Shown: positions 1 through 64,000 of the stretch, piece after piece | Position numbering within the stretch: the first letter of the stretch is position 1 | Layout: each line of letters opens with the position of its first letter | DNA from: Chroogloeocystis siderophila 5.2 s.c.1 | Lineage (GTDB): Bacteria; Cyanobacteriota; Cyanobacteriia; Cyanobacteriales; Chroococcidiopsidaceae | NCBI RefSeq assembly: GCF_001904655.1 | Contig: NZ_MRCC01000005.1 | Location: 124,001 to 188,000, forward strand | Direction: 5' to 3' | DNA length: 64,000 bases | Notes under the pieces: generated by a model | Databases searched by the model: none | Seen by the model: only the letters and a program-made list of their open reading frames with translations | What the model was told of the DNA's origin: nothing | Position numbers and translations under genes: made by a program

Positions 1-257
1 AATGCTTCAATACTTTCAGAACTCTTAGTGCTTTTGCCTCAACTACAGGTTTAGAGTCCAATGGAGTAGAGATTACGAATACTAATGATCCATTTTTTGT
101 AAATGCACAAGCTGATGACTTCCGTTTGAAAGCAGGTAGCCCTGCAATTGGGCGCGGCGAGCCATTACCTGCAGATGTGGCGAATGCGATTGGAGTAGCT
201 TCGGGTAGAGCAGTCGATTTGGGTGCCGTGCAATCTCAGGTATTCTTTGCACATTAA
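1..257 (+). CDS. Right-handed beta-helix protein, C-terminal part (cut by window start)
   Basis: An open frame entered at base 3 ends in TAA at 255-257. It encodes about 84 residues that align with the C-termini of the two complete beta-helix genes downstream: the DPFFVNA, DFRLK, GSPAIGRGEPLPAD and NAIGVA motifs are in the same order. It is therefore the third member of a tandem family. The DNA is clearly more diverged from the other two than they are from each other, and the protein ends with a short extra tail (sequence SQVFFAH) that they lack. The N-terminus and signal peptide lie outside the window. Confidence 0.85.
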   Translation, partial: CFNTFRTLSAFASTTGLESNGVEITNTNDPFFVNAQADDFRLKAGSPAIGRGEPLPADVANAIGVASGRAVDLGAVQSQVFFAH

Positions 258-1407
258 GCATCCACTAAATTGTCAATTCTGAGTTACCTAAATGCTGGTT
301 ATCTAGATGCGATAGAAGTCAACTATCTACAATAATGCAGGTATCTTTTCTAGAAAAAGCTTATTTGCTACCTGTATAAAAGAATAACAAAGTGTAATGC
401 TTCAATTAAAACAAGATCGCAGGCGATATTTCTCCTGCGATATTTGCTATGAAAAGATATTTTATTTTCTACTAATTAAATTTACTATACATAGCTTAAG
501 TGGTGAAGCGATCGCTTATTTTAAATTTCTGGGCTTTAATTTCCTTTTTATCTGTCCTCCAATGATGAGGCATCAGAGCTTACTCGCAAGCTTAAACAGC
601 AATCAAGGTTGTCAAGATACTTTCAATAGCTTTACTGGAGTTATAATGTATAGTATTTGTCTGCAATGTTATGAGGAACTACTGTCTTAAAATCAGCTTT
701 AATTCTTTACTACAGCTAGCGATCAAGTTCCCAGCAGCTTATCAATTTACCTCAGTAGAAATACCTAACTTACCTTAATTGTTATAACTTTCTAACTCAA
801 TAAAGCTCAAAATTTTTCAGTAAAATTACGCTTGAACCTTCACTATTAAGAAGCGTAATCTTTTTTCGTTAGTTTAGCGTGTAATTCTGTTATATCTCAA
901 AATGTGGAAATGTCACTCAGAGGAGGAAAATTAATTATTATTTTGAAGTATTGAACAAACACCTATTCTCCACTGCACAACCTTGCATTACTAGATAGTT
1001 ATTGGGTGCACGGATTGTTTCTTATGTAGATACCAGATGTTTGAAATCCTAGGTATCCCTCCCATAACTTTCTTTGACTTGTATTGTAGCCTTGCATCGT
1101 GCGTGTAGCCGTTTAGCTACCAAAGGCATAACTCTTCTAACCCTTAGACAAGAACAAGTCACAATCACTCCAAAAAGCTACTCTCACTTTTGCTCTTTGC
1201 TAATATACTGCAAACTTACAAACGCTACATTTGTGCAGCAATAGCTGTGGAATTTCTGCTGGGTATTACTTGACACCCCTCTCTCTTCATCTAACAACCA
1301 GCTTTTAGGAGACTTAACGGCAAGTTAGTTCATCAGATTTAAGCTTGCGAAAATAGCTAATCCACACAATACTTCCATCACCTGAAACCTCAACAATACG
1401 GAGAGCA
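258..1407. other. 1.15 kb AT-rich spacer between beta-helix genes
   Basis: No convincing gene is seen. A hairpin at 416-441 (stem ATCGCAGG/CCTGCGAT) may end transcription of the upstream gene. One HIP1 octamer lies near 508. The last bases before the next gene (a GGAGAG stretch just before ATGATG) resemble those before the following paralogue. Confidence 0.5.
416..441 (+). terminator. Hairpin, possible terminator after first beta-helix gene
   Basis: An 8-bp perfect inverted repeat (416-423 with 434-441) with a 10-base loop is followed by ATTTGCT rather than a clean T-run. A terminator is plausible; a random palindrome is possible. Confidence 0.35.
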
Positions 1408-3111
1408 ATGATGAACAATCAATGCAATACATACTTTTCTTTGTCAACGTTAGCTAAACTAACGCTGGCGGTCTTAGTTGCAGTTCCATTGACAGTACCA
1501 CGCATAGCAAATTCCGCGACACTCAATATCAAAAGGACGAACTATGGTATCCCAAATGGAGCCTATTTCGTCTCACCTACTGGTAAGCCAGGAAATTCAG
1601 GAAGATCAGCAAACTCGCCGTGGCCAGTAGCCAAAGCGATCGCATCGGCACCAAGTGGGGCAACAATTGTGTTTCGTGGTGGAACGTATCGCAACGTGCA
1701 AATCGCATTAAATAAGCGCTTGACATTGCAAGCATATCCGAATGAGCAACCGTGGCTCAAAGGTAGCACGGTGGTTGATGGTTGGGTGCAAGAAGGCAGT
1801 ATTTGGCGTAAAGATGGTTGGAACTTCTCGTTTTTACCAGTTGAAGAAGGCAAAGCAATTGATCCGAAGTATCCGATGGCAGGACATCGGGACATGGTGT
1901 ACATCAATGGCGTGGCACTCAAGCAAGTGGGTAGCAAAGCGAATGTCGGACCTGGAACATTCTTTGTTGATGGTCGTAACAATAAGCTTTATATTGGCAC
2001 GAACCCTAGTGGCAAAACGGTAGAAGCTACGACGCAAACCGAAGGCATTATGGCATGGAATAGTGCTGCCTCAGGCTCAGTTATCCGTGGACTAGGCTTA
2101 GCACACTACGCTAATCAAGGACTCAAAATTGGTGCATCGGGAATCACCGTGGAAAACAGCACCCTTGCCTGGAATGGTCTGGATGGTGTTGCCGTCCTTT
2201 CCAGCGGTGCCAAACTACGCGGTAATACAATCAGCTACAACGGTCGCCGAGGAGTCAACGGTGTGCGTTCACACCGCTTGCAGTTGGAAAACAACGTGAT
2301 TAGCCACAATAACACCGAAAATTTCTCGAAGTCTTGGAGTGCTGGGGGTGCGAAAATAATTTGGACCGATGGTGCGGTGATGCGTGGCAACACGGTCAAC
2401 AACAACAAGTCAATCGGCTTGTGGATTGATGAGTCCTCAACCAATTCGACCGTGGTGAATAACGTGGTTCACAACAACAGCAGCAATGGTATTTCGATGG
2501 AAATATCGCATAATGCCATCATTGCCTCGAATGTGATTAGTGGCAATGCACCCGCAGGCATTATTATTCTCAACTCCTCAAGCGCACGCATCTACAACAA
2601 CACGCTTGCCCGCAACCAAGCTAATCTTTTAGTTCAAGATACCTCACGTAGAAATACGAAGTCCAACGAAATCTCCAAAGGAATCACGTGGGTGACACGC
2701 AACACGATTGTCAAAAACAACATCTTTTGGAACTCTAGTGGTACGATGTTTTTTGCTTCTGGCTGTCCAGTCAAACAAGCTTCCAAGTTGATGATTCCGG
2801 TGACGAACAATAACGCGTACTATCGTCGTTCTGCTGGGAAACCGGCAAATCTGATATGGGGACTTAATAGCAATCAATGCTCTCAAACTTTTAGTTCGCT
2901 GGCAAGTTTTAGATCTGCCACGGGTCTAGAAGCAAACAGTCTTGATGTGGTTAACTCCAGCGACCCATTCTTTGTGAATGCTAATGCCAATGACTTTCGC
3001 CTCAAATCAGGTAGTCCAGCGATTGGGCGCGGCGAACCGCTACCTGCTGATATTGCGAATGCAATCGGTGTTGCTGCTGGACGAAAAGTCAATCTTGGTG
3101 CATTGCGATAA
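1408..3111 (+). CDS. Secreted right-handed parallel beta-helix repeat protein (copy A)
   Basis: 567 residues. Start: GAGAG lies just before tandem ATGs at 1408/1411. Residues 1-36 form a signal peptide (hydrophobic core, cut near ANSA-T). The motif GAYFVSPTG followed by GNSGRSANSPWPVAKAI is the usual opening of DUF1565/pectate-lyase-like beta-helix proteins. From about residue 210 to 420 there are asparagine-rich coils such as VENSTLAWNGLDG, LRGNTISYNG and VVNNVVHNNSSNG, typical of PbH1 repeats. The conserved C-terminal block is DPFFVNA...FRLKSGSPAIGRG. The protein is presumably periplasmic or extracellular and may bind or cleave polysaccharide; no catalytic residues can be assigned from sequence alone. 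It shares near-identical DNA with the next gene, with patches of difference. Confidence 0.85.
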   Translation: MMNNQCNTYFSLSTLAKLTLAVLVAVPLTVPRIANSATLNIKRTNYGIPNGAYFVSPTGKPGNSGRSANSPWPVAKAIASAPSGATIVFRGGTYRNVQIALNKRLTLQAYPNEQPWLKGSTVVDGWVQEGSIWRKDGWNFSFLPVEEGKAIDPKYPMAGHRDMVYINGVALKQVGSKANVGPGTFFVDGRNNKLYIGTNPSGKTVEATTQTEGIMAWNSAASGSVIRGLGLAHYANQGLKIGASGITVENSTLAWNGLDGVAVLSSGAKLRGNTISYNGRRGVNGVRSHRLQLENNVISHNNTENFSKSWSAGGAKIIWTDGAVMRGNTVNNNKSIGLWIDESSTNSTVVNNVVHNNSSNGISMEISHNAIIASNVISGNAPAGIIILNSSSARIYNNTLARNQANLLVQDTSRRNTKSNEISKGITWVTRNTIVKNNIFWNSSGTMFFASGCPVKQASKLMIPVTNNNAYYRRSAGKPANLIWGLNSNQCSQTFSSLASFRSATGLEANSLDVVNSSDPFFVNANANDFRLKSGSPAIGRGEPLPADIANAIGVAAGRKVNLGALR

Positions 3112-4132
3112 ATAGTACTGCAAGTAACGACATTTGTGCTTCTCAAGTATTCTCAAGGTCCTAATATTCCTGTCGCCTTCTGGCGATCGCACCTAAAACT
3201 CTGAGTTCTCTCCTTTGAGGTAAGATTTGCTTTACATTTAGGCTTTTACTTATGAGACGCGATCGCCTTTCCTTTCACTATCACGATTCAATTCTATGTA
3301 GAGTTTTATCTATATATAGTATTTAAATTTAGAGTCAATATCTAGTGAAATTGACAATACTAAACTAAATATTTGCGTAAACGTCATGAAGAAAGTATTT
3401 GTCTTCGTTTCATAATATTACCTATCAATAATATAGTTGATTCAGTTCTTGACAGAGTTTTTGAGATACCTTAATGCATTCACTCCTTCAAAAAGCTGTT
3501 ATGAGATATTTCAATTTTTCCTTAAAAAATTACTTGAATTTTTATTAAAAAAATTGTATGCTTTTTTCGGTAATTATATTTTGTTTTAGACTCATAATTT
3601 TACATCATAGGAGGACATTTTTTTTGATGTAGAAGATTTTCAATGTTCCTTTGCAATTCATCGTTTTTTGCTACGAGCTTAAACTTGAAAAATAGAATAG
3701 AGCTATAGAATATGAGTCGTTTTCATCTCAAATAAGTTCCTTGATTAAGGTAACAAGTAATCAGCAGATATTTTTCTGTATTCTGGCTTGCCAGGTGGCA
3801 CCACTTAATTACAGAAAGTAGTTTTTTATGCCTAAAAATAAAGAAGGTTATGAACTTGCTTAATAAGTCGTTTTAAGTAACCTGTTTATCTAGATTACAA
3901 CTCATAATTTATAGGAATTGATAGTGACACGGCTCATCTTATTGAGAAGGTTATCAATAACTCTAAATAGCGATAACTTCGACAACGATAGCTGTGAAAT
4001 GATTTCGTTATTGAAGCCGTGTGCCAGCGCTTCATCGGCAACCAGCAAAAGGGCAATGACAATAAGCGAACAAACTGCACGCAGCAGTGCCAAAGCAGAA
4101 TAAATGTCGAATACCAAAGAATCTGGAGAGCA
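3112..4132. other. 1.0 kb AT-rich spacer between beta-helix copies A and B
   Basis: The sequence is strongly AT-rich, with two HIP1-like sites (about 3183 and 3259) in the first 150 bases. No gene, tRNA or insertion-sequence end is supported. Short frames at 3902-4183 on both strands lack a ribosome binding site or family resemblance. It probably holds the promoter of copy B. Confidence 0.45.
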
Positions 4133-5827
4133 ATGATGAACAATCAAGGCGACAAACGTGTTTGTTGGTTCATACTCACGCATCTACTGCTAGCAGGATT
4201 AGCGACAATACCACTAAAAGCAAATTCCGCGACACTCAACATCAAAAACACGAACTACGCAATTCCCAGCGGTGCTTACTTTGTATCGCCCACAGGTAGC
4301 GAAAGTAATTCAGGAAGATCAGCAGACTCGCCATGGCCAGTAGCCAAAGCGATCGCATCGGCACCAAGTGGGGCAACAATTGTGTTTCGTGGTGGAACGT
4401 ATCGCAACGTGCAAATCGCATTAAATAAGCGCTTGACATTGCAAGCATATCCGAATGAGCAACCGTGGCTCAAAGGTAGCACGGTGGTTGATGGTTGGGT
4501 GCAAGAAGGCAGTATTTGGCGTAAAGATGGTTGGAACTTCTCGTTTTTACCAGTTGAAGAAGGCAAAGCAATTGATCCGAAGTATCCGATGGCAGGACAT
4601 CGGGACATGGTGTACATCAATGGCGTGGCACTCAAGCAAGTGGGTAGCAAAGCGAATGTCGGACCTGGAACATTCTTTGTTGATGGTCGTAACAATAAGC
4701 TTTATATTGGCACGAACCCTAGTGGCAAAACGGTAGAAGCTACGACGCAAACCGAAGGCATTATGGCATGGAATAGTGCTGCCTCAGGCTCAGTTATCCG
4801 TGGACTAGGCTTAGCACACTACGCTAATCAAGGACTCAAAATTGGTGCATCGGGAATCACCGTGGAAAACAGCACCCTTGCCTGGAATGGTCTGGATGGT
4901 CTTATAGTTCAATCTTCTGATGCCAAACTACGCGGTAATACAATCAGCTACAACGGTCGCCGAGGAGTCAACGGTGTGCGTTCACACCGCTTGCAGTTGG
5001 AAAACAACGTGATTAGCCACAATAACACCGAAAATTTCTCGAAGTCTTGGAGTGCTGGGGGTGCGAAAATAATTTGGACCGATGGTGCGGTGATGCGTGG
5101 CAACACGGTCAACAACAACAAGTCAATCGGCTTGTGGATTGATGAGTCCTCAACCAATTCGACCGTGGTGAATAACGTGGTTCGCAACAACAGCAGCAAT
5201 GGCATTTCGATGGAAATATCGCATAATGCCATCATTGCCTCGAATGTGATTAGTGGCAATGCACCCGCAGGTATTATTATTCTCAACTCCTCAAGCGCAC
5301 GCATCTACAACAACACGCTTGCCCGCAACCAAGCTAATCTTTTAGTTCAAGAAACCTCGCGCAATAATACCAAATCTAACGAAATCTCCAAAGGAATCAC
5401 GTGGGTGACACGCAACACGATTGTCAAAAACAACATCTTTTGGAACTCTAGTGGTACGATGTTTTTTGCTTCTGGCTGTCCAGTCAAAGAACCATCGAGC
5501 TTGATGGTGCCAACAACAAACAATAACGCGTACTATCGAACTTCGGCTACAAAACCAGCAAATCTGATATGGGGACTCAGTAGCAGCCAGTGTTCGCAAT
5601 CGTTCACTTCGCTAGCAAGCTTCCAGTCGTCAACAGGTCTAGAATCGAACAGTCTTGATGTGGTTAACTCCAGCGACCCATTCTTTGTGAATGCCAATGA
5701 CAATGACTTTCGCCTCAAATCAGGTAGTCCAGCGATTGGGCGCGGCGAACCGCTACCTGCTGATATTGCGAATGCGATCGGTGTCGCTGCTGGTACCACC
5801 GTCAACTTAGGAGCGCTTAAATTCTAG
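4133..5827 (+). CDS. Secreted right-handed parallel beta-helix repeat protein (copy B)
   Basis: 564 residues from the ATG at 4133. I prefer this start to upstream frame extension because GGAGAG precedes it and because it gives the same MMNNQ beginning as copy A. The signal peptide (about residues 1-32, cut near ANSA-T) differs in sequence from copy A. From the VSPTG motif onward the protein is nearly the same as copy A, with asparagine-rich beta-helix coils through the middle. Differences cluster in short islands (around 4897-4923, 5352-5380 and 5486-5650), while the DNA between islands is essentially unchanged. This suggests recent duplication or gene conversion. Its role is presumably the same as copy A: an exported, carbohydrate-associated beta-solenoid. 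No enzyme activity can be inferred firmly. Confidence 0.85.
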   Translation: MMNNQGDKRVCWFILTHLLLAGLATIPLKANSATLNIKNTNYAIPSGAYFVSPTGSESNSGRSADSPWPVAKAIASAPSGATIVFRGGTYRNVQIALNKRLTLQAYPNEQPWLKGSTVVDGWVQEGSIWRKDGWNFSFLPVEEGKAIDPKYPMAGHRDMVYINGVALKQVGSKANVGPGTFFVDGRNNKLYIGTNPSGKTVEATTQTEGIMAWNSAASGSVIRGLGLAHYANQGLKIGASGITVENSTLAWNGLDGLIVQSSDAKLRGNTISYNGRRGVNGVRSHRLQLENNVISHNNTENFSKSWSAGGAKIIWTDGAVMRGNTVNNNKSIGLWIDESSTNSTVVNNVVRNNSSNGISMEISHNAIIASNVISGNAPAGIIILNSSSARIYNNTLARNQANLLVQETSRNNTKSNEISKGITWVTRNTIVKNNIFWNSSGTMFFASGCPVKEPSSLMVPTTNNNAYYRTSATKPANLIWGLSSSQCSQSFTSLASFQSSTGLESNSLDVVNSSDPFFVNANDNDFRLKSGSPAIGRGEPLPADIANAIGVAAGTTVNLGALKF

Positions 5828-5922
5828 CACTATAATGAGATAACTCATGTGACGTGATAGACGTAAGAGGCTCGCAGCTAACTGCACCTTTGCTTCTACG
5901 ATTTGTAGTTGAAGGAGTGTGA

Positions 5923-6411
5923 ATGGAAGCGGTGTATCAAAACTTTTTGATTCGCGACTGGCAACCAAGCGATCGCACTCCTGTTACTGACATTATCCGC
6001 TCGGTTCTTGCCGAGTACCATCTTGATTTTGAGCCTCATGCCGCCGATTGTGATGTTGTCGATGTTGAAAACTATTATCTAACAACAAAAGGCGAGTTCT
6101 GGGTCATTCAACAAGACGATCGCTTGGTTGGTACGGGCGGATACTACCCTGTAATGCGTGGCGAACAAGCAGTAGAAATCCGGAAGATGTATTTGCTGCC
6201 TCATGTTAGAGGCTTAGGATTAGGAAAGTACTTATTACAACAGCTGGAAAAAGCGATCGCGGCACGTGGTTTTAGACAGATCTGGATTGAAACTGCGAGT
6301 GTTTTAACTACGGCGGTCAAGCTGTACGAAAGTTATGGATATCAGCCTGCCAGCGGCGTAGAAACAGCACGGTGCGATCGCGTTTACGTTAAGCAAATAG
6401 TGTCTTGTTGA
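5923..6411 (+). CDS. GNAT family N-acetyltransferase
   Basis: 162 residues, the usual length of a single GNAT domain. The acetyl-CoA binding motif is VRGLGLGKYLL (R-x-x-G-x-G), preceded by the strand EIRKMYLLP. The tail LYESYGYQP is the common GNAT motif B region. An AAGGAG sequence precedes the ATG at 5923. Substrate is unknown; the N-terminal part (LIRDWQPSDRTPVTDIIR) resembles the small soluble members that acetylate amino acids or other small molecules. It is convergent with ndhJ, only 15 bases away, and shows no operon partner. Confidence 0.85.
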   Translation: MEAVYQNFLIRDWQPSDRTPVTDIIRSVLAEYHLDFEPHAADCDVVDVENYYLTTKGEFWVIQQDDRLVGTGGYYPVMRGEQAVEIRKMYLLPHVRGLGLGKYLLQQLEKAIAARGFRQIWIETASVLTTAVKLYESYGYQPASGVETARCDRVYVKQIVSC

Positions 6412-6426
6412 CAACTGTTCAATTAA

Positions 6427-6963
6427 TTAATAAGCATCCTGCAATTCGTAGAATTCAGGTGAAATATAGTCTTTTCTTAGCGGCCAACCTACCCAGTCTT
6501 CTGGCATGAGGAGACGTTTGAGATTCGGATGTCCTTCGTAAATGATACCGAACATATCATAAGACTCTCGCTCTTGCCAGTCGGCAGTTTTCCAAATCCA
6601 ATACACCGAAGGTACCTTCGGATTTTCCCTAGGTAAGAAGACTTTGAGCCGTACTTCTTCGGGTCGGTCAGCATTGTCACTGACTTTAATCAAGTGATAA
6701 ACACTTACCAAATCTTGTCCAGGTCCCGAATCGTAAGCGCACTGACACTGCAAATAGTTAAACCCATAAGCATATAACGCCGTAGCGATTGGTAAGAGAT
6801 ACTCGCTCTCTACCTTAATAATTTCTACGCCCAAATGATCAGGCTCCAGCGATTCATGCTCGAAGCCATTTTCACTCAACCATTGCGAAATCTTGCCCGC
6901 TTCGACGATCTGCGATGCTTCACTGCTTTCAACTGCTTCTGACTTTTCGGGTTCTTCAGCCAC
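6427..6963 (-). CDS. ndhJ: NAD(P)H-quinone oxidoreductase subunit J
   Basis: The 178-residue NdhJ (NuoC-like, 30-kDa family) is a peripheral-arm subunit of thylakoid NDH-1, which serves respiration and cyclic electron flow. Family signatures are DLVSVYHL, the run [17 protein letters not shown] and, near the end, GWPLRKDY. I place the start at GTG 6963: AAGGAGG sits nine bases upstream and the result begins MAEEPEKSE, as NdhJ proteins usually do. An in-frame TTG at 6984 would add seven residues over the binding site itself. It overlaps the ndhK stop by eight bases, so translation is probably coupled. It is the last gene of ndhC-K-J. Confidence 0.95.
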
Positions 6964-7711
6964 GGCTTGCTTCCTCCTTTTCAACTGCTTGAAGTGCAGG
7001 TGGTATAGGCATTCCTATTGCTTCAGTTAATTCTTTTGGTGCTGCGGTGCGCGTCTCTGAGAGGAGGTACTTACCCGTAAGCACCGGCGCAACACTCTTC
7101 ATACTATGCGTTGTACTGTAGTAGCGATGTGTTTGCTTAACTTGACCCCGCTCTTGAAGTGATTCGTTGGCGATTTTTTTACGTAGCTTGATAATCGCGT
7201 CCATAATTGCCTCTGGACGAGGTGGACAGCCAGGGAGATAAACATCTACAGGCATAAGCTTATCAACACCCCTTACCGCTGTTGGCGAATCAACGCTAAA
7301 CATACCGCCCGTAATCGTACAAGCACCCATCGCGATGACATATTTTGGGTCAGGCATTTGCTCGTACAGACGTACAAGTTGAGGTGCCATCTTCATCGTG
7401 ATTGTTCCGGCAGTGATGATCAAGTCGGCTTGTCGCGGACTCGAACGCGGAACTAAGCCAAAGCGGTCAAAATCAAATCTTGAGCCGATTAGTGCCGCAA
7501 ACTCAATAAAGCAGCAAGCTGTACCAAACAATAGCGGATACAAGCTCGATAGCTTTGCCCAGTTATAAAGGTCATCGACTGTTGTCAGGATGACATTTTC
7601 TGAGAGATCTTGTGTAACTGTGGGGCGCTCAATAGGATTGAGGATCTTCTCTTTTTGTTGATCCCACCCATCATTCGCTTGGTTCGTGATGTTAGTTGGA
7701 TTCATGACCAT
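6956..7711 (-). CDS. ndhK: NAD(P)H-quinone oxidoreductase subunit K
   Basis: 251 residues, NuoB/PSST family. This subunit carries the terminal 4Fe-4S cluster (N2) of NDH-1. The cluster cysteines are visible in TACCFIEF (a double Cys), GACTITGG and PGCPPRPEA. Start: ATG 7711 has AAAGGAG at proper spacing, and a second ATG lies at 7705. It overlaps the end of ndhC by ten bases and the start of ndhJ by eight. The C-terminal extension after the conserved core (about residues 205-251, charged and Pro-rich) is common in cyanobacterial NdhK. Confidence 0.96.
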
Positions 7712-8064
7712 TCCAAGGCTCCTTTGCGCCAGGCATAGACAAGGGCAACAACCAGAATTGCAATAAAAATGAGAGCTTCAATAAACGCCAAAAGCCCTAG
7801 TCGATGGAAAGCAACCGCCCAAGGATACAAAAAGACTGTTTCCACATCGAAGATCACAAAGACCAGGGCAAACATATAGTAGCGAATGTTGAATTGTATC
7901 CAAGCTCCACCGATAGGTTCTACGCCCGATTCGTAGGTAGTGCGCCGTTCAGGACCACCACCACTTGGTCGCAGTAGCTTAGATGCAGAAAGCGCAAGTG
8001 CAGGCACCAGACTACAGACTAATAGGAAGCCTAAAAGGTACTCGTAACCACTAAGAACAAACAC
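7702..8064 (-). CDS. ndhC: NAD(P)H-quinone oxidoreductase subunit 3
   Basis: 120 residues with three membrane helices, the NuoA-like subunit of NDH-1. The conserved loop [15 protein letters not shown] and the segment [15 protein letters not shown] are characteristic. The end, [11 protein letters not shown], matches cyanobacterial and plastid NdhC. The start codon is GTG at 8064. It is the first gene of the ndhC-ndhK-ndhJ operon and lies divergent from rubA; the 200-base gap must carry both promoters. Confidence 0.96.
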
Positions 8065-8265
8065 AATTGTTGATGTAAATAATTTTGTTACTTACTTTTA
8101 CATTATATATCCCCAGTGGTTACGGAGCCTGGCAAAACTTAACACCAACTGATTAAACTGAGTTTTCAGCTAGATAGCCAAAGGTAATAACTAAAGTGAA
8201 ATTGTGTCATAATTTTTAACGTATATTTAAGAATTGCCCCCACATTATCCACTTTGTCTTTTGCT

Positions 8266-8601
8266 ATGAGCGAATCAGTTGTAGAGAGCCAAGGACTAGA
8301 TCGCTATGAGTGTCGCGTCTGTGGCTACGTTTATGAACCGACAAAGGGAGATAGCAAGGAAGAGGTTCCTGCTGGCACACCTTTTACAGAACTAGCATCT
8401 TCTTGGCGGTGTCCTGTTTGTGGCGCAAGGACTTCCCAATTTGAAAATATTGGTCCGACTGGAAAAGCCTCTGGCTTTGAATCAAATCTTGGCTATGGTA
8501 TTGGCGTAAACAAGCTAACCCCAGCCCAAAAAAATCTTTTGATTTTTGGCGGTTTGGCACTAGGTTTTTTGTTGTTTATGAGCCTTTATGGGCTAAAATA
8601 A
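8266..8601 (+). CDS. rubA: Membrane-anchored rubredoxin
   Basis: 111 residues from ATG 8266; an in-frame TTG at 8254 is less likely. The N-terminal rubredoxin fold binds one iron through Cys16, Cys19, Cys49 and Cys52 (ECRVCGY and CPVCGA). A linker is followed by one transmembrane helix at about residues 90-108, as in thylakoid rubredoxin RubA. That family is needed for photosystem assembly. Its position just upstream of ycf48 and psbEFLJ is the conserved cyanobacterial order and supports that role. Confidence 0.93.
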   Translation: MSESVVESQGLDRYECRVCGYVYEPTKGDSKEEVPAGTPFTELASSWRCPVCGARTSQFENIGPTGKASGFESNLGYGIGVNKLTPAQKNLLIFGGLALGFLLFMSLYGLK

Positions 8602-8780
8602 GTCCGCTTCTTGATTGATATAGCTCAGGGTTCAGAGAGCAGGACGTATTGTTGTCTTGAACCAAATTTCACTCGTCTTAGGTAAGCTATAAACTTACAA
8701 TGGAAAATTTTTCTCTTGCTCTAACGGCTGAACCTTGATCCTTAATTTTTTGATTTTTGTTACAAGATATACAGATACTA

Positions 8781-9791
8781 ATGCGTTCATTATTCAAAGT
8801 TTGGCAACGAGCCATTGTTTTATTAACAGTTATTCTGTTATGTGTTGTATGTGTTGGGTGTAGTAACACGCCTTCCATCAGTAATAACCCGTGGAAGGTG
8901 ATTACTGTACCAACAGAATCTAACCTTCAAGATATTGCCTTCACCGACGATAAACATGGCTGGCTTGTAGGTAGTAAGGCAACACTCTTGGAAACAACCG
9001 ACGGTGGGGAAACCTGGCAACCTAGAACCTTAGATTTAGGTGAGCAGAACTATCTTTTTTCTTCAGTGAGTTTTGCAGGACAAGAAGGGTGGATTGTCGG
9101 TGAACCGGGGCTTTTATTACACACTACCGATGGCGGAAAATCTTGGGAACAAATTCCTTTGAGTGAGAAACTTCCTGGAAATCCCAACATGATCGTTGCT
9201 TTAGGATCGCACGCAGCCGAAATGACGACGGATGTAGGCGCAATCTATCGCACAACCGACAGCGGTAAAACCTGGAAAGCAATGGTGCAAGAAGCTGTTG
9301 GCGTCGTCCGTAATATTGCCCGCGCCGCAGATGGCAGGTACTTGGCGGTTTCGGCAAAAGGAAATTTTTATTCGGTTTGGGAACCTGGTAAAGAAGCTTG
9401 GGAAGGGCATAACCGCAATAGTTCCCGCCGCGTACAGAATATGGGTTTTGCTCCAGATGGGCGCTTGTGGATGCTAGCACGTGGTGGTCAAGTGCAATTT
9501 ACTAAACCTGATAATCCTGATGAATGGGAAGAAGCTCAATACCCTGAGTTTTCTACGAGTTGGGGTTTGCTGGATCTAGCATATCGGACTCCAGAAGAAA
9601 TCTGGATAGCGGGAGGTAGCGGCAATTTATTATGTAGTTTTGATGGTGGTAAAACTTGGCAAAAAGACCGCGATGTAGAAGAAGTTCCTTCTAACCTTTA
9701 CAAAATAGTTTTTCTGACACCAGAAAAGGGATTTATTGTCGGTCAACGCGGAGTTTTGCTCAAATATCAAGGATCGAGTGCAACTGCATGA
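8781..9791 (+). CDS. ycf48: Photosystem II assembly factor Ycf48/HCF136
   Basis: 336 residues from ATG 8781 (a TTG eight codons upstream is ignored). It has a lipoprotein-type signal peptide with lipobox CVGC near residue 24. The mature part is a seven-bladed propeller with repeated TTDGGETW/TTDGGKSW/TTDSGKTW/SFDGGKTW blade motifs. In known systems Ycf48 binds the D1 precursor and helps assemble the early photosystem II reaction centre in the thylakoid lumen. It follows rubA and precedes psbEFLJ on the same strand. Confidence 0.95.
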   Translation: MRSLFKVWQRAIVLLTVILLCVVCVGCSNTPSISNNPWKVITVPTESNLQDIAFTDDKHGWLVGSKATLLETTDGGETWQPRTLDLGEQNYLFSSVSFAGQEGWIVGEPGLLLHTTDGGKSWEQIPLSEKLPGNPNMIVALGSHAAEMTTDVGAIYRTTDSGKTWKAMVQEAVGVVRNIARAADGRYLAVSAKGNFYSVWEPGKEAWEGHNRNSSRRVQNMGFAPDGRLWMLARGGQVQFTKPDNPDEWEEAQYPEFSTSWGLLDLAYRTPEEIWIAGGSGNLLCSFDGGKTWQKDRDVEEVPSNLYKIVFLTPEKGFIVGQRGVLLKYQGSSATA

Positions 9792-9980
9792 AATGATTCT
9801 CAAAAGATGAATGAAGCCAGATTATGTAATACAAAGGTAGTTTTTCCTATCGTGTCTCTGCGTTCTAGCAATGCTCTAAGCATTGGTACCTAATAAGCGA
9901 AAAGATAGTGGGTTAGCTACTTTTTCTTAAGGTTTCATAGGATAATTTAGTCATAAGAGTTGTAGCGGGAGGAAATCACA

Positions 9981-10235
9981 ATGTCAGGCTCAACAGGAGA
10001 ACGTCCGTTTTCGGATATTATTACAAGTGTACGTTACTGGGTTATTCATAGTATTACCATTCCAGCTTTATTTATTGCTGGTTGGCTGTTTGTTAGTACA
10101 GGTCTAGCATATGATGTGTTTGGCACACCTCGACCTAACGAGTACTATCCCCAAGAGCGACAAGAATTGCCGATCATTGGCGATCGCTATCAAGCAAAAC
10201 AAGAGATTAAACAATTTATCAATAGCAACGATTAA
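9981..10235 (+). CDS. psbE: Cytochrome b559 alpha subunit
   Basis: 84 residues, typical length. One transmembrane helix (about 20-42) follows the stretch [14 protein letters not shown]. His23 is the axial haem ligand shared with PsbF. A GGGAGG site precedes the ATG. First gene of psbE-psbF-psbL-psbJ, whose order is fixed in nearly all cyanobacteria and plastids. Confidence 0.98.
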
Positions 10236-10244
10236 TTCAAAATC

Positions 10245-10388
10245 ATGACGAGTAATACTAGAAGTAACATCAATCAACCAATTCAGTATCCAATTTTTAC
10301 GGTAAGATGGCTGGCGGTTCACACCCTGGCTGTACCAACGATCTTCTTCTTGGGTGCGATCGCCGCTATGCAGTTTATTCAACGCTAG
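10245..10388 (+). CDS. psbF: Cytochrome b559 beta subunit
   Basis: This is a 47-residue gene. It begins nine bases after the psbE stop. The motif [18 protein letters not shown] contains His26, the second haem ligand, and leads into a single membrane helix ending AAMQFIQR. It is a core subunit of photosystem II. A HIP1 octamer lies inside the coding region near the end. Confidence 0.98.
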
Positions 10389-10397
10389 GAGGAACTT

Positions 10398-10523
10398 ATG
10401 CCCCCGCAAAGAACACCGAATCCTAACAACCAACCTGTTGAACTAAACCGCACTTCACTTTACCTCGGTTTACTACTCGTTTTCGTTCTCGGTATCCTGT
10501 TTTCTAGCTATTTCTTTAACTAG
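10398..10523 (+). CDS. psbL: Photosystem II protein L
   Basis: 41 residues. The sequence ending [19 protein letters not shown]...FSSYFFN is diagnostic of PsbL, a one-helix subunit at the photosystem II monomer interface that influences the quinone acceptor side. An AGGAGG site overlaps the psbF stop codon, so the two are probably translated together. Confidence 0.98.
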
Positions 10524-10583
10524 TTGAAACTTGTGCCGTGTCTTTGTCAATTTAAATTGTTATCGCTGAAGGAGAATTAAGCT

Positions 10584-10703
10584 GTGTCTGGAAGTGGACG
10601 AATTCCTTTATGGGTTGTTGCGACCATTGCCGGTTTGGGTGTAATCACGATTGTAGGAACTTTCTTCTACGGTTCTTACACTCACTTAGGCTCTTCTTTA
10701 TAG
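10584..10703 (+). CDS. psbJ: Photosystem II protein J
   Basis: 39 residues starting at GTG, with AAGGAG ten bases before it. One transmembrane helix with the typical run [13 protein letters not shown] and the ending [10 protein letters not shown]. PsbJ is a small photosystem II subunit near cytochrome b559. Last gene of the operon, followed by a strong hairpin. Confidence 0.97.
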
Positions 10704-10766
10704 AGCAATTTACTAAATGAATCATAGCCAAGTAATACAACTGTAGTTAATTGGCAACATTGCAGG

Positions 10767-10801
10767 AAAAACCGCCTATCTTACTAAGATAAGCGGTTTT
10801 T
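10767..10801. terminator. Bidirectional terminator between psbJ and psaI
   Basis: AAAACCGC pairs with GCGGTTTT and the stem continues with a further matched segment after one mismatch. Because the stem begins with A-run and ends with T-run, it can act on both strands. It therefore serves psbJ on the plus strand and psaI on the minus strand. Confidence 0.85.
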
Positions 10802-10870
10802 AGCTCATTATTGAAGGTAATTAACGATTAAGCTATAGCTCCAATTATGGACGGGGCAATGCCTTGACCC

Positions 10871-10990
10871 TTAGATTCCTGATGGATCTTCACGCTCAAT
10901 GTAGATGAGCAACAATGCCATAGCAACAGCAGGAAATACTAAGCCAGTTAACGGAACTAAAATCGAGGGGAGAAAAGAAGCTGAAAACAT
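10871..10990 (-). CDS. psaI: Photosystem I subunit VIII
   Basis: A 39-residue frame too short for usual cut-offs. It begins [18 protein letters not shown], continues with a single hydrophobic helix and ends [13 protein letters not shown]. The SFLPSI start and the LYIE-type exit from the helix are PsaI hallmarks. PsaI helps bind PsaL and stabilises the photosystem I trimer region. It is convergent with psbJ. The usual partner psaL is not in the window. Confidence 0.85.
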
Positions 10991-11601
10991 ATGTAATCCT
11001 ACTACAATCAAGTCACGATTGAGAATGAATGTACTGCAATTTCTCTCCAGATTTCTAAAATCTCAAAATTTTTAACAAATTTTGAAGTTATTGACTGGAA
11101 GAAGTAGCACGTCCAGAATAAGTTTCCAGTTCAATTTAATCTTTCTTTATAATATTAAACTCAGTGTTAAGTTTTTCCTGCTAGTCGTAAAATTTGTAAC
11201 AACTGCACGCGTAAACCTTTGGCTCTGGCTTGGAGGCGGGAGCGACACTAGAGAATTTATACAAGAGCGATCGCCAGAAAATTCTTGAGGAGTTTGAAAC
11301 AAGACAACCGTAAATTTGGGTATAAAAGTAGATAAAACCGGAAAATTTCAGTGTTTCTCCTCATTTAAACTGTAGTTATATTAACGGATAATGATAGCGT
11401 TCTCTATCAAGAGTGCCGTAAAAAAATATACGTATACTTTAATAAAATACTGGCAAATCTTTAAATTTCTACTCCGAGAAACTACTAGAATGAAACTATG
11501 TCTGTGCATAACTGCTTCACATCAAATTGATGAGTTGAGGCAGCGCCCATTATGCAAATTATATTTAAACACTTAAGTTATATTTTTTACGGGGTTATCG
11601 C
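10991..11601. other. Spacer upstream of psaI and the metallophosphatase gene
   Basis: About 600 AT-rich bases. Two short plus-strand frames (11082-11288 and 11391-11576) have no ribosome binding site and unconvincing composition. It should contain the psaI promoter (minus strand) near 11000-11050 and the phosphatase promoter near its right end. One HIP1-like site lies near 11266. Confidence 0.4.
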
Positions 11602-12354
11602 ATGAGCGAGACAAGCCACCGTCGCATTGTCATAGGCGATATTCATGGTCACTATGACGGTTTAATCAAACTACTAGAAGCGATCGCCCCTGGAACCAGC
11701 GACGAAGTATACTTTTTGGGGGACTTAATTGATCGAGGACCACAAAGCGCCCTCGTTGTAGACTTTGTACAACAAAATTCTTACCCTTGCTTACTTGGCA
11801 ATCACGAACAGATGTTACTCAACGTTCTGAGCGATCGTGCCTCAAACCACATGAAGCAAGCATGGTTGTATAGTGGGGGCAATGCGACGTTAAGTAGCTA
11901 CAAAGACTTTACAATTCCTCAAAGTCATGCGGAATGGATGCAAAATCTACCAACATACTTAGACTTAGGAGATGTTTGGTTAGTCCATGCGGGGGTAAAC
12001 CCCAAAATTCCGCTAGAGAAACAATCCGCTGAACAGTTTTGCTGGGTACGCGATGAGTTTCATGGTATGCTTGAACCCTACTTTCCCGATAAACTCATCA
12101 TTACTGGACATACGATCACCTTTACTCTACCAGGAGTAAACTCTGGAGAAATTGCCCAAGGTAGAGGTTGGTTGGACATTGACACCGGTGCATATCATCG
12201 TAAAAGCGGCTGGTTAACTGGACTAGACATCACAAATAGCCTAGTCTATCAGGTAAACGTATTTCGCAACGTCTTGCGGACTTTACCATTAACTGAAATT
12301 GTTACCGCAGTTAACCCGATAGACGTCGTAAATCGTGCTTCAGCACGGCTATAA
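11602..12354 (+). CDS. Metallophosphoesterase, serine/threonine protein phosphatase-like
   Basis: 250 residues. The phosphoesterase motifs are all present: GDIHG at residues 12-16, GDLIDRG at about 40-46, GNHE at 66-69 and a later GHT. These bind two metal ions and hydrolyse phosphoesters. Length and motif spacing fit the bacterial PPP/ApaH-like group (PrpA-type protein phosphatases or dinucleoside tetraphosphatases). The substrate cannot be chosen from sequence alone. The last six bases overlap the convergent M48 protease gene. Confidence 0.88.
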   Translation: MSETSHRRIVIGDIHGHYDGLIKLLEAIAPGTSDEVYFLGDLIDRGPQSALVVDFVQQNSYPCLLGNHEQMLLNVLSDRASNHMKQAWLYSGGNATLSSYKDFTIPQSHAEWMQNLPTYLDLGDVWLVHAGVNPKIPLEKQSAEQFCWVRDEFHGMLEPYFPDKLIITGHTITFTLPGVNSGEIAQGRGWLDIDTGAYHRKSGWLTGLDITNSLVYQVNVFRNVLRTLPLTEIVTAVNPIDVVNRASARL

Positions 12355-13200
12355 CAACGGTCGAATCCTCGCACGATAAGCCGCAGTATCTAAGCCATCT
12401 CCGACATTAGCCGTTTGCGAGTCGATCGCATTGCGTAGCCGCGTAATCCGATCGCCCGTTGCGGGGTGGGTACTCAGGAAAGTCGGAACCGATCGCCCGT
12501 TTTGCCTAAGGAGTTTCTCCATAAAAGCGATCGTCGCCGATGGAGCATAACCTGCGCGTCTAGAGTTCGCTAATCCACGTTGATCGGCTTCAAACTCATC
12601 TTCACGACTGTTCGGACGCCGTAGTGCTAAATCTACACCAATTTGGACAGCACGGCTACGATCTAAGCCCGCAACCGAAGCAACACCACCCGCGATTGCC
12701 ATTTGACGCATCTGTTGAATCGCGTGACGACTTGCGATGTGACCAATTTCGTGCGCAAGTACGCTAGCGAGTTGGGCTTCATTGTCAGCGAGTCGAATTA
12801 AACCCGTATTGACATAGACAAAGCCACCCATTGTTGCAAAAGCATTGATACCATTATCATCAACGACTTGGAACGTATAAGGAATTCCACTGCGATCGCT
12901 CGCCGGAACTAACCGTTGACCAATTTGATTGATATAGCGATTGATATCAGAATTGCGATAGAGACGAACTTCGCGGCTGACAAGTTGTTGATTAATTTGT
13001 CTTCCTAGCTGAACTTCTTGACTGTCAGAGATGTTTGATAGCTGAATAATTTGAACTCCACGAATGAGCAAATCAAAAATCGAAAACGCTTGTGATACCG
13101 CTGGCGTACCCAACAACAGCGCCAGCACCACAAACAGCGACAATAGCGGATAAATTAAGCGACGTCGGAAACGATGCAAAATAAAAGAAAAATTAAACAT
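12349..13200 (-). CDS. M48 family zinc metalloprotease
   Basis: 283 residues. An N-terminal hydrophobic segment (about 16-38, ending PAVSQAFS) is a signal peptide or membrane anchor. The zinc motif is HEIGH at residues 150-154, with a third ligand likely in EDEFEADQRG. This is the BepA/LoiP-like M48C group: periplasmic proteases that maintain the envelope. No tetratricopeptide region is present. It is convergent with the metallophosphatase, with stop codons overlapping. Confidence 0.9.
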   Translation of the reverse strand: MFNFSFILHRFRRRLIYPLLSLFVVLALLLGTPAVSQAFSIFDLLIRGVQIIQLSNISDSQEVQLGRQINQQLVSREVRLYRNSDINRYINQIGQRLVPASDRSGIPYTFQVVDDNGINAFATMGGFVYVNTGLIRLADNEAQLASVLAHEIGHIASRHAIQQMRQMAIAGGVASVAGLDRSRAVQIGVDLALRRPNSREDEFEADQRGLANSRRAGYAPSATIAFMEKLLRQNGRSVPTFLSTHPATGDRITRLRNAIDSQTANVGDGLDTAAYRARIRPLL

Positions 13201-13477
13201 ACTCCGTTGCTGAAGCTAAAACGAGATGAACAGCGATCATAATGCTCTTCCTACCCAAGATTTTTCGAGTAAACGACGCTGCTGAAAATGAAAATCACTA
13301 AAATACCAGACGTTATGATTTGTCTATATGTTGCAATTCAAACAAAATAGTAGTGAGCCTTACTGTTAACCAATTAGCGACTTTATCGAGTTTATCGAGT
13401 AACATAATCTGCAACTAAACCTAACATCCGACAGCAGACGTGATAAGCTGGGCGACGGTAGTTAACTTTTAAGAATC

Positions 13478-14002
13478 ATGGCTATTTTGGATTCTAAAGG
13501 ACGCTTGTTTGGCAAGCTTAGTATTCTCGACTTAGGGGCTGCTTTAGTAATCCTCCTAGTGATCGTTGGCATCTTTTTCTTTCCAGGAACTTCCGGTTCG
13601 GTTGCGCAAGTTGGTGTAACAACAAAACCCATCGAAGTTGATTTAGTTGTTCGGGGTTTAAACGTCCGCGATCCTCAACAACTATTCAGCGAAGGATTGA
13701 AAGAAGGAGGTAAAACCAACATTATTATTCGTAACCAGCCTTACGGTCAGATTGAAGTTAAATCGGTTAAACAACTACCTAGAACTATCCTTGTACCCCA
13801 ACCTGATGGTTCAATTCGAGAGATGTCCGATCCGCGCGCCAATCAATTCAGCACTGATATGCTATTAACGCTCAACGGTAGGGCGCAAATTACCAGTACA
13901 GGACCCGTATTAGGCAACAGTAAGCTGAAAATTGGTATGCCCGTCGAACTCGAAGGCTTTAACTACAACTTTAACGCTACCGTAATTGACGTTCGGACAT
14001 GA
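13478..14002 (+). CDS. DUF4330 family membrane-anchored protein
   Basis: 174 residues. The opening KGRLFGKLSILDLGAALVIL, one transmembrane helix (about 17-37) and an exposed soluble domain are typical of DUF4330, a family common in cyanobacteria. The function is unknown. A weak purine-rich site lies upstream of ATG 13478. It stands alone, with divergent and convergent neighbours. Confidence 0.75.
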   Translation: MAILDSKGRLFGKLSILDLGAALVILLVIVGIFFFPGTSGSVAQVGVTTKPIEVDLVVRGLNVRDPQQLFSEGLKEGGKTNIIIRNQPYGQIEVKSVKQLPRTILVPQPDGSIREMSDPRANQFSTDMLLTLNGRAQITSTGPVLGNSKLKIGMPVELEGFNYNFNATVIDVRT

Positions 14003-14035
14003 TCTAGGGGCGAGAGGTCAGGGTATGACATTTGC

Positions 14036-14965
14036 TTAACCTCTGGCTTCTACCTCCTGTGGCTCTGTATCCTGCGTAAGGATGGGCAAAAAACGTCGAA
14101 TCAGACCGATTGTGACCGCTGGGAGTTCCAATTGCGGTGTTAGCCCAACGTCATCGAGCGATTGAAATACGCGAATTGCTTGGGGATTCATCGCTGCAAA
14201 TCGGCGTCCAATTTCTGGACCTGTAAATTGTGACCTTTGACCCCAGATAATCGCGGTAGGAACGCGCAACTGCGGCACATAAAGCGATAAATCGAAACAC
14301 AAGTCGCCACGGACAAACGAAAGTGCTGCGTACTCAGCATTCGGCTGCTGTGCTGACTCTAAATAAGCCTCAACAATTTCTTGGTAGATCCGGTTGGCGC
14401 GCGCAAACTGACGTTGCTCAAGAAAGCTGCGGATGCCATTACTAGTAGCAATTCCAGCACTATAAAGCAAGCGATCTAAAATCGGAGTGCTGACTATCTG
14501 CGCAAAGAAACTCCGCGAGTAGTTTTCACCAAAATCAGATAATCCCGCAGGAGTAGTCAAAATCAACGATTTGAATAATTCTGGGCGCGCGATCGCGACT
14601 CGGATTGTAAACGCTGCGGTTAACGAAGATGCCACAACTGTAACGGGGCGATCGCAGGTTTGTTCGAGAAATTCCGTAATTATCGTCAGATAATCATCAA
14701 TCGTGTAATTGCGCGGAGGATGCTCCGAACGCCCCCACCCAATCAAATCAGGCGCAATTACCTGATATTCTGCCGCAAACGCCGGATAAACCTTTGACCA
14801 TTCATAGGCAGAAGAACCGCCACCAAAACCGTGCAAAAAAACTAATCGTTCTCGATTGTCGTCTTCAGATGTTTGACGCCAAGGCGTATCACTTGCAGTG
14901 TAGTAAACCATTCTGCCAAGTGAAGTCAGCACTGATCGCTGCTCAAAACCGAGTGGCAGAAACAT
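14036..14965 (-). CDS. Alpha/beta hydrolase fold protein, possibly lacking the catalytic His
   Basis: 309 residues. The oxyanion region LVFLHGFGGGSSAYEW and the nucleophile elbow VVASSLTAAF (Ser114 in an A-S-S-L-T context instead of G-x-S-x-G) mark the fold. DLIGWGRS is the usual strand-5 loop. Near the C-terminus, where most members have G-H-x-P-x-x-E, this protein has G-L-T-P-Q-L-E, so the general-base histidine appears to be replaced by leucine. It may be a non-hydrolytic or divergent member. No partner genes suggest a substrate. Confidence 0.8.
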   Translation of the reverse strand: MFLPLGFEQRSVLTSLGRMVYYTASDTPWRQTSEDDNRERLVFLHGFGGGSSAYEWSKVYPAFAAEYQVIAPDLIGWGRSEHPPRNYTIDDYLTIITEFLEQTCDRPVTVVASSLTAAFTIRVAIARPELFKSLILTTPAGLSDFGENYSRSFFAQIVSTPILDRLLYSAGIATSNGIRSFLEQRQFARANRIYQEIVEAYLESAQQPNAEYAALSFVRGDLCFDLSLYVPQLRVPTAIIWGQRSQFTGPEIGRRFAAMNPQAIRVFQSLDDVGLTPQLELPAVTIGLIRRFLPILTQDTEPQEVEARG

Positions 14966-15178
14966 AACTCTATCTCCCGCGGTTGACTCTTTCTTCTATG
15001 ATGCGCGTTTCTAGTATTATTCGTCATCTGGGCAGATATCCGTACATCTTCCACTCATTTACATCAACTATACATATAGCAGTCTCGTTGAGGTAATTAG
15101 GACATCGAACACGCTAAGTTGACAGTTGATAGTTGACAAAGTCTTTCCACATCTTCACTATCAACTGATCTCTGACCT

Positions 15179-15679
15179 CTACAGCGGTTCAGCTTTTTCC
15201 ACCGAAGCATTGTTGACTCCTAAAGTTAAGCGTAAAGGACGTTGTGATTGGTAGGCTTTTACGACCTGACGATAGACCTGAGAGTTAGTTGGGAGGGTTC
15301 TTTGTTTGCTACCCTCGATATACGTGATTTGATAATTTACAGATTTTAATAATTCAGGTGTGCTGGGTTTTTCTTGCGGTCTTTGTCTTTGTTCAATTTG
15401 ATCGACCGTTGGTCGAGGTGGTAATGCAGGCCACCACAAACCTTGGTCATCGGGTCCTGTCACTGCGGCAGCAGGCTGTTGACCGTTGCGATTGAGTAAA
15501 GAAGTGGTAGCAAACGTTTCAAAGCGTGGTAGCTTATCGCTCGGACTCGTCGAATACCTAACTTGCCAGGTATAAGTCGTTTGTGCTGTTGCTTCATACT
15601 GGTCAATCGTCATAGTGGAGCAGCTTGTGAGGGCGATCGCGCTCATCATTCCAACCACAACTCTCAAAATATTCTTCAA
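15179..15679 (-). CDS. Putative lipoprotein of unknown function
   Basis: 166 residues. From the TTG at 15679 the protein has a 19-residue signal peptide with lipobox LTSC (Cys20). The internal ATGs would leave a signal too short for export. The mature part contains a TYTWQVRYSTSP segment and a proline-rich linker around residues 75-110. I do not recognise the family. It is divergent from the deacetylase gene and could share a promoter region with it. Confidence 0.65.
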   Translation of the reverse strand: MKNILRVVVGMMSAIALTSCSTMTIDQYEATAQTTYTWQVRYSTSPSDKLPRFETFATTSLLNRNGQQPAAAVTGPDDQGLWWPALPPRPTVDQIEQRQRPQEKPSTPELLKSVNYQITYIEGSKQRTLPTNSQVYRQVVKAYQSQRPLRLTLGVNNASVEKAEPL

Positions 15680-15724
15680 ACCGTTAACCTACTCACACTC
15701 ACTACAGAATTCCAAACAATCACA

Positions 15725-16417
15725 ATGCAGTTGGCTCCTTTTTTTCCAATCCTTTACCGAATTTTACAACCCACCTTTCCGCACTGTCTTTGGGCTGGCA
15801 ACCCTAACTTAAAAACCATCGCGCTGACTTTTGATGATGGTCCACACCCGACCTACACGCCCGAATTGCTCGAAGTCTTGGATTACTATGCTATCCCAGC
15901 CAGTTTTTTTTGGTTAGGCGCGTGCGTCAATCGCGCGCCGTTTACTGCTAAGCAAGTTTATGATCGCGGACACTGGATTGGACTTCACGGCTACGATCAT
16001 CGGTCGTTTCCAGTTCTCACGACAGTTGAACTTCAGCAAAGTTTACGCGCTACACAAGATGCGATCGCCAAAGCTTGCCGTATCGACCCTAATTCGGTTC
16101 GCGATGTCAGACCACCCAACGGGTTATTTACTCCACAAATCTTAAATTCCTTAAATCAATGGCAATATCGCGCTGTTATGTGGAGTGTTGTACCTGAAGA
16201 TTGGGTACGCCCAGGAGTTGCAACGGTTGTGCAGCGCGTACTTCAGCAAGTTAGTAATGGCTCGATGATTGTCTTACACGATGGCGTGTGTGGTGGGCAA
16301 GATGTCGCCGCAACGACTGCGCAGTTAGTGCCTCAATTGCTGCATCAAGGCTATCAATTTGTAACGGTAGATACTTTGTGGCAACAAGCCCAAGCCTTTA
16401 CAAGGAGACATTCCTAG
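15725..16417 (+). CDS. Polysaccharide deacetylase (NodB homology domain)
   Basis: 230 residues from ATG 15725. The NodB motifs are clear: TFDDGPHP (Asp37/Asp38), H88-x3-H92 in LHGYDHRSF for the metal, RPPNG (motif 3), a tryptophan-containing VPEDW (motif 4) and IVLHDG (motif 5). Such enzymes remove acetyl groups from N-acetylglucosamine polymers or peptidoglycan. No clear signal peptide is seen, only a mildly hydrophobic start. The frame is open further upstream, but that part overlaps the divergent lipoprotein gene. Confidence 0.88.
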   Translation: MQLAPFFPILYRILQPTFPHCLWAGNPNLKTIALTFDDGPHPTYTPELLEVLDYYAIPASFFWLGACVNRAPFTAKQVYDRGHWIGLHGYDHRSFPVLTTVELQQSLRATQDAIAKACRIDPNSVRDVRPPNGLFTPQILNSLNQWQYRAVMWSVVPEDWVRPGVATVVQRVLQQVSNGSMIVLHDGVCGGQDVAATTAQLVPQLLHQGYQFVTVDTLWQQAQAFTRRHS

Positions 16418-17164
16418 CGTTTTTTCTCTTTTGCATCCTTACTTTTATCAAATTAAATTCTTCCGTGTGGGCTGTCACTCGGATATAGAATTCATTACAA
16501 TATCAGGGAACTGTTTACTAATTTGTCAAGGTTATTTGGGTTGAAATTTGCATGATACCTCGGTTAAGTTGAGGTAAAGGCAGCGTGTTGAAATTAAAAT
16601 AGCCGATGAAAGCTAGCTCATTTGTTCTAGTCAGCAACATCGCTTAATTTCCACAAAGTAAATTTTCAGCGAGGATACATGAAGAAAAGTAAAGACATCG
16701 CAATTCAGCAAAACAGTTGTTGAGTGTGCTGAAAACAATGCCTAGATTGTTTAATTTTTAAAGCGATTCAGACGAGTCACAACTAAAAAAACAATCTTAC
16801 ATAACGTGACTTTATTAAAAATCACACTATTCCCGCAAAAATTTAGATGATTCAACACATAAAATCCGTGCAATTTTTGTGAAACAGGCTACAATCAAAA
16901 CGATCTTTACGACTCTTTTAAAGAGTTGTATGAGGCATAGCTCAATCAGTTGGACGTTAAGTTATACAAGCAAGTAGTTTCCCGTAGGAAACCAATCCGT
17001 CAACAAATTGTTGTGAGGAATATTATTCACTGCTTGATGCTTGCGATCGCCAAAAACCTTTTTTAGTAAACGCTCTTTCCAATAAGTAACAGCTTATTGA
17101 CAAAGACACCTACCAAAATCATGAGTAATTGATTGTTGACATTAAGGAGCATGAGGAACGCGGC
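16418..17164. other. Long leader/spacer upstream of the sigma factor gene
   Basis: About 750 bases with no supported gene. The spacing implies a long 5' region for sigA, as is usual for principal sigma genes with several promoters. A segment at 16932-16953 looks like the 5' part of a tRNA but has no matching remainder. A HIP1-like site lies near 17045. Confidence 0.4.
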
Positions 17165-18337
17165 ATGAACCCGGCTAACAACGTACTCGAAACCATTCAT
17201 CAGCCTGAAATCGAAGAAACTGCTAATCAACCCGAAGGCGATTTAGATCTCATACTCGAAGATGACGAGGATTTAGTAATCCTTGACACGGAGGACACTG
17301 ATGATTTTCTAGAAACTCAGCCTGATGAGGACGACGCTAAGTCTGGTAAAGCCGCTAAATCTCGTCGGCGGGCGCAAACCAAGAAAAAGCACTATACAGA
17401 AGATTCTATTCGCCTCTATCTACAAGAGATTGGACGGATTCGGCTACTACGGGCAGATGAAGAAATTGAACTTGCGCGGAAAATCGCAGAGTTGTTGGAA
17501 ATGGAAAGAGTCCGCGAACGACTGTTAGAACAGTTAGATCGCGAACCACAAGATAGCGAATGGGCAGAAGCTGTGCAGTTGTCTTTACCAACTTTCCGCT
17601 ATCGCCTCCATGTAGGACGGCGGGCAAAAGACAAAATGGTACAGTCAAACTTGCGTTTGGTGGTTTCCATCGCTAAGAAATACATGAATCGCGGTCTATC
17701 TTTCCAAGACTTGATTCAGGAAGGAAGCTTAGGGCTAATTCGCGCAGCCGAAAAGTTTGACCACGAGAAAGGTTACAAGTTTTCGACGTATGCGACATGG
17801 TGGATTCGTCAAGCAATTACACGCGCGATCGCCGATCAGTCGCGGACAATTCGCTTACCCGTTCACCTTTACGAAACAATCTCGCGCATTAAGAAAACTA
17901 CCAAGCTACTTTCGCAAGAGATGGGTCGCAAGCCTACTGAAGAAGAAATTGCTACCCGCATGGAAATGACGATTGAGAAGCTACGCTTTATCGCTAAATC
18001 GGCTCAGTTGCCAATTTCCTTAGAAACGCCCATCGGTAAAGAAGAAGATTCTCGCTTGGGCGATTTTATTGAGTCTGATGGTGAAACACCTGAAGATCAA
18101 GTTTCCAAGAGCCTTTTGCGCGAAGATCTTGAAAAAGTCTTAGATAGTCTTAGCCCTCGCGAACGAGATGTTTTAAGACTACGCTATGGATTAGATGATG
18201 GACGAATGAAAACGCTAGAAGAAATTGGACAGATTTTTAATGTCACTCGTGAACGCATTCGTCAAATCGAAGCGAAAGCACTACGTAAGCTACGTCATCC
18301 TAACCGTAATAGCGTGCTGAAGGAGTATATCCGATAG
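17165..18337 (+). CDS. sigA: RNA polymerase principal sigma factor (group 1)
   Basis: 390 residues from ATG 17165, which has GAGGA upstream. A TTG at 17129 would add twelve residues. The acidic N-terminus (region 1.1, many Asp/Glu) and a short basic linker ([10 protein letters not shown]) precede region 1.2 ([13 protein letters not shown]). Region 2 contains the highly conserved core contact and -10 recognition runs ([26 protein letters not shown]). Region 4 ends with the helix-turn-helix [28 protein letters not shown]. Length and region 1 identify it as the essential vegetative sigma rather than a group 2 paralogue. Confidence 0.95.
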
Positions 18338-18638
18338 ATATAGCAGAGGTCAAGGGTTAGAGATCAAAGGTCAGAGCACTCATTCTGGATTTCTCTATCA
18401 TGTCCTAACTATATTGACTTTACTATACAGTACCTCATCAACTAAAGCTCAATACACATTAACGAAAAACGCCACAATAAGACTGTGGCGTTTTTTGGTA
18501 TTTGCTCTATTAATCTGCTTTGCTTGGATTATTTGAATCGGTCTATGTTGCTATCAGTTAGGACTAGAGAATTTCTCTACACTAAAACTCACACCACTGA
18601 AAATTTGTAGGTCAAATTACTAGCTAGCTACGTGTCGC
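18338..18638. other. Spacer between sigA and hli genes with heptad repeats
   Basis: Begins with imperfect heptanucleotide repeats of the GAGGTCA type (about 18345-18376), followed by the sigA terminator. The rest holds nothing I can support. Confidence 0.5.
18465..18497 (+). terminator. Rho-independent terminator after sigA
   Basis: AACGCCACA pairs with TGTGGCGTT around a short loop, flanked by A-run on the left and a run of six T on the right. The preceding A-run means it could also work on the minus strand for the hli gene. Confidence 0.85.
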
Positions 18639-18818
18639 TTACAGAAGACCCCAGAAATGTAGTACGCCTTGACCAGAGAACAGTTCGATTAAAACTGCGG
18701 CCAAGAAACCAATCATTGCCAGACGACCATTCCAAATTTCTGCTTGTGGAGTAAATCCCCAACGCCAAGCATTGCGGTCTTCCATAACGGGAGTTGTAAC
18801 CTTTGTTGTGTTCTGCAT
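18639..18818 (-). CDS. High light-inducible protein (one-helix Chl-binding)
   Basis: 59 residues from ATG 18818, with TGGAG eight bases upstream. A GTG three codons earlier is less likely. The single helix carries the chlorophyll-binding motif [13 protein letters not shown] (E-x-x-N-x-R). Hli/Scp proteins bind chlorophyll and carotenoid, quench excess energy and help photosystem II assembly and repair. It is one of two neighbouring copies on the same strand that encode very similar proteins. Confidence 0.93.
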
Positions 18819-19057
18819 AGTTGGCACTCCAGAATTGATTTCGGTAACGGTTTGTTTCGCTCTGTAAATTAATATAACAAATATTTACGAAAAAGCAACA
18901 AATAAGTTTCTAAAGTCAAAGGTGAGCGCTGGGGCAATATTTATGTAACTCGGCGAGGACTACTGTAAGGCGTTATAGCGAACTCATATCGATAAAGCGC
19001 CCTGAAAGTACATACAGAACCTTGAGAGCGCTTGTGTCGGTACCAGAAGACAGAAAA

Positions 19058-19237
19058 TTACATAATGCCCCAGTAGTGAAGGAAACCTTGACCAGAAAAT
19101 AGCTCAATAAGGACTGCGGCTAGGAAACCAATCATTGCCAAACGACCATTCCAAATTTCTGCTTGGGGAGTGAAACCATAGCGCCAAGCATTGCGATCGT
19201 CCACGACGGGAGGTGTAATTTTGGTTGTGTCTTGCAT
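19058..19237 (-). CDS. High light-inducible protein, second copy
   Basis: A 59-residue frame, below common length limits. It differs from the downstream copy by about a dozen residues, mostly near the N-terminus and the last five positions (LHYWGIM against LHFWGLL). The helix motif [13 protein letters not shown] is the same. The two genes are about 240 bases apart in the same direction and may have arisen by tandem duplication. Confidence 0.93.
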
Positions 19238-19481
19238 GGTTTTGGCTCCAAAAAGATTGTTTGTTAAGTAATGTAGCTCAATCTGTAAATAAATGTAACG
19301 TGGAGAAATTAAGAATATCTCTCTCTAAGGTATGAAAGACGAGGTTATTGCCCAGTGAAGAAGCCTCCGTCAGCACAAGAATTTTGAGGAGTTAAGTGAG
19401 CAAGCAGCGAATTGATTTTCAAGCTTTGGCTGTTTCAGTTTGCAAAGCGCGCCCTCTGAATCCTGACGCCTCTTACATTGA

Positions 19482-20795
19482 CTAGTCAGACCAAATTGCT
19501 TTACCGCTTTCATATTCAAAGAAATGCAGTTTATCTAGTGACAGCGATAGCCATAGTTGCTCGCCAATTGATACTTTTTGGTCGGGTGGAATTCGTACTT
19601 GTAGAGTGTTTGTCGCGGTAGTCGCGATTAAAGATGGTTGTATACCTTGTTTGACAAAGCTGACGGCGAGATACGTATCGTTACCCAACGCTTCAACTAA
19701 GTCTATTTGAACTAAGAGATTTTCTGGTGCAGGTGTACTGAGGTGAAAGTGTTCGGGTCGAATACCGAGAATCAGTGTTTGCTGGTCATAATTTTGTAAG
19801 ACATTTGCCCAGCGATCTGGGAGTGTGCAGCGAAACTGCGGGTGAGTAATTGACAACGGCGCGTGAAATTGCACTGGGAGAAAATTCATTGGAGGTGAGC
19901 CAATAAATTCGGCGACGAAGCGCGTTGCGGGACGATTGTAAAGTTCTAGAGGAGGCGCGACTTGTTGAATTTGTCCTTGATTCATCACCGCGATGCGATC
20001 GCCCATTGTCATTGCTTCGGTTTGATCGTGGGTAACGTAAACGGTGGTTGTACCAAGTTGACGTTGTAGCTTCACAATTTGCGCGCGCGTTTCGGCGCGG
20101 AGTTTGGCATCGAGGTTTGATAGAGGTTCATCCATCAAAAAAACTTGTGGATTGCGGGCGATCGCGCGTCCTAAGGCTACACGTTGCTTTTGTCCACCAG
20201 AAAGTTGTTTTGGCAGTCGATTGAGTAGTGCTTCAATTTGCAGTAATTGCGCTACATTCCGTACTCGGTCGTCAACTGCGCGTTCGCGTGCCGTAGTATA
20301 ACGTAGCTGCTTAGGTAATCCTCGCGTCACTCTCACTAACAAATTATCTAACGATGGCGTGCGCTGCTTGTCACTCCTCAATGTCCGCCGCAGTCCAAAT
20401 GCTAGGTTATCGTAAACTGTCATGTGCGGATAAAGCGCGTAGTTTTGAAAAACCATCGCGATATCTCTAGCTTTGGGTGGTAATTCGTTAACTAAGCGAT
20501 CGCCTACCCAAACATTCCCGCCAGATATCTTCTCTAGCCCTGCAATTAAGCGCAGCAACGTACTTTTACCGCAGCCGGAAGGTCCCACTAAGACCATAAA
20601 TTCACCATCAGCTACGCTCAAGTTAATATTGCGCAGGACACTCACAGTTTGCTTAGGTTCTTGAGTTTCTTTTTCAACCACTGATGGCGCATCGATTGGC
20701 GCAAGGAGAGATGACTGCGCGACTACCGGAGTAACTCGTTCGTTATGTCGAGTGGGAAAGCTTTTATAAACGTTTTCCAGAACAACCTGCGCCAC
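19482..20795 (-). CDS. ABC transporter ATP-binding protein, sugar (MalK/UgpC/GgtA) type
   Basis: 437 residues. Walker A is GPSGCGKST (71-79), the Q-loop lies in VFQNYALYPHM, the signature is LSGGQKQR (198-205) and Walker B is VFLMDEPLSNLD. A C-terminal regulatory TOBE/OB region (about 300-437) marks the CUT1 sugar-importer family. Two inserts are unusual: about 34 residues (15-50) before the first core strand and about 35 residues (137-170) after FGLRR. No permease or binding protein lies nearby, so the partner is encoded elsewhere, as is common for shared ATPases in cyanobacteria. Confidence 0.9.
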   Translation of the reverse strand: MAQVVLENVYKSFPTRHNERVTPVVAQSSLLAPIDAPSVVEKETQEPKQTVSVLRNINLSVADGEFMVLVGPSGCGKSTLLRLIAGLEKISGGNVWVGDRLVNELPPKARDIAMVFQNYALYPHMTVYDNLAFGLRRTLRSDKQRTPSLDNLLVRVTRGLPKQLRYTTARERAVDDRVRNVAQLLQIEALLNRLPKQLSGGQKQRVALGRAIARNPQVFLMDEPLSNLDAKLRAETRAQIVKLQRQLGTTTVYVTHDQTEAMTMGDRIAVMNQGQIQQVAPPLELYNRPATRFVAEFIGSPPMNFLPVQFHAPLSITHPQFRCTLPDRWANVLQNYDQQTLILGIRPEHFHLSTPAPENLLVQIDLVEALGNDTYLAVSFVKQGIQPSLIATTATNTLQVRIPPDQKVSIGEQLWLSLSLDKLHFFEYESGKAIWSD

Positions 20796-20920
20796 GATCG
20801 TTAATTCCTACTATTTGCGTTTTCTTGATGAAACTCAGCATCGCGTCAAAGTAGCGAACCGATTTATACTGAATTCTATAGCAATGGTTGATATCGTTTA
20901 GACATTAGAGAATTTCAGAA

Positions 20921-22000
20921 TCATTGCTCTGACCTTTGATCCCTGCCATAGCTAGCAAGATCGCCTGGACGATAAACGCTGCCTGGAGAATGGTCTGGGT
21001 TAATTTCTATGACTAAATCAACCCAGGTAGGAGGAGTTAATAAAGGTTTAATAAATAACTCTGGGTGAAGCGATCGCCAAAAGTACTTGACAAAATCTTC
21101 GATTTCTGCGTCTTTCATTCCTGATTGACCGACGGCAATCATATCGCGTTCGGCGTCTTTACGCCATGCCAAGCTGCGGCGGTAATCATCAGGGTAGAGC
21201 AAGATTAACGCGTCGAGTTGTGACCACAAAGGTAGATACTCGTGCAATCGAGCATTTATATCGCGGGCAAATTCGCGATCGTCATGAGTTTCAATCGGTG
21301 GTGGAGCCGTGTCAAAGTGTGCAGGGTCGATTGGTCGCACGCCGACAAACCAGCCTTCAAATAGAACAATATCGATAGAATCGACAAGTTCAGGTTGCGC
21401 GCGATCACCAGCGCCATCGTACGCCGACTTATCAAACCGAGGGATCGCGATTGGTTGCTCAATAGGCTGACGTAGCTTCTTTAGTACTGTTAACCCTAAA
21501 TCAATATCATGTGTTCCAGGTGGACCACGCCAAATTAAGCGCGGATCTTGCTGTTTTAACGCTAGGCGATCGTGATAGGTTTTGTACAAGTCATCTAGCG
21601 ATAAGCTAACAGTACGGTATCCCAGGTGCGCGAGAATGAGCGTCAGTATTGCCCCCAAGGTGGTTTTGCCTGTACCTTGTCCGCCTAAAATTCCTTGAAT
21701 GAGCGTTCTTTGTAATTGTTGGCGCGATGATGCTAGCTGCATCGCTAACGGTAGCCAAAAATCCCACAGTGTATCGAGTAACTGGTTTGGTGCAAGATGC
21801 AACCGCGTTTGGCAAAATTCGCTAAAAGCTGGATAAACCGCACGTAGTAAATGCGATCGCTTTTGCACAACTTGCTCAACATTCGCTGCTGTAATATCAA
21901 AAGCTTGAGCGCGTAGAGGATCGGCAAGCATTAGTTGTGCTAGACGTTCGTCGGGTAATGCTCCCGCGAGAATTTGACTTAACCAGATCGCCGTTTGCAT
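20921..22000 (-). CDS. D-glycerate 3-kinase
   Basis: 359 residues. P-loop GGQGTGKTT (about 109-117) in a phosphoribulokinase/uridine-kinase-like fold, with the conserved SLSLDDLYKTYHDR and WRGPPGTHDIDLG segments of plant/cyanobacterial GLYK. The enzyme phosphorylates glycerate in the last step of photorespiration. The final residues, GRDQRSEQ, are encoded by imperfect heptad-repeat DNA and are probably not functional. It lies upstream of the ABC ATPase gene on the same strand, 125 bases apart. Confidence 0.9.
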   Translation of the reverse strand: MQTAIWLSQILAGALPDERLAQLMLADPLRAQAFDITAANVEQVVQKRSHLLRAVYPAFSEFCQTRLHLAPNQLLDTLWDFWLPLAMQLASSRQQLQRTLIQGILGGQGTGKTTLGAILTLILAHLGYRTVSLSLDDLYKTYHDRLALKQQDPRLIWRGPPGTHDIDLGLTVLKKLRQPIEQPIAIPRFDKSAYDGAGDRAQPELVDSIDIVLFEGWFVGVRPIDPAHFDTAPPPIETHDDREFARDINARLHEYLPLWSQLDALILLYPDDYRRSLAWRKDAERDMIAVGQSGMKDAEIEDFVKYFWRSLHPELFIKPLLTPPTWVDLVIEINPDHSPGSVYRPGDLASYGRDQRSEQ

Positions 22001-22097
22001 AACTTAACGATTTGTTTATCCGGTAATGGGTAATGGGTGATAGATAGGTAAATTTTATGTTCATGACCAATTACCAGTTACCAATTACCAGCCCTAT

Positions 22098-22430
22098 TTA
22101 AGAACCAAGTTTAAACGCTTCTAAGAACAGACTATAAGTTAGACCAATTTTGCCAGCATTTAATGCTTCTAACCAGAGTCCCCGCTGTTTGCGCCAGGTA
22201 CGACTGTAATAAATTCGGTCAACGATTTCACTCCACGCGACTAAAACGCCTGCACCAATGATATCCCAGTCAGCCGCTTGTCCTGCGATCGTCGAAATTG
22301 CCGAGCCAAGAAAAAAGCCAAACAATAAACTAATAATTAGTAGGGATAGCTTTCGCCAAGGATTGAGAAACCATCTTCCGAGTTGTCCGGTTATGGAATT
22401 AAAAAGATCGTTGAGACGAGTATTTTGCAT
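22098..22430 (-). CDS. ycf20: Ycf20 / DUF565 membrane protein
   Basis: 110 residues with two or three hydrophobic segments. The start MQNTRLNDLFNSITGQLG and the run NPWRKLSLLIISLLFGFF are hallmarks of Ycf20 (DUF565), a family conserved in cyanobacteria and plastids. In Chlamydomonas and plants it has been linked to thermal dissipation of light energy; the molecular role is not settled. It lies upstream of the glycerate kinase on the same strand, separated by heptad repeats. Confidence 0.85.
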   Translation of the reverse strand: MQNTRLNDLFNSITGQLGRWFLNPWRKLSLLIISLLFGFFLGSAISTIAGQAADWDIIGAGVLVAWSEIVDRIYYSRTWRKQRGLWLEALNAGKIGLTYSLFLEAFKLGS

Positions 22431-22558
22431 CTTCAGTAAATGCTCAAAATAAGCTGCTAGCTGGCTTTAGCCTGTTTCAATGGTAATAGGAGGAGGGAGG
22501 ATTTTTTACCGCGTATAGATACAGAATACAACCTGTTACTCTTTTAATCCTTAAAATT

Positions 22559-23074
22559 ATGAATATGAAATCGTTGGTGCATCCTGCGGTTATTATTGCT
22601 TCAGTATTAGGAATTTTAGGTTTAGTGTGGTTCGCGCTACAGTTTAGCGTCACAATTGAGATTGAACCGGAACCTTCACCAGTTGGGACAATTCCCGCCA
22701 CGCGATCACCCACTCCGACTCCAACAACACCAGCACAAAGTGCTGCACCCACCCCGATGGCGGGAACAACTCCAGGATCTTTGCGCATGAGTAACCAAAC
22801 TGATCAGCCCGTGCGTGTAGCGCTACTCGCGAAGCGATCGCCCAACGCTTACAGTGAAAACCCAGCGCATTGGGATTTTACTCCCTATGAAGGTAGTACC
22901 GGAGGGTTAATTTTATCTCTACCAGAGGGTAATCTCACACTCAACAAAGGAGATATTATCGTCGCCTTCGCGCAAGATGGTTCTGGGCGCTATTGGGGAC
23001 CGTACGTTGTCGGTGAAACGCCTACTCCAGTTTGGAACAGTCAAACCCAAGAATGGCAACTGACTTTGAAATAG
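22559..23074 (+). CDS. Single-pass membrane protein with Pro/Thr-rich linker
   Basis: 171 residues. One transmembrane helix at about 9-30, an acidic/Pro/Thr-rich linker (38-75; repeated PTPTP-type runs) and a compact soluble domain of about 95 residues with GRYWGPYVVGE. The pattern suggests a protein anchored by its N-terminus with the domain in the periplasm. I do not recognise a characterised family. ATG at 22559, with another at 22565. Confidence 0.7.
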   Translation: MNMKSLVHPAVIIASVLGILGLVWFALQFSVTIEIEPEPSPVGTIPATRSPTPTPTTPAQSAAPTPMAGTTPGSLRMSNQTDQPVRVALLAKRSPNAYSENPAHWDFTPYEGSTGGLILSLPEGNLTLNKGDIIVAFAQDGSGRYWGPYVVGETPTPVWNSQTQEWQLTLK

Positions 23075-23224
23075 GGGTGAGTGGTGAGTGGTTAGTTATA
23101 TAGAAAACACTATTCTTCCTCTGCCCCTCTGCTCTTTTCTGGAACTGCCAAACTCTCAGCGAGTCATCTAATTTATCATGGGGTTACAATTTGCAATTGC
23201 CCACAAGGATATACAGTTAGCTGC

Positions 23225-25015
23225 ATGAAACTTAGGTTCGACCGTGCTTTAGATGCTTGGGGAAAAAATACCGTAGACCGCCCAATTTTGGCTTGGGTTG
23301 TGTCAATCCTGTGGTTATTAGTCATTGGTTGGCTAGCCTTCTTCTGGAATTTGGGCAGTACTGGTTTGGTGGATGAAACAGAACCACTGTTTGCAGAAGC
23401 GGCGCGGCAAATGACAGTTACAGGGGACTACATCACGCCGTACTTTAACGAGGAAACACGTTTCGATAAGCCGCCTTTGGTTTACTGGCTGATGGCGATC
23501 GCTTACTCAACAATCGGCGTAAATGAATGGGCAGTACGTCTACCTTCGGCGATCAGTGCTTTTGTGTTAATTTGCTTAGGCTTTTATACACTCTTATTTT
23601 TCGGCGTTGGGACTTCTGACTCTTACACTCGTTCCTCTTCGTTAACTCCGCGATCATTCTTCTGTGCTGGGTTGGGTGCAGCGCTCATCGCCTTGAATCC
23701 CGAAACAATTGCTTGGGCAAGAATTGGCGTTTCGGATATGTTGTTGACAGGGTGTATGTGTTGTGCGTTGTTGTGTTTTTTTGTGGGATACGCGCAACCA
23801 TCAAAACCCCAAGTTCAAACGCGGTGGTATCTTGCGTTTTATGTACTTGTAGGATTAGCAATTTTAGCCAAAGGACCTGTTGGCATTGTTTTGCCAGGAA
23901 TCATTATCGGCTTATTTCTCCTGTATGTTGGGAAATTTCGCGAAGTGCTGCGCGAGATGCGGATTGTTTGGGGCAGTTTGTTGATTTTGGCGATCGCAAT
24001 TCCTTGGTATATTCTTGTAATCGGTGCGAATGGTTGGGATTACATCAACGCGTTTTTTGGTTACCACAATATCGAACGCTTTACGGGTGTTGTGAATAAT
24101 CACTCGGCACCTTGGTACTTTTACTTTGTGGTTGTTCTCCTTGGTTTTGCGCCTTGGTCGATTTATTTACCGGTGGCGATCGCCCAAACTCGATTTTGGC
24201 AGCGTGCTTATTGGCGTTCTACTCATCGATCAACGCACCTAGGTTTATTCGCACTGTTTTGGTTTGCCAGTATCTTTGGCTTTTTTACCATCGCCGTGAC
24301 GAAACTTCCGAGCTACGTTCTACCTTTGATGCCTGCGGCAGCTATATTAGTAGCACTTCTTTGGAGCAATCCGCTTCATCCTCGTGTCGGTGATATTCAA
24401 CGAAATTCGCCGTTTCTGCTGTGGAGTCATTGGCTCAATATTGTGTTCTTATTAAGCTTGTCGGCTGGATTGTTTGCGCTTCCTCATCTTGTTGGATCTG
24501 ATCCAGCAATTCCAAACTTACGCGAATCGATTCAACAATCCGGTTTACCAATACTCGCGGCGATGATTTGGCTAGTCGCGGCAATCGCTGGCATAGTCTT
24601 TATTGTCCGGAAGCGCTGGCAAGGTTTATTAGCCGTAAACTTACTCGGATTTGTGGTGTTTCTTGTTTTCGTTGTCACACCCGCTTATTTTTGGATGGAT
24701 CAAGCACGCCAGTTACCACTACGCGAATTATCTACGATTGTCCGTCAAGTCGAACCCACCGAAGAATTAATGATGATCGGGTTCAAAAAGCCGAGTGTTG
24801 TTTTTTACAGCCAACGCCCAGTGACTTATGTTCGAGAAATCGAAAAGGCGATCGCTCATCTTCAAGAACTCCAAGCTCAAACAACAGAACCTTTTTCGGT
24901 GATGCTATTGTCTTATCCATCAAGACTGCAACAACTCCAACCGCAGCTACCACAGTATCAAACCCTTGGGGCAGCTGGTGCGTATCAGCTTGTCCGCATT
25001 AGACAACCTGCATAA
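23225..25015 (+). CDS. Glycosyltransferase family 39 (ArnT/PMT-like) membrane protein
   Basis: 596 residues with about a dozen membrane helices. The first periplasmic loop carries LVDETEPLFAEAARQM and RFDKPPLVYWLMA, the acidic and lysine motifs found in ArnT/PMT-type lipid-linked sugar transferases. Such enzymes move a sugar from a polyprenyl phosphate donor to lipid or protein acceptors on the outer face of the membrane. The acceptor here is unknown. The soluble C-terminal tail (about 510-596) is also usual for the family. Confidence 0.88.
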   Translation: MKLRFDRALDAWGKNTVDRPILAWVVSILWLLVIGWLAFFWNLGSTGLVDETEPLFAEAARQMTVTGDYITPYFNEETRFDKPPLVYWLMAIAYSTIGVNEWAVRLPSAISAFVLICLGFYTLLFFGVGTSDSYTRSSSLTPRSFFCAGLGAALIALNPETIAWARIGVSDMLLTGCMCCALLCFFVGYAQPSKPQVQTRWYLAFYVLVGLAILAKGPVGIVLPGIIIGLFLLYVGKFREVLREMRIVWGSLLILAIAIPWYILVIGANGWDYINAFFGYHNIERFTGVVNNHSAPWYFYFVVVLLGFAPWSIYLPVAIAQTRFWQRAYWRSTHRSTHLGLFALFWFASIFGFFTIAVTKLPSYVLPLMPAAAILVALLWSNPLHPRVGDIQRNSPFLLWSHWLNIVFLLSLSAGLFALPHLVGSDPAIPNLRESIQQSGLPILAAMIWLVAAIAGIVFIVRKRWQGLLAVNLLGFVVFLVFVVTPAYFWMDQARQLPLRELSTIVRQVEPTEELMMIGFKKPSVVFYSQRPVTYVREIEKAIAHLQELQAQTTEPFSVMLLSYPSRLQQLQPQLPQYQTLGAAGAYQLVRIRQPA

Positions 25016-25074
25016 ATCAGATCTTGTTTCCCAGCATTGAGGAAAACTGAGAAGCGGAGGGCTTCTAAATCACT

Positions 25075-25108
25075 CAAAGTCCCCAATTCATGGGGGATTT
25101 AGGGGGCG
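25075..25108. repeat. Dispersed palindromic repeat, TCCCC...GGGGA type
   Basis: Segment CAAAGTCCCC...GGGGGATTTAGGGGGC contains a 5-bp palindrome and matches the form of a short repeat widespread between cyanobacterial genes. It lies between the convergent GT39 and histidine kinase genes and could act as a transcription end. Confidence 0.5.
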
Positions 25109-25153
25109 AGTATTATTCCGCACAAACACTGAATACAGGGCTAGGAAAGCGTG

Positions 25154-28100
25154 TTAGCGCGCGGCGCTGAGTGCTAATGTTTTAACAATCTTGTCTAATA
25201 ATTCTTGGATTGACAGCGGCGGTAGAATTTCTGTGGCGATCGCTTGTAAAACGCGATCAAGCGTTGTTTGCAAATCAAAGCTACGATTTAAGCTTACCTG
25301 ATGTGTATCAAGTTGTGGATGTAATTGTCCATTAAGTACCAAAATAGGTGGTAACTTCTCATTTTCTAGATTTTGCAGCGCTTGCAAAACGTCCGCGTTT
25401 AGCTGTATATCTGCTAGGCAAATCAAAATTAAATCAACACTCGCTTGGCGGATTTGGTTTAACATTTCTGCCCAAGAGTGGCTGATCGCACCATTGAAAC
25501 CTGCTGTTTCTAGATAGGGAATTAACGCTTGAAACCACTCAGTACCGTGCGCGGAGGAATGACTTGCACGACAAAGCGGACTATTCGTCTGCAAATCAGG
25601 TAGCGTCGCCACATCAACAACTAAAATATTAGGCTTCCATGGCATTCCTGCGGCAAATTGCAACACCGATAGCAATGTCTCTAGATCGCGTTGATCGCGG
25701 GGAAGCAAGCAAGGAAAAACCGCTAGCCCTTCGATTTGATTGGCAGCTTGCGTCGTTGCGGCATCTAAGGTAACAATTGGTAGCGCTGCTAGCTTAGAAA
25801 ACTGACTGAGACTTTCTAGATATGTAACAGGTTCAGCAATGTCGCCATCGAGTAAGACAACATCAGGTTGCCAAATACTTACCAAAATTTCCGCTTGTTC
25901 TAAGTCATCAGCTTCTAAAATTCGGTAATGAATTTGTGACGGTTGTGGGACGAGGGGTAGAGCGTCACCATATACTAGCCGGAGAATTGTAATGCGGTCT
26001 TTAGTCATCCCCATCTCAGTTTGGGCTTGAGGATGAGCAACTGGCTCGTGACAAAAACGCGCCAGAACTTGTGGTAAAATTTCTGAGGACACGGGCAAAT
26101 TGATAAAGTCATCGGCTCGATTCGCCAATGCTTGCTCTTTCTCGGCTCTTGTCGCCGTCACAATCACTGGAATTTGGCGCGTTGCCGGGTCAGATTTTAA
26201 TAAAGTCAACACATCCCAACCCGAAAGCAACGGTAGTAAAGGATTTAAAAAGATGATTTCCGGTTGAAGTCGGCGCGCTTTTTCTAAAGCTTCGGTTCCA
26301 GAACGCGCATTGACAACGCGATAACCTAAACTACTAAGTTGTTCGGTTAAAGTGGCAATGTATCGCGGCGCAGCTTCGACAAGTAACACCAAACGGTGAC
26401 TTAATTTTGGCTTTTGCGTCGAGTTTGGAGTATAGTGTAGCGTTTGTGAGTTGTTCGTACTCTGCAATTCCTGATCGGCAATTGTGAGCCGAAAATCTGT
26501 CGGTGGATGCGGTGGTAGTAGCAGCGTAAAAGCACTGCCTTTGCCTTCTTTTGATAAAAAGCTAACATCACCCGCATGTAAGCGTGCTAATGTTCTTGTC
26601 AAGACTAAGCCCAGTCCTGTGCCTTTGAAGCGACGCGTTAAAGGATTTTCGAGTTGTTGGAATTTTTGAAAAATTAAGTGTTGTTGTTGTTCAGGAATGC
26701 CAATTCCTGTATCCCAAACGGTAAAAGCAATCCAACCTGCCCAACGACTAACGCGTAATCCAATTTCTCCGCTTTCTGTAAACTTAAATGCGTTGCCTAG
26801 AAGATGAACGAGCATTTGTCGCAGCCGCAATTCATCGGCAATTATCGTATCTAAGCCTGGTTCAATTTCTAAGGAAAAGCGATGTTCTAATTCATCTTGG
26901 ACGATCGCTTCTGTTGTTGCTTGACGATCTTGCGCTTGCATCACTCGCACTTGCTCTAGCGCGCGATCGCAAATATTTCTAATTTTTACTTGCTCAAAAT
27001 TCAGCTTAATTTGTCCCGTTTCCATCCGCGTCAAATCTAAAATGTCATTGACGACACTCATCAAATGACGACCGCTTTGATGAATCAATTTTGCATAACG
27101 GCTTTGTCGCTCGTTGAGTTCTCCTAAAGCTTGATCCTTTAGTAGCGTCGATAAGCCGAGGACTGCGGTTAACGGTGTTTTCAGTTCGTGGCTAATACAC
27201 GACAAAAATTCATCTTTTAACCGATTAAGTTGAATCAAATCGGCATTTTTTGCGGCTAATTCTAGGGCTAGCTGCTGTTGTTCGGTGATATCTGTCGCGA
27301 GTAATAACCACAATTTAGAACTCACGGGTAACAGATGTGCAAAGTCACTTTTTGCTTCAGACTCGGTATCGTTCGTTTGTCGATCTTCTTGTAAAGGAAT
27401 TTTGATGAATTCCCACACGCGCTCTTGACCGTTGGGTAGCGACCAAATACAAATACAAGTATTAGCCTGTGTACCTAACTGACAGCGATTTGCGGTTGCG
27501 ATAAATTCTGCTGGCTCGAATTCCGAAGTGCGATCGCTGACGCTTACAGCATCATACTCATCAGAAGTTCGGGTTGATAATAACTGCTGAGTCCCAAAGG
27601 TGCTATTTACCAAACTATGGTGCCGATAAGCCGACGTCGCCACCGCCTCGGAATTTTGTGTGTATGCCGCATCTAAAATCGACTCGACTTTGCGCCGCAC
27701 TTCTTCCGGATCGCTGAGTCCACCAAAATGCCGACTCCATGCAGAATTTTGCATCACCACTTCTCCGGTAGTTGTTTGCAAAATCAGCGGACATGGTAAT
27801 TTTTCGAGTAGCTGTACGAGTAAATCTAAGACCAGCTGATTTTGGCGATCGCTTACCTGTTTAACGGCTTCGCTACTAACTTGCGCTAAGTTTAAGCAGA
27901 AAAATTCGGATAGCTGCACGCGATCAATGACACCAAGAAATTTTCCTTCGGTATCAACTATTACCCAGTCACAACGCGTGTTTTGACGTTCGTGTAAAGA
28001 TTGCAAACGCAAGCTGAGTTCTGCAATACTTAAGTTTGCGGGTAAGACTGCGATCGGCTTGATGAGTTCTCTACCGATGGTCTTTACTGCTTGGTGTATC

Positions 28101-28312
28101 GTTTGTTCATATCGACCTGCCTGGAATTGAGGCAATAAATGCAATAAAAGTTGTGCTGCGGATAAGACTCCTACAGGAATCTGTTCATTATTGACCACTA
28201 CCACGCGATCGCACTGCGTCTGTTGCAAAATTTCCAGCACTGCTTTTAGCTGTGTTGTCTGCCTACAGCTAGGTATATTAGTGATGAAATCATATAGCTC
28301 AGGATTTGACAT
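25154..28312 (-). CDS. Hybrid histidine kinase with CBS pair, PAS and degenerate receivers, divergent from kaiABC
   Basis: 1052 residues, with no membrane segment. Order: two CBS-like motifs (about 20-60 and 85-140), a PAS-like region (165-345), HisKA with SCISHELKTP (His375), and a HATPase with N-box Asn507, G1 DTGIGIP (534-540) and G2 GTGLGL (564-569). Three receiver-like domains follow (about 640-755, 772-880 and 890-1025). In the first, the paired acids are Glu646-Ala647, the phosphate-accepting Asp is Asn690 and the Lys is replaced by Leu739, so it cannot work as a normal receiver. The kinase core looks active. Its position beside kaiA suggests a clock input/output role, as for CikA, which also ends in a pseudo-receiver; this is inference. 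Confidence 0.88.
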   Translation of the reverse strand: MSNPELYDFITNIPSCRQTTQLKAVLEILQQTQCDRVVVVNNEQIPVGVLSAAQLLLHLLPQFQAGRYEQTIHQAVKTIGRELIKPIAVLPANLSIAELSLRLQSLHERQNTRCDWVIVDTEGKFLGVIDRVQLSEFFCLNLAQVSSEAVKQVSDRQNQLVLDLLVQLLEKLPCPLILQTTTGEVVMQNSAWSRHFGGLSDPEEVRRKVESILDAAYTQNSEAVATSAYRHHSLVNSTFGTQQLLSTRTSDEYDAVSVSDRTSEFEPAEFIATANRCQLGTQANTCICIWSLPNGQERVWEFIKIPLQEDRQTNDTESEAKSDFAHLLPVSSKLWLLLATDITEQQQLALELAAKNADLIQLNRLKDEFLSCISHELKTPLTAVLGLSTLLKDQALGELNERQSRYAKLIHQSGRHLMSVVNDILDLTRMETGQIKLNFEQVKIRNICDRALEQVRVMQAQDRQATTEAIVQDELEHRFSLEIEPGLDTIIADELRLRQMLVHLLGNAFKFTESGEIGLRVSRWAGWIAFTVWDTGIGIPEQQQHLIFQKFQQLENPLTRRFKGTGLGLVLTRTLARLHAGDVSFLSKEGKGSAFTLLLPPHPPTDFRLTIADQELQSTNNSQTLHYTPNSTQKPKLSHRLVLLVEAAPRYIATLTEQLSSLGYRVVNARSGTEALEKARRLQPEIIFLNPLLPLLSGWDVLTLLKSDPATRQIPVIVTATRAEKEQALANRADDFINLPVSSEILPQVLARFCHEPVAHPQAQTEMGMTKDRITILRLVYGDALPLVPQPSQIHYRILEADDLEQAEILVSIWQPDVVLLDGDIAEPVTYLESLSQFSKLAALPIVTLDAATTQAANQIEGLAVFPCLLPRDQRDLETLLSVLQFAAGMPWKPNILVVDVATLPDLQTNSPLCRASHSSAHGTEWFQALIPYLETAGFNGAISHSWAEMLNQIRQASVDLILICLADIQLNADVLQALQNLENEKLPPILVLNGQLHPQLDTHQVSLNRSFDLQTTLDRVLQAIATEILPPLSIQELLDKIVKTLALSAAR

Positions 28313-28836
28313 TGATTCGATGCAGTGGGGTATTCTGGTTAGCTTGACGATACAGTAAACCGCTTTAAGATGATCTTTGTTGAGGATGCTTCCTTTGTCA
28401 GCTTTCCTATGCTTTTTACAGATTCGTACCGCAATGCAATTACCATTATTATGACTGCCAAGATCGAGAATCTGAGCCTTGGGGAATTATAATGAATTAC
28501 AATGCGATAATGGTTTAACTTAGTTCAAATTTCTTAATTTATCTAACAGACACACCTCAATTTATACAAGTACTGCCGCACTCAAAAAAAGTGACTTTTT
28601 GCGAAGTGGGTTTGTCAACAGATGCGATCGCACGACGGCTGACCTTACTCAGTTGAGAGTGCCCTTTATTTTAAGAACGCGAAGGCTTACCTTGAGATAG
28701 TAACGCTTGCTATTTTTATCCAGCTTATATTTAAGCAATTTTTTATCTGAGCATTACATAAATTATTTAAATTAAGTCATACTACTTTGTCACGATTGAA
28801 CCACTTGCAGAGCAATAGAATGTCTGTTTTGGAGTT
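28313..28836. other. Divergent promoter region of kaiABC and the hybrid kinase
   Basis: 524 AT-rich bases between divergently transcribed genes. No N-terminal KaiA pseudo-receiver sequence is present here in any frame, which confirms that KaiA is short rather than frameshifted. One HIP1-like octamer lies near 28623. Promoter elements cannot be fixed by eye. Confidence 0.5.
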
Positions 28837-29175
28837 ATGGATGACCGCGATAACGAAGAAGCGCCAGTTTTTCAACAAATGTCTTTAGAACAAAATCTGT
28901 TCGAACAACTCAAGTTAGACTATCGCCAAATTATCATAAATTACTTTGTCAATAATGAAGCATCTAGGGAGAGAATTGATAAATTTATTAATAAAGTGTT
29001 TGATTATAACCTTCCTATACCGAAAATTATAGAAATCCATATGGATTTGATTGATGAATTATCTAAGCAGTTAAAAGTCGAAGGGCGGAGTGATGATATA
29101 TTACTCGACTATCGTTTGACACTCATCGATATTTTGGCGCATTTATGCGAAATGTATCGTTGTTCGCATCGCTAG
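28837..29175 (+). CDS. kaiA: Circadian clock protein KaiA, short form
   Basis: 112 residues, against about 284 in Synechococcus elongatus. Only the C-terminal helical domain is present (YRQIIINYFVNNEASRERIDKFINKVF and IEIHMDLIDELSKQLK), which dimerises and binds the KaiC tail to stimulate KaiC autophosphorylation. The N-terminal pseudo-receiver is absent, as in Nostoc-type cyanobacteria. GGAG lies two bases before the ATG, with TTTTGGAG further left. First gene of kaiABC; 55 bases to kaiB. Confidence 0.95.
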   Translation: MDDRDNEEAPVFQQMSLEQNLFEQLKLDYRQIIINYFVNNEASRERIDKFINKVFDYNLPIPKIIEIHMDLIDELSKQLKVEGRSDDILLDYRLTLIDILAHLCEMYRCSHR

Positions 29176-29230
29176 ATTATAGTAACACCTGTAGTGCTTA
29201 ATCATCTTACATGACTCAAACCTTGCTGTT

Positions 29231-29548
29231 ATGAACGTACTCAAAAAGACTTATGTGCTGAAGCTCTATGTAACTGGAAATACATATCGATCGGTACAAG
29301 CAATTAAAACTCTCAAAAAAATTTTGGAAGAAGAGTTTCAAGGTATTTATGCGCTCAAAGTCATTGATGTACTGAAAAATCCGCAGTTAGCCGAAGAGGA
29401 TAAAATTCTCGCAACGCCAACTTTAGCTAAAATACTACCACTACCGGTGCGTAAAATTATCGGTGACTTATCTGATAGGGAAAAAGTACTCATTGGGTTA
29501 GACTTACTATACGAAGAGTTAAGAGAAGGTGAGGACGCTAGCGAGTAA
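29231..29548 (+). CDS. kaiB: Circadian clock protein KaiB
   Basis: 105 residues, a thioredoxin-like fold-switching protein. The sequence [18 protein letters not shown] followed by [19 protein letters not shown] and [20 protein letters not shown] is nearly invariant in KaiB. In the cycle it binds phosphorylated KaiC and sequesters KaiA. It sits between kaiA and kaiC; 69 bases to kaiC. Confidence 0.98.
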
Positions 29549-29617
29549 CTCCTTTTGCTCCATAAGAAAAATTAGTTGTTTACAACCTGGTTTGAGTAAG
29601 CATTACAGCAATAAAAA

Positions 29618-31177
29618 ATGGATGATATTAGTAATCAAGTTATTTCAAAAAATACCAAATTACCAGAGGGCGTGCAAAAAATCCGCACAATGATCGAAGG
29701 ATTTGATGACATTAGTCACGGCGGACTTCCCTTGGCAAGAACAACGTTAGTAAGTGGTACGTCTGGCACGGGTAAAACTTTATTATCAATGCACTTTCTT
29801 TATAATGGTATCGTTTATTTTGATGAACCTGGAATTTTTGTAACTTTTGAAGAAGATCCCATTGATATTATCAAAAATGCCGGTAGTTTTGGTTGGGATT
29901 TACAACAGTTAATCAATGAAGGAAAACTGTTTATTTTAGATGCAACACCCGATCCTGAAGGGCAAGAGGTTGTTGGTAATTTCGATCTTTCGGCTTTAAT
30001 TGAGCGCCTGCAATATGCAATTAATAAATACCGAGCTAAAAGAGTTTCTATTGATTCAATTACCGCACTCTTTCAGCAATACGAAGCGGCTTCGGTAGTG
30101 CGCCGCGAAATTTTTCGACTAATTGCGCGCATGAAGCAAATTGGCATTACAAACATTATTACAGCCGAGCGAACCGAAGAATATGGTGCGATCGCTCGCT
30201 TTGGCGTCGAAGAATTTGTTTCAGATAATGTGGTAGTTGTCCGCAATGTTTTAGAAGGCGAACGGCGACGACGCACAATCGAAATTTTAAAAATGCGCGG
30301 TTCATCGCACATGAAAGGCGAATATCCTTTTACGATCGCCACAGGCGGAATTAGTATTTTCCCACTAGGAGCAATGCGCTTAACGCAACGCTCGTCTAAT
30401 ATTCGCGTTTCTTCAGGTGTCAAGACACTCGATGAAATGTGTGGCGGTGGCTTCTTCAAAGATTCAATTATTCTCGCAACTGGCGCAACGGGAACTGGAA
30501 AAACTCTATTAGTCAGTAAGTTTTTGCAAAATGCGTGTCTTAGCGGTGATCGCGCGATCTTGTTTGCTTATGAAGAATCGCGCGCGCAGCTATCGCGAAA
30601 TGCTTACTCGTGGGGAATTGATTTTGAAGATTTAGAACGTCAAGGATTACTCAAAATTATTTGTGCTTATCCTGAATCCGCAGGTTTAGAAGATCACTTA
30701 CAAAGTATTAAATCCGAAATTGCGCAATTCAAACCCTCGCGGATTGCGATCGATTCGCTTTCCGCCTTAGCGCGTGGAGTTAGTAATAACGCGTTTCGTC
30801 AGTTCGTAATCGGTGTCACTGGATATGCAAAGCAAGAAGAAATTACCGGATTCTTTACGAACACCACCGATCAATTTATGGGTTCGCATTCGATTACTGA
30901 CTCGCATATTTCGACGATTACAGACACTATTATTATGCTGCAATACGTAGAAATTCGTGGTGAAATGTCACGGGCAATCAACGTGTTTAAAATGCGCGGT
31001 TCTTGGCACGATAAAGGAATTCGTGAGTATATTATTAGCGCTGATGGACCTGAAATTAGTGATTCCTTCCGCCATTACGAAGGTATTATCAGTGGTTCTC
31101 CAACGCGTGTTAGCACCGATGAAAAAGCTGAATTATCGCGCATTGTTAAAGGTTTTCAAGATAGCGCCGGTTCGTGA
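29618..31177 (+). CDS. kaiC: Circadian clock protein kinase KaiC
   Basis: 519 residues, full length. Two RecA-like halves: CI with Walker A GTSGTGKT (47-54) and catalytic Glu78-Glu79; CII with GATGTGKT (289-296) and Glu319-Glu320. The phosphorylation sites align to Ser432-Thr433 in SHISTITD, with a nearby threonine at 427. The C-terminal tail beyond about residue 490, the KaiA-binding segment, is present. KaiC hexamers run the roughly 24-hour phosphorylation cycle with KaiA and KaiB. All key residues are intact. Confidence 0.98.
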   Translation: MDDISNQVISKNTKLPEGVQKIRTMIEGFDDISHGGLPLARTTLVSGTSGTGKTLLSMHFLYNGIVYFDEPGIFVTFEEDPIDIIKNAGSFGWDLQQLINEGKLFILDATPDPEGQEVVGNFDLSALIERLQYAINKYRAKRVSIDSITALFQQYEAASVVRREIFRLIARMKQIGITNIITAERTEEYGAIARFGVEEFVSDNVVVVRNVLEGERRRRTIEILKMRGSSHMKGEYPFTIATGGISIFPLGAMRLTQRSSNIRVSSGVKTLDEMCGGGFFKDSIILATGATGTGKTLLVSKFLQNACLSGDRAILFAYEESRAQLSRNAYSWGIDFEDLERQGLLKIICAYPESAGLEDHLQSIKSEIAQFKPSRIAIDSLSALARGVSNNAFRQFVIGVTGYAKQEEITGFFTNTTDQFMGSHSITDSHISTITDTIIMLQYVEIRGEMSRAINVFKMRGSWHDKGIREYIISADGPEISDSFRHYEGIISGSPTRVSTDEKAELSRIVKGFQDSAGS

Positions 31178-31307
31178 TATAGCAGGGTTTAGAGGACGCG
31201 CCGCAGCGCAGACTTACGGTTCAGACAGGGTTAATTAGCAATAAAATTGACCTTTTACCATTCCCTAAGCATCTCTTCAATTGCTACGATAGACGGATAA
31301 AAGCTTA

Positions 31308-31363
31308 GCGGTTGAAACCGCAGCTACATCAACAAAACCTATCTTCACAGGTTTTGAAAGAGT
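31308..31363. repeat. Double-hairpin dispersed repeat, copy 3
   Basis: Stem 1 is GCGGTT/AACCGC (31308-31321). A linker with GCTACATCAACAAA follows, then stem 2 AAAACCT/AGGTTTT (31334-31355). The linker matches that of the copies near 38.6 and 45.6 kb, while both stems differ in sequence but keep pairing. It lies between the convergent kaiC and ABC-F genes. Confidence 0.65.
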
Positions 31364-31407
31364 CCACGAGACAGATATTAAGCCGCGATATTTATGCGCT
31401 AGGCTAT

Positions 31408-33315
31408 TTAATTTTCACGTTCAGCAAGTTCTAACCAACGCTCTGTTGCAGTATCAATTGCTTGAATAAGTTGTGCTAAGCGTTCGGATAATTCTTGCAT
31501 TTGGGTAAAGCCACTCGGAGGATTGTTATAGAGAGTTTTCTCAAGTTCTTCCTTTTCTGCTTCCATCTGCGGAATTTGAGTTTCTAGCGTTTCATACTCG
31601 CGCTTTTCTTTAAACGAAAGCTTACGTGGCTTATCTGATTTTGGTTCTTGAAATGCAGGTTTTGAATTGATGTCCTGCTTATGCTTTACTTCCTTGCTCC
31701 CCTGCTCCTCTTCTGCTTTATAGTCTAGATACACCGAGTAGTTACCAGGATATTGCCGTAAGTTACCGCCAGGCTCAAAGGCGAAAATCGTATCAACCGT
31801 GCGATCGAGAAAATAGCGATCGTGCGAGACGACAATCACACAACCGTTAAAATCTTCAAGATATTCTTCTAAAACTGCCAGCGTTTGCACGTCGAGATCG
31901 TTTGTCGGTTCATCCAAAATCAGAACATTCGGCGCACTCATCAGCACGCGCAAGAGAAACAACCGCCGCTTTTCACCACCAGAAAGTTTATGAATTGGTG
32001 CATACTGTTGATTTGGCGGAAAGAGAAATCGTTCTAACATTTGCGATGCAGTGATAACACTACCATCGGCTGTTTTGACAAGTTCCGCAACGCTTTTGAG
32101 GTATTCGATGACTCGTTGATTTTCGTTGACGGTGACATCCTCCGAGTGCTGATCGAAATAACCAATGTGAATTGTCGAGCCAATGTCTACCGTTCCTGCG
32201 TCAGGTTGCACGCGTCCGGTAATAATATCCATCAGTGTAGACTTACCGGCTCCATTACTACCAATAATTCCAATGCGATCTTCGGGATTAAAAGTATAAG
32301 TAAAGTCATGAATGATTGTCCGCTCGTTATAAGATTTACTGATGTTTGTTAGCTCAATAACTTTCTTACCAATTCGACGACTGGCGGTAGAAATCTCAAC
32401 TTTACCTTGCGCTTGTTTAAATTCCTGCGCTTGCATTTCCCGAATGCGGTCAATCCGCGCTTTTTGCTTGGTACTACGCGCTTTTGGTCCTCTTTTTAGC
32501 CATTCGAGTTCGCGCCGCAATACTCCTACGTGTTTGCGTTGGCTACTGGCTGCGGTTTCTTCGGCTTCAGCTTTTTTCTCTAAGTAGTAAGTGTAATTAC
32601 CTGCATAGGCGTAGAGATCGCCGCGATCAATTTCGAGAATGCGATTGGTGACGCGATCTAAAAAGTAGCGATCATGTGTAATGAGTAGTAATGCACCCCG
32701 ATAGCGATTCAAATAACTTTGCAACCACTCCACAGATAATGCATCCAAGTGGTTTGTCGGTTCATCCATCAGTAACACATCAGGTTCTGACAACAGCGCC
32801 GCCGCAAGTGCAATGCGTTTGCGATAACCACCAGATAAATTGCCAATTTTGGCATCAAAGTCTTGAATACCCAGCTTTGTGAGAATGATTTTAGCATTCG
32901 TTTCGAGATCCCACGCCCCTGCTGCTTCCATTTGTTGCGACAAGTTAGAAAGGCGCGCTATTAGCTTTTCGGTATCGCCTTGCTGGTGTGTAAGTTGTTC
33001 AGATAGTGCCTCATACTCGCGCACCAACGCCACTTGTTCGCCACTATCCGCAAAGACTTGTTCTAAAACGGTGTGACTTTCGTCTAACTCTGGCTGTTGG
33101 GGTAGATAAACGATTTTTGCTCCTGAATTGACCCAAATTTCCCCGCTGTCGATTGATTCTAAGCCAGCAATCATTTTCAGTAGCGTTGATTTGCCAGAAC
33201 CATTGGTGCCAATTAGCCCAACTTTATCACCTTCTTCAAGGCTAAAACTGGCATCTTTAAAAATTTCTTTGATACCAAAGTCTTTTTTGAGCGATCGCAG
33301 CGTAAAAATAGTCAT
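31408..33315 (-). CDS. ABC-F family ATPase, Uup-like
   Basis: 635 residues, two fused ATP-binding domains and no membrane helices. Walker A sites GTNGSGKST and GSNGAGKST, signatures LSGGYRKR and LSGGEKRR, and Walker B LLMDEPTNHLD and LILDEPTNDLD are visible. Between the halves is the linker typical of ABC-F translation factors. The last 80 residues form a coiled coil (KEKREYETLETQIPQMEAE...), as in Uup, which acts on ribosomes and branched DNA intermediates. Confidence 0.9.
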   Translation of the reverse strand: MTIFTLRSLKKDFGIKEIFKDASFSLEEGDKVGLIGTNGSGKSTLLKMIAGLESIDSGEIWVNSGAKIVYLPQQPELDESHTVLEQVFADSGEQVALVREYEALSEQLTHQQGDTEKLIARLSNLSQQMEAAGAWDLETNAKIILTKLGIQDFDAKIGNLSGGYRKRIALAAALLSEPDVLLMDEPTNHLDALSVEWLQSYLNRYRGALLLITHDRYFLDRVTNRILEIDRGDLYAYAGNYTYYLEKKAEAEETAASSQRKHVGVLRRELEWLKRGPKARSTKQKARIDRIREMQAQEFKQAQGKVEISTASRRIGKKVIELTNISKSYNERTIIHDFTYTFNPEDRIGIIGSNGAGKSTLMDIITGRVQPDAGTVDIGSTIHIGYFDQHSEDVTVNENQRVIEYLKSVAELVKTADGSVITASQMLERFLFPPNQQYAPIHKLSGGEKRRLFLLRVLMSAPNVLILDEPTNDLDVQTLAVLEEYLEDFNGCVIVVSHDRYFLDRTVDTIFAFEPGGNLRQYPGNYSVYLDYKAEEEQGSKEVKHKQDINSKPAFQEPKSDKPRKLSFKEKREYETLETQIPQMEAEKEELEKTLYNNPPSGFTQMQELSERLAQLIQAIDTATERWLELAEREN

Positions 33316-33396
33316 TGGTCACAGCTTATCCACTAGTAACCAGTCTAACGAGTTCATGCGTAATGAATAGCAACAATTACCACCCTATAAACTACC

Positions 33397-34215
33397 TCAG
33401 TGTGTCGCGATAAACCAGTCGATCAGTTTTCGAGCAATACTTAACGGTGGTGGAAGCTTTGGCAGATTGTGTTTGTGAAACCAGCCAGCATCGACTAACT
33501 CTTGCGGTTCAATTGTGATATCACCATCTGCATAAGTCGCAGTAAATCCAATCATTAAAGAATTAGGAAAAGGCCACGGTTGTGAGCCAAAATAGCGAAT
33601 ATCTGTAATCTCAATGCCAACTTCTTCACGCACTTCCCGCACTACAGTTTCTTCTAAAGATTCTCCTGGTTCCACAAAGCCAGCGAGTATACTGTACATT
33701 CCTGGGGGAAATCGATGCGCGCGGGCTAGCAATAACTCTTCACCACGCGAGACAAGGACAATAATTGCGGGTGAAAGACGTGGATAATTGACTAATCCAC
33801 AGCTAGGACAACGTTTAGCACGTTCGTGCGGTAGTTGTGTCATTGGCGTCGCGCAGTGTCCGCAATACAAATGAGTGCGGTCCCATTCAACGATTTGAAT
33901 TGCCCGACCACTGAGCATAAATAAGTCTTCGTCTAATATGCCGTATAATTCACGCAGTCCACACAAAGACATTCCATCAGGCAGGAGCGTATCTTTAGGT
34001 AATTCGGCTGAATAACACGGTTGATCGTCTAATGTTCCGAGAAATTGCGTGCGTACAGGCGTTAAGCCAATTTCTTCTAAGCTAATGAGATAAGGTACAT
34101 GACCAATAGTTTCTTCCTGGCGAACTAGCAGCTGATTGCCGACAAAAGCAAACCACCAAGCAGGTTCAGAAGTTTGTACAGGTGGGGCAATGCCAGGATT
34201 AAAGATACGATGCAT
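33397..34215 (-). CDS. nudC: NAD(+) diphosphatase / NADH pyrophosphatase
   Basis: 272 residues. An N-terminal domain, a zinc ribbon (CGHC and CPSCG) and a Nudix box G-FVEPGESLEETVVREVREEVGI. The run SQPWPFPNSLMIGF after the Nudix box is the SQPWPFPxS signature specific to NudC. The enzyme hydrolyses NAD(H) and removes NAD caps from RNA. It is divergent from the DNA glycosylase gene. Confidence 0.93.
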   Translation of the reverse strand: MHRIFNPGIAPPVQTSEPAWWFAFVGNQLLVRQEETIGHVPYLISLEEIGLTPVRTQFLGTLDDQPCYSAELPKDTLLPDGMSLCGLRELYGILDEDLFMLSGRAIQIVEWDRTHLYCGHCATPMTQLPHERAKRCPSCGLVNYPRLSPAIIVLVSRGEELLLARAHRFPPGMYSILAGFVEPGESLEETVVREVREEVGIEITDIRYFGSQPWPFPNSLMIGFTATYADGDITIEPQELVDAGWFHKHNLPKLPPPLSIARKLIDWFIATH

Positions 34216-34290
34216 TATTAGTAGAAAGCAATCGACCTTTATAATATCACTGCGATTAAGCCGCGAAAAAAGTATCTTGATGGATAAATT

Positions 34291-34839
34291 GTGCAGCGCA
34301 AACCCACATCAGAAGAAATTATTGCCGCAACGGGGAAGACGGTTTCAGATATTATTGCCCCGAATTTGCGTGTTTTGTTCTGTGGTATCAATCCTAGCGT
34401 CTATAGTGCTGCTGTGGGACATCACTTTGCACGCCCAGGAAATCGCTTTTGGCGATCGCTACACAATGCAGGTTTTACAAATCGATTACTCTCTCCCTTT
34501 GAAGATCGCGACTTGCTGCAATTTGGCTATGGTTTAACCAACATTGTCGATCGCGCAACCGCACGAGCCGATCAATTAGCACCTGAAGAACTCATTCAAG
34601 GTCAACAACAGTTAAGCGCAAAAGTACAGCAGTATCAACCGCGATTTCTCGCCATCTTGGGTATTAGTGCTTATCGCACTGCATTTTATCGTCCCAAGGC
34701 TGTCATGGGGAAACAGGATGAGTCTTTACATAGTGCGATCGTGTGGGTATTACCTAACCCTAGTGGGTTAAATGCCCATTATCAACTCGCAGATCTCAAA
34801 CGAGTATATCGAGAATTGCTCGTTGCAATTGAAACTTGA
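34291..34839 (+). CDS. mug: G/U mismatch-specific uracil-DNA glycosylase
   Basis: 182 residues, starting at GTG 34291. The active-site motif GINPS and the DNA-intercalation motif NPSGLNAHY are diagnostic of the Mug/TDG family, which removes uracil or ethenocytosine opposite guanine. Length and the HHFARPGNRFWRSLH segment fit Mug. It ends just before the tRNA-Arg gene on the other strand. Confidence 0.92.
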   Translation: MQRKPTSEEIIAATGKTVSDIIAPNLRVLFCGINPSVYSAAVGHHFARPGNRFWRSLHNAGFTNRLLSPFEDRDLLQFGYGLTNIVDRATARADQLAPEELIQGQQQLSAKVQQYQPRFLAILGISAYRTAFYRPKAVMGKQDESLHSAIVWVLPNPSGLNAHYQLADLKRVYRELLVAIET

Positions 34840-34847
34840 GCGATCTA

Positions 34848-34920
34848 CGAGCATGGAGGGATTCGAACCCCCGACCCTCAGAACCGGAATCTGATGCTCT
34901 ATCCACTGAGCTACATGCCC
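34848..34920 (-). tRNA. tRNA-Arg (anticodon CCG)
   Basis: 73 bases. The acceptor stem GGGCATG pairs with CATGCTC. The D arm has AGCTCAGTGGATAGAGC. The anticodon stem TCAGA/TCTGA encloses TTCCGGT, giving anticodon CCG for codon CGG. The T loop is GGGGGTTCGAATCCC. CCA is not encoded. The genes next to it on the 5' side (higher coordinates) are decayed. Confidence 0.95.
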
Positions 34921-35004
34921 TTATCTTTATAAAAGCATAGCATTTCTCGCGGCTGGAAGTGCGATCAAATTAATTGTGTTGGGAAGCGATCGCCCTTTGG
35001 CAAT

Positions 35005-36115
35005 TTAAACACAATTCCCCTTGATGTTGTTCATCCAGAAATCAAACGCTGCTTTCTACAATGCTTTAACGATGGACACACTGCGCCTCACCTGCGCCCC
35101 ACTGCTGAAGATTGGCACAATGCGCTTATAGTTGCAGTTAATGATTTAGCCGCCTGCAACACACTCGACAGTCATCACTATAGTCGTAGTTATGGAAAGT
35201 GCTACTGGTGTGAGAGAAAAGCAACGCTTGGCGTCGATATTTTTCCTGGTAATCCTAGTACAGCTTCAGTACCTACGGTTTTAGGAATTTCTCGTGTATC
35301 TACAGCTAGTCAGAACACTACAAAATTGCCATCAATACCATCAATTTCACAGTCTCTCAGTAGCTCTATACCTGCAACTACTTTACCTCAACAGCTAGCT
35401 CAAAATACAAAAGCTAGTTTGCCAGAATGGCAAAAAGCAGTTCTTACTGGCAGCATAATTGGAGTATTTCTTTTTGTTGGTTTGCTTTTAACAAGACAGC
35501 AACCACAATATATTCAAGCATCACCACCACAACCAGTAGCACAACAAGAACCCTCGCCATCGCTAGAAACTTCATCTTCAGTTGAACCTAGCATTAGAAC
35601 AATCGAGGAAGCACCATTAATTTCAAGTCTAGTATCAGTTGAACAAGAAGTTTCTAATCAAAATCAAGTTTCTTATTCTCCACCGCCATCATCAATTTCC
35701 CAACAAGAAGCAGTAGCACTAATTATATAGATGGCTGGAATACAAACGCCGATTATTTGCACCACCTTACGAGCGATATTTAGGTGATGAAATACTAACA
35801 GATAAAGCTTATCACGACAATATTAGTAGAGCAGATGGTAAAGAAAGTTCCTCAGAATGGTTAGAAAATAATGGTTCTTACTATACCTATGGCATACAAA
35901 GTATTGATTCTATTGAAAGCTTTGCCGCAAGTGGTAGTCAAGCAACTATTGAGTTAATAGTCACTGAACAACGTACTCTATATGGCAGTAGTGCCAGAAT
36001 AGATCGCAACGGTAGTGCTTTTGATACAAGATTGGTCCGATACAACCTCCAATCGGTGAATGGACAGTGGAAAATTGCAGATTATCACACAGTTAGAACT
36101 ATCCCAAGAAGATAA
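35005..36115 (+). pseudogene. Remnant of kinase-tail/IMS-domain membrane protein (5' truncated, frameshifted)
   Basis: The first frame (about 35005-35730) reads HPEIKRCFLQCFNDGHTAPHLRPTAEDWHNAL and then CYWCER, the C-terminal tail and zinc motif of a cyanobacterial protein-kinase-like family. It continues into a Ser/Pro/Gln-rich region with one membrane helix (about 35433-35498) and stops at a TAG at 35728. In another frame from there, RWLEYKRRLFAPPYERYLG onward to RYNLQSVNGQWKIADYH is an ARC6-like IMS domain ending at 36115. One frameshift near 35728 thus separates two halves of a recognisable protein. The kinase domain and any start codon are missing. AT-rich compared with its neighbours. 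Confidence 0.75.
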
Positions 36116-36153
36116 ATTTAGTTTTTATTCAATATAAAAAAACACTTAATTCT

Positions 36154-36960
36154 GTGAATAAACAATCAGGAATAAGAAGGAAAGATTTAGATCTAAATCC
36201 TTCCTTAATATATCAAATCTGCTTCTTAATAATTACCACATTTGTAGCTAGTGTATTTGCTATTTTAGGAGTGTTATTAATACAATTTAAGGATAAACAC
36301 TTGTTAGATAATTCTAAGAGTTTATCTCAAGAAAATGATGTAGTTTTTCCCTTACCTCAAGTAACCTCACTTGTATCACCTACACCAAGTATTATTAGTC
36401 CTATAACTCAACCTTCTCTTTATTCTTCTGAGTTTGCAACGCAAGGCAACCACTTAAGCCAAGAAAACTTCTATAAGTTTTATCCTTCCAGCTTGCAAAG
36501 TAGCCAAGAATTACAAAAGGTTGTAGACAGAGTTGTTAGTTTTATTAGAAGCAAGAATTTATCAACAGAAAACTTATCAATTAGTCTCATTAAAGTTAAC
36601 TCAGGGGAAGTAGCGGAGTATCAAGCAGAGAAATTGAGATATCCAGCTAGTGTTGTCAAATTATTTTGGTTGTTAGCTATCTATAGCTATTTTGAAGCAG
36701 GCATTTTACAAAATTTAGAGCAATTTCATCCTGATTTATACAAAATGCTTAAAAAATCTGACAACGAAGCTGCCAGTCGTTTACTAAATTCAATCACTAA
36801 CACTAAATCTGGGGCTAAATTAAGTTCGCAAGAATATCAAAGTTGGTTAAATCAACGATACTCTGTCAATAGATTTTTTCAAAAAGCAGGATATGAAAAT
36901 ATCAATATTAGTCAAAAAACTTTTCCTATTCCCTCTGAAGATATGTATGAACCTAAATGA
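36154..36960 (+). CDS. Class A beta-lactamase-like serine hydrolase, C-terminally truncated
   Basis: 268 residues from GTG 36154. One membrane helix (about 20-44), a Pro/Ser-rich linker, then the N-terminal half of a penicillin-recognising domain: Ser166-x-x-Lys169 in YPASVVKLF and SDN at 202-204. The protein stops at PSEDMYEPK, before the third helix region and the KTG-type triad strand. About 100 residues of the fold are missing, and no continuation is seen in the other two frames. It is probably inactive. The adjacent frameshifted gene suggests that both belong to a decaying segment. Confidence 0.6.
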   Translation: MNKQSGIRRKDLDLNPSLIYQICFLIITTFVASVFAILGVLLIQFKDKHLLDNSKSLSQENDVVFPLPQVTSLVSPTPSIISPITQPSLYSSEFATQGNHLSQENFYKFYPSSLQSSQELQKVVDRVVSFIRSKNLSTENLSISLIKVNSGEVAEYQAEKLRYPASVVKLFWLLAIYSYFEAGILQNLEQFHPDLYKMLKKSDNEAASRLLNSITNTKSGAKLSSQEYQSWLNQRYSVNRFFQKAGYENINISQKTFPIPSEDMYEPK

Positions 36961-37030
36961 ATGCGATCGCTCTTAAAAACTTTACCCATCTACGTTCCTA
37001 GTTCTCTGACATAGGGAGGACGGCTTTTTG

Positions 37031-37131
37031 CTAACTGTTTAATAAGACAAGAGCTTCCGCTTGGGGTTGTAGTTCTTCTGGAACAAGCTACTGAATAAGA
37101 ACACTACTATCTAAACACAAAGCTTTAGTTA
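37031..37131 (-). pseudogene. Remnant of PIN-domain toxin
   Basis: Minus-strand reading from 37131 gives TKALCLDSSVLIQ, a stop, then LVPEELQPQAEALVLLNS and another stop. The CLDSSVLI-x-x-L-PEE pattern is the first strand and helix of a VapC-type PIN ribonuclease, including the first catalytic aspartate. The expected ATG is ATA, and about three quarters of the domain is absent. Confidence 0.6.
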
Positions 37132-37383
37132 TCTCGTCCGTCGCCTTCTCTAAGCTGACGAATTAAGATTTTTGTTGAGTTCCTGTTCTTCGCCTTATGC
37201 TTTCGCGTCTAGCACCAATCCTATGATGCGCGGCTAAACCTTTACGGTACCTTATCTCTCGCTCCAGAGCTTTAATCACCACATCATTCAAAGACTCGTC
37301 TTGCGACTTGTGCAATTTCAACTAAGTAAGTAATCCTACTGGAAAACGCACAGTCAAAGATTCTCGTTCTTCCGTTTTATGGA
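37124..37383 (-). pseudogene. Remnant of ribbon-helix-helix antitoxin
   Basis: Minus-strand fragments read KTEERESLTVRFPVGLL (frame 1), then ESLNDVVIKALEREIRYRKGL and RESIRRRTGTQQKS (frame 2), then ILIRQLREGDGRDN with a stop (frame 3). Together they rebuild an Arc/ribbon-helix-helix antitoxin broken by two frameshifts and an in-frame stop. Its end overlaps the start of the PIN remnant, as in intact antitoxin-toxin operons. Confidence 0.65.
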
Positions 37384-37422
37384 ACTATAACGTGATAGCA
37401 TTATTTGGTATCACAAACTAAA

Positions 37423-38040
37423 TTATAACGAGAACAGCCCACCTCCCAAGGCGATCGCACCAAACATTACAAGAATCATTCCTGAAATTCTGTTAATCCA
37501 GACAAAACCGCGTTGAGAAAAGCGCATTCGCACAACATCAATTCCAAAACTGAGAAACAACCACCATAAAGTTGAACCAACAAACACACCTATCACTAAA
37601 ATTATTGCATCAAAATAACTTCCTTCTAACACTCCCAACCCCGCAAAAATTGCCGCGAATGAAAGAATTGTTGCAGGATTAGTTAATGTCAGAAACAATG
37701 TAGAACTATAACTACCAAATAGACTATTACTTTTAACCGAAGCAGAAACTTCTGCTGGTTTACTCAAGAATATTTTAATACCGAGATAAAAGAGAAAAAT
37801 TCCCCCAATTACACGAATCCATAACTGCTGATTGACTAAAAAATTGGAAACTAGAGTTAATCCAAAACCAGCAATACAACCATAAAAAGCATCAGCCGTC
37901 GCCGCACCCAAACCCGAAATCAAACCCGCAGTACGCCCATGTGCAAGAGTGCGTCGGATACACAGTACACCAATTGGTCCTACTGGTGCTGCAATCGAAA
38001 AGCCTAGAATAATACCTTGCAGCAAAAAGCTGATATTCAT
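37423..38040 (-). CDS. LysE family amino-acid exporter
   Basis: 205 residues, six hydrophobic segments. The start FLLQGIILGFSIAAPVGPIGVLCIRRTL holds the conserved A-P-G-P motif of the LysE/RhtB family. LTLTNPATILSF is the second signature. Such proteins export amino acids. Its ATG shares a base with the stop codon of the upstream Lrp-type regulator, so the pair is co-transcribed and the regulator probably senses the exported amino acid. Confidence 0.9.
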   Translation of the reverse strand: MNISFLLQGIILGFSIAAPVGPIGVLCIRRTLAHGRTAGLISGLGAATADAFYGCIAGFGLTLVSNFLVNQQLWIRVIGGIFLFYLGIKIFLSKPAEVSASVKSNSLFGSYSSTLFLTLTNPATILSFAAIFAGLGVLEGSYFDAIILVIGVFVGSTLWWLFLSFGIDVVRMRFSQRGFVWINRISGMILVMFGAIALGGGLFSL

Positions 38041-38504
38041 TAGTGTATAGAATTATTTGGCGGTAAAGGCATTGCTGCGGTTTCTTTGAGTGTGGATAAA
38101 ACTACCGTAGTGCGGGTTCTCACAATTCCTGGTAATTCTTTGAGTGATTCACTAATCAACCGTTCTAAATCTTTAGTATTGCGACAGCGTACCTTAAGTA
38201 AGTAATCGTCATCTCCAGTGACATGATGGCATTCTTGTACTTGTGGTAAGTCGTTGACTCTTTGCAAAAAAGCACTTCGATGTTCTGGGCGTTCTAAGGT
38301 GACAGCAATAAAAGCAGTCAGACTATAACCAATCGCTTCTGAGTCAACTATGGCTGTATAGCCTTTAATAACTCCACCTTCAAGACGACGCACTCTATCC
38401 GCTGTCGCTGGGGCTGACAGTTCCAAAATTCCTGCAAGTTCAGACCAAGTGATTCTACCTTGAGCCATAAGTTGCTCAACGATTTTCATATCTATTTCAT
38501 CCAT
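38040..38504 (-). CDS. Lrp/AsnC family transcriptional regulator
   Basis: 154 residues. N-terminal helix-turn-helix (about 5-50; ITWSELAGILELSAPATADRVRRLE) and C-terminal ligand-binding RAM domain (about 68-140) with VQECHHVTGDDDYLLKVRC, in which GDDDY is the hallmark. Lrp proteins sense amino acids and regulate adjacent exporters. The stop overlaps the lysE-like start codon. Confidence 0.93.
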   Translation of the reverse strand: MDEIDMKIVEQLMAQGRITWSELAGILELSAPATADRVRRLEGGVIKGYTAIVDSEAIGYSLTAFIAVTLERPEHRSAFLQRVNDLPQVQECHHVTGDDDYLLKVRCRNTKDLERLISESLKELPGIVRTRTTVVLSTLKETAAMPLPPNNSIH

Positions 38505-38607
38505 GGCTTTATATTATAAGGTGTAAAAGCTAAAAAAGATTATTTAAAAAGGTAATTTAAATTTAAAACTTTCAATAAAAAACTGGAATGATTAATTCCA
38601 GATCTAG

Positions 38608-38740
38608 GCGAATAAATTCGCTGCTACACAAACAAAGTCCACCTTCGTGGAATGACCGCTAAAATTCTTGTTTATAGTGTACGAAGGTACACTTCGCTTA
38701 AATAGCCCCTGACTAAAGTCAGAGAGCGTCTAAGATTCAC
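38608..38740. repeat. Double-hairpin dispersed repeat, copy 1
   Basis: Stem 1 GCGAAT/ATTCGC (38608-38621), linker TGCTACACAAACAAAG, stem 2 TCCAC/GTGGA (38638-38651), a third hairpin AGTGTAC/GTACACT (38676-38693), and a fourth CTGAC/GTCAG (38709-38722) followed by AGCGTCTAAGATTCAC. The copy near 45.6 kb has the same order of hairpins and the same linkers, with altered but still paired stems. It lies upstream of the lrp-lysE genes and downstream of trmFO. Confidence 0.75.
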
Positions 38741-38751
38741 AACGATAATAT

Positions 38752-40122
38752 TTAAACAGCGACTTGAATTGTGTTAGATACTATATTTTCTACCTGCCAG
38801 CAATTCAGGTCATTTAAAGCGCGATCGCGATACATTCCGTACCTTTGTTGCTTATTTCTAATTCTCTCGGCTAAATCTGGTAAAATCCCAAAATTGGGAG
38901 GCATTGGCTGAAAATGCTTCGGTGATGCAGAACTAATAAACTCAAACAAAGCCCCCATCATCGTTGTTGGCGGTAATCTTAACGGTTCTTTACCCAATGC
39001 CAACCGCGCCGCATTTGTTCCGGCTAACCAACCACCAGCAGCAGCAGCGGTGTAACCTTCTGTACCAATTAACTGTCCCGCAGCAAGTAAAGTCGCACGG
39101 TGTTTAAACTGCAAAGTAGATAATAGTAACTCTGGGGCGTTGATAAAAGTATTGCGGTGCATCACACCCAGCCGCACAAATTCTGCATTTTCTAAACCAG
39201 GAATCAACTGAAATATGCGTTTTTGTTCGCCCCAACGAAGATTTGTTTGGAATCCTACCATGTTCCACAGTTTACCTGCCTTATCTTCTTGACGCAGTTG
39301 CACCACAGCATAAGGACGCTTCGATTGATTTTCTGGGGCGCGGAAATCTCCCTGACGTGCGTCAAATAATCCTACAGGCTTGAGGGGACCATAACGCATA
39401 GTATCTTCGCCACGCCGCGCTAATTCCTCAATAGGTAAACACGCTTCAAAAAACTTCGCGGTTTCGCGTTCAAAGTCTTTCAGTTCAGTTTGTTCTGCTG
39501 TACATAGTTCTTGCCAAAATCGCAAATACTGCTCACGATTCATCGGACAATTGAGATATGCCGCATCGCCTTTGTCGTAACGCGAAGCTAGAAACGCAAC
39601 GTCGCGATTAATTGACTCACCAACCACAATTGGACTAGCAGCATCAAAAAAGCTGAGGTATTCCATCCCAGTGAAGCGCCGCAACGCTTCAGCTAAAGCA
39701 GGACTCGTCAAAGGACCAGTTGCGAGGACAACAACGCCCGATTGCGGAATTTCTGGTACTTCTTGACGCCGCAATTCAATCAAGGGGTGATTTGCCAAAG
39801 TTTCGGTTAAATCATGGCTAAAGCGTCCTCTATCCACCGCTAATGCGCCACCCGCAGGAACTGCGTGTTCGTCGGCTTTTGAAATCACAACCGAACCCAA
39901 ACGGCGTAGTTCTTCGTGCAATAAACCAGCGGCGCGATCGCTTGCTTGCGCCCCAAAAGAATTGCTACAAACCAACTCAGCTAACTCTTGCGAGTGATGT
40001 GCTGGACTAAACCTTGTCGGGCGCATTTCATGTAAAATTACAGGCACTCCCCAAACGGCAATTTGCCAGGCAGCTTCTGTACCTGCAATTCCTCCACCTA
40101 TAACATGAATAGGTTCTTGCAT
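38752..40122 (-). CDS. trmFO: tRNA (uracil-54-C5) methyltransferase, folate/FAD dependent
   Basis: 456 residues from ATG 40122, with GGAGG seven bases upstream; an in-frame TTG at 40134 overlaps that site. The FAD-binding start [16 protein letters not shown] and the segments VCSNSFGAQ and [18 protein letters not shown] are typical of TrmFO (formerly Gid). It forms ribothymidine at position 54 of tRNA using methylene-tetrahydrofolate. Separate from the M50 protease gene by about 57 bases. Confidence 0.95.
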
Positions 40123-40179
40123 TAATCCCTCCAATTTTCTTGACTCGCTTTGCCAATGACCGATTACCCATTACCGTAT

Positions 40180-41658
40180 CTAACCAATTTGCAACAACTG
40201 CGCGATCGCATTCGGGACTGGCAAAACAATCACAACCAACACAGCCAAAGCAAGTAGACCGAAGAAGTCACGTAAATTATCAAGTTCGGTAACATCGTTT
40301 AATGCAGGTTCATCGTAGATGGGCATAAAGAATAAAATAATTGCCCATAGCAAAAATCCTGGCTGTAGTAAAGCGAGCGCCAGTACCAAAAATCGCGCAA
40401 TCTGACTAACAACGATTGCTCTGCGTTGTCCAAACATAGCATGAACGATATGCCCGCCATCAAGTTGCCCTACAGGCATTAAGTTTAGTGCAGTAACGAC
40501 GAGTCCCAAAAATCCAGCAAACGCTACGGGATGGAGGTTGATCGCAGTGTTAGCCGTTAGTTGAGCGCCCAACATTAGTTTACTCAATAGCGCGAGTAAC
40601 AATGAGTAATTTGGGTTTAATGCACTGGGGTCGAATAAACTTGGTTGCTCTGGCAGCGGTACGATAGTAGAATTCGCTAAACCCCATACCAAAAAGGGAA
40701 TCGTCGCAATAAACCCCGCAAGGGGACCGGCAATACTGACATCAAATAATGCTTTACGATTGGGAACTGGACTACGCATTTGAATAAACGCCCCAAAAGT
40801 TCCCAAGAAAAACGGCACGGGAATAAAGTAAGGCAATGTGGCGCGAATTTTGTAGTATCGTGCTGCGCTATAGTGTCCTAGTTCGTGAATTCCTAAAATT
40901 GTCATTAACGCGAGGGAATACGGCAGGCCTTGCAACAAAACACTAGGATCTGAACTAAGAGTTGTAATATTAGCACCGGCAATTTCTACGCCGACGATGG
41001 TTGTTGTCAAAAGCGTTGCTAGTAATAGTCCTAGCGCGAGAACAGGTCGAGTTAATTTTTGTTGAGCGCGATTTGCCCGTGCTTGAGGGTTGGGGACTAA
41101 GGCAAAAAATGGTTTGCCGTTTAAACCTTCTTGTAAGATTAGTTGGAAGCGATCGCCAAATTGAGCTTGAATATTTTCTTTAATTCGTTGGTAAGCAGCG
41201 GTTGGCGTCGTTCGCAACTGTCCGTAGCAAATCACCGCTTGGGGACGATACTCGATATTATGAATGTAAAATATCGACCAAGGAAAACAATCGCGCAACT
41301 GCTTCTCTTCAGAAGAGTCAATCGGTCGTACTGGTGGTGTGGGTTCGGCTTTTTGTGCGATTGCAGGTTTGATTTCAGAAGATTCATTTGGCGGTGCTGA
41401 GGCGGAATTTGCGTCTCTACGCCCCCACTGGATGAGCAACCAATACAAAATTGGGCAAATAATAAATGGTCCAATAACCAACGGTAATGGAATCGATTGA
41501 TTTGAACCGGCGCTAGCTGTCCAAGCGCTCCAGATGAACGCCGGTGTCATGAGAACCAGCCATAAAATCCACACTGGTGTGCGTGTAATTCGCGTCACGC
41601 TGCGCTGCACAATCAAGTATGTAAAAATTCCCAGGAGGAGGAGAAGCCAAAAGTTCAT
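40180..41658 (-). CDS. Site-2 protease family (M50) membrane zinc protease
   Basis: 492 residues. Two N-terminal membrane helices, a soluble domain (about 110-205), then the protease core with the zinc motif HELGHY (in ILGIHELGHYSAARYY) and LDGGH late in the core. GPLAGF is the conserved mid motif. This architecture matches cyanobacterial/plant EGY-like S2P enzymes, which cleave membrane-bound regulators. It is upstream of trmFO on the same strand. Confidence 0.9.
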   Translation of the reverse strand: MNFWLLLLLGIFTYLIVQRSVTRITRTPVWILWLVLMTPAFIWSAWTASAGSNQSIPLPLVIGPFIICPILYWLLIQWGRRDANSASAPPNESSEIKPAIAQKAEPTPPVRPIDSSEEKQLRDCFPWSIFYIHNIEYRPQAVICYGQLRTTPTAAYQRIKENIQAQFGDRFQLILQEGLNGKPFFALVPNPQARANRAQQKLTRPVLALGLLLATLLTTTIVGVEIAGANITTLSSDPSVLLQGLPYSLALMTILGIHELGHYSAARYYKIRATLPYFIPVPFFLGTFGAFIQMRSPVPNRKALFDVSIAGPLAGFIATIPFLVWGLANSTIVPLPEQPSLFDPSALNPNYSLLLALLSKLMLGAQLTANTAINLHPVAFAGFLGLVVTALNLMPVGQLDGGHIVHAMFGQRRAIVVSQIARFLVLALALLQPGFLLWAIILFFMPIYDEPALNDVTELDNLRDFFGLLALAVLVVIVLPVPNAIAQLLQIG

Positions 41659-41879
41659 GCTGATTTTAGTTAGTTTAAAAATTGGTCCAACTTGTTCTAT
41701 TTGCGTTAGTTAAAAGAATCGAGAGGCTAGAAACCACTTTTAGAGCTAAAGATAAACTAGTTATTCTTCCCTCGCTCCCCGCCCCTAATCCCTCGCTCCT
41801 TTAATCAAGTAGACCTCCACACCTTTTTTCCCTAAAAGCCGATATTTCTAACAAAGTTGTTAACCCCGATCGCTGCCTA

Positions 41880-42605
41880 ATGACACAAAATCCCGAACAG
41901 CTTGCTAATCATAATGCTCAAAACACGTTGCCTCAGCAGGCGAGTCGCTCCAAACCACCACAGGCTATTTGGAACCACATCTTTGCTTTTCCACCTAATC
42001 GGGACACTTTAGGAGGAACCGCTTATCTTATTGTAGAAAACGATGGGAATATCCTGATCGATTGTCCGCCTTGGAATGAAGATATTCAACAATTTTTGCA
42101 ATCCCTCTTGGGAGTGAAGTGGCTGTTTCTCACGCACCGAGGTGCTATTAGCAAATCCGTCAAAGAAATTCAAACTTTTTTGAATTGTGAAGTTGTGATT
42201 CAAGAACAGGAAGCTTATTTACTTCCAAAAGTTCAATTGACATCGTTTCAACACGAAATATCACTCAGCCCAACGACACAAGGTATTTGGACACCAGGAC
42301 ATTCGCCTGGTTCAGCGTGCCTTTACTACCAGCGTCGCGGTGGTATTTTGTTTTCTGGTCGCCATTTGCTACCAAATCAACAAGGTGAGCCAACGCCGCT
42401 ACGCACCGCCAAAACTTTTCACTGGCGACGCCAAATCAACAGCGTAGAGAAACTTTTACAGCGTTTTACTCCAGAAACACTCCAGTATATTTGTCCTGGT
42501 GCGAATACTGGCTTTCTTCGGGGTAAGAAAGTCATTGACCAGGCATATCAGCATTTAGCGGCTTTGGATTTAGCAGCATTGGTGCAGTTTCAAGCCCCAC
42601 TTTAA
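41880..42605 (+). CDS. Metallo-beta-lactamase fold protein with altered metal site
   Basis: 241 residues. Fold landmarks are LIVENDGNILIDCP, TPGHSPGSACLYY and GILFSGRHLLP. The usual H-x-H-x-D-H is LTHRGAISKS: only one histidine remains of four metal ligands there. GHSPGS is retained, and FSGR stands where FSGD is usual. Zinc hydrolase activity is therefore doubtful. An N-terminal Gln/Asn-rich stretch of about 30 residues precedes the fold. No functional partner is seen nearby. Confidence 0.8.
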   Translation: MTQNPEQLANHNAQNTLPQQASRSKPPQAIWNHIFAFPPNRDTLGGTAYLIVENDGNILIDCPPWNEDIQQFLQSLLGVKWLFLTHRGAISKSVKEIQTFLNCEVVIQEQEAYLLPKVQLTSFQHEISLSPTTQGIWTPGHSPGSACLYYQRRGGILFSGRHLLPNQQGEPTPLRTAKTFHWRRQINSVEKLLQRFTPETLQYICPGANTGFLRGKKVIDQAYQHLAALDLAALVQFQAPL

Positions 42606-42693
42606 GAGAGTGTTGAGTTATGAGGTAAGAAAATGCTTTTAATGAATGCCTCTGGTACCTTTCTTAGCGAACAAAACTCTTGAGGATTCAAAA

Positions 42694-42728
42694 CTCACTC
42701 CTTACTCCTCACTCCTCACTCCTCACCC
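42694..42728. repeat. Heptanucleotide tandem repeat (CTCACTC)5
   Basis: Five head-to-tail 7-mers (CTCACTC, CTTACTC, CTCACTC, CTCACTC, CTCACCC) sit in the gap between two convergent genes. This is the clearest of many 7-base-period tracts in the window, of the short tandemly repeated repetitive (STRR) type known in cyanobacteria. Confidence 0.85.
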
Positions 42729-42733
42729 CTAGT

Positions 42734-43975
42734 TCAAGACTTGCCTGCTAAAACTGAATGTGTCGCAAACTGTTCTATTGCAGCTAAATACTGCCGATCT
42801 GCCTCGGTTGCCATTTTTTCGGGGGTAATCGGTTCTTGTGAAACAACCAAGTCAGGAGTAATACCCAATTTATTGATATCGCGATGCTGTGGAGTTTCAT
42901 ATTTAGCCACAGTCACCGCTAAACCTGAACCATCGGATAGGTTAAATAGTGACTGAATCAATCCTTTACCAAAAGTTGTTTCGCCGATAACTTGAGCACG
43001 TCCGTTGTCTTGTAGCGCACCTGCTAAAATTTCACTTGCACTCGCGGTTCCTTGATTGACTAAAACGACGAGTGGATCTTGTGTGATTGCTGAGTCAAAC
43101 GCTTCAAAGCTGCCTTGGATGCCTTGACGGTTAACGGTGTACACAATTGTGCCTTCGTCTAACCATAAACGCGCAATTTCAATGCCTGCTTGCAGCAAGC
43201 CGCCTGGATTGTTACGGAGATCGAGAATATAAGCATTTGCGCCTTGATTTTCGAGATTGGTGATCGCATGAGCAAGTTCTGCTGTTGCATTCGCATTAAA
43301 TTGTGTTAAGCGAAGATAACCAATTTTAAGGTCGTCTGTAACTTGACGTAACTCGGCGACAACAGGATTTAATTCAATCCGCGATCGCACAAGTTGAATT
43401 TCGGTACTTTCTTGGGCTGGCGCGCGTTGCAGTACTAAAGAAACTTTACTCCCCGCAGGACCGCGCATTCGGGCTGCGGATTCGTCTAAGGTTAGTTCAG
43501 TGGTTGAAACGCCATCAATCGCGAGGATGCGATCGTGGGGACGAATTCCCGCTTTTTCTGCTGGAGAACCAGCGATCGGCGCGACAACTTCTAACTGTCC
43601 GGTTTTTGGCTCCAGCGCAATTTGTAAGCCAACTCCGGTTAATTCGCCCGACGTATTTACCTGTAAACTACGGTACTGCTCTGGTTTCAAAAATCGCGTG
43701 AACGGATCGTCTAAGGTTGCAAGCATTTTTTGGATCGCTTCATACGCCGCTTCGCGGTCTTTGAAAGGCTGCTTAATTGTATTCAGCCGCAGTTTTGACC
43801 AGTTTTGATGATTAAAAGTGTCATCCAGATACACGCGATTAACGATTCGCCAAGCTTCAGATACTAACTTTTGTTCTTCGGTCAATGCAGCTGCTGGTTG
43901 TACCCAACAAGTTACAGCTAGCAAAATTGGCAAAATTGCTAATAGCCCAATCTGAAATACTTTTTTATACATCAC
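42734..43975 (-). CDS. ctpA: C-terminal processing peptidase CtpA (D1 maturation)
   Basis: 413 residues. Signal peptide (about 1-30, ending AAA), PDZ domain (about 100-190) with GVGLQIA, then the S41 protease core. The catalytic serine lies in GTASASE; Ser312 is 25 residues before Lys337 in TFGKGL, the spacing of known tail-specific proteases. CtpA removes the C-terminal extension of the D1 precursor in the lumen so that the manganese cluster can assemble. It is divergent from petB, an arrangement frequent in cyanobacteria. Confidence 0.94.
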   Translation of the reverse strand: MMYKKVFQIGLLAILPILLAVTCWVQPAAALTEEQKLVSEAWRIVNRVYLDDTFNHQNWSKLRLNTIKQPFKDREAAYEAIQKMLATLDDPFTRFLKPEQYRSLQVNTSGELTGVGLQIALEPKTGQLEVVAPIAGSPAEKAGIRPHDRILAIDGVSTTELTLDESAARMRGPAGSKVSLVLQRAPAQESTEIQLVRSRIELNPVVAELRQVTDDLKIGYLRLTQFNANATAELAHAITNLENQGANAYILDLRNNPGGLLQAGIEIARLWLDEGTIVYTVNRQGIQGSFEAFDSAITQDPLVVLVNQGTASASEILAGALQDNGRAQVIGETTFGKGLIQSLFNLSDGSGLAVTVAKYETPQHRDINKLGITPDLVVSQEPITPEKMATEADRQYLAAIEQFATHSVLAGKS

Positions 43976-44236
43976 ACGTATCTAACCTTGGTTGCCGCCC
44001 CGAATTATGAAATCCTTCTCTCGATTATGTTACTTTTTTTATAGTACGAGTGCAGTCAAACCTATCTGCTGACCCTCATTGGGGAAAGTACAAAGCACCT
44101 GCAACTGCTCTCAGTTGCGCTTATTTGACAACAAACTGGATTTCCAGTAATTGCCAAATCATGACACAGCCTCTCCTTTCTTGTTTAAGACTGGGAGTTT
44201 TATCAACCGCAATCTATTTTTAGGAACTCTTGCTTC

Positions 44237-44905
44237 ATGTTTTCCAAGCAGGTAACCGACTCAAAACTTTACAATTGGTTTGAAGAACGTCTAGAAATTG
44301 AGGCACTTGCTGAAGACGTTACCAGCAAGTACGTCCCTCCCCACGTTAATATCTTCTACTGCTTCGGCGGGATGACGTTAACTTGCTTTTTAATCCAGTT
44401 TGCTACTGGATTCGCGATGACATTTTATTACAAGCCAACAGTGGCGGAAGCTTACACCTCTGTACAGGCACTCATGACCGATGTTAACTTCGGCTGGCTG
44501 ATCCGCTCGGTTCACCGCTGGTCTGCCAGTATGATGGTTCTGATCATGATCCTGCACATTTTCCGCGTTTACCTTACTGGTGGTTTTAAAAAGCCTAGAG
44601 AACTCACTTGGGTAACAGGTGTCGTTCTGGCGGTGCTGACGGTTTCATTTGGTGTAACTGGTTACTCTTTACCTTGGGATCAAATTGGATACTGGGCGGT
44701 AAAGATCGTTAGCGGTGTACCCGAAGCGATTCCAGTTGTCGGAACCTTGATTTCTGATATGTTGCGTGGCGGTTCGAGTGTCGGTCAAGCAACCTTGACT
44801 CGTTACTACAGCGCCCACACGTTCGTGCTGCCGTGGTTGACTGCGGTCTTCATGCTGCTGCACTTTATCATGATTCGTAAGCAAGGTATTTCTGGTCCGT
44901 TGTAA
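44237..44905 (+). CDS. petB: Cytochrome b6
   Basis: 222 residues, starting [20 protein letters not shown] like the Synechocystis protein. Four membrane helices. Cys42 in NIFYCFGG binds haem c-n. Bis-histidine haem ligands lie in [21 protein letters not shown] and later in [11 protein letters not shown]...[15 protein letters not shown]. It is the haem-bearing subunit of the b6f complex. An AGGA site precedes the ATG. petD follows after 102 bases. Confidence 0.98.
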
Positions 44906-45007
44906 TCGTAGCGCTAAGCAAGCGGTAAGCATTAAGTTTGCCGCTGCCTAGGTGCAAAATCTAAAATAAGTTATTTGACTCACCGATAAAGGAGAGCACT
45001 CTTAACA

Positions 45008-45490
45008 ATGGGAACATTGAAAAAACCGGATCTAAGCGATCCAAAATTGCGCGAAAAACTAGCCAAGGGCATGGGCCATAACTACTATGGCGAACCTGCT
45101 TGGCCTAATGACCTACTCTACATCTTCCCTGTCGTGATCTTAGGGACTGGTGCTTGCATTGTTGCGCTTGCGGTTTTAGACCCAGCAATGGTAGGCGAAC
45201 CAGCAAACCCATTTGCAACACCGCTAGAAATTTTACCTGAGTGGTATTTGTACCCTGTATTCCAGATTCTCCGCTCGGTGCCAAATAAACTACTAGGCGT
45301 GCTAGCAATGGCAGCTGTACCATTGGGCTTGATCCTGGTACCGTTTATTGAGAATGTAAACAAATTTCAAAATCCCTTCCGTCGTCCAGTTGCAACCACA
45401 GTATTCATGATTGGTACTTTAGTGACGCTTTGGCTCGGAATTGGTGCGACATTCCCTATTGATAAGTCTTTTACACTAGGATTGTTCTAA
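45008..45490 (+). CDS. petD: Cytochrome b6f complex subunit IV
   Basis: 160 residues, three helices. The quinol-site motif PEWY is in [18 protein letters not shown]. The N-terminus [33 protein letters not shown] is characteristic. With PetB it forms the b-type core of the complex. AAGGAGA precedes the ATG. The reading frame ends 24 bases before the hairpin terminator. Confidence 0.98.
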
Positions 45491-45513
45491 TCTAGCCGAG
45501 CGATCGCGCTCAT

Positions 45514-45576
45514 GACGCCTGTAGGTTTCTTCTTAAGTACTGAGGTACTGTGCAAGAAACATTTACAGGCGTTCTT
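45514..45576 (+). terminator. Long inverted repeat after petD, probable terminator
   Basis: ACGCCTGTA and GTTTCTT on the left pair with AAGAAAC and TACAGGCGT on the right, with small bulges and a loop of about 20 bases. A T-rich stretch follows. It most likely ends petBD transcription. Confidence 0.7.
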
Positions 45577-45601
45577 TGTTGTAGCTTAAATAGAGAGCTT
45601 A

Positions 45602-45740
45602 CGAATAAATTCGCTACTAGACGAACAAAGTTCACCTTTGTGGACTAGACGGGTAAGACCTACCTTGTCCTATAGTGTACTGCTGCGCACACTTCATTGA
45701 GGTAGCCCCGAAGGGGATCGAAGCGCATCTGTGATTCATA
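45602..45740. repeat. Double-hairpin dispersed repeat, copy 2
   Basis: Stem 1 CGAAT/ATTCG (45602-45613), linker CTACTAGACGAACAAAG, stem 2 GTTCAC/GTGGAC (one G-T pair; 45630-45645), a third hairpin AGTGT/ACACT, then CCCC/GGGG followed by AGCGCATCTGTGATTCAT. It aligns along its length with copy 1 near 38.6 kb, with compensating stem changes. It lies between petD and the zinc-ribbon gene. Confidence 0.75.
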
Positions 45741-45807
45741 CTCTGGAAAACCTACCGTTGATCATTTGCCAGAACTAGCTATCCTAGAGGCAGAGCCGGA
45801 TAAAAAA

Positions 45808-46182
45808 ATGCGATTGAATTCATCACTACAATTTACTCTAGGGAACTTAGCCCGTTGGCTTGCTATTTTTGCAGTGATTTGGCTGTTAGGTGCAGTGGGA
45901 TTGGGCTGGTTAGTTAATTCGTTTTTAATTTTATTTGGGCTATTGCTGCTTGCACCCGTTATTGCCTTTGTCGGTTTTCGTTGGTGGCTTGAGCGTAACT
46001 TAATTCAAGATAAGTGTCCTGTATGTCGTTATGAGTTTACAGGGTTAAACAAAACCGAGTTACAGTGTCCTAATTGCGGTGAACCACTGAAAATTGAGCA
46101 AGGTCATTTTCACCGCTTGACACCACCTGGGACAATTGAAGTCCAAGCAGTTGAAGTTAAAAGTCAACGGGTTGAAGATTGA
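45808..46182 (+). CDS. Membrane protein with C-terminal zinc ribbon
   Basis: 124 residues from ATG 45808; a TTG at 45766 would add fourteen residues. Neither start has a convincing ribosome binding site. Two membrane helices (about 13-60) are followed by CPVC and CPNCGEP, a four-cysteine zinc ribbon on the cytoplasmic side. Function unknown. It follows petBD but is separated by a terminator and a repeat, so it is probably a separate transcript. Confidence 0.7.
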   Translation: MRLNSSLQFTLGNLARWLAIFAVIWLLGAVGLGWLVNSFLILFGLLLLAPVIAFVGFRWWLERNLIQDKCPVCRYEFTGLNKTELQCPNCGEPLKIEQGHFHRLTPPGTIEVQAVEVKSQRVED

Positions 46183-46215
46183 GTAACAACGCGATCGCAC
46201 CTCAATTGATAGCAA

Positions 46216-46647
46216 TTATTTTTTTGTGTGCGAGATCGATAACGTGTAAGGATGTCTTGCTGGCGATCTTTCACCAATGTACAGCGAGTATCTTCCTGGT
46301 TGCCAAAAGCCAGAGATTTGAGCGCTTCCGCCAGAAAACTGGTCGGCGAGTACGCAAAAGCGCCCTCCTGGTCCCTCAATCAGTAGTGTTGGTTGCCCTT
46401 CGGTTTTTACTTGTAGTTGTAAGTACGGTAGTGGTTGTGTTACCTGGATAACTTGACTGGGTGTCCCAGAAATGTTGCCGCAATTACTATTTTTCGCGCC
46501 GCCAGAAGTTCCTTGCACAACAATCGGATCTGGTTGAAAGTTGGGCGCAATTTTGATGACAGGTGCATCAGCTAGTGCAGCAGTGGTGAGAATTAAATTA
46601 GCGACTAACGCTGTGGGAACAACCAGCCAATTCATGCGCATCTTCAT
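46216..46647 (-). CDS. Secreted protein of unknown function
   Basis: 143 residues from ATG 46647, with GGAG upstream; longer TTG start possible. The signal peptide (about 1-26, ending AALA) precedes a domain with PDPIVVQGTSGG, two cysteines (CGN and FCV) and GFWQPGRYSLYIGER, which looks like a small beta-sandwich. I do not recognise a named family. It is convergent with the zinc-ribbon gene. Confidence 0.7.
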   Translation of the reverse strand: MKMRMNWLVVPTALVANLILTTAALADAPVIKIAPNFQPDPIVVQGTSGGAKNSNCGNISGTPSQVIQVTQPLPYLQLQVKTEGQPTLLIEGPGGRFCVLADQFSGGSAQISGFWQPGRYSLYIGERSPARHPYTLSISHTKK

Positions 46648-47057
46648 CTTAATTTTGCTCCGACTGTTTCCACGCAATTGAGCGTGATTTTTAAGAAGAT
46701 TGGGTATTTACCCTAGTTCCTTTTGTTACTTCATTCTACAAAGGCAAAAAATCGATTATCGAACGATGTATGCCACTTTCTGAAGTAGCCAAATATAGCA
46801 ATTGCAGCGATGCTTAGGACATGGTTTGACACTTCCCGCGCGCGTTGATAGTTGACAGTTGACAAAGCCTTCCCACACTTCCCACACTCTGTTCACTGCT
46901 ATAGCATCTATATTGTTCATGTGAAATTAATTTGCTTTTTTGCGGCAATCGTAGTATGTAAAAGCTTAATATCCGCTAAGATGTCGCTAAAACATGATAG
47001 TTTGCCGAAGCAAGCGCTTTCGTTTAACATCATGCAAACAGTGCAGCGGAAATTAAC
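46648..47057. other. Spacer with GTTGACA/GTTGATA heptad repeats
   Basis: 410 bases between divergent genes. Includes GTTGATAGTTGACAGTTGACAAAG at about 46845, a three-unit 7-base repeat that also occurs near 15118. No gene is supported. Confidence 0.45.
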
Positions 47058-47405
47058 ATGAACTCTCAACCTGAGCAGGAATTAGAACAACGACTGCAAC
47101 AACTGGAGGCAGAATTAAATTCTCCTACCTCACCGCCTGTTGTTGTCGAACCGCAACCACCCGCATCGCTAACTGATCGCGCTTCAGTTATACCTAGGGT
47201 GCTGTATCGTTTTGTCAACTGGTTTAGTGGCTTATCGAATATCGGGAAACTGATTGTCGTCGCTGTCGGACTGGTCATCGGGCTTGCCGTCTTGCGTGCA
47301 GTCCTCAAACTTGTTGCTGCTGTCATTAGCTTGGCATTTTTGGCGGTGCTACTATACTTTGTCTATCAGTTTTTGTTGGCGCGTACTTCAGACACTAAAA
47401 GCTGA
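47058..47405 (+). CDS. Small membrane protein of unknown function
   Basis: 115 residues. N-terminal 25 residues form an acidic, Gln/Leu-rich helix (EQELEQRLQQLEAEL), followed by a Pro-rich linker and two close membrane helices (about 62-107). A cytosolic coiled coil with a hydrophobic hairpin is a frequent cyanobacterial type. No named family recognised. Confidence 0.65.
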   Translation: MNSQPEQELEQRLQQLEAELNSPTSPPVVVEPQPPASLTDRASVIPRVLYRFVNWFSGLSNIGKLIVVAVGLVIGLAVLRAVLKLVAAVISLAFLAVLLYFVYQFLLARTSDTKS

Positions 47406-47597
47406 TTAAGTTAAGTGGGTGAAAATAAATGTCACGTATTGGTAATGGGTAATTGCTAATCGGGATTTATCAGTTATGAATGTTGAAACTGAGTTAATCA
47501 AGTCAACTCATAATTTAGAACTCTGTACGAGAAACGTTCTTAAAATTGTGTCGGCGATCGCTACGGTGTCAAACAAAATATCAAAGAGGAAGGTGTG

Positions 47598-49769
47598 ATG
47601 GCGAACTCAACTGTGAGGAGAAGTGTCAATCGCGATCGCCGCCGTGCGGGGCAAGAAAAATCAAAATCCTTGCCACTCATAACGAGGCGCTTTGCGGCTT
47701 GGACAGTCGAAGTATCTTTAATTATTACGAGTGCTGTAGTTCCTTTCGGATTAGGAGTCTATACTCAAGCACGCACTGAAGGAACGCAGCCGATAAATCC
47801 AGTACTAGCAATAGCCGAAGACGCGATCACGACAACCTTGGCGCTGCCGCCAAGTAACCGCCCGCAACAAGTCGCCCCACTGACAAATTGGCTTTGGACG
47901 GGCGCGTTAGTCGCCCCGATTATCCTGAGTAGTTGGCAGCTATATCTCCTCGCCAAAACAGGTAGTACTCTCCCTAAGCGTTGGTTTGGCGTGCGCGTTG
48001 TGACTGCTGCGGGAAATCCTGCGGGAATGCGACGTATCCTGCTACGCGAAGTCGTTGGGGCTTGGGGCGTACCACTGCTAGTCGCTTATATATTGTGGCA
48101 CTTTAGCAGTACGTTTCCTTCGCTGGGAATGTTGGCAGGGTTTTCGCTACTGACACTACTCGGAGAAGGCATCAGCGCGCGATTTAACCGTTACCGTCGC
48201 TGCTGGCACGATCTACTAGCAGGAACTTATGTTGTTGACGCCAATCGCAGCTATGCGGCGTTACTTGGCAATTTACGCCCCGCAACGAGTCCGTTGATTT
48301 CCCAGTACGCACCATATGCCGCGCATCCTGTTTCGCCAACTGTGACAATGGCAACAGCTGTACTACCCCGCAAACGCCAAAAACCCGATTGGTGGCGTTG
48401 GATGCGGCGAAATCCTGGTTTTGTGATACTATTTATTACTCTTAGCAGTATGGCGGCTGTGCTTGGTACTTTAGTCGGTACTCAAGTTTACATTCAAACA
48501 CAAGCAAACCAACGTCAGCTAAGACAGCAAAATAGTCAACAATTTTTAGAATTGGTGCAAAAACTTAGTGACAATGCACCTACGACTGTAGAAGAACGTC
48601 GTAAAGCAATTACTGCACTGGGAACAATCAACGATCCGCAAGCCCTACAAATGCTTGTCGATCTTTTAGGGCAAGAAACTGATCCGCTTTTGCTGGATAC
48701 GATTCAACAAACAATCGCGAGTACTGGGCTACGCGTCATCCCACATTTGCGGCGCTCCAATCAGTCTATAGCTAATGCGTTAGATTATGTGCGCTACAGC
48801 AGTAAACCCGAAGAACTGACACTGCATCAACAACGTCTCGAAGCAACACAACGCGCGATCGCCAATCTCCTAAGTATCTATAGTGGTCATCTCAACGGCG
48901 TTGACTTAAGCCGGACAATTCTCGGAGAAAACTTGACTGATTCGGCTTTACCCTTCGCGCTGTTTCTCGATAATGTCAATTTATCAGGAATTCAGCTGCG
49001 CGGTGCCAATCTTAACCAAGGAAGCTTGCGCGGTACGCAATGGCGATCGGTGGGTGAAGATCGGCGCTGGAACACCGCTGACGATCGCATTGCTGACTTG
49101 AGTGACGCGCAACTCAAAGCTGCAAACTTAACGGAAGCTAACCTCAGCCGGATCGCGATGCATGGCGCAAATCTCACCCATGCGATTCTTAACCGCGCGA
49201 ATCTCGCTGGCACAAACTTGATGGGTGCTAATCTCAGTAGTACACAAATTGTCGGAGCTAACTTGCAAGATGTCGTGTTAGAAAACGCCAGTTTGACAGG
49301 TACCGATTTAGCCGCTGCTGATTTATCGCGTGCAAATCTCCGCGCAGCAAGATTAGGTCGTGCGAGTGCTTTAGGGACGCAGTTACAATATGCTAATGCG
49401 ACAGCATCTGACTGGCGCGGTGCTGATTTATCAGGCGCAGATCTCTCTCACGCTAATTTGAAAGATGCTGACTTAAGTGATTCGCGATTGAGTGGTGTCA
49501 GTTTTCGCAATGCACAGTTGCAAAATACAAACTTGCGTAACGCGGATTTGAGAAAAGCAGATTTACGTGGCGCGCAGCTAGTCCAAACTGATATGCAAGG
49601 TGCAATTCTTTTTAAATCGCCCTCTCCCGATCAATTTATTCAAGCCCCTCCCGAAGCGATGCTGTCTGCGATTATCGAGGGTGTTGATTTTAGCAACGCG
49701 AAGAATTTAGATGCGAAACAACTAGCGTATATTTGTACACAGGGTGGTCGTCATCCTCGTTGTCCCTAA
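47598..49769 (+). CDS. RDD-domain membrane protein fused to pentapeptide repeats
   Basis: 723 residues from ATG 47598, with AGGAAGG upstream; a GTG at 47595 is also in frame. An RDD-like domain (about 28-215) starts with ITRRFAAWTVE and has further membrane helices, with a late NRYRRCWHDLLAGTYVV. Another membrane helix lies at about 275-297, then a short helical HEAT-like segment (PTTVEERRKAITALGTINDPQAL). From about residue 430 to the end there are A(D/N)LXX pentapeptide repeats (GANLNQ, ANLTEANLS, ADLSRANL), which form a right-handed quadrilateral beta-helix. Transport or membrane-regulatory role is a guess. Confidence 0.8.
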   Translation: MANSTVRRSVNRDRRRAGQEKSKSLPLITRRFAAWTVEVSLIITSAVVPFGLGVYTQARTEGTQPINPVLAIAEDAITTTLALPPSNRPQQVAPLTNWLWTGALVAPIILSSWQLYLLAKTGSTLPKRWFGVRVVTAAGNPAGMRRILLREVVGAWGVPLLVAYILWHFSSTFPSLGMLAGFSLLTLLGEGISARFNRYRRCWHDLLAGTYVVDANRSYAALLGNLRPATSPLISQYAPYAAHPVSPTVTMATAVLPRKRQKPDWWRWMRRNPGFVILFITLSSMAAVLGTLVGTQVYIQTQANQRQLRQQNSQQFLELVQKLSDNAPTTVEERRKAITALGTINDPQALQMLVDLLGQETDPLLLDTIQQTIASTGLRVIPHLRRSNQSIANALDYVRYSSKPEELTLHQQRLEATQRAIANLLSIYSGHLNGVDLSRTILGENLTDSALPFALFLDNVNLSGIQLRGANLNQGSLRGTQWRSVGEDRRWNTADDRIADLSDAQLKAANLTEANLSRIAMHGANLTHAILNRANLAGTNLMGANLSSTQIVGANLQDVVLENASLTGTDLAAADLSRANLRAARLGRASALGTQLQYANATASDWRGADLSGADLSHANLKDADLSDSRLSGVSFRNAQLQNTNLRNADLRKADLRGAQLVQTDMQGAILFKSPSPDQFIQAPPEAMLSAIIEGVDFSNAKNLDAKQLAYICTQGGRHPRCP

Positions 49770-49901
49770 TTTGTTGAGTGATGAGTGGCTAGTGATTGGT
49801 AGTTAGTGTTGAGTGTTGAATTAACTCAACATTCATCCGTGATGACTTCTCTGCTTTGATTTTAAAGCCCTAGCCCCGATTGATGTGAGGAGTGGTGAAT
49901 A

Positions 49902-50405
49902 ATGCAACGTTTGAATTATTTTGTGGGAGTAGGTGCGATCGCACTCATCAGCGGTTTGACACAACCAGCATTTGCCCAGGCTGCTTATGGTAGTTATATC
50001 GGTGTTGGTCCTGCGGTAGGATTAAGTCGAGACGCTGAGGGCGATGGTCGTCAACTCGGTGGTGTAGTTGCCGTACGATACAAAATTTTAGAAGCACCTT
50101 TTTCTTTACGGACACAAGCATTTATCGGCAGTAATACTGCTGTTGTCCCTACAGTTTCGTATGATGTCCCGCTGAGTTGGCAAACTGATGCATATATCGG
50201 GGCTGGAATTGTTTTTACTAACGGAAATACGCCTTCTCCGGTAGGAGATCAAGTCAGTTTTGCGCTACAGCCAGGAATTGATTACGTTGTTCCTAATAGC
50301 AATACGGTCATATTTGGTAATGCAGTCATTGCTTTTGATGCTTTCCGTGATGGCGGTGGTAATGCGATATCCATTCAAGGCGGTGTTGGTTTGAGATTTA
50401 GGTAA
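49902..50405 (+). CDS. Small outer-membrane beta-barrel-like protein
   Basis: 167 residues. Signal peptide (about 1-25, ending AFA). The mature part alternates hydrophobic and polar residues in short strands with glycine turns (GSYIGVGPAVGLS, TDAYIGAGIVFTNG) and ends with Phe-Arg after a strand (GGVGLRFR), close to the terminal aromatic usual for outer-membrane proteins. Function unknown. Confidence 0.65.
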   Translation: MQRLNYFVGVGAIALISGLTQPAFAQAAYGSYIGVGPAVGLSRDAEGDGRQLGGVVAVRYKILEAPFSLRTQAFIGSNTAVVPTVSYDVPLSWQTDAYIGAGIVFTNGNTPSPVGDQVSFALQPGIDYVVPNSNTVIFGNAVIAFDAFRDGGGNAISIQGGVGLRFR

Positions 50406-51088
50406 TTCGCTATTGTCTTTCCGCTTGAGTGCGGGTGAAGCGTCGGTACTGCTGCTGATGAATATCTCAGGAGCAGTTAATCGTTATTGACCTAGCAAAT
50501 ACTACCTTCTATAAAACTACTTTATACGACACAGGTATTCTCAAGTCATTATGAGTTTAACTATCTAATATAAAAAGTTAGTCGTACTTTTGCGCGTAGG
50601 GAAATTCATCATTCGCATTCAGTCAATGTAAAACGCATCAAACTCTAATGTTAAACTTCAACTCTAAATTGCCTTCTAACATCTAACACATTTCACCTAT
50701 CAGAGTTTTAAGTTAAATGACAAAATTCTACTTAGCCATAGTGACCATAGTTCAGATTGGTAGCTTACTACAACTACCTAAATTTAAGTAAAATCCGAAA
50801 ATTCTTGAGAAGTTCAGTATTTTTATCGTTGAATTTACAGTCACCAAGAAATATTTATTATATAGTGCCATTCATCTACTATAGTGCTCACTACGAAAAA
50901 ATAAATTAAACTAATTTAAATTGATAAACGCTTACTGCTTTGCAAAATTAAAGCAAAAACCGTACAAATGACAATCTAAAACTTTGAAAGTAAAATGTCT
51001 TTATACGTTGAACCGCAATTTGCTTTTTTAAATTTTTATAGATAGCAACTACTCAATAAGAAGATTGCTAATTCAATAGTCAAGCCGC
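50406..51088. other. AT-rich spacer before the GGDEF/EAL gene
   Basis: About 680 bases, strongly AT-rich, with no supported gene or RNA. It probably contains the promoter and leader of the signalling gene that follows. Confidence 0.4.
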
Positions 51089-54000
51089 ATGAAACTCAAG
51101 CAAAAATTAATTTGTGCTTTTTTAGGTACTTCTTTCTTGTTGGGAGTGACTAGTAGTATTTCTTTATTAAATAATATAAGAGTTAGATATAGTATTAACC
51201 AAGTAACAAAAAGCTCTTTAGAAGAATTCGCTAACTCGAATGAAGTTTCGCTAGTATTACAAAAAATACAAGCTACATTACGAGAATTATTAGAGGAAAA
51301 ACATCACAGTAGTTATCAGACAGACAAAACAGAAGAAACTCAAACTAGAATAATCAATCTCAAGAAAACAGTACTACAAGATTTATCAAAAGTTAGTGGT
51401 CATATAGATCTAAGTAAGCAAGCAACTACCCAAGGAATTAAACTTGCTGCCATAGACGTAAAAAAGCGTTTAAAAGAAGAGGAAAAACTAGAAGATTTAG
51501 AAGAAATTGAATCTAGGGTTTTAGGGTACGAAAATAATATCATTCATTTATTTAGTTTGGCTAATCAAGATATTGAATTAGCTGCCAGTTTTTTTGAAGA
51601 AGAATTAGAACCTCACTTTGAAACACAGCTAGTACCTCTAATTGTGGAATATAATCACGATGCAAGAGGAGAACTTTTAACCGAAGTTCAACAAGTTCAA
51701 GGAGCGCTCAATCGAGCAAATAAACTTATACTTTTCTCAACAGCTTTGGCTTTTTCTTCTGCACTTGGCTTAGGGTCTTTTATTTCCAGTTCAATTGCTA
51801 AACCATTAATTAAACTTACTCAAGCAGCAAATAGAGTAGGTGAAGGAGAGACTTCTACAAGAGTAAATATCAAAAATCAAGATGAAATAGGTATTTTGGC
51901 TGCTGCTTTTAATCAAATGCTAGATGATTTGAATACTACGATGGTATCTAAATCTTATCTAGATAGTATCATTGAATTCATGGCAGATGCTTTGATTGTT
52001 TTAGATACTAACTTAGTAATTCTTAGAGTTAATTTAGCTACAGCTAAAATTTTAGAAACTTGCCCAGATAAAATTATTGAAAAATCAATAAAAGCTTTAT
52101 TTCCACAAGAAGAAAAACTTGAAAGATTAAGTATTCAAGAAATTTTAAGTAGGGGAAAGATAGAAATCTTGGCAACGTACTGGCTGACAAATACAGGCAA
52201 ACAGAAACCTATATCGTTTTCAGCTACAGCCATGTACAATCAGCAAGGTAAACTACAAGGAATAGTTTGTGTAGCACAAGATATAACAGAGCGCAAGCAA
52301 AGTCAAGAAAGACTGACGAAGATTAACGAATGTTTTTTGAGTTTCGGTACAGATCCAACAGCAAATATTAATCGACTAACGGCGCTTTGTGGTGAACTTT
52401 TAGGCGCAGTTGGTGCTAGTTATTATCAGCTAGAAAAGGCAAAAGTTTGTTTAGTAGGACAATGGCAAATTGCATCAGAAGACAAGCTTGAGGTTAATTC
52501 ACCCGAAAGTGTTTTTGAGCAGTTGATTCAACAATGCTGTGAAGATCGTTATGTGGGTCACGATTCACAAAAATCACATGAAGCCAACATACATCTAAAG
52601 ATATTAACTAAAAAAGCCAAAACTTATATATGTCAAGCGGTCAAATGTAAAGAGACGATTGTTGGTGCGCTGTGTGCATATCAGCACAATTTGACTTTAA
52701 CTGAAGCGGATAAAAAAATTATTGGGATTATTGCCGCAGCAATTGGAGTTGAAGAACAACGCCGAGAAATTCAGGAAGCTTTACGTGAAAGCGACGAAAG
52801 GTATGCGCTAGCCACGAGTGGTACTAACGATGGATTGTGGGATTGGGATTTAAATACAAATGAAGTTTATTTTTCTCCGCGTTGGAAATCGATGTTGGGC
52901 TATCAGGAAAGAGAAATTGGTAACACGGTAGAAGACTGGTTTAATTTGGTGCATTTACAAGACATTGACCACCTAAAAGCGGCGATCGCATCGCATTTAC
53001 AAGCACAAACACCACAACTAGAAAAAGAATACCGGATTTTACACAAAGATGGTGCTTATCGTTGGATGCTCAGTCGCGGATTAGCGGTACGCGATCGCGA
53101 TGGTAAACCTTATCGCCTCGCAGGTTCGCAAGCTGATATTACCGCCAGCAAAGCCGCAGAAACCGAATTGTTGCATCAAGTTTTTCATGATGCTTTAACC
53201 GGATTACCGAATCGCCTCTTGTTCACCGAACAGTTAGAGCAAAGCATAGAACGTGTCCGCCAGCAAGAAGATTATTCGTTTGCGGTGTTATTTTTAGATC
53301 TTGACCGCTTCAAGGTTGTCAATGATAGTCTTGGTCATTTGATTGGCGATCAGCTATTGATTGCGATCGCGCGTCGCCTCAAAATGTGCGTGCGTCCTGA
53401 AGATATCGTTGCGCGCCTTGGTGGTGACGAATTTACCATCTTACTAGAAAATATTCGTAAAGTAGAAGATGCCACGCAAATTGCCGAACGCATTCAAAAC
53501 GCATTAGCTTTGCCATTTAACTTTGAAGGACACGAAGTTTTTACCTCAGCAAGTATTGGCATTGCTTTTAGTACGACAGGTTACGAAAAACCCGAAGATT
53601 TATTGCGAGATGCTGATACAACTATGTACCGTGCCAAAGGATTGGGTAAAGCACGATACGCCGTTTTTGATACGAGTATGCACGCTCAAGCCGTGGCACT
53701 GTTACAAATGGAAACGTATCTCCGCCGCGCCGTAGAACGTCAAGAATTTCAGCTTCACTATCAACCGATCGTTAATTTAAAAACGCGAGAGTTAGTCGGT
53801 TTTGAAGCACTCATCCGTCTTTGGCACGCAGAACGCGGGTTCATTTCTCCAGCAGAATTTATTCCTGTGGCGGAGGAAACTGGCTTAATTATTCAAATTG
53901 GTACCTGGGTACTGCGCGAAGCTTGTCGTCAAATGTATGAATGGCAGCAGAAATTTACTGCGGCGCGCAATTTAAAAATGAGTGTCAATATATCGCCCAA

Positions 54001-54487
54001 ACAATTTCGCCAGCTTGATTTAGTAACGCAAGTCGAGCAAAATTTGCGAGAAACAGGACTCAACGCCCGCGATTTAAAGCTAGAAATTACCGAAAGTACG
54101 CTTGTCGAAAATGCTGATTTAGTTGCAAGCATGTTGAAAGAAATGCAAGCTTTAGGAATTGGTTTATCAATTGATGATTTTGGAACTGGGTACTCATCAT
54201 TAAGCTATTTACACCGCTTTGCAATTGATACCTTAAAAATTGATAAATCCTTTATTAAGGACTTTAATACTGATGGGGAAAAAAGCAAAATTGTTAATAC
54301 AGTGATCGTTCTGGCAGAGAATTTGGGCATTGATGTTATTGCCGAAGGTGTAGAAACTGCTGAACAAGCCTATCTTCTTCAAGAACTTAAGTGTCAATTT
54401 GGGCAAGGCTTTTTATTTTCGCGTCCACTCGACGCGCAAGCAACCGAAGCTTTAATTGCTGCAAAATTAGAATGTATGTGGGTGTAG
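51089..54487 (+). CDS. Membrane-bound cyclic-di-GMP synthase/hydrolase (HAMP-PAS-GAF-PAS-GGDEF-EAL)
   Basis: 1132 residues. Transmembrane helix 1 (about 8-28), an extracytoplasmic helical sensor (30-210), helix 2 (about 213-235), HAMP (235-288), PAS (about 290-400), GAF-like (410-560), PAS with PAC (about 565-695), GGDEF at residues 778-782 (fully intact, RLGGDEF) and EAL at 906-908 followed by the QLHYQPI-type preceding strand and DDFGTGYSSLSYLH. Both active sites look complete, so the protein could make and degrade cyclic di-GMP, or use one domain as a sensor. It stands alone, so the signal is unknown. Confidence 0.93.
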   Translation: MKLKQKLICAFLGTSFLLGVTSSISLLNNIRVRYSINQVTKSSLEEFANSNEVSLVLQKIQATLRELLEEKHHSSYQTDKTEETQTRIINLKKTVLQDLSKVSGHIDLSKQATTQGIKLAAIDVKKRLKEEEKLEDLEEIESRVLGYENNIIHLFSLANQDIELAASFFEEELEPHFETQLVPLIVEYNHDARGELLTEVQQVQGALNRANKLILFSTALAFSSALGLGSFISSSIAKPLIKLTQAANRVGEGETSTRVNIKNQDEIGILAAAFNQMLDDLNTTMVSKSYLDSIIEFMADALIVLDTNLVILRVNLATAKILETCPDKIIEKSIKALFPQEEKLERLSIQEILSRGKIEILATYWLTNTGKQKPISFSATAMYNQQGKLQGIVCVAQDITERKQSQERLTKINECFLSFGTDPTANINRLTALCGELLGAVGASYYQLEKAKVCLVGQWQIASEDKLEVNSPESVFEQLIQQCCEDRYVGHDSQKSHEANIHLKILTKKAKTYICQAVKCKETIVGALCAYQHNLTLTEADKKIIGIIAAAIGVEEQRREIQEALRESDERYALATSGTNDGLWDWDLNTNEVYFSPRWKSMLGYQEREIGNTVEDWFNLVHLQDIDHLKAAIASHLQAQTPQLEKEYRILHKDGAYRWMLSRGLAVRDRDGKPYRLAGSQADITASKAAETELLHQVFHDALTGLPNRLLFTEQLEQSIERVRQQEDYSFAVLFLDLDRFKVVNDSLGHLIGDQLLIAIARRLKMCVRPEDIVARLGGDEFTILLENIRKVEDATQIAERIQNALALPFNFEGHEVFTSASIGIAFSTTGYEKPEDLLRDADTTMYRAKGLGKARYAVFDTSMHAQAVALLQMETYLRRAVERQEFQLHYQPIVNLKTRELVGFEALIRLWHAERGFISPAEFIPVAEETGLIIQIGTWVLREACRQMYEWQQKFTAARNLKMSVNISPKQFRQLDLVTQVEQNLRETGLNARDLKLEITESTLVENADLVASMLKEMQALGIGLSIDDFGTGYSSLSYLHRFAIDTLKIDKSFIKDFNTDGEKSKIVNTVIVLAENLGIDVIAEGVETAEQAYLLQELKCQFGQGFLFSRPLDAQATEALIAAKLECMWV

Positions 54488-54684
54488 AGAGTGTAAAAAA
54501 GTGCAGGAAAGTCTCTACACGAACGTCTGCTTTACTTCTTTTGCTCACACGAGCTAGTAGCACTAGCAACGAATTACTAACTTCATAGTTCCGTAACTCC
54601 TTTTCGTTTCAAGCAGCTGTTGTCTACGTTAGAACGATACAATAATAAAGCCCGTTTAGACCTGCTGGTAGCCGATAATTGCTA

Positions 54685-55443
54685 ATGTCTGTCGCGAAAA
54701 ACTTGCTTTACGAAGGCAAAGCGAAAATCATTTACACAACCGATGAGCCAGAAATTTTACTGGCACATTATAAAGATGATGCTACGGCTTTTAATGCTCA
54801 AAAGCGTGGCAAAATTGTGGGAAAAGGCGAGATTAACTGCAAAATCTCTCAAGCATTATTTCAGTATTTAGAAGCGCGCGGCATTCGCACTCATTTCATT
54901 GACTGCCCAGCACCGAATCAGATGCGGGTGATGCGAGTGAAAATCTTGCCTTTAGAAGTTGTTGTCAGGAACATTGCTGCTGGTAGTCTCTGTCAACAAA
55001 CAGGGTTGCCACTCGGTACCCTTTTGAAACAGCCATTAGTGGAGTTTTACTATAAAAATGACCAACTGGGAGATCCGCTGTTGACACGCGATCGCTTGTT
55101 ACTGATGGAATTAGCAACTCCTGATGAGCTAGACCAATTACAGCAGCAAGCATTGCAAATTAATCGTTATCTCTCAGAGTTTTTTCAAAGCTGCGGCATA
55201 ACCTTGGTAGACTTCAAGCTAGAGTTTGGCTTGGATACCCAAGGCACAATTCGATTAGCCGACGAAATCAGTCCTGATACCTGCCGTCTCTGGAACTCCG
55301 CAGACACCGATCCTAACAACCGCGTCATGGATAAAGACCGCTTCCGCCGCGACTTAGGAAATGTGGAAAACGCTTACCAACAAGTTTTAGAACGGATTCA
55401 ACTGAGAGGTCAGGAGTCAGAGGTCAGAGGTCAGGGAAATTAG
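54685..55443 (+). CDS. purC: Phosphoribosylaminoimidazole-succinocarboxamide synthase
   Basis: 252 residues from ATG 54685. YEGKAK at the start and the ATP-grasp-like SAICAR synthetase motifs KIVGKGEINCKIS, VRNIAAGSL and LVDFKLEFG are intact. The enzyme catalyses the seventh/eighth step of purine synthesis. The last twelve residues (GQESEVRGQGN) are encoded by (GAGGTCA)n heptad DNA that has invaded the 3' end. The rest ends near EVLERI-type family C-termini. It precedes the Omp85 gene on the same strand. Confidence 0.94.
   Translation: MSVAKNLLYEGKAKIIYTTDEPEILLAHYKDDATAFNAQKRGKIVGKGEINCKISQALFQYLEARGIRTHFIDCPAPNQMRVMRVKILPLEVVVRNIAAGSLCQQTGLPLGTLLKQPLVEFYYKNDQLGDPLLTRDRLLLMELATPDELDQLQQQALQINRYLSEFFQSCGITLVDFKLEFGLDTQGTIRLADEISPDTCRLWNSADTDPNNRVMDKDRFRRDLGNVENAYQQVLERIQLRGQESEVRGQGN
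55406..55433. repeat. Heptad repeat inside purC 3' end
   Basis: Four 7-mers GAGGTCA, GGAGTCA, GAGGTCA, GAGGTCA directly before the purC stop. The same heptad, in the reverse orientation (TGACCTC), lies before the methyltransferase gene at 61619-61646 and appears in the glycerate kinase C-terminus. Confidence 0.8.
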
Positions 55444-55513
55444 AGCAAGGACTGAGTTAACCTCTCGTCCCTCGCTCCTAACCCCTAGTCCCTGTTAAAA
55501 GTAGACATGGTGT

Positions 55514-57958
55514 GTGGACGTGCTGAATAGGTTGAAGAAAATGCGTATATCCCCTTTTTGGGCAGCAACAGTAGCGATCGCTGCTCCGTTAAGCTTAACA
55601 GTTCCGGCTGCGGGACAAACGGTAGATCCATCTCAAATCAAATCAGGATCTCAGCCACCACAAATGGCACAAGCGCCAATTTCAGCAACAGGTGTTGTTG
55701 TCGAAACAAAGACGGAACAACGACAACACAAGGCAAAGTTGCTCCTCGGACAAACGCCCGTAACTCCAACAATACCAAATCAAACAAACGAGCAAGCACC
55801 AAGCCCTGCGCCGCAGCCACAACCATCGCCAGTATTTCCGTCGCCGAATATTCAGGGAGTTCCAGCAACTCCACCGCAACAGCCAGTTCCAGTAACTCCG
55901 CCTCCAGGTGCAGGAGGAGTACCGCGCCAAGAAACACCAAATCGCCTACAAGTGCCGATTACTCCAGAAGCACCGCTAGATACACCACCAGGTGAAGAGA
56001 GTGTTCCAGCACCTGCAACGCCTCCGCAACCGGTTCCCCTACCCGAAGGAGTGCAACCGGAAGTCGCCCCACCAGTAACACCCCAGCCAGAAACGCAACC
56101 AGAAGCCACCCCACCAGATACCGCGCCACAAGTTCTTGTTTCTGAAGTTGTTGTGAGTGCAGAAACGGGAGTATTAGATCCTGAACTAGAAAATCAAGTT
56201 TATCAAGCAGTGCGTACGGTTCCAGGAAGGACAACAACACGCACGCAGTTACAAGAAGATATTAATGCGATCTTCGCGACAGGTTTCTTCTCGAACGTCC
56301 GTGCAGAACCCACAGACACGCCCTTGGGAGTTCGCGTTACATTTATTGTGCAACCTAACCCAGTTTTACGCTCGGTGCAAGTGCAAGCTAACCCAGGTAC
56401 TAATGTTCCTTCGGTGTTGCCAGCGGAGGTTGTCAATAATATCTTTCAGCCGCAGTACGGCAGAATTTTGAATTTGCGGCAGCTACAAGAAGGAATTCAG
56501 CAGTTAAACCGCTGGTATCAAGATAATGGTTATGTTTTGGCACAAGTTGTGGCAGCGCCGCAAGTTTCCGCCGATGGAGTGGTCACGCTGGAAGTCGCTG
56601 AAGGTGTTGTCGAAGATATTCAAGTTCGCTTTATTAGCGAAGGCGAAGCAACAGACGATGAAGGACGACCCATTGAAGGTCGGACGCGTGATTTTATCAT
56701 TACCCGCGAATTAGCACTGCGACCAGGACAAGTTTTTAACCGCACGGTAGTGCAACAAGATTTGCAGCGCGTCTTTGGTTTGGGTTTGTTTGAAGACGTT
56801 AATGTTTCTTTAAACCCTGGTCAAGACCCACGACAAGTTGTCGTTGTTGTTAATGTGGATGAACGTAATAGTGGTTCGATTGCGGCTGGTGCTGGTTTTA
56901 GCTCAGCGAGTGGCTTGTTTGGTACATTGAGTTACCAAGAACAAAACTTGGGTGGGAACAACCAAAAAGTTGGCGCCGAATTACAAGTAGGACAGCGCGA
57001 AGTCTTGTTCGATGTCCGCTTTACTGATCCTTGGATTGCGGGAGATCCATTTCGTACTTCGTATACCGTGAATGCCTTCCGTCGCCGCTCGATTTCTTTG
57101 GTGTTTGATAGTAGTGACGAGCAGTTTGAAGTTATCAATAATGACGGTGAGCTTTTAGGCGATCGCCCCCGTGTATTACGCCTCGGTGGTGGCGTGACAT
57201 TTACGCGTCCTTTATCACGAAATCCGCTAGAAAGATCCGAATGGACCGCCTCAGCTGGGTTGGAATATCAAAGAATTTCGATTCGCGATTCCGATGGCGA
57301 TTTAAGACCACAAGGACAGGTAGGACCTGATGGCGAACCAACTGACCTTAGTTTTTCGGGTACAGGAATTGATGACTTGTTGACTTTGCAAGTTGGATTA
57401 GTGCGCGATCGCCGCAATAACGTATTGCGCCCGACGGCTGGTTCACTACTGCGGTTTGGGGTTGAGCAATCGGTTCCCATCGGTTCAGGAAGTATCTTGC
57501 TCAATCGCCTACGCGGCAGCTATAGTCAATACCTACCAGTCAACTTTACTAACTTCGCCGAAGGACCCGAAACCCTCGCGTTTAATATCCAAGCGGGAAC
57601 TGTTCTAGGCGACCTACCACCGTATGAAGCTTTTGCGTTAGGAGGTGTAAACTCGGTACGAGGTTTTAACGAAGGCGATTTGGGAACTGGTCGCAGTTTT
57701 GTACAAGCCACTGCGGAGTATCGATTCCCCATTTTCTCCGTCGTTGGCGGTGCGTTATTCGTTGATGTCGCCTCAGATTTAGGTACAGGTGAGAATGTAC
57801 CTGGAAACCCAGCCGGACAACTCGATAAACCTGGTAGTGGTTTTGGCTATGGTATCGGTTTGCGCGTTCAGTCTCCACTAGGACCACTGCGGATTGACTA
57901 CGGTTTCAATAGCGAAGGTGACAATCGCCTGCACTTTGGGATTGGCGAACGCTTCTAA
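55514..57958 (+). CDS. Outer membrane protein assembly factor, Omp85/BamA family
   Basis: 814 residues. Signal peptide (about 12-36) then a long Pro/Gln-rich linker (about 80-210), three POTRA-like domains (about 210-460) and a 16-stranded barrel. The barrel motif VRGFNEGDLGTGRSF near residue 720 is the conserved VRG(F/Y) inward loop. It ends IGERF, the terminal aromatic of a barrel. GTG at 55514 is listed as the start; ATG at 55541 is possible. Cyanobacterial Omp85 with few POTRA domains is the relative of plastid Toc75. It lies between purC and lpxC, consistent with outer-membrane biogenesis. Confidence 0.92.
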   Translation: MDVLNRLKKMRISPFWAATVAIAAPLSLTVPAAGQTVDPSQIKSGSQPPQMAQAPISATGVVVETKTEQRQHKAKLLLGQTPVTPTIPNQTNEQAPSPAPQPQPSPVFPSPNIQGVPATPPQQPVPVTPPPGAGGVPRQETPNRLQVPITPEAPLDTPPGEESVPAPATPPQPVPLPEGVQPEVAPPVTPQPETQPEATPPDTAPQVLVSEVVVSAETGVLDPELENQVYQAVRTVPGRTTTRTQLQEDINAIFATGFFSNVRAEPTDTPLGVRVTFIVQPNPVLRSVQVQANPGTNVPSVLPAEVVNNIFQPQYGRILNLRQLQEGIQQLNRWYQDNGYVLAQVVAAPQVSADGVVTLEVAEGVVEDIQVRFISEGEATDDEGRPIEGRTRDFIITRELALRPGQVFNRTVVQQDLQRVFGLGLFEDVNVSLNPGQDPRQVVVVVNVDERNSGSIAAGAGFSSASGLFGTLSYQEQNLGGNNQKVGAELQVGQREVLFDVRFTDPWIAGDPFRTSYTVNAFRRRSISLVFDSSDEQFEVINNDGELLGDRPRVLRLGGGVTFTRPLSRNPLERSEWTASAGLEYQRISIRDSDGDLRPQGQVGPDGEPTDLSFSGTGIDDLLTLQVGLVRDRRNNVLRPTAGSLLRFGVEQSVPIGSGSILLNRLRGSYSQYLPVNFTNFAEGPETLAFNIQAGTVLGDLPPYEAFALGGVNSVRGFNEGDLGTGRSFVQATAEYRFPIFSVVGGALFVDVASDLGTGENVPGNPAGQLDKPGSGFGYGIGLRVQSPLGPLRIDYGFNSEGDNRLHFGIGERF

Positions 57959-58010
57959 TTCAGAGGTAGCGTTGGGGCTAGGGTAGGAAGAAGGGAGAGG
58001 TGAAATCAAC

Positions 58011-58922
58011 ATGAATACACAGTTAACGACGAATCAGACAACACCTAGTAGCCCTGAGAATCAATCTCCAGCGTCCTTACAGCACACTGTAGCAGGTGAA
58101 ATTCAGCAGTCAGGAGTGGGGTTACATAGTGGTGAAAAAACCTCTGTGCGACTGCTTCCGGCACCGGTAGGCGCTGGGCGTTACTTTGTCCGCATGGACT
58201 TGCCCCATCAACCCGCGATCGCGGCGGCGGTGAGTTCTGTTAATCAAACCGTGCTTTCGACCCAATTAAGTCAAGAAGACGCGACGGTGCGCACCGTAGA
58301 GCATCTATTGGCAGCGCTAGCAGCTATGGGGATAGATAACGTCCGCATCGAAATTGACGGGGCAGAAGTGCCCTTACTCGATGGTTCAGCAGCATTATGG
58401 GTAGAGGCGATCGCCCAAGTTGGTGTTGTCGCTCAAGGTGAATCCCGCGTCGCTCCTGCGGCAATTTCAGAACCAATTTGGGTACGTCATGATGATGCTT
58501 TTGTTGCCGCATTACCCGCATCTGAAATCCGTTTTACCTACGGAATTGATTTTGAATTACCTGCGATTGGGAATCAGTGGTACAGTTGGTCTCCAGGAAA
58601 GGCGATCGCAGCAACATTAACGTCAAGCTTTGCTACAGAAATTGCCCCTGCACGTACTTTTGGTTTAGCGCATCAGATTGATTTTTTGCAGCAGCAAGGT
58701 TTAATTAAGGGAGGCAGTCTAGAGAATGCACTCGTTTGCGGTCAAGAAGGATGGATTAATCCGCCTTTGAGATTTGCAAATGAACCAGTGCGTCATAAAA
58801 TTTTAGACTTAGTGGGAGATTTGAGCTTGTTAGGAAATTTACCAACTGCTCATTTCTTTGCTTACAAAGCAAGCCACAACCTACACATTCAACTTGCCCA
58901 AAAGATTTTAGCTTCACACTGA
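58011..58922 (+). CDS. lpxC: UDP-3-O-acyl-N-acetylglucosamine deacetylase
   Basis: 303 residues. The zinc deacetylase motifs are visible: GVGLHSG early, TVEHLLAAL with a zinc histidine, EVPLLDGSA, and [15 protein letters not shown] near the end. LpxC is the committed step of lipid A synthesis. First gene of lpxC-fabZ-lpxA-lpxB, preceded by GAGGTG. Confidence 0.95.
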
Positions 58923-58949
58923 AATCCCAATTTCTAACTCAAAAACCCC

Positions 58950-59474
58950 ATGTCCACCCTCACTCCCATTAACTCCTCCGAATCTTCTACCCCCATTGCT
59001 GAAAAGCATCAATCTCCAAATGGTGCAACAGCTACAGGTAAAACAATTTTCACGGTAGAAGATATTCAAAAGTTGTTGCCACATCGCTATCCGTTTGCAC
59101 TTGTTGATCGCATTATTGAGTATATTCCTGGAGAACGTGCAGTTGGCATCAAAAATGTTACCTTCAATGAACCTCATTTTCAGGGACACTTTCCAGGACG
59201 ACCAATTATGCCTGGCGTTCTGATTGTCGAAGCAATGGCGCAAGTCGGCGGCGTTGTGTTGACGCAACTCCCCGAAGTCGAAGGCGGCTTGTTTATGTTT
59301 GCGGGAATCGACAAAGTGCGGTTCCGCCGTCAAGTCGTTCCTGGCGACCAACTCGTGATGCGCGCGGAACTGTTGTGCGTTAAGCGGCGTCGTTTCGGTA
59401 AGATGCAAGCTCGTGCTGAAGTAGACGGTCAACTGGCTGCTGAAGGCGAATTGATGTTTTCCTTGGTGGATTAA
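58950..59474 (+). CDS. fabZ: 3-hydroxyacyl-[acyl-carrier-protein] dehydratase
   Basis: 174 residues. Hot-dog fold with [14 protein letters not shown] and [19 protein letters not shown], which hold the catalytic histidine and glutamate. FabZ dehydrates 3-hydroxyacyl-ACP for fatty acid synthesis and competes with LpxA for substrate. The N-terminal 25 residues before the core are extra. 27 bases after lpxC. Confidence 0.95.
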
Positions 59475-59561
59475 AGGAGGCTAGCGGAAAAAGGTAGTGG
59501 CTACTTATTCATATCCCTAGCCCCTAACCCCTGAACCCTAGTTCCTTGCGGAGACGAACTC

Positions 59562-60389
59562 TTGAAAACACTGATTCATCCCACTGCTGTAATTCATCCT
59601 GGCGCAGATCTGCACCCTTCGGTGCAAGTTGGTCCCTACGCGGTTATTGGCGAGCACGTTAAAGTTGGTTCAGACACAATCATCGGCGCGCACGTTGTCT
59701 TGGATGGTCCTACCGAAATCGGTGTAGGCAACCATATTTTCCCTGGTGCGGCGATTGGCTTAGAACCGCAGGATCTCAAGTACAAAGGTGCGGTTTCGTA
59801 TGTCAAAATCGGTAACAACAACCGCATCCGCGAGTATGTAACGATTAACCGCGCCACGGGTGCGGGCGAAGCCACACTGATTGGCAATAATAATTTACTC
59901 ATGGCGTATGCTCATGTGGCGCACAATTGTGTTATAGGTGATTCGGTAGTGATTGCGAATGCTGTCGCGATGGCAGGTCACGTTCACATTGAATCGCGCG
60001 CCACGATTGGTGGAGTTCTGGGAATTCATCAATTTGTTCATATCGGGAAGTTGGCGATGGTGGGCGGTATGAGCCGCATTGACCGCGATGTGCCGCCTTA
60101 TATGTTAGTTGAAGGCAGTCCCGCCAGAGTGCGATCGCTCAATCTCATCGGGCTAAAGCGGGCGGGTATTAGCGAACTCGACGATGGAAAAGTCTTGCAA
60201 ACGCTCAAGAAAGCTTTCCGCACGTTATATCGCTCTGGTTTAACGCTCAATCAAGCTTTAGAAAAATTAGACTTGTTGCAAGACAACGAACACCTGCAAC
60301 ACCTGCGGCAATTTTTGCAACTTTCACAAATGTCAGGACGTCGAGGCTTGATTCCTGGTCGCACTCTGGATACAAGGAGCGATGAATGA
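59562..60389 (+). CDS. lpxA: Acyl-[ACP]-UDP-N-acetylglucosamine O-acyltransferase
   Basis: 275 residues from TTG 59562, with GGAG eleven bases upstream. Begins KTLIHPTAVIHPGADLHPSVQVG, then left-handed beta-helix hexapeptide repeats. The catalytic histidine is in AHVAHNC. The C-terminal helices (about 190-265) follow. First acylation in lipid A synthesis. The last four bases overlap lpxB (ATGA). Confidence 0.95.
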   Translation: MKTLIHPTAVIHPGADLHPSVQVGPYAVIGEHVKVGSDTIIGAHVVLDGPTEIGVGNHIFPGAAIGLEPQDLKYKGAVSYVKIGNNNRIREYVTINRATGAGEATLIGNNNLLMAYAHVAHNCVIGDSVVIANAVAMAGHVHIESRATIGGVLGIHQFVHIGKLAMVGGMSRIDRDVPPYMLVEGSPARVRSLNLIGLKRAGISELDDGKVLQTLKKAFRTLYRSGLTLNQALEKLDLLQDNEHLQHLRQFLQLSQMSGRRGLIPGRTLDTRSDE

Positions 60390-61564
60390 GAAGTCAGGAG
60401 AAGCGACGAGTATTCATCAGTACAGGAGAAGTTGCAGGAGATTTACAAGGCGCGTTGTTAATTGCAGCATTACAGCGTCAAGCAGCGCGTTTAGGCTGGA
60501 AACTTGAGATCGTCGCGCTGGGTGGCGAGAAAATGGCGGCGGCGGGCGCAACAGTACTCGGAGATACAAGCAGTATTGGTTCAGTCGGGATATTTGAGTC
60601 ACTACCGTTTGTGTTACCAACGCTACAGCTACAAAAACGCGCGATCACTTTTCTTCAGCAACATCCTCCTGATTTGGTTGTGCTGATTGACTACGCGCAA
60701 CCGAATTTAAATATCGGTAGCTATCTCCACCGCAAACTACCAAACGTGCCAATAGTCTACTACATCGCGCCGCAGGTGTGGGTTTGGGCCATGAATTCGC
60801 GCAATACCGAGCAAATTGTCAAAATTACAGATAAGGTTTTAGCGATTTTTCCCGAAGAAGCGCGGTATTTTGAACAACATGGCGGCAAAGTCGTTTGGGT
60901 AGGTCATCCGTTAGTTGATCGGATGCAATCTGCCCCTAGTCGCGATGCAGCGCGTGCAGCGTTAGGAATTCCTCCCGAACAAACGGTGATCGCCCTCTTA
61001 CCCGCTTCGCGCCGCCAGGAAATTAAATATCTCCTCCCCGTGATGTTGCAAGCGGCGAAAACGCTGCAAGACAAATTGCCGCAAGTGCATTTCTGGATTC
61101 CATTATCGTTAGAAATTTATCGCCAACCCATCGAACAAGCGATCGCGCGTTATGGTTTGCAAGCTACGGTGCGATCCGGTCAAACACTAGAAATCTTAGC
61201 AGCAGCAGATTTAGCGATTACCAAATCGGGAACAGTTAACCTGGAAATTGCACTATTGGATGTACCGCAGGTTGTGATTTATCGCGTCAGTCCAATGACG
61301 GCATGGATTGCGCGGCATATCCTCAAGTTCTCAATTCCCTTTATGTCGCCGCCAAATTTAGTGGAAATGAAATCAATTGTGCCAGAATTACCGCAAGAGC
61401 AAGCCACACCCGAAAATATTGTCCAAAATGCTTTAGATATGTTGCTGAACCCTAGCTGTCGTCAACAAATTTTGGCAAACTATCAACAAATGCGACGTGC
61501 TTTAGGTGAAGTAGGAGTCTGCGATCGCGCAGCCCAAGAAATTCTCCAAACGTTGCCAAAATGA
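60386..61564 (+). CDS. lpxB: Lipid-A-disaccharide synthase
   Basis: 392 residues, GT19 family. FISTGEVAGDLQGALL is the N-terminal nucleotide-sugar motif; YYIAPQVWVWAMNSRN, VGHPLVDRM, LLPASRRQEIKYLLPVML and TKSGTVNLEIALLDVP are conserved. It condenses two acylated glucosamines. Translational coupling to lpxA through ATGA. Cyanobacterial LPS may lack several enteric modifications, so the product is probably a simplified lipid A. Confidence 0.95.
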   Translation: MRSQEKRRVFISTGEVAGDLQGALLIAALQRQAARLGWKLEIVALGGEKMAAAGATVLGDTSSIGSVGIFESLPFVLPTLQLQKRAITFLQQHPPDLVVLIDYAQPNLNIGSYLHRKLPNVPIVYYIAPQVWVWAMNSRNTEQIVKITDKVLAIFPEEARYFEQHGGKVVWVGHPLVDRMQSAPSRDAARAALGIPPEQTVIALLPASRRQEIKYLLPVMLQAAKTLQDKLPQVHFWIPLSLEIYRQPIEQAIARYGLQATVRSGQTLEILAAADLAITKSGTVNLEIALLDVPQVVIYRVSPMTAWIARHILKFSIPFMSPPNLVEMKSIVPELPQEQATPENIVQNALDMLLNPSCRQQILANYQQMRRALGEVGVCDRAAQEILQTLPK

Positions 61565-61618
61565 AGTGAGTATTAAGTAATGGGTAATCTGAACCATAGG
61601 TCTAGCACGATCATCCCC

Positions 61619-61646
61619 TGACCTCTGACCTTTGACCTCTGACCCT
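61619..61646. repeat. Heptad repeat (TGACCTC)4 before the methyltransferase gene
   Basis: Units TGACCTC, TGACCTT, TGACCTC, TGACCCT end ten bases before the probable ATG at 61656. An upstream TTG start (61632) would begin inside the repeat, so the ATG is preferred. Confidence 0.8.
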
Positions 61647-61655
61647 ACTATACCG

Positions 61656-62942
61656 ATGGTTCGAGCCAGCAAGCAACAATTACTCGCTACGAAAACTCGT
61701 CCGGTTGCCGTCGATTTGTTCGCGGGTGCGGGGGGATTTTCTCTAGGGATTGAAAAAGCTGGATTTGATGTATTAGTGGCGGTAGAGCACGATCCGATTC
61801 ATGCGTGTACTTACGCGTTTAACTTTCCGCTGACACGGGTTTTAGCCGCAGATGTTAGCAAGATTAGCGGTGATGATATTCGAGAAGCGGCGACGCGTGC
61901 GTATCGATCGCATTACCCGCAAGCAAATCAAAGTTGGGATGGGCGAATTGATTTAGTCTTTGGTGGCCCGCCGTGTCAGGGTTTCTCGATCATGGGTAAG
62001 CGATCGCTTGATGACGAACGCAACAATCTGGTATTTCATTTTCATCGCTTGGTGACAGAATTAAGCCCTAGCTATTTTCTGATGGAGAATGTTCCAGGAA
62101 TGGCGATTGGGCAGTATAAACTTTGGTGTGCGCAACTCAAAACGCAGTTTGAACAAGCTGGATATCAAGTCGAAGTGCAAATTCTGAATGCCGCAGATTT
62201 TGGTGTTCCGCAACGCCGCCGACGGTTGTTTTTTCTGGGTTCTCAACAGAAAGTGACACCTGTGAGTTTACCTAATCCCAATAAGACCTTTGTCACAGTC
62301 AAAGAGGCAATCGCCGATCTTCCTGAGGTTGAAGAATTTCCTGAATTGTTGTGGACTGACGAAGTGTTGTTAAGCGATCGCCACCTGCTGGAATTACAAC
62401 AAAAAGCTAGCGATTACGCTAAATTGCTGCGCGGTGAAATCGCATCAACCGATTTTTCCTATCGTCGAGCGTGGAATCCGCAGTTATTAACAAGTTCGAT
62501 GCGGACGCAGCATACAGCAAATAGTATCGAACGGTTTGCCTCCATGTTGCCGAATCAACGCGAACCGATTAGCCATTTACGCCGTTTAGATCTCAACGGA
62601 TTGAGCCATACTTTACGCGCGGGTACAGGTGCAGAACGCGGTAGTTATACTTCTCCACGTCCGATTCATCCAACGCGATCACGGGTAATTTCGGTGCGCG
62701 AAGCTGCACGGTTGCACTCTTTTCCTGACTGGTTTCGCTTTCATCAAACGAAATGGCACGGTTTTCGGCAAGTCGGTAATGCAGTACCGCCACTTTTAGC
62801 ACAAGCGCTCGGACGTCAAGCGATCGCCGCTTTAGAAATGACCCCTTCAATTCCAGCGATGTCATTAAATCTGGGTAGCACGCAGTTACTGCGATTTAGA
62901 ACTACAGAGGCGACATCGTACTGGAACTTGGGCTGCGAATAG
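61656..62942 (+). CDS. DNA (cytosine-5) methyltransferase, no restriction partner nearby
   Basis: 428 residues. Motif I DLFAGAGGFSLG, IV GGPPCQGFS with the catalytic cysteine, VI MENVPG, VIII QRRRRLFF, and X VGNAVPP are in standard order, so it is a complete single-chain m5C methylase. The target recognition region lies at about 215-335. No restriction endonuclease gene is adjacent, so it looks solitary. A solitary Dcm-type enzyme of similar length in Synechocystis methylates CGATCG, the HIP1 core; the same target here is plausible but unproven. Confidence 0.9.
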   Translation: MVRASKQQLLATKTRPVAVDLFAGAGGFSLGIEKAGFDVLVAVEHDPIHACTYAFNFPLTRVLAADVSKISGDDIREAATRAYRSHYPQANQSWDGRIDLVFGGPPCQGFSIMGKRSLDDERNNLVFHFHRLVTELSPSYFLMENVPGMAIGQYKLWCAQLKTQFEQAGYQVEVQILNAADFGVPQRRRRLFFLGSQQKVTPVSLPNPNKTFVTVKEAIADLPEVEEFPELLWTDEVLLSDRHLLELQQKASDYAKLLRGEIASTDFSYRRAWNPQLLTSSMRTQHTANSIERFASMLPNQREPISHLRRLDLNGLSHTLRAGTGAERGSYTSPRPIHPTRSRVISVREAARLHSFPDWFRFHQTKWHGFRQVGNAVPPLLAQALGRQAIAALEMTPSIPAMSLNLGSTQLLRFRTTEATSYWNLGCE

Positions 62943-62944
62943 CA

Positions 62945-64000
62945 CTATCCAAACTCTTTTGAACGTACAGAGAATGTTAAAACGGTTTCATCAACGCCTT
63001 TGAGTTCTAAGGGGCTATATTTAATAATCTCATCGTCATCAAGATAATCGGCGACAGCCGCAGAAACTAAAATTTGCCCTGGTGCAGCAGCTTGTTGCAA
63101 CCGTGCCGCAATATTGACACTCGGACCAATTGCCGTGTAATCAGCGCGTTCCGCACTCCCAAACATTCCTACAACTGCGGTACCTTGGTGAATTCCGCAG
63201 CGAAACTGAATGAGATGACTTTGGTTTTTCCCTAAGATTCCTTGATCGTGCCAGCGTTGGTTAAGTCGAGTTAAAGCGTGATGCATCGCGCGGGCGGTGG
63301 CGATCGCGCGGCGGACTTGTTCATTGGGCATCATGTCTTCGGGCGCACCAAAGATCGCTAAAAGTGCGTCGCCCATAAATTTATCCACGGTTCCACCGTT
63401 ATCAAATACGGCGCGGATCATCGTTTCTAAGTATTCGTTCAATAACTCGGCGACGCGGCGCGATCGCAATGTATTAGCAAGTTGCGTAAACCCGACAATA
63501 TCGCTAAATAAAATCGTAATTAAACGCGGTTCTGGACGTAAATCGAGTGCTAGATCGCCCATTGCCGCTTTCTTCACCATCTCCGGTGGCAAAAAACGCT
63601 TGAGGACAGACTCGGTGAGGTAGGTATTCAACTCTACAACGCGGCGCTCATTTTCTTTCAACGCCAGTAAGTTGCGGACTTCGGCAAGGAGTTCGCGATC
63701 GTTGAAAGGTTTTGCTAAATACGCATCTGCACCGCTTTCGGTTCCTGCAATTCGCGTTTCTTCGTCCGTTTTTGCGGTAAGGAGAACAATGGGGATTCCC
63801 TTAAGCTTCTCGTCATTGCGAATCTGCCAAATCATTTCTAAACCCGACAGATGCGGCATCATTAAGTCAGTGACAATCAAGTCGGGAAGAACGCTGTAGG
63901 CTAAATGCAATCCTTCAATACCATTACGTGCGGTATAAACTCGATAACTACCTTGTTGCGTCAGAATCGTTGTAACGTAAGTCCTTAAATCGAGATTGTC
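62945..64000 (-). CDS. Response-regulator receiver fused to class III nucleotidyl cyclase (N-terminus outside window)
   Basis: 351 residues visible. Receiver domain (partial): phosphate-accepting Asp in LIVTDLMMP, Thr/Lys in LLTAKTD and YLAKPF. A short helical linker is followed by the cyclase catalytic domain: LFSDIVGFTQLA with the first metal Asp, DKFMGDALLAIFG with the second metal Asp and a Lys for purine selection, and DYTAIGPSVNIAARL with the transition-state residues. It is therefore probably an adenylate cyclase controlled by phosphorylation. The frame continues past base 64000. Confidence 0.9.
   Translation of the reverse strand, partial: DNLDLRTYVTTILTQQGSYRVYTARNGIEGLHLAYSVLPDLIVTDLMMPHLSGLEMIWQIRNDEKLKGIPIVLLTAKTDEETRIAGTESGADAYLAKPFNDRELLAEVRNLLALKENERRVVELNTYLTESVLKRFLPPEMVKKAAMGDLALDLRPEPRLITILFSDIVGFTQLANTLRSRRVAELLNEYLETMIRAVFDNGGTVDKFMGDALLAIFGAPEDMMPNEQVRRAIATARAMHHALTRLNQRWHDQGILGKNQSHLIQFRCGIHQGTAVVGMFGSAERADYTAIGPSVNIAARLQQAAAPGQILVSAAVADYLDDDEIIKYSPLELKGVDETVLTFSVRSKEFG

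Follow-up and report, generated by a model that had tools for sequence, protein, structure and literature searches.

A sensor histidine kinase encoded head-to-head with kaiABC is a candidate clock-associated kinase of cyanobacteria

Introduction

The pseudo-receiver of CikA is described as binding quinone and participating in KaiB-KaiC binding (PMC13421787), and the autokinase activity of CikA as rising when this domain is lost (PMC6378743). SasA, the N-terminal domain of which is KaiB-like (PMC6378743), acts on RpaA (PMC5520375; PMC13421787). The kaiBC operon of Rhodobacter sphaeroides also holds a histidine kinase, which has been suggested to serve as a redox input (PMC5520375). How clocks with a single-domain KaiA obtain their input is an open question in print, and according to PMC8113500 these clocks must do without quinone binding or achieve it differently. 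A 2025 study sought alternative CikA-like kinases in Nostoc punctiforme by GAF and kinase similarity (PMC12691664). Such a criterion should miss the kinase described here, since it has no GAF match.

Here we analyse a sensor kinase gene lying next to kaiA in a window of 64,000 nt, by which we mean the whole stretch of DNA examined. Over a large part of the cyanobacterial tree the kinase family keeps to this site beside kaiA, and, as judged from sequence, it is a candidate for a clock-setting component in many cyanobacteria. A search of the open-licence PMC literature found no published description of the kai-adjacent kinase; closed papers may hold one.

Results

The kinase open reading frame (25154-28312, minus strand) is transcribed divergently from kaiA-kaiB-kaiC. 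The coordinates, together with a KaiA of 112 aa, residues 14-110 of which match the Pfam KaiA C-terminal domain, bear out the initial annotation, which had placed the kinase divergent from a kaiABC with a short KaiA. The features of the locus are listed below.

25154..28312, minus strand: kai-linked sensor kinase gene, 1052 aa, in the order CBS pair, PAS-like region, HisKA, HATPase and three pseudo-receivers
27878..28285, minus strand: CBS pair, residues 10-145 (Pfam CBS 7.8e-10, two stretches; structure model; motif columns)
27278..27850, minus strand: PAS-like sensor region, tentatively assigned, residues 155-345 (model secondary structure)
27014..27217, minus strand: HisKA, residues 366-433, with His375 at 27188-27190 (Pfam)
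26510..26836, minus strand: HATPase_c, residues 493-601, ATP-binding boxes intact (Pfam and box inspection)
26057..26395, minus strand: pseudo-receiver 1, residues 640-752, with Glu646-Ala647, Asn690 (26243-26245) and Leu739 (Pfam, alignments, fold)
25643..25996, minus strand: pseudo-receiver 2, residues 773-890, Asp822 (25847-25849) kept, no acid pair and no Lys, VFPCL motif (AlphaFold model, fold, alignment)
25223..25630, minus strand: pseudo-receiver 3, residues 895-1030 (AlphaFold model, fold, alignment)
28313..28836, no strand: intergenic region of 524 bp separating the divergent kinase and kaiA genes
28837..29175, plus strand: kaiA, single-domain form, 112 aa (Pfam)
29231..29548, plus strand: kaiB, 105 aa (Pfam/NCBIfam)
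29618..31177, plus strand: kaiC, 519 aa (Pfam/NCBIfam)

The next gene past the kinase is ArnT-like (23225-25015), and an ABC-F gene lies beyond kaiC.

The initial annotation read the kinase core as keeping His375 and all ATP-binding boxes, and this is confirmed: the protein carries the His together with boxes N, G1 and G2, as would an active HisKA kinase, and the His375 column is His in 109 of 109 aligned close relatives. These 109 rows include duplicates from two overlapping collections (L021 and L086, for example, are the same genome), and the alignment left out L001-L005 (no 500-bit kinase match), L006 (identical to the query) and L112 (broken frame). Two fully read proteins of one lineage (f40), L145 and L146, have degenerate ATP boxes but retain the His, the CBS region, both pseudo-receivers and the position at kai, which suggests that the scaffold outlives kinase activity.

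In the N-terminal part, the Pfam CBS match covers residues 10-59 in a full scan, and two stretches are found when residues 1-150 are scanned alone. Nucleotide-binding CBS pairs have the motif G-x-x-S/T-x-x-D in at least one CBS, and other residues may also bind. The motif with its Asp is present in neither CBS of the 1052-aa protein: the usual nucleotide-binding Asp is replaced by Gln54 and Gln133, and over the 109 rows Arg is the main residue of the two columns (67 and 74 rows), followed by Gln (12 and 12). The pair is degenerate, and the proposal that it senses adenine nucleotides is weakened. Residues 155-345 can tentatively be assigned as PAS-like from the structure model, in which a low-confidence insert is found at about 219-273; the kinase gave no Pfam PAS match.

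The Pfam Response_reg match of receiver 1 spans residues 642-748, and in structure comparison the domain matches receiver folds such as that of RpaA (Z 19.1, rmsd 1.8, 120 aligned). The peculiarities first read from the single sequence, namely Asn690 at the acceptor position, Glu646-Ala647 for the acid pair and the loss of the Lys, proved to be fixed in the close relatives: Asn690 and Glu646 are each found in 109 of 109 and Leu739, in place of the Lys, in 106, the acceptor Asp, acid pair and Lys being missing throughout. In a wider set of 82 rows, one of which (L177, its gene split in two frames) is aligned wrongly over receiver 1, position 690 is Asn in 73 and Asp in 3, and acid pair, Asp and Lys occur together in none. 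Receiver 1 therefore does not look phosphorylatable in the usual way. Beta2 with its loop, alpha2, alpha3 and the loop joining beta3 to alpha3 have mean column entropies of 0.14-0.57 bits; the means are 0.36 bits for beta1 and 0.74 for beta3, compared with 0.32 for the kinase DHp and 1.08, 1.06 and 1.76 for alpha1, alpha4 and alpha5. The idea of a decaying domain was rejected, as constancy in alpha2, alpha3 and the beta3-alpha3 loop equals or exceeds that of the DHp. On the evidence of these alignments, receiver 1 is a maintained pseudo-receiver under strong constraint.

Residues 768-1052 fall below every Pfam cut-off, Response_reg scoring 17.7 bits where 30.2 are required, in keeping with the earlier remark that the second and third receiver-like domains are poor matches. 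In an AlphaFold model of this region (mean pLDDT 80.5), receiver 2 matches the CheB receiver (Z 11.5, rmsd 2.7, 113 aligned) and receiver 3 matches KdpE (Z 12.8, rmsd 2.9, 117 aligned). The acceptor position of receiver 2 is Asp (822) in 65 of 82 relatives, and Asp822 could have a phosphorelay role, so that normal phosphorylation of a receiver through another aspartate, which the initial annotation named as counting against its reading, may still occur. Over the same 82 rows neither the acid pair nor the Lys is conserved in receivers 2 and 3, and receiver 3 was not found in several lineages of the family. The combination of acid pair, Asp, Thr/Ser and Lys that marks a hybrid kinase is absent from every receiver of the protein.

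The kai-linked kinase resembles CikA in that its HisKA-HATPase part precedes a receiver fold that lacks the chemistry for normal phosphorylation, the acceptor Asp of receiver 1 being replaced in all 109 rows. Unlike CikA, in which a GAF domain, HisKA, HATPase and a C-terminal pseudo-receiver follow one another, it has a CBS pair and a PAS-like region, with no Pfam GAF match, it carries two or three pseudo-receivers, and its gene lies beside kaiA. In a FastTree tree of 19 kai-linked kinases, 29 CikA proteins and 28 HisKA kinases out of the 58 in this genome, the kai-linked cores form their own clade (support 0.993), separate from that of CikA (support 0.764). Receiver 1 and the CikA pseudo-receiver also fall in separate clades, and the receiver tree, built with 47 receiver stretches from 30 of this genome's 94 receiver loci, puts seven of the genome's ordinary receivers at a shorter distance from receiver 1 than any CikA one in it. 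A profile comparison that left out ordinary receivers scored receiver 1 at 98.7 with the CikA pseudo-receiver and at 40.8 with receiver 2. Despite this closeness, the separate clades led us to reject the kinase as a CikA paralogue. The two kinases co-occur in the same genomes, including that of the window. The KaiA pseudo-receiver profile gave no good match to receivers 1-3, but since it failed equally on the pseudo-receiver of CikA the comparison does not discriminate. The CikA and KaiA pseudo-receivers were not among the matches listed in our fold searches, and such an absence is uninformative.

The likeness to SasA is that of a clock-coupled histidine kinase; Pfam detected no KaiB-like N-terminal domain in the kai-linked kinase. 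NCBIfam PRK09303 (SasA) reached 117 of 342 bits, the match covering residues 341-600. The best NCBIfam match was the HrmK hybrid histidine kinase (NF038297), but its 305 bits over residues 222-753 stay below the cut-off of 725, and the protein is not a member.

The family is present in 104 of 386 sampled cyanobacterial genomes, each of the 104 having a single match. It holds the divergent position beside kaiA in 96 of them and lies away from kai in 7; one genome (G285) has the gene without a KaiA match, and another (G355) retains an open kinase frame next to a kai remnant. The linkage to kai is thus strongly conserved, and its absence, which the initial annotation had named as refuting its reading, did not occur. 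The kinase and kaiA match ends are 525-3324 bp apart over 77 pairs. In 34 of these 77 scored pairs the kinase, mostly with the same Asn690, lies beside a two-domain kaiA, which rules out a linkage restricted to short KaiA and indicates that the kinase is older than the loss of the KaiA pseudo-receiver. As 58 of the 104 family-bearing genomes belong to lineages with other, mostly two-domain, kaiA, the family did not arise to replace that pseudo-receiver.

Neighbours other than the kinase are not retained over the phylum as a whole. The kinase was found in 12 and the ArnT-like gene in 2 of 13 phylum-wide loci having kaiA, kaiC and enough flank, counts to be read with the fact that the 13 were partly selected for having the kinase; at 16 loci picked by kaiA alone the numbers were 7 and 2. 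The ArnT-like neighbour is kept in 54 of 66 Nostocales-type loci, which were wholly selected for the kinase, and the ABC-F gene was found in none of the 13, 16 or 66 loci, the flanks of which are a few kb.

In the single-domain-KaiA clade, the family is kept beside kaiA in 45 of 45 sampled genomes and is a direct candidate for clock input there. Outside this clade 58 of 117 kaiA genomes have it (Fisher 1.5e-11, kinship uncorrected), and since it was not found in the other 59 it is not a universal clock part. At E 1e-80 there was no match in 20 of the 60 nearest genomes, among them 4 of the 19 from the window's own family (G005, G011, G017 and G018, all 65-84% complete). The kinase was not found in G090, a Synechococcus elongatus-like genome by its CikA. 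Joint retention of kinase and kai can reflect a shared promoter region.

CikA status could be scored in 30 of 42 genomes. Within the single-domain-KaiA clade, all 11 genomes scored have a best CikA match without the pseudo-receiver, versus 2 of 19 others (Fisher 1.4e-6, kinship uncorrected). The unscored genomes were G183, with no match at 1e-60; G099, G185 and G046, with good matches ending at query positions 610, 678 and 677 of 751, respectively; and G007, G012, G142, G030, G038, G045, G226 and G375, with weaker matches only. One of the two long-KaiA genomes scored without a CikA pseudo-receiver (G032) has a separate small receiver-like frame in the flank. Genomes with a CikA that retains its pseudo-receiver also contain the family. 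A single event on the tree may account for the double loss, in which case the association may amount to one observation. The proposed tie between the kinase and the missing pseudo-receiver of KaiA hence stands in part: retention throughout the clade and the accompanying loss in CikA speak for it, but the pairs with two-domain kaiA show that the kinase does not exist because of that loss.

Discussion

Our preferred reading, to which we give a probability of roughly 0.6, is that of a sensor histidine kinase associated with the clock and belonging to a separate cyanobacterial family, CikA-like in logic and acting in trans, with pseudo-receivers that dock or inhibit. It would work in the manner of CikA, unlike a phosphorelay hybrid kinase. 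The N-terminal region would read a metabolic signal, and the kinase would give phosphate to, or take it from, a separate response regulator, with RpaA or RpaB as the obvious candidates. The pseudo-receivers would be docking or inhibitory modules: the constant beta2-alpha2-beta3-alpha3 face of receiver 1 may bind KaiB or KaiC, or the kinase's own core, and this binding would couple the state of the clock to kinase activity.

It is possible, if rather doubtful, that the kinase instead regulates the transcription of kai, and its own, through a response regulator and never touches the Kai proteins, the gene order reflecting a shared divergent promoter region. The head-to-head arrangement, with its gap of 524 bp in the window and 525-3324 bp over the 77 pairs, would agree with this, as would a CRP site predicted at all2883 of Anabaena PCC 7120, listed in PMC2633013; by tag number and strand, all2883 should be the kai-linked kinase gene. 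The constant face of receiver 1 and the retention of pseudo-receivers in proteins with a degenerate kinase would nevertheless go unexplained. We regard as unlikely the proposal that, in the single-domain-KaiA clade, the kinase stands in for the missing pseudo-receivers and, like those of CikA and KaiA, binds fold-switched KaiB or oxidised quinone. Retention in 45 of 45 clade genomes against 58 of 117 others, the missing CikA pseudo-receiver in 11 of 11 against 2 of 19, the profile score of 98.7 against 40.8, and the passages of PMC8113500 on absent or different quinone binding in such clocks all point that way. They have to be set against the presence of the family beside two-domain kaiA and alongside CikA with its pseudo-receiver, against the separate clades with seven ordinary receivers nearer, and against a double loss that may be a single event. 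An ordinary hybrid kinase, with a phosphorelay through Asp822 and an incidental linkage to kai, seems to us improbable: the core is intact and the position is Asp in 65 of 82 rows, but receiver 2 is without a conserved acid pair and without the Lys, and the linkage has held over many families while other neighbours were lost.

A further-reaching picture can be drawn for the large clade of heterocyst formers and their relatives, where KaiA and CikA are both without a pseudo-receiver. The kinase might there be the clock's remaining pseudo-receiver protein, with receiver 1 docking to the KaiB-KaiC night complex and the CBS/PAS region sensing metabolic or redox state, so as to set the phase of the clock as well as RpaA output. 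Some lineages with small genomes might have turned it into a kinase-dead clock scaffold. This picture is speculative and quite unlikely to hold as a whole.

Among more distant systems, the Rhodobacter sphaeroides kinase likewise lies beside kai, in a different phylum, the likeness being one of gene position. The kinase part of the protein matches DivL of Caulobacter in structure, and PleD of Caulobacter matches by sequence and fold. DivL is a kinase-like protein that works by docking, and PleD has tandem receiver folds, the second of which is degenerate; the pathways of both are unrelated to the kai-linked kinase.

Domain organization of the kai-linked kinase

The window (contig 5, 124001-188000, of a 5.0-Mb genome) contains the following features:

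25154-28312, minus strand: kinase gene, open frame of 1052 aa, divergent from kaiA
across from the kinase gene, divergent from it: kaiA (112 aa), kaiB (105 aa) and kaiC (519 aa)
34848-34920, minus strand: tRNA-Arg with anticodon ccg, flanking the kai cluster at its kaiC end
about 63677 onward, minus strand: another hybrid kinase (frame 1132 aa) overrunning the right end of the window, with its receiver at contig 5 187677-188015 and HisKA at 188664-188858

In the kai-linked kinase, CBS, HisKA, HATPase_c and one Response_reg scored above the Pfam cut-offs. AlphaFold modelling of the full-length protein from 57 aligned sequences (mean pLDDT 69.3, pTM 0.41) gave fair domains in an untrustworthy arrangement. 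The model has a CBS-like pair ending near residue 145, a PAS-like stretch at 155-345, the kinase at 346-600 and, after it, three receiver-like parts. The fold of receiver 1 (residues 640-752) matched RpaA (Z 19.1, rmsd 1.8, 120 residues aligned). In a separate model of residues 768-1052 (pLDDT 80.5), the predicted fold of receiver 2 resembled the CheB receiver (Z 11.5, rmsd 2.7, 113 aligned), and that of receiver 3 resembled KdpE (Z 12.8, rmsd 2.9, 117 aligned). No published description of this kinase was found in a search of open-licence PMC papers. One table that lists genes with a predicted CRP site includes Anabaena all2883, apparently under kinases (PMC2633013), and the Anabaena kaiA is given the tag alr2884 (PMC8064755); by its tag order and strand next to alr2884, all2883 would be the kai-adjacent kinase.

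The kinase is conserved beside kai

The conserved linkage to kai that the initial annotation called for was examined in 386 cyanobacterial genomes, evenly drawn from the phylum and at least 90% complete, of which 162 have a Pfam KaiA match. The kinase protein query matched in 86 genomes (E 1e-90 or better), and a receiver 2 profile in 104 (E 1e-10 or better), with a single match in each. In 77 of the 86 genomes the gene and kaiA lie divergently on one contig within 6 kb; the kaiA frame is shorter than 250 aa in 43 of these pairs and at least 276 aa in 34. Coordinates linked 13 further genomes (G022, G024, G027, G036, G051, G055, G129, G204, G212, G277, G310, G316 and G415), eight of them also confirmed in fetched loci, as well as G181, where the kinase copy is decayed and contains stops. 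Fetched loci added G127, G131, G328, G355 and G137, the last split across two contigs. The linkage is therefore conserved in 96 of the 104 family-bearing genomes, and can be regarded as constant at the level of sequence. Seven genomes carry the kinase unlinked to kai (G042, G144, G158, G191, G235, G285 and G292), and G239, where kinase and kaiA both face contig ends, was counted neither way. Among the loci from named genomes, kaiA was in view beside the kinase in 78 of 80; L042 and L096 are the exceptions, and there the contig stops at most 0.9 kb from the kinase match. The ArnT-like gene next beyond the kinase served as control: 54 of 66 Nostocales-type loci retain it, and of the phylum-wide loci 2 of 13 and 2 of 16 do.

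Association with single-domain KaiA

Single-domain KaiA is described as confined to Chroococcidiopsidales and Nostocales (PMC8113500). Within the window's family, G008 (locus L021) has a KaiA identical to that of contig L086, from a Chroococcidiopsidaceae genome, and the window would be of Chroococcidiopsidaceae origin as well. Every one of the 45 genomes sampled from the two short-KaiA families has the kinase (3 of f1 and 42 of f33; the short frame was measured in 43, leaving out G127 and G131), versus 58 of the 117 remaining genomes with kaiA (Fisher 1.5e-11, the genomes being related). With CikA of G090 as query, 42 genomes were searched and the best match was scored in 30: the CikA pseudo-receiver was absent in 11/11 short-KaiA genomes versus 2/19 with long KaiA (G032 and G218; Fisher 1.4e-6, again among related genomes). 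Since the genomes compared are related, one event in evolution may account for the association. CikA of the source genome ends directly after its ATPase domain, and no pseudo-receiver was found within the fetched flanks. G090, in which the receiver 2 profile finds no family member, would be S. elongatus, as CikA among other grounds suggests. The kinase gene adjoins a two-domain kaiA in many families, and thus predates the loss of the KaiA pseudo-receiver.

Receiver chemistry and the CBS pair

In an alignment of 109 kinase relatives, His375, Glu646 and Asn690 were invariant, residue 647 was Ala in 100 rows (Thr in 8, Val in 1), residue 739 was Leu in 106 (Val in 2, Ile in 1), and Thr719 was kept in 108. 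A broader set comprised 57 rows of alignment A1 and 25 more divergent proteins, 82 rows in all. At position 690, 73 of these rows carry Asn and 3 carry Asp; Lys stands at position 739 in 2, and no row combined the acid pair, Asp and Lys in receiver 1. Column entropy placed the constancy of receiver 1 in beta2-alpha2-beta3-loop-alpha3, rather than on the alpha4-beta5-alpha5 face. In receiver 2 the acceptor position is an Asp in 65 of the 82 rows, with no conserved acid pair or Lys; in receiver 3 no Asp stands at the end of the third strand. These counts uphold the initial residue-level description of a degenerate receiver, with a reservation for Asp822, which is present. Judged from its residues, the window's protein holds an intact kinase and a first receiver devoid of normal chemistry.

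The suggestion that the CBS pair senses adenine nucleotides fared less well. The pair is recognizable in the window's kinase (Pfam 7.8e-10); among ten proteins scanned, this one included, three scored above the Pfam cut-off, three matched below it and four gave no match. The nucleotide-binding CBS motif carries an Asp. Since this residue is replaced in both repeats of the window's kinase, and in most of the family, the pair is a weak candidate for a nucleotide sensor.

Relation to CikA and possible mode of action

Profile comparison placed receiver 1 near the pseudo-receiver of CikA (score 98.7), yet in a tree with ordinary receivers of the source genome the two form distinct clades (support 0.979 and 1.0, respectively). 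The kinase core likewise forms its own clade (0.993), and its next relative is a kinase of the same genome, L253 (0.982), not CikA. The separate clades for core and receiver 1 rule out that the kinase is CikA itself; it may nevertheless work like CikA. We propose that the kinase would act in trans on a response regulator, that its pseudo-receivers would serve as docking or inhibitory modules, and that it would be coupled to the Kai proteins.

Two loci of the perhaps Thermosynechococcus-like lineage f40, where KaiA frames measure 285-289 aa (G129 and G310), bear on this proposal. In L145 (2950-5082, minus strand) and L146 (6081-8423, plus strand), the domains still run CBS, PAS-like, kinase, receiver 1, receiver 2, and the gene still lies at kai; the His is kept and the N and G2 ATP boxes are lost, so that both proteins are probable pseudokinases. 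The retained scaffold suggests that docking, and not autophosphorylation, is the function common to the whole family. The domain profiles included these two proteins when built, and a separate search found both independently. In another f40 genome, G326, kaiABC is present and the kinase was not found.

Variation and decay of the kinase gene

Receiver 3 was not found by profile in several lineages, nor receiver 1 in L159 (G036; 1354-3606, minus strand), a family member at kai. Two loci speak against a strict dependence of the kinase on Kai. G285 has the gene (L180, G285:C1:1389000-1400000), and the search of the 386 genomes gave no KaiA match for it; its congeners G191 and G292 have kaiA elsewhere in the genome. 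G355 keeps an open 932-aa kinase frame (L306, G355:C106:26000-38000) beside a kai remnant in which matches cover only the ends of kaiA and kaiC, and no kaiB was found in the fetched locus. The kinase of G181, a 2.8-Mb genome, is decayed, and kaiB matches there in two pieces, as if frame-shifted (L318, G181:C1:531000-543000); stops also interrupt the kinase match of its congeners G216 and G298. Decay may be affecting kinase and clock jointly. In L177 (3457-6290, minus strand), the gene is split into two overlapping frames, one for CBS-kinase and one for receivers 1-3.
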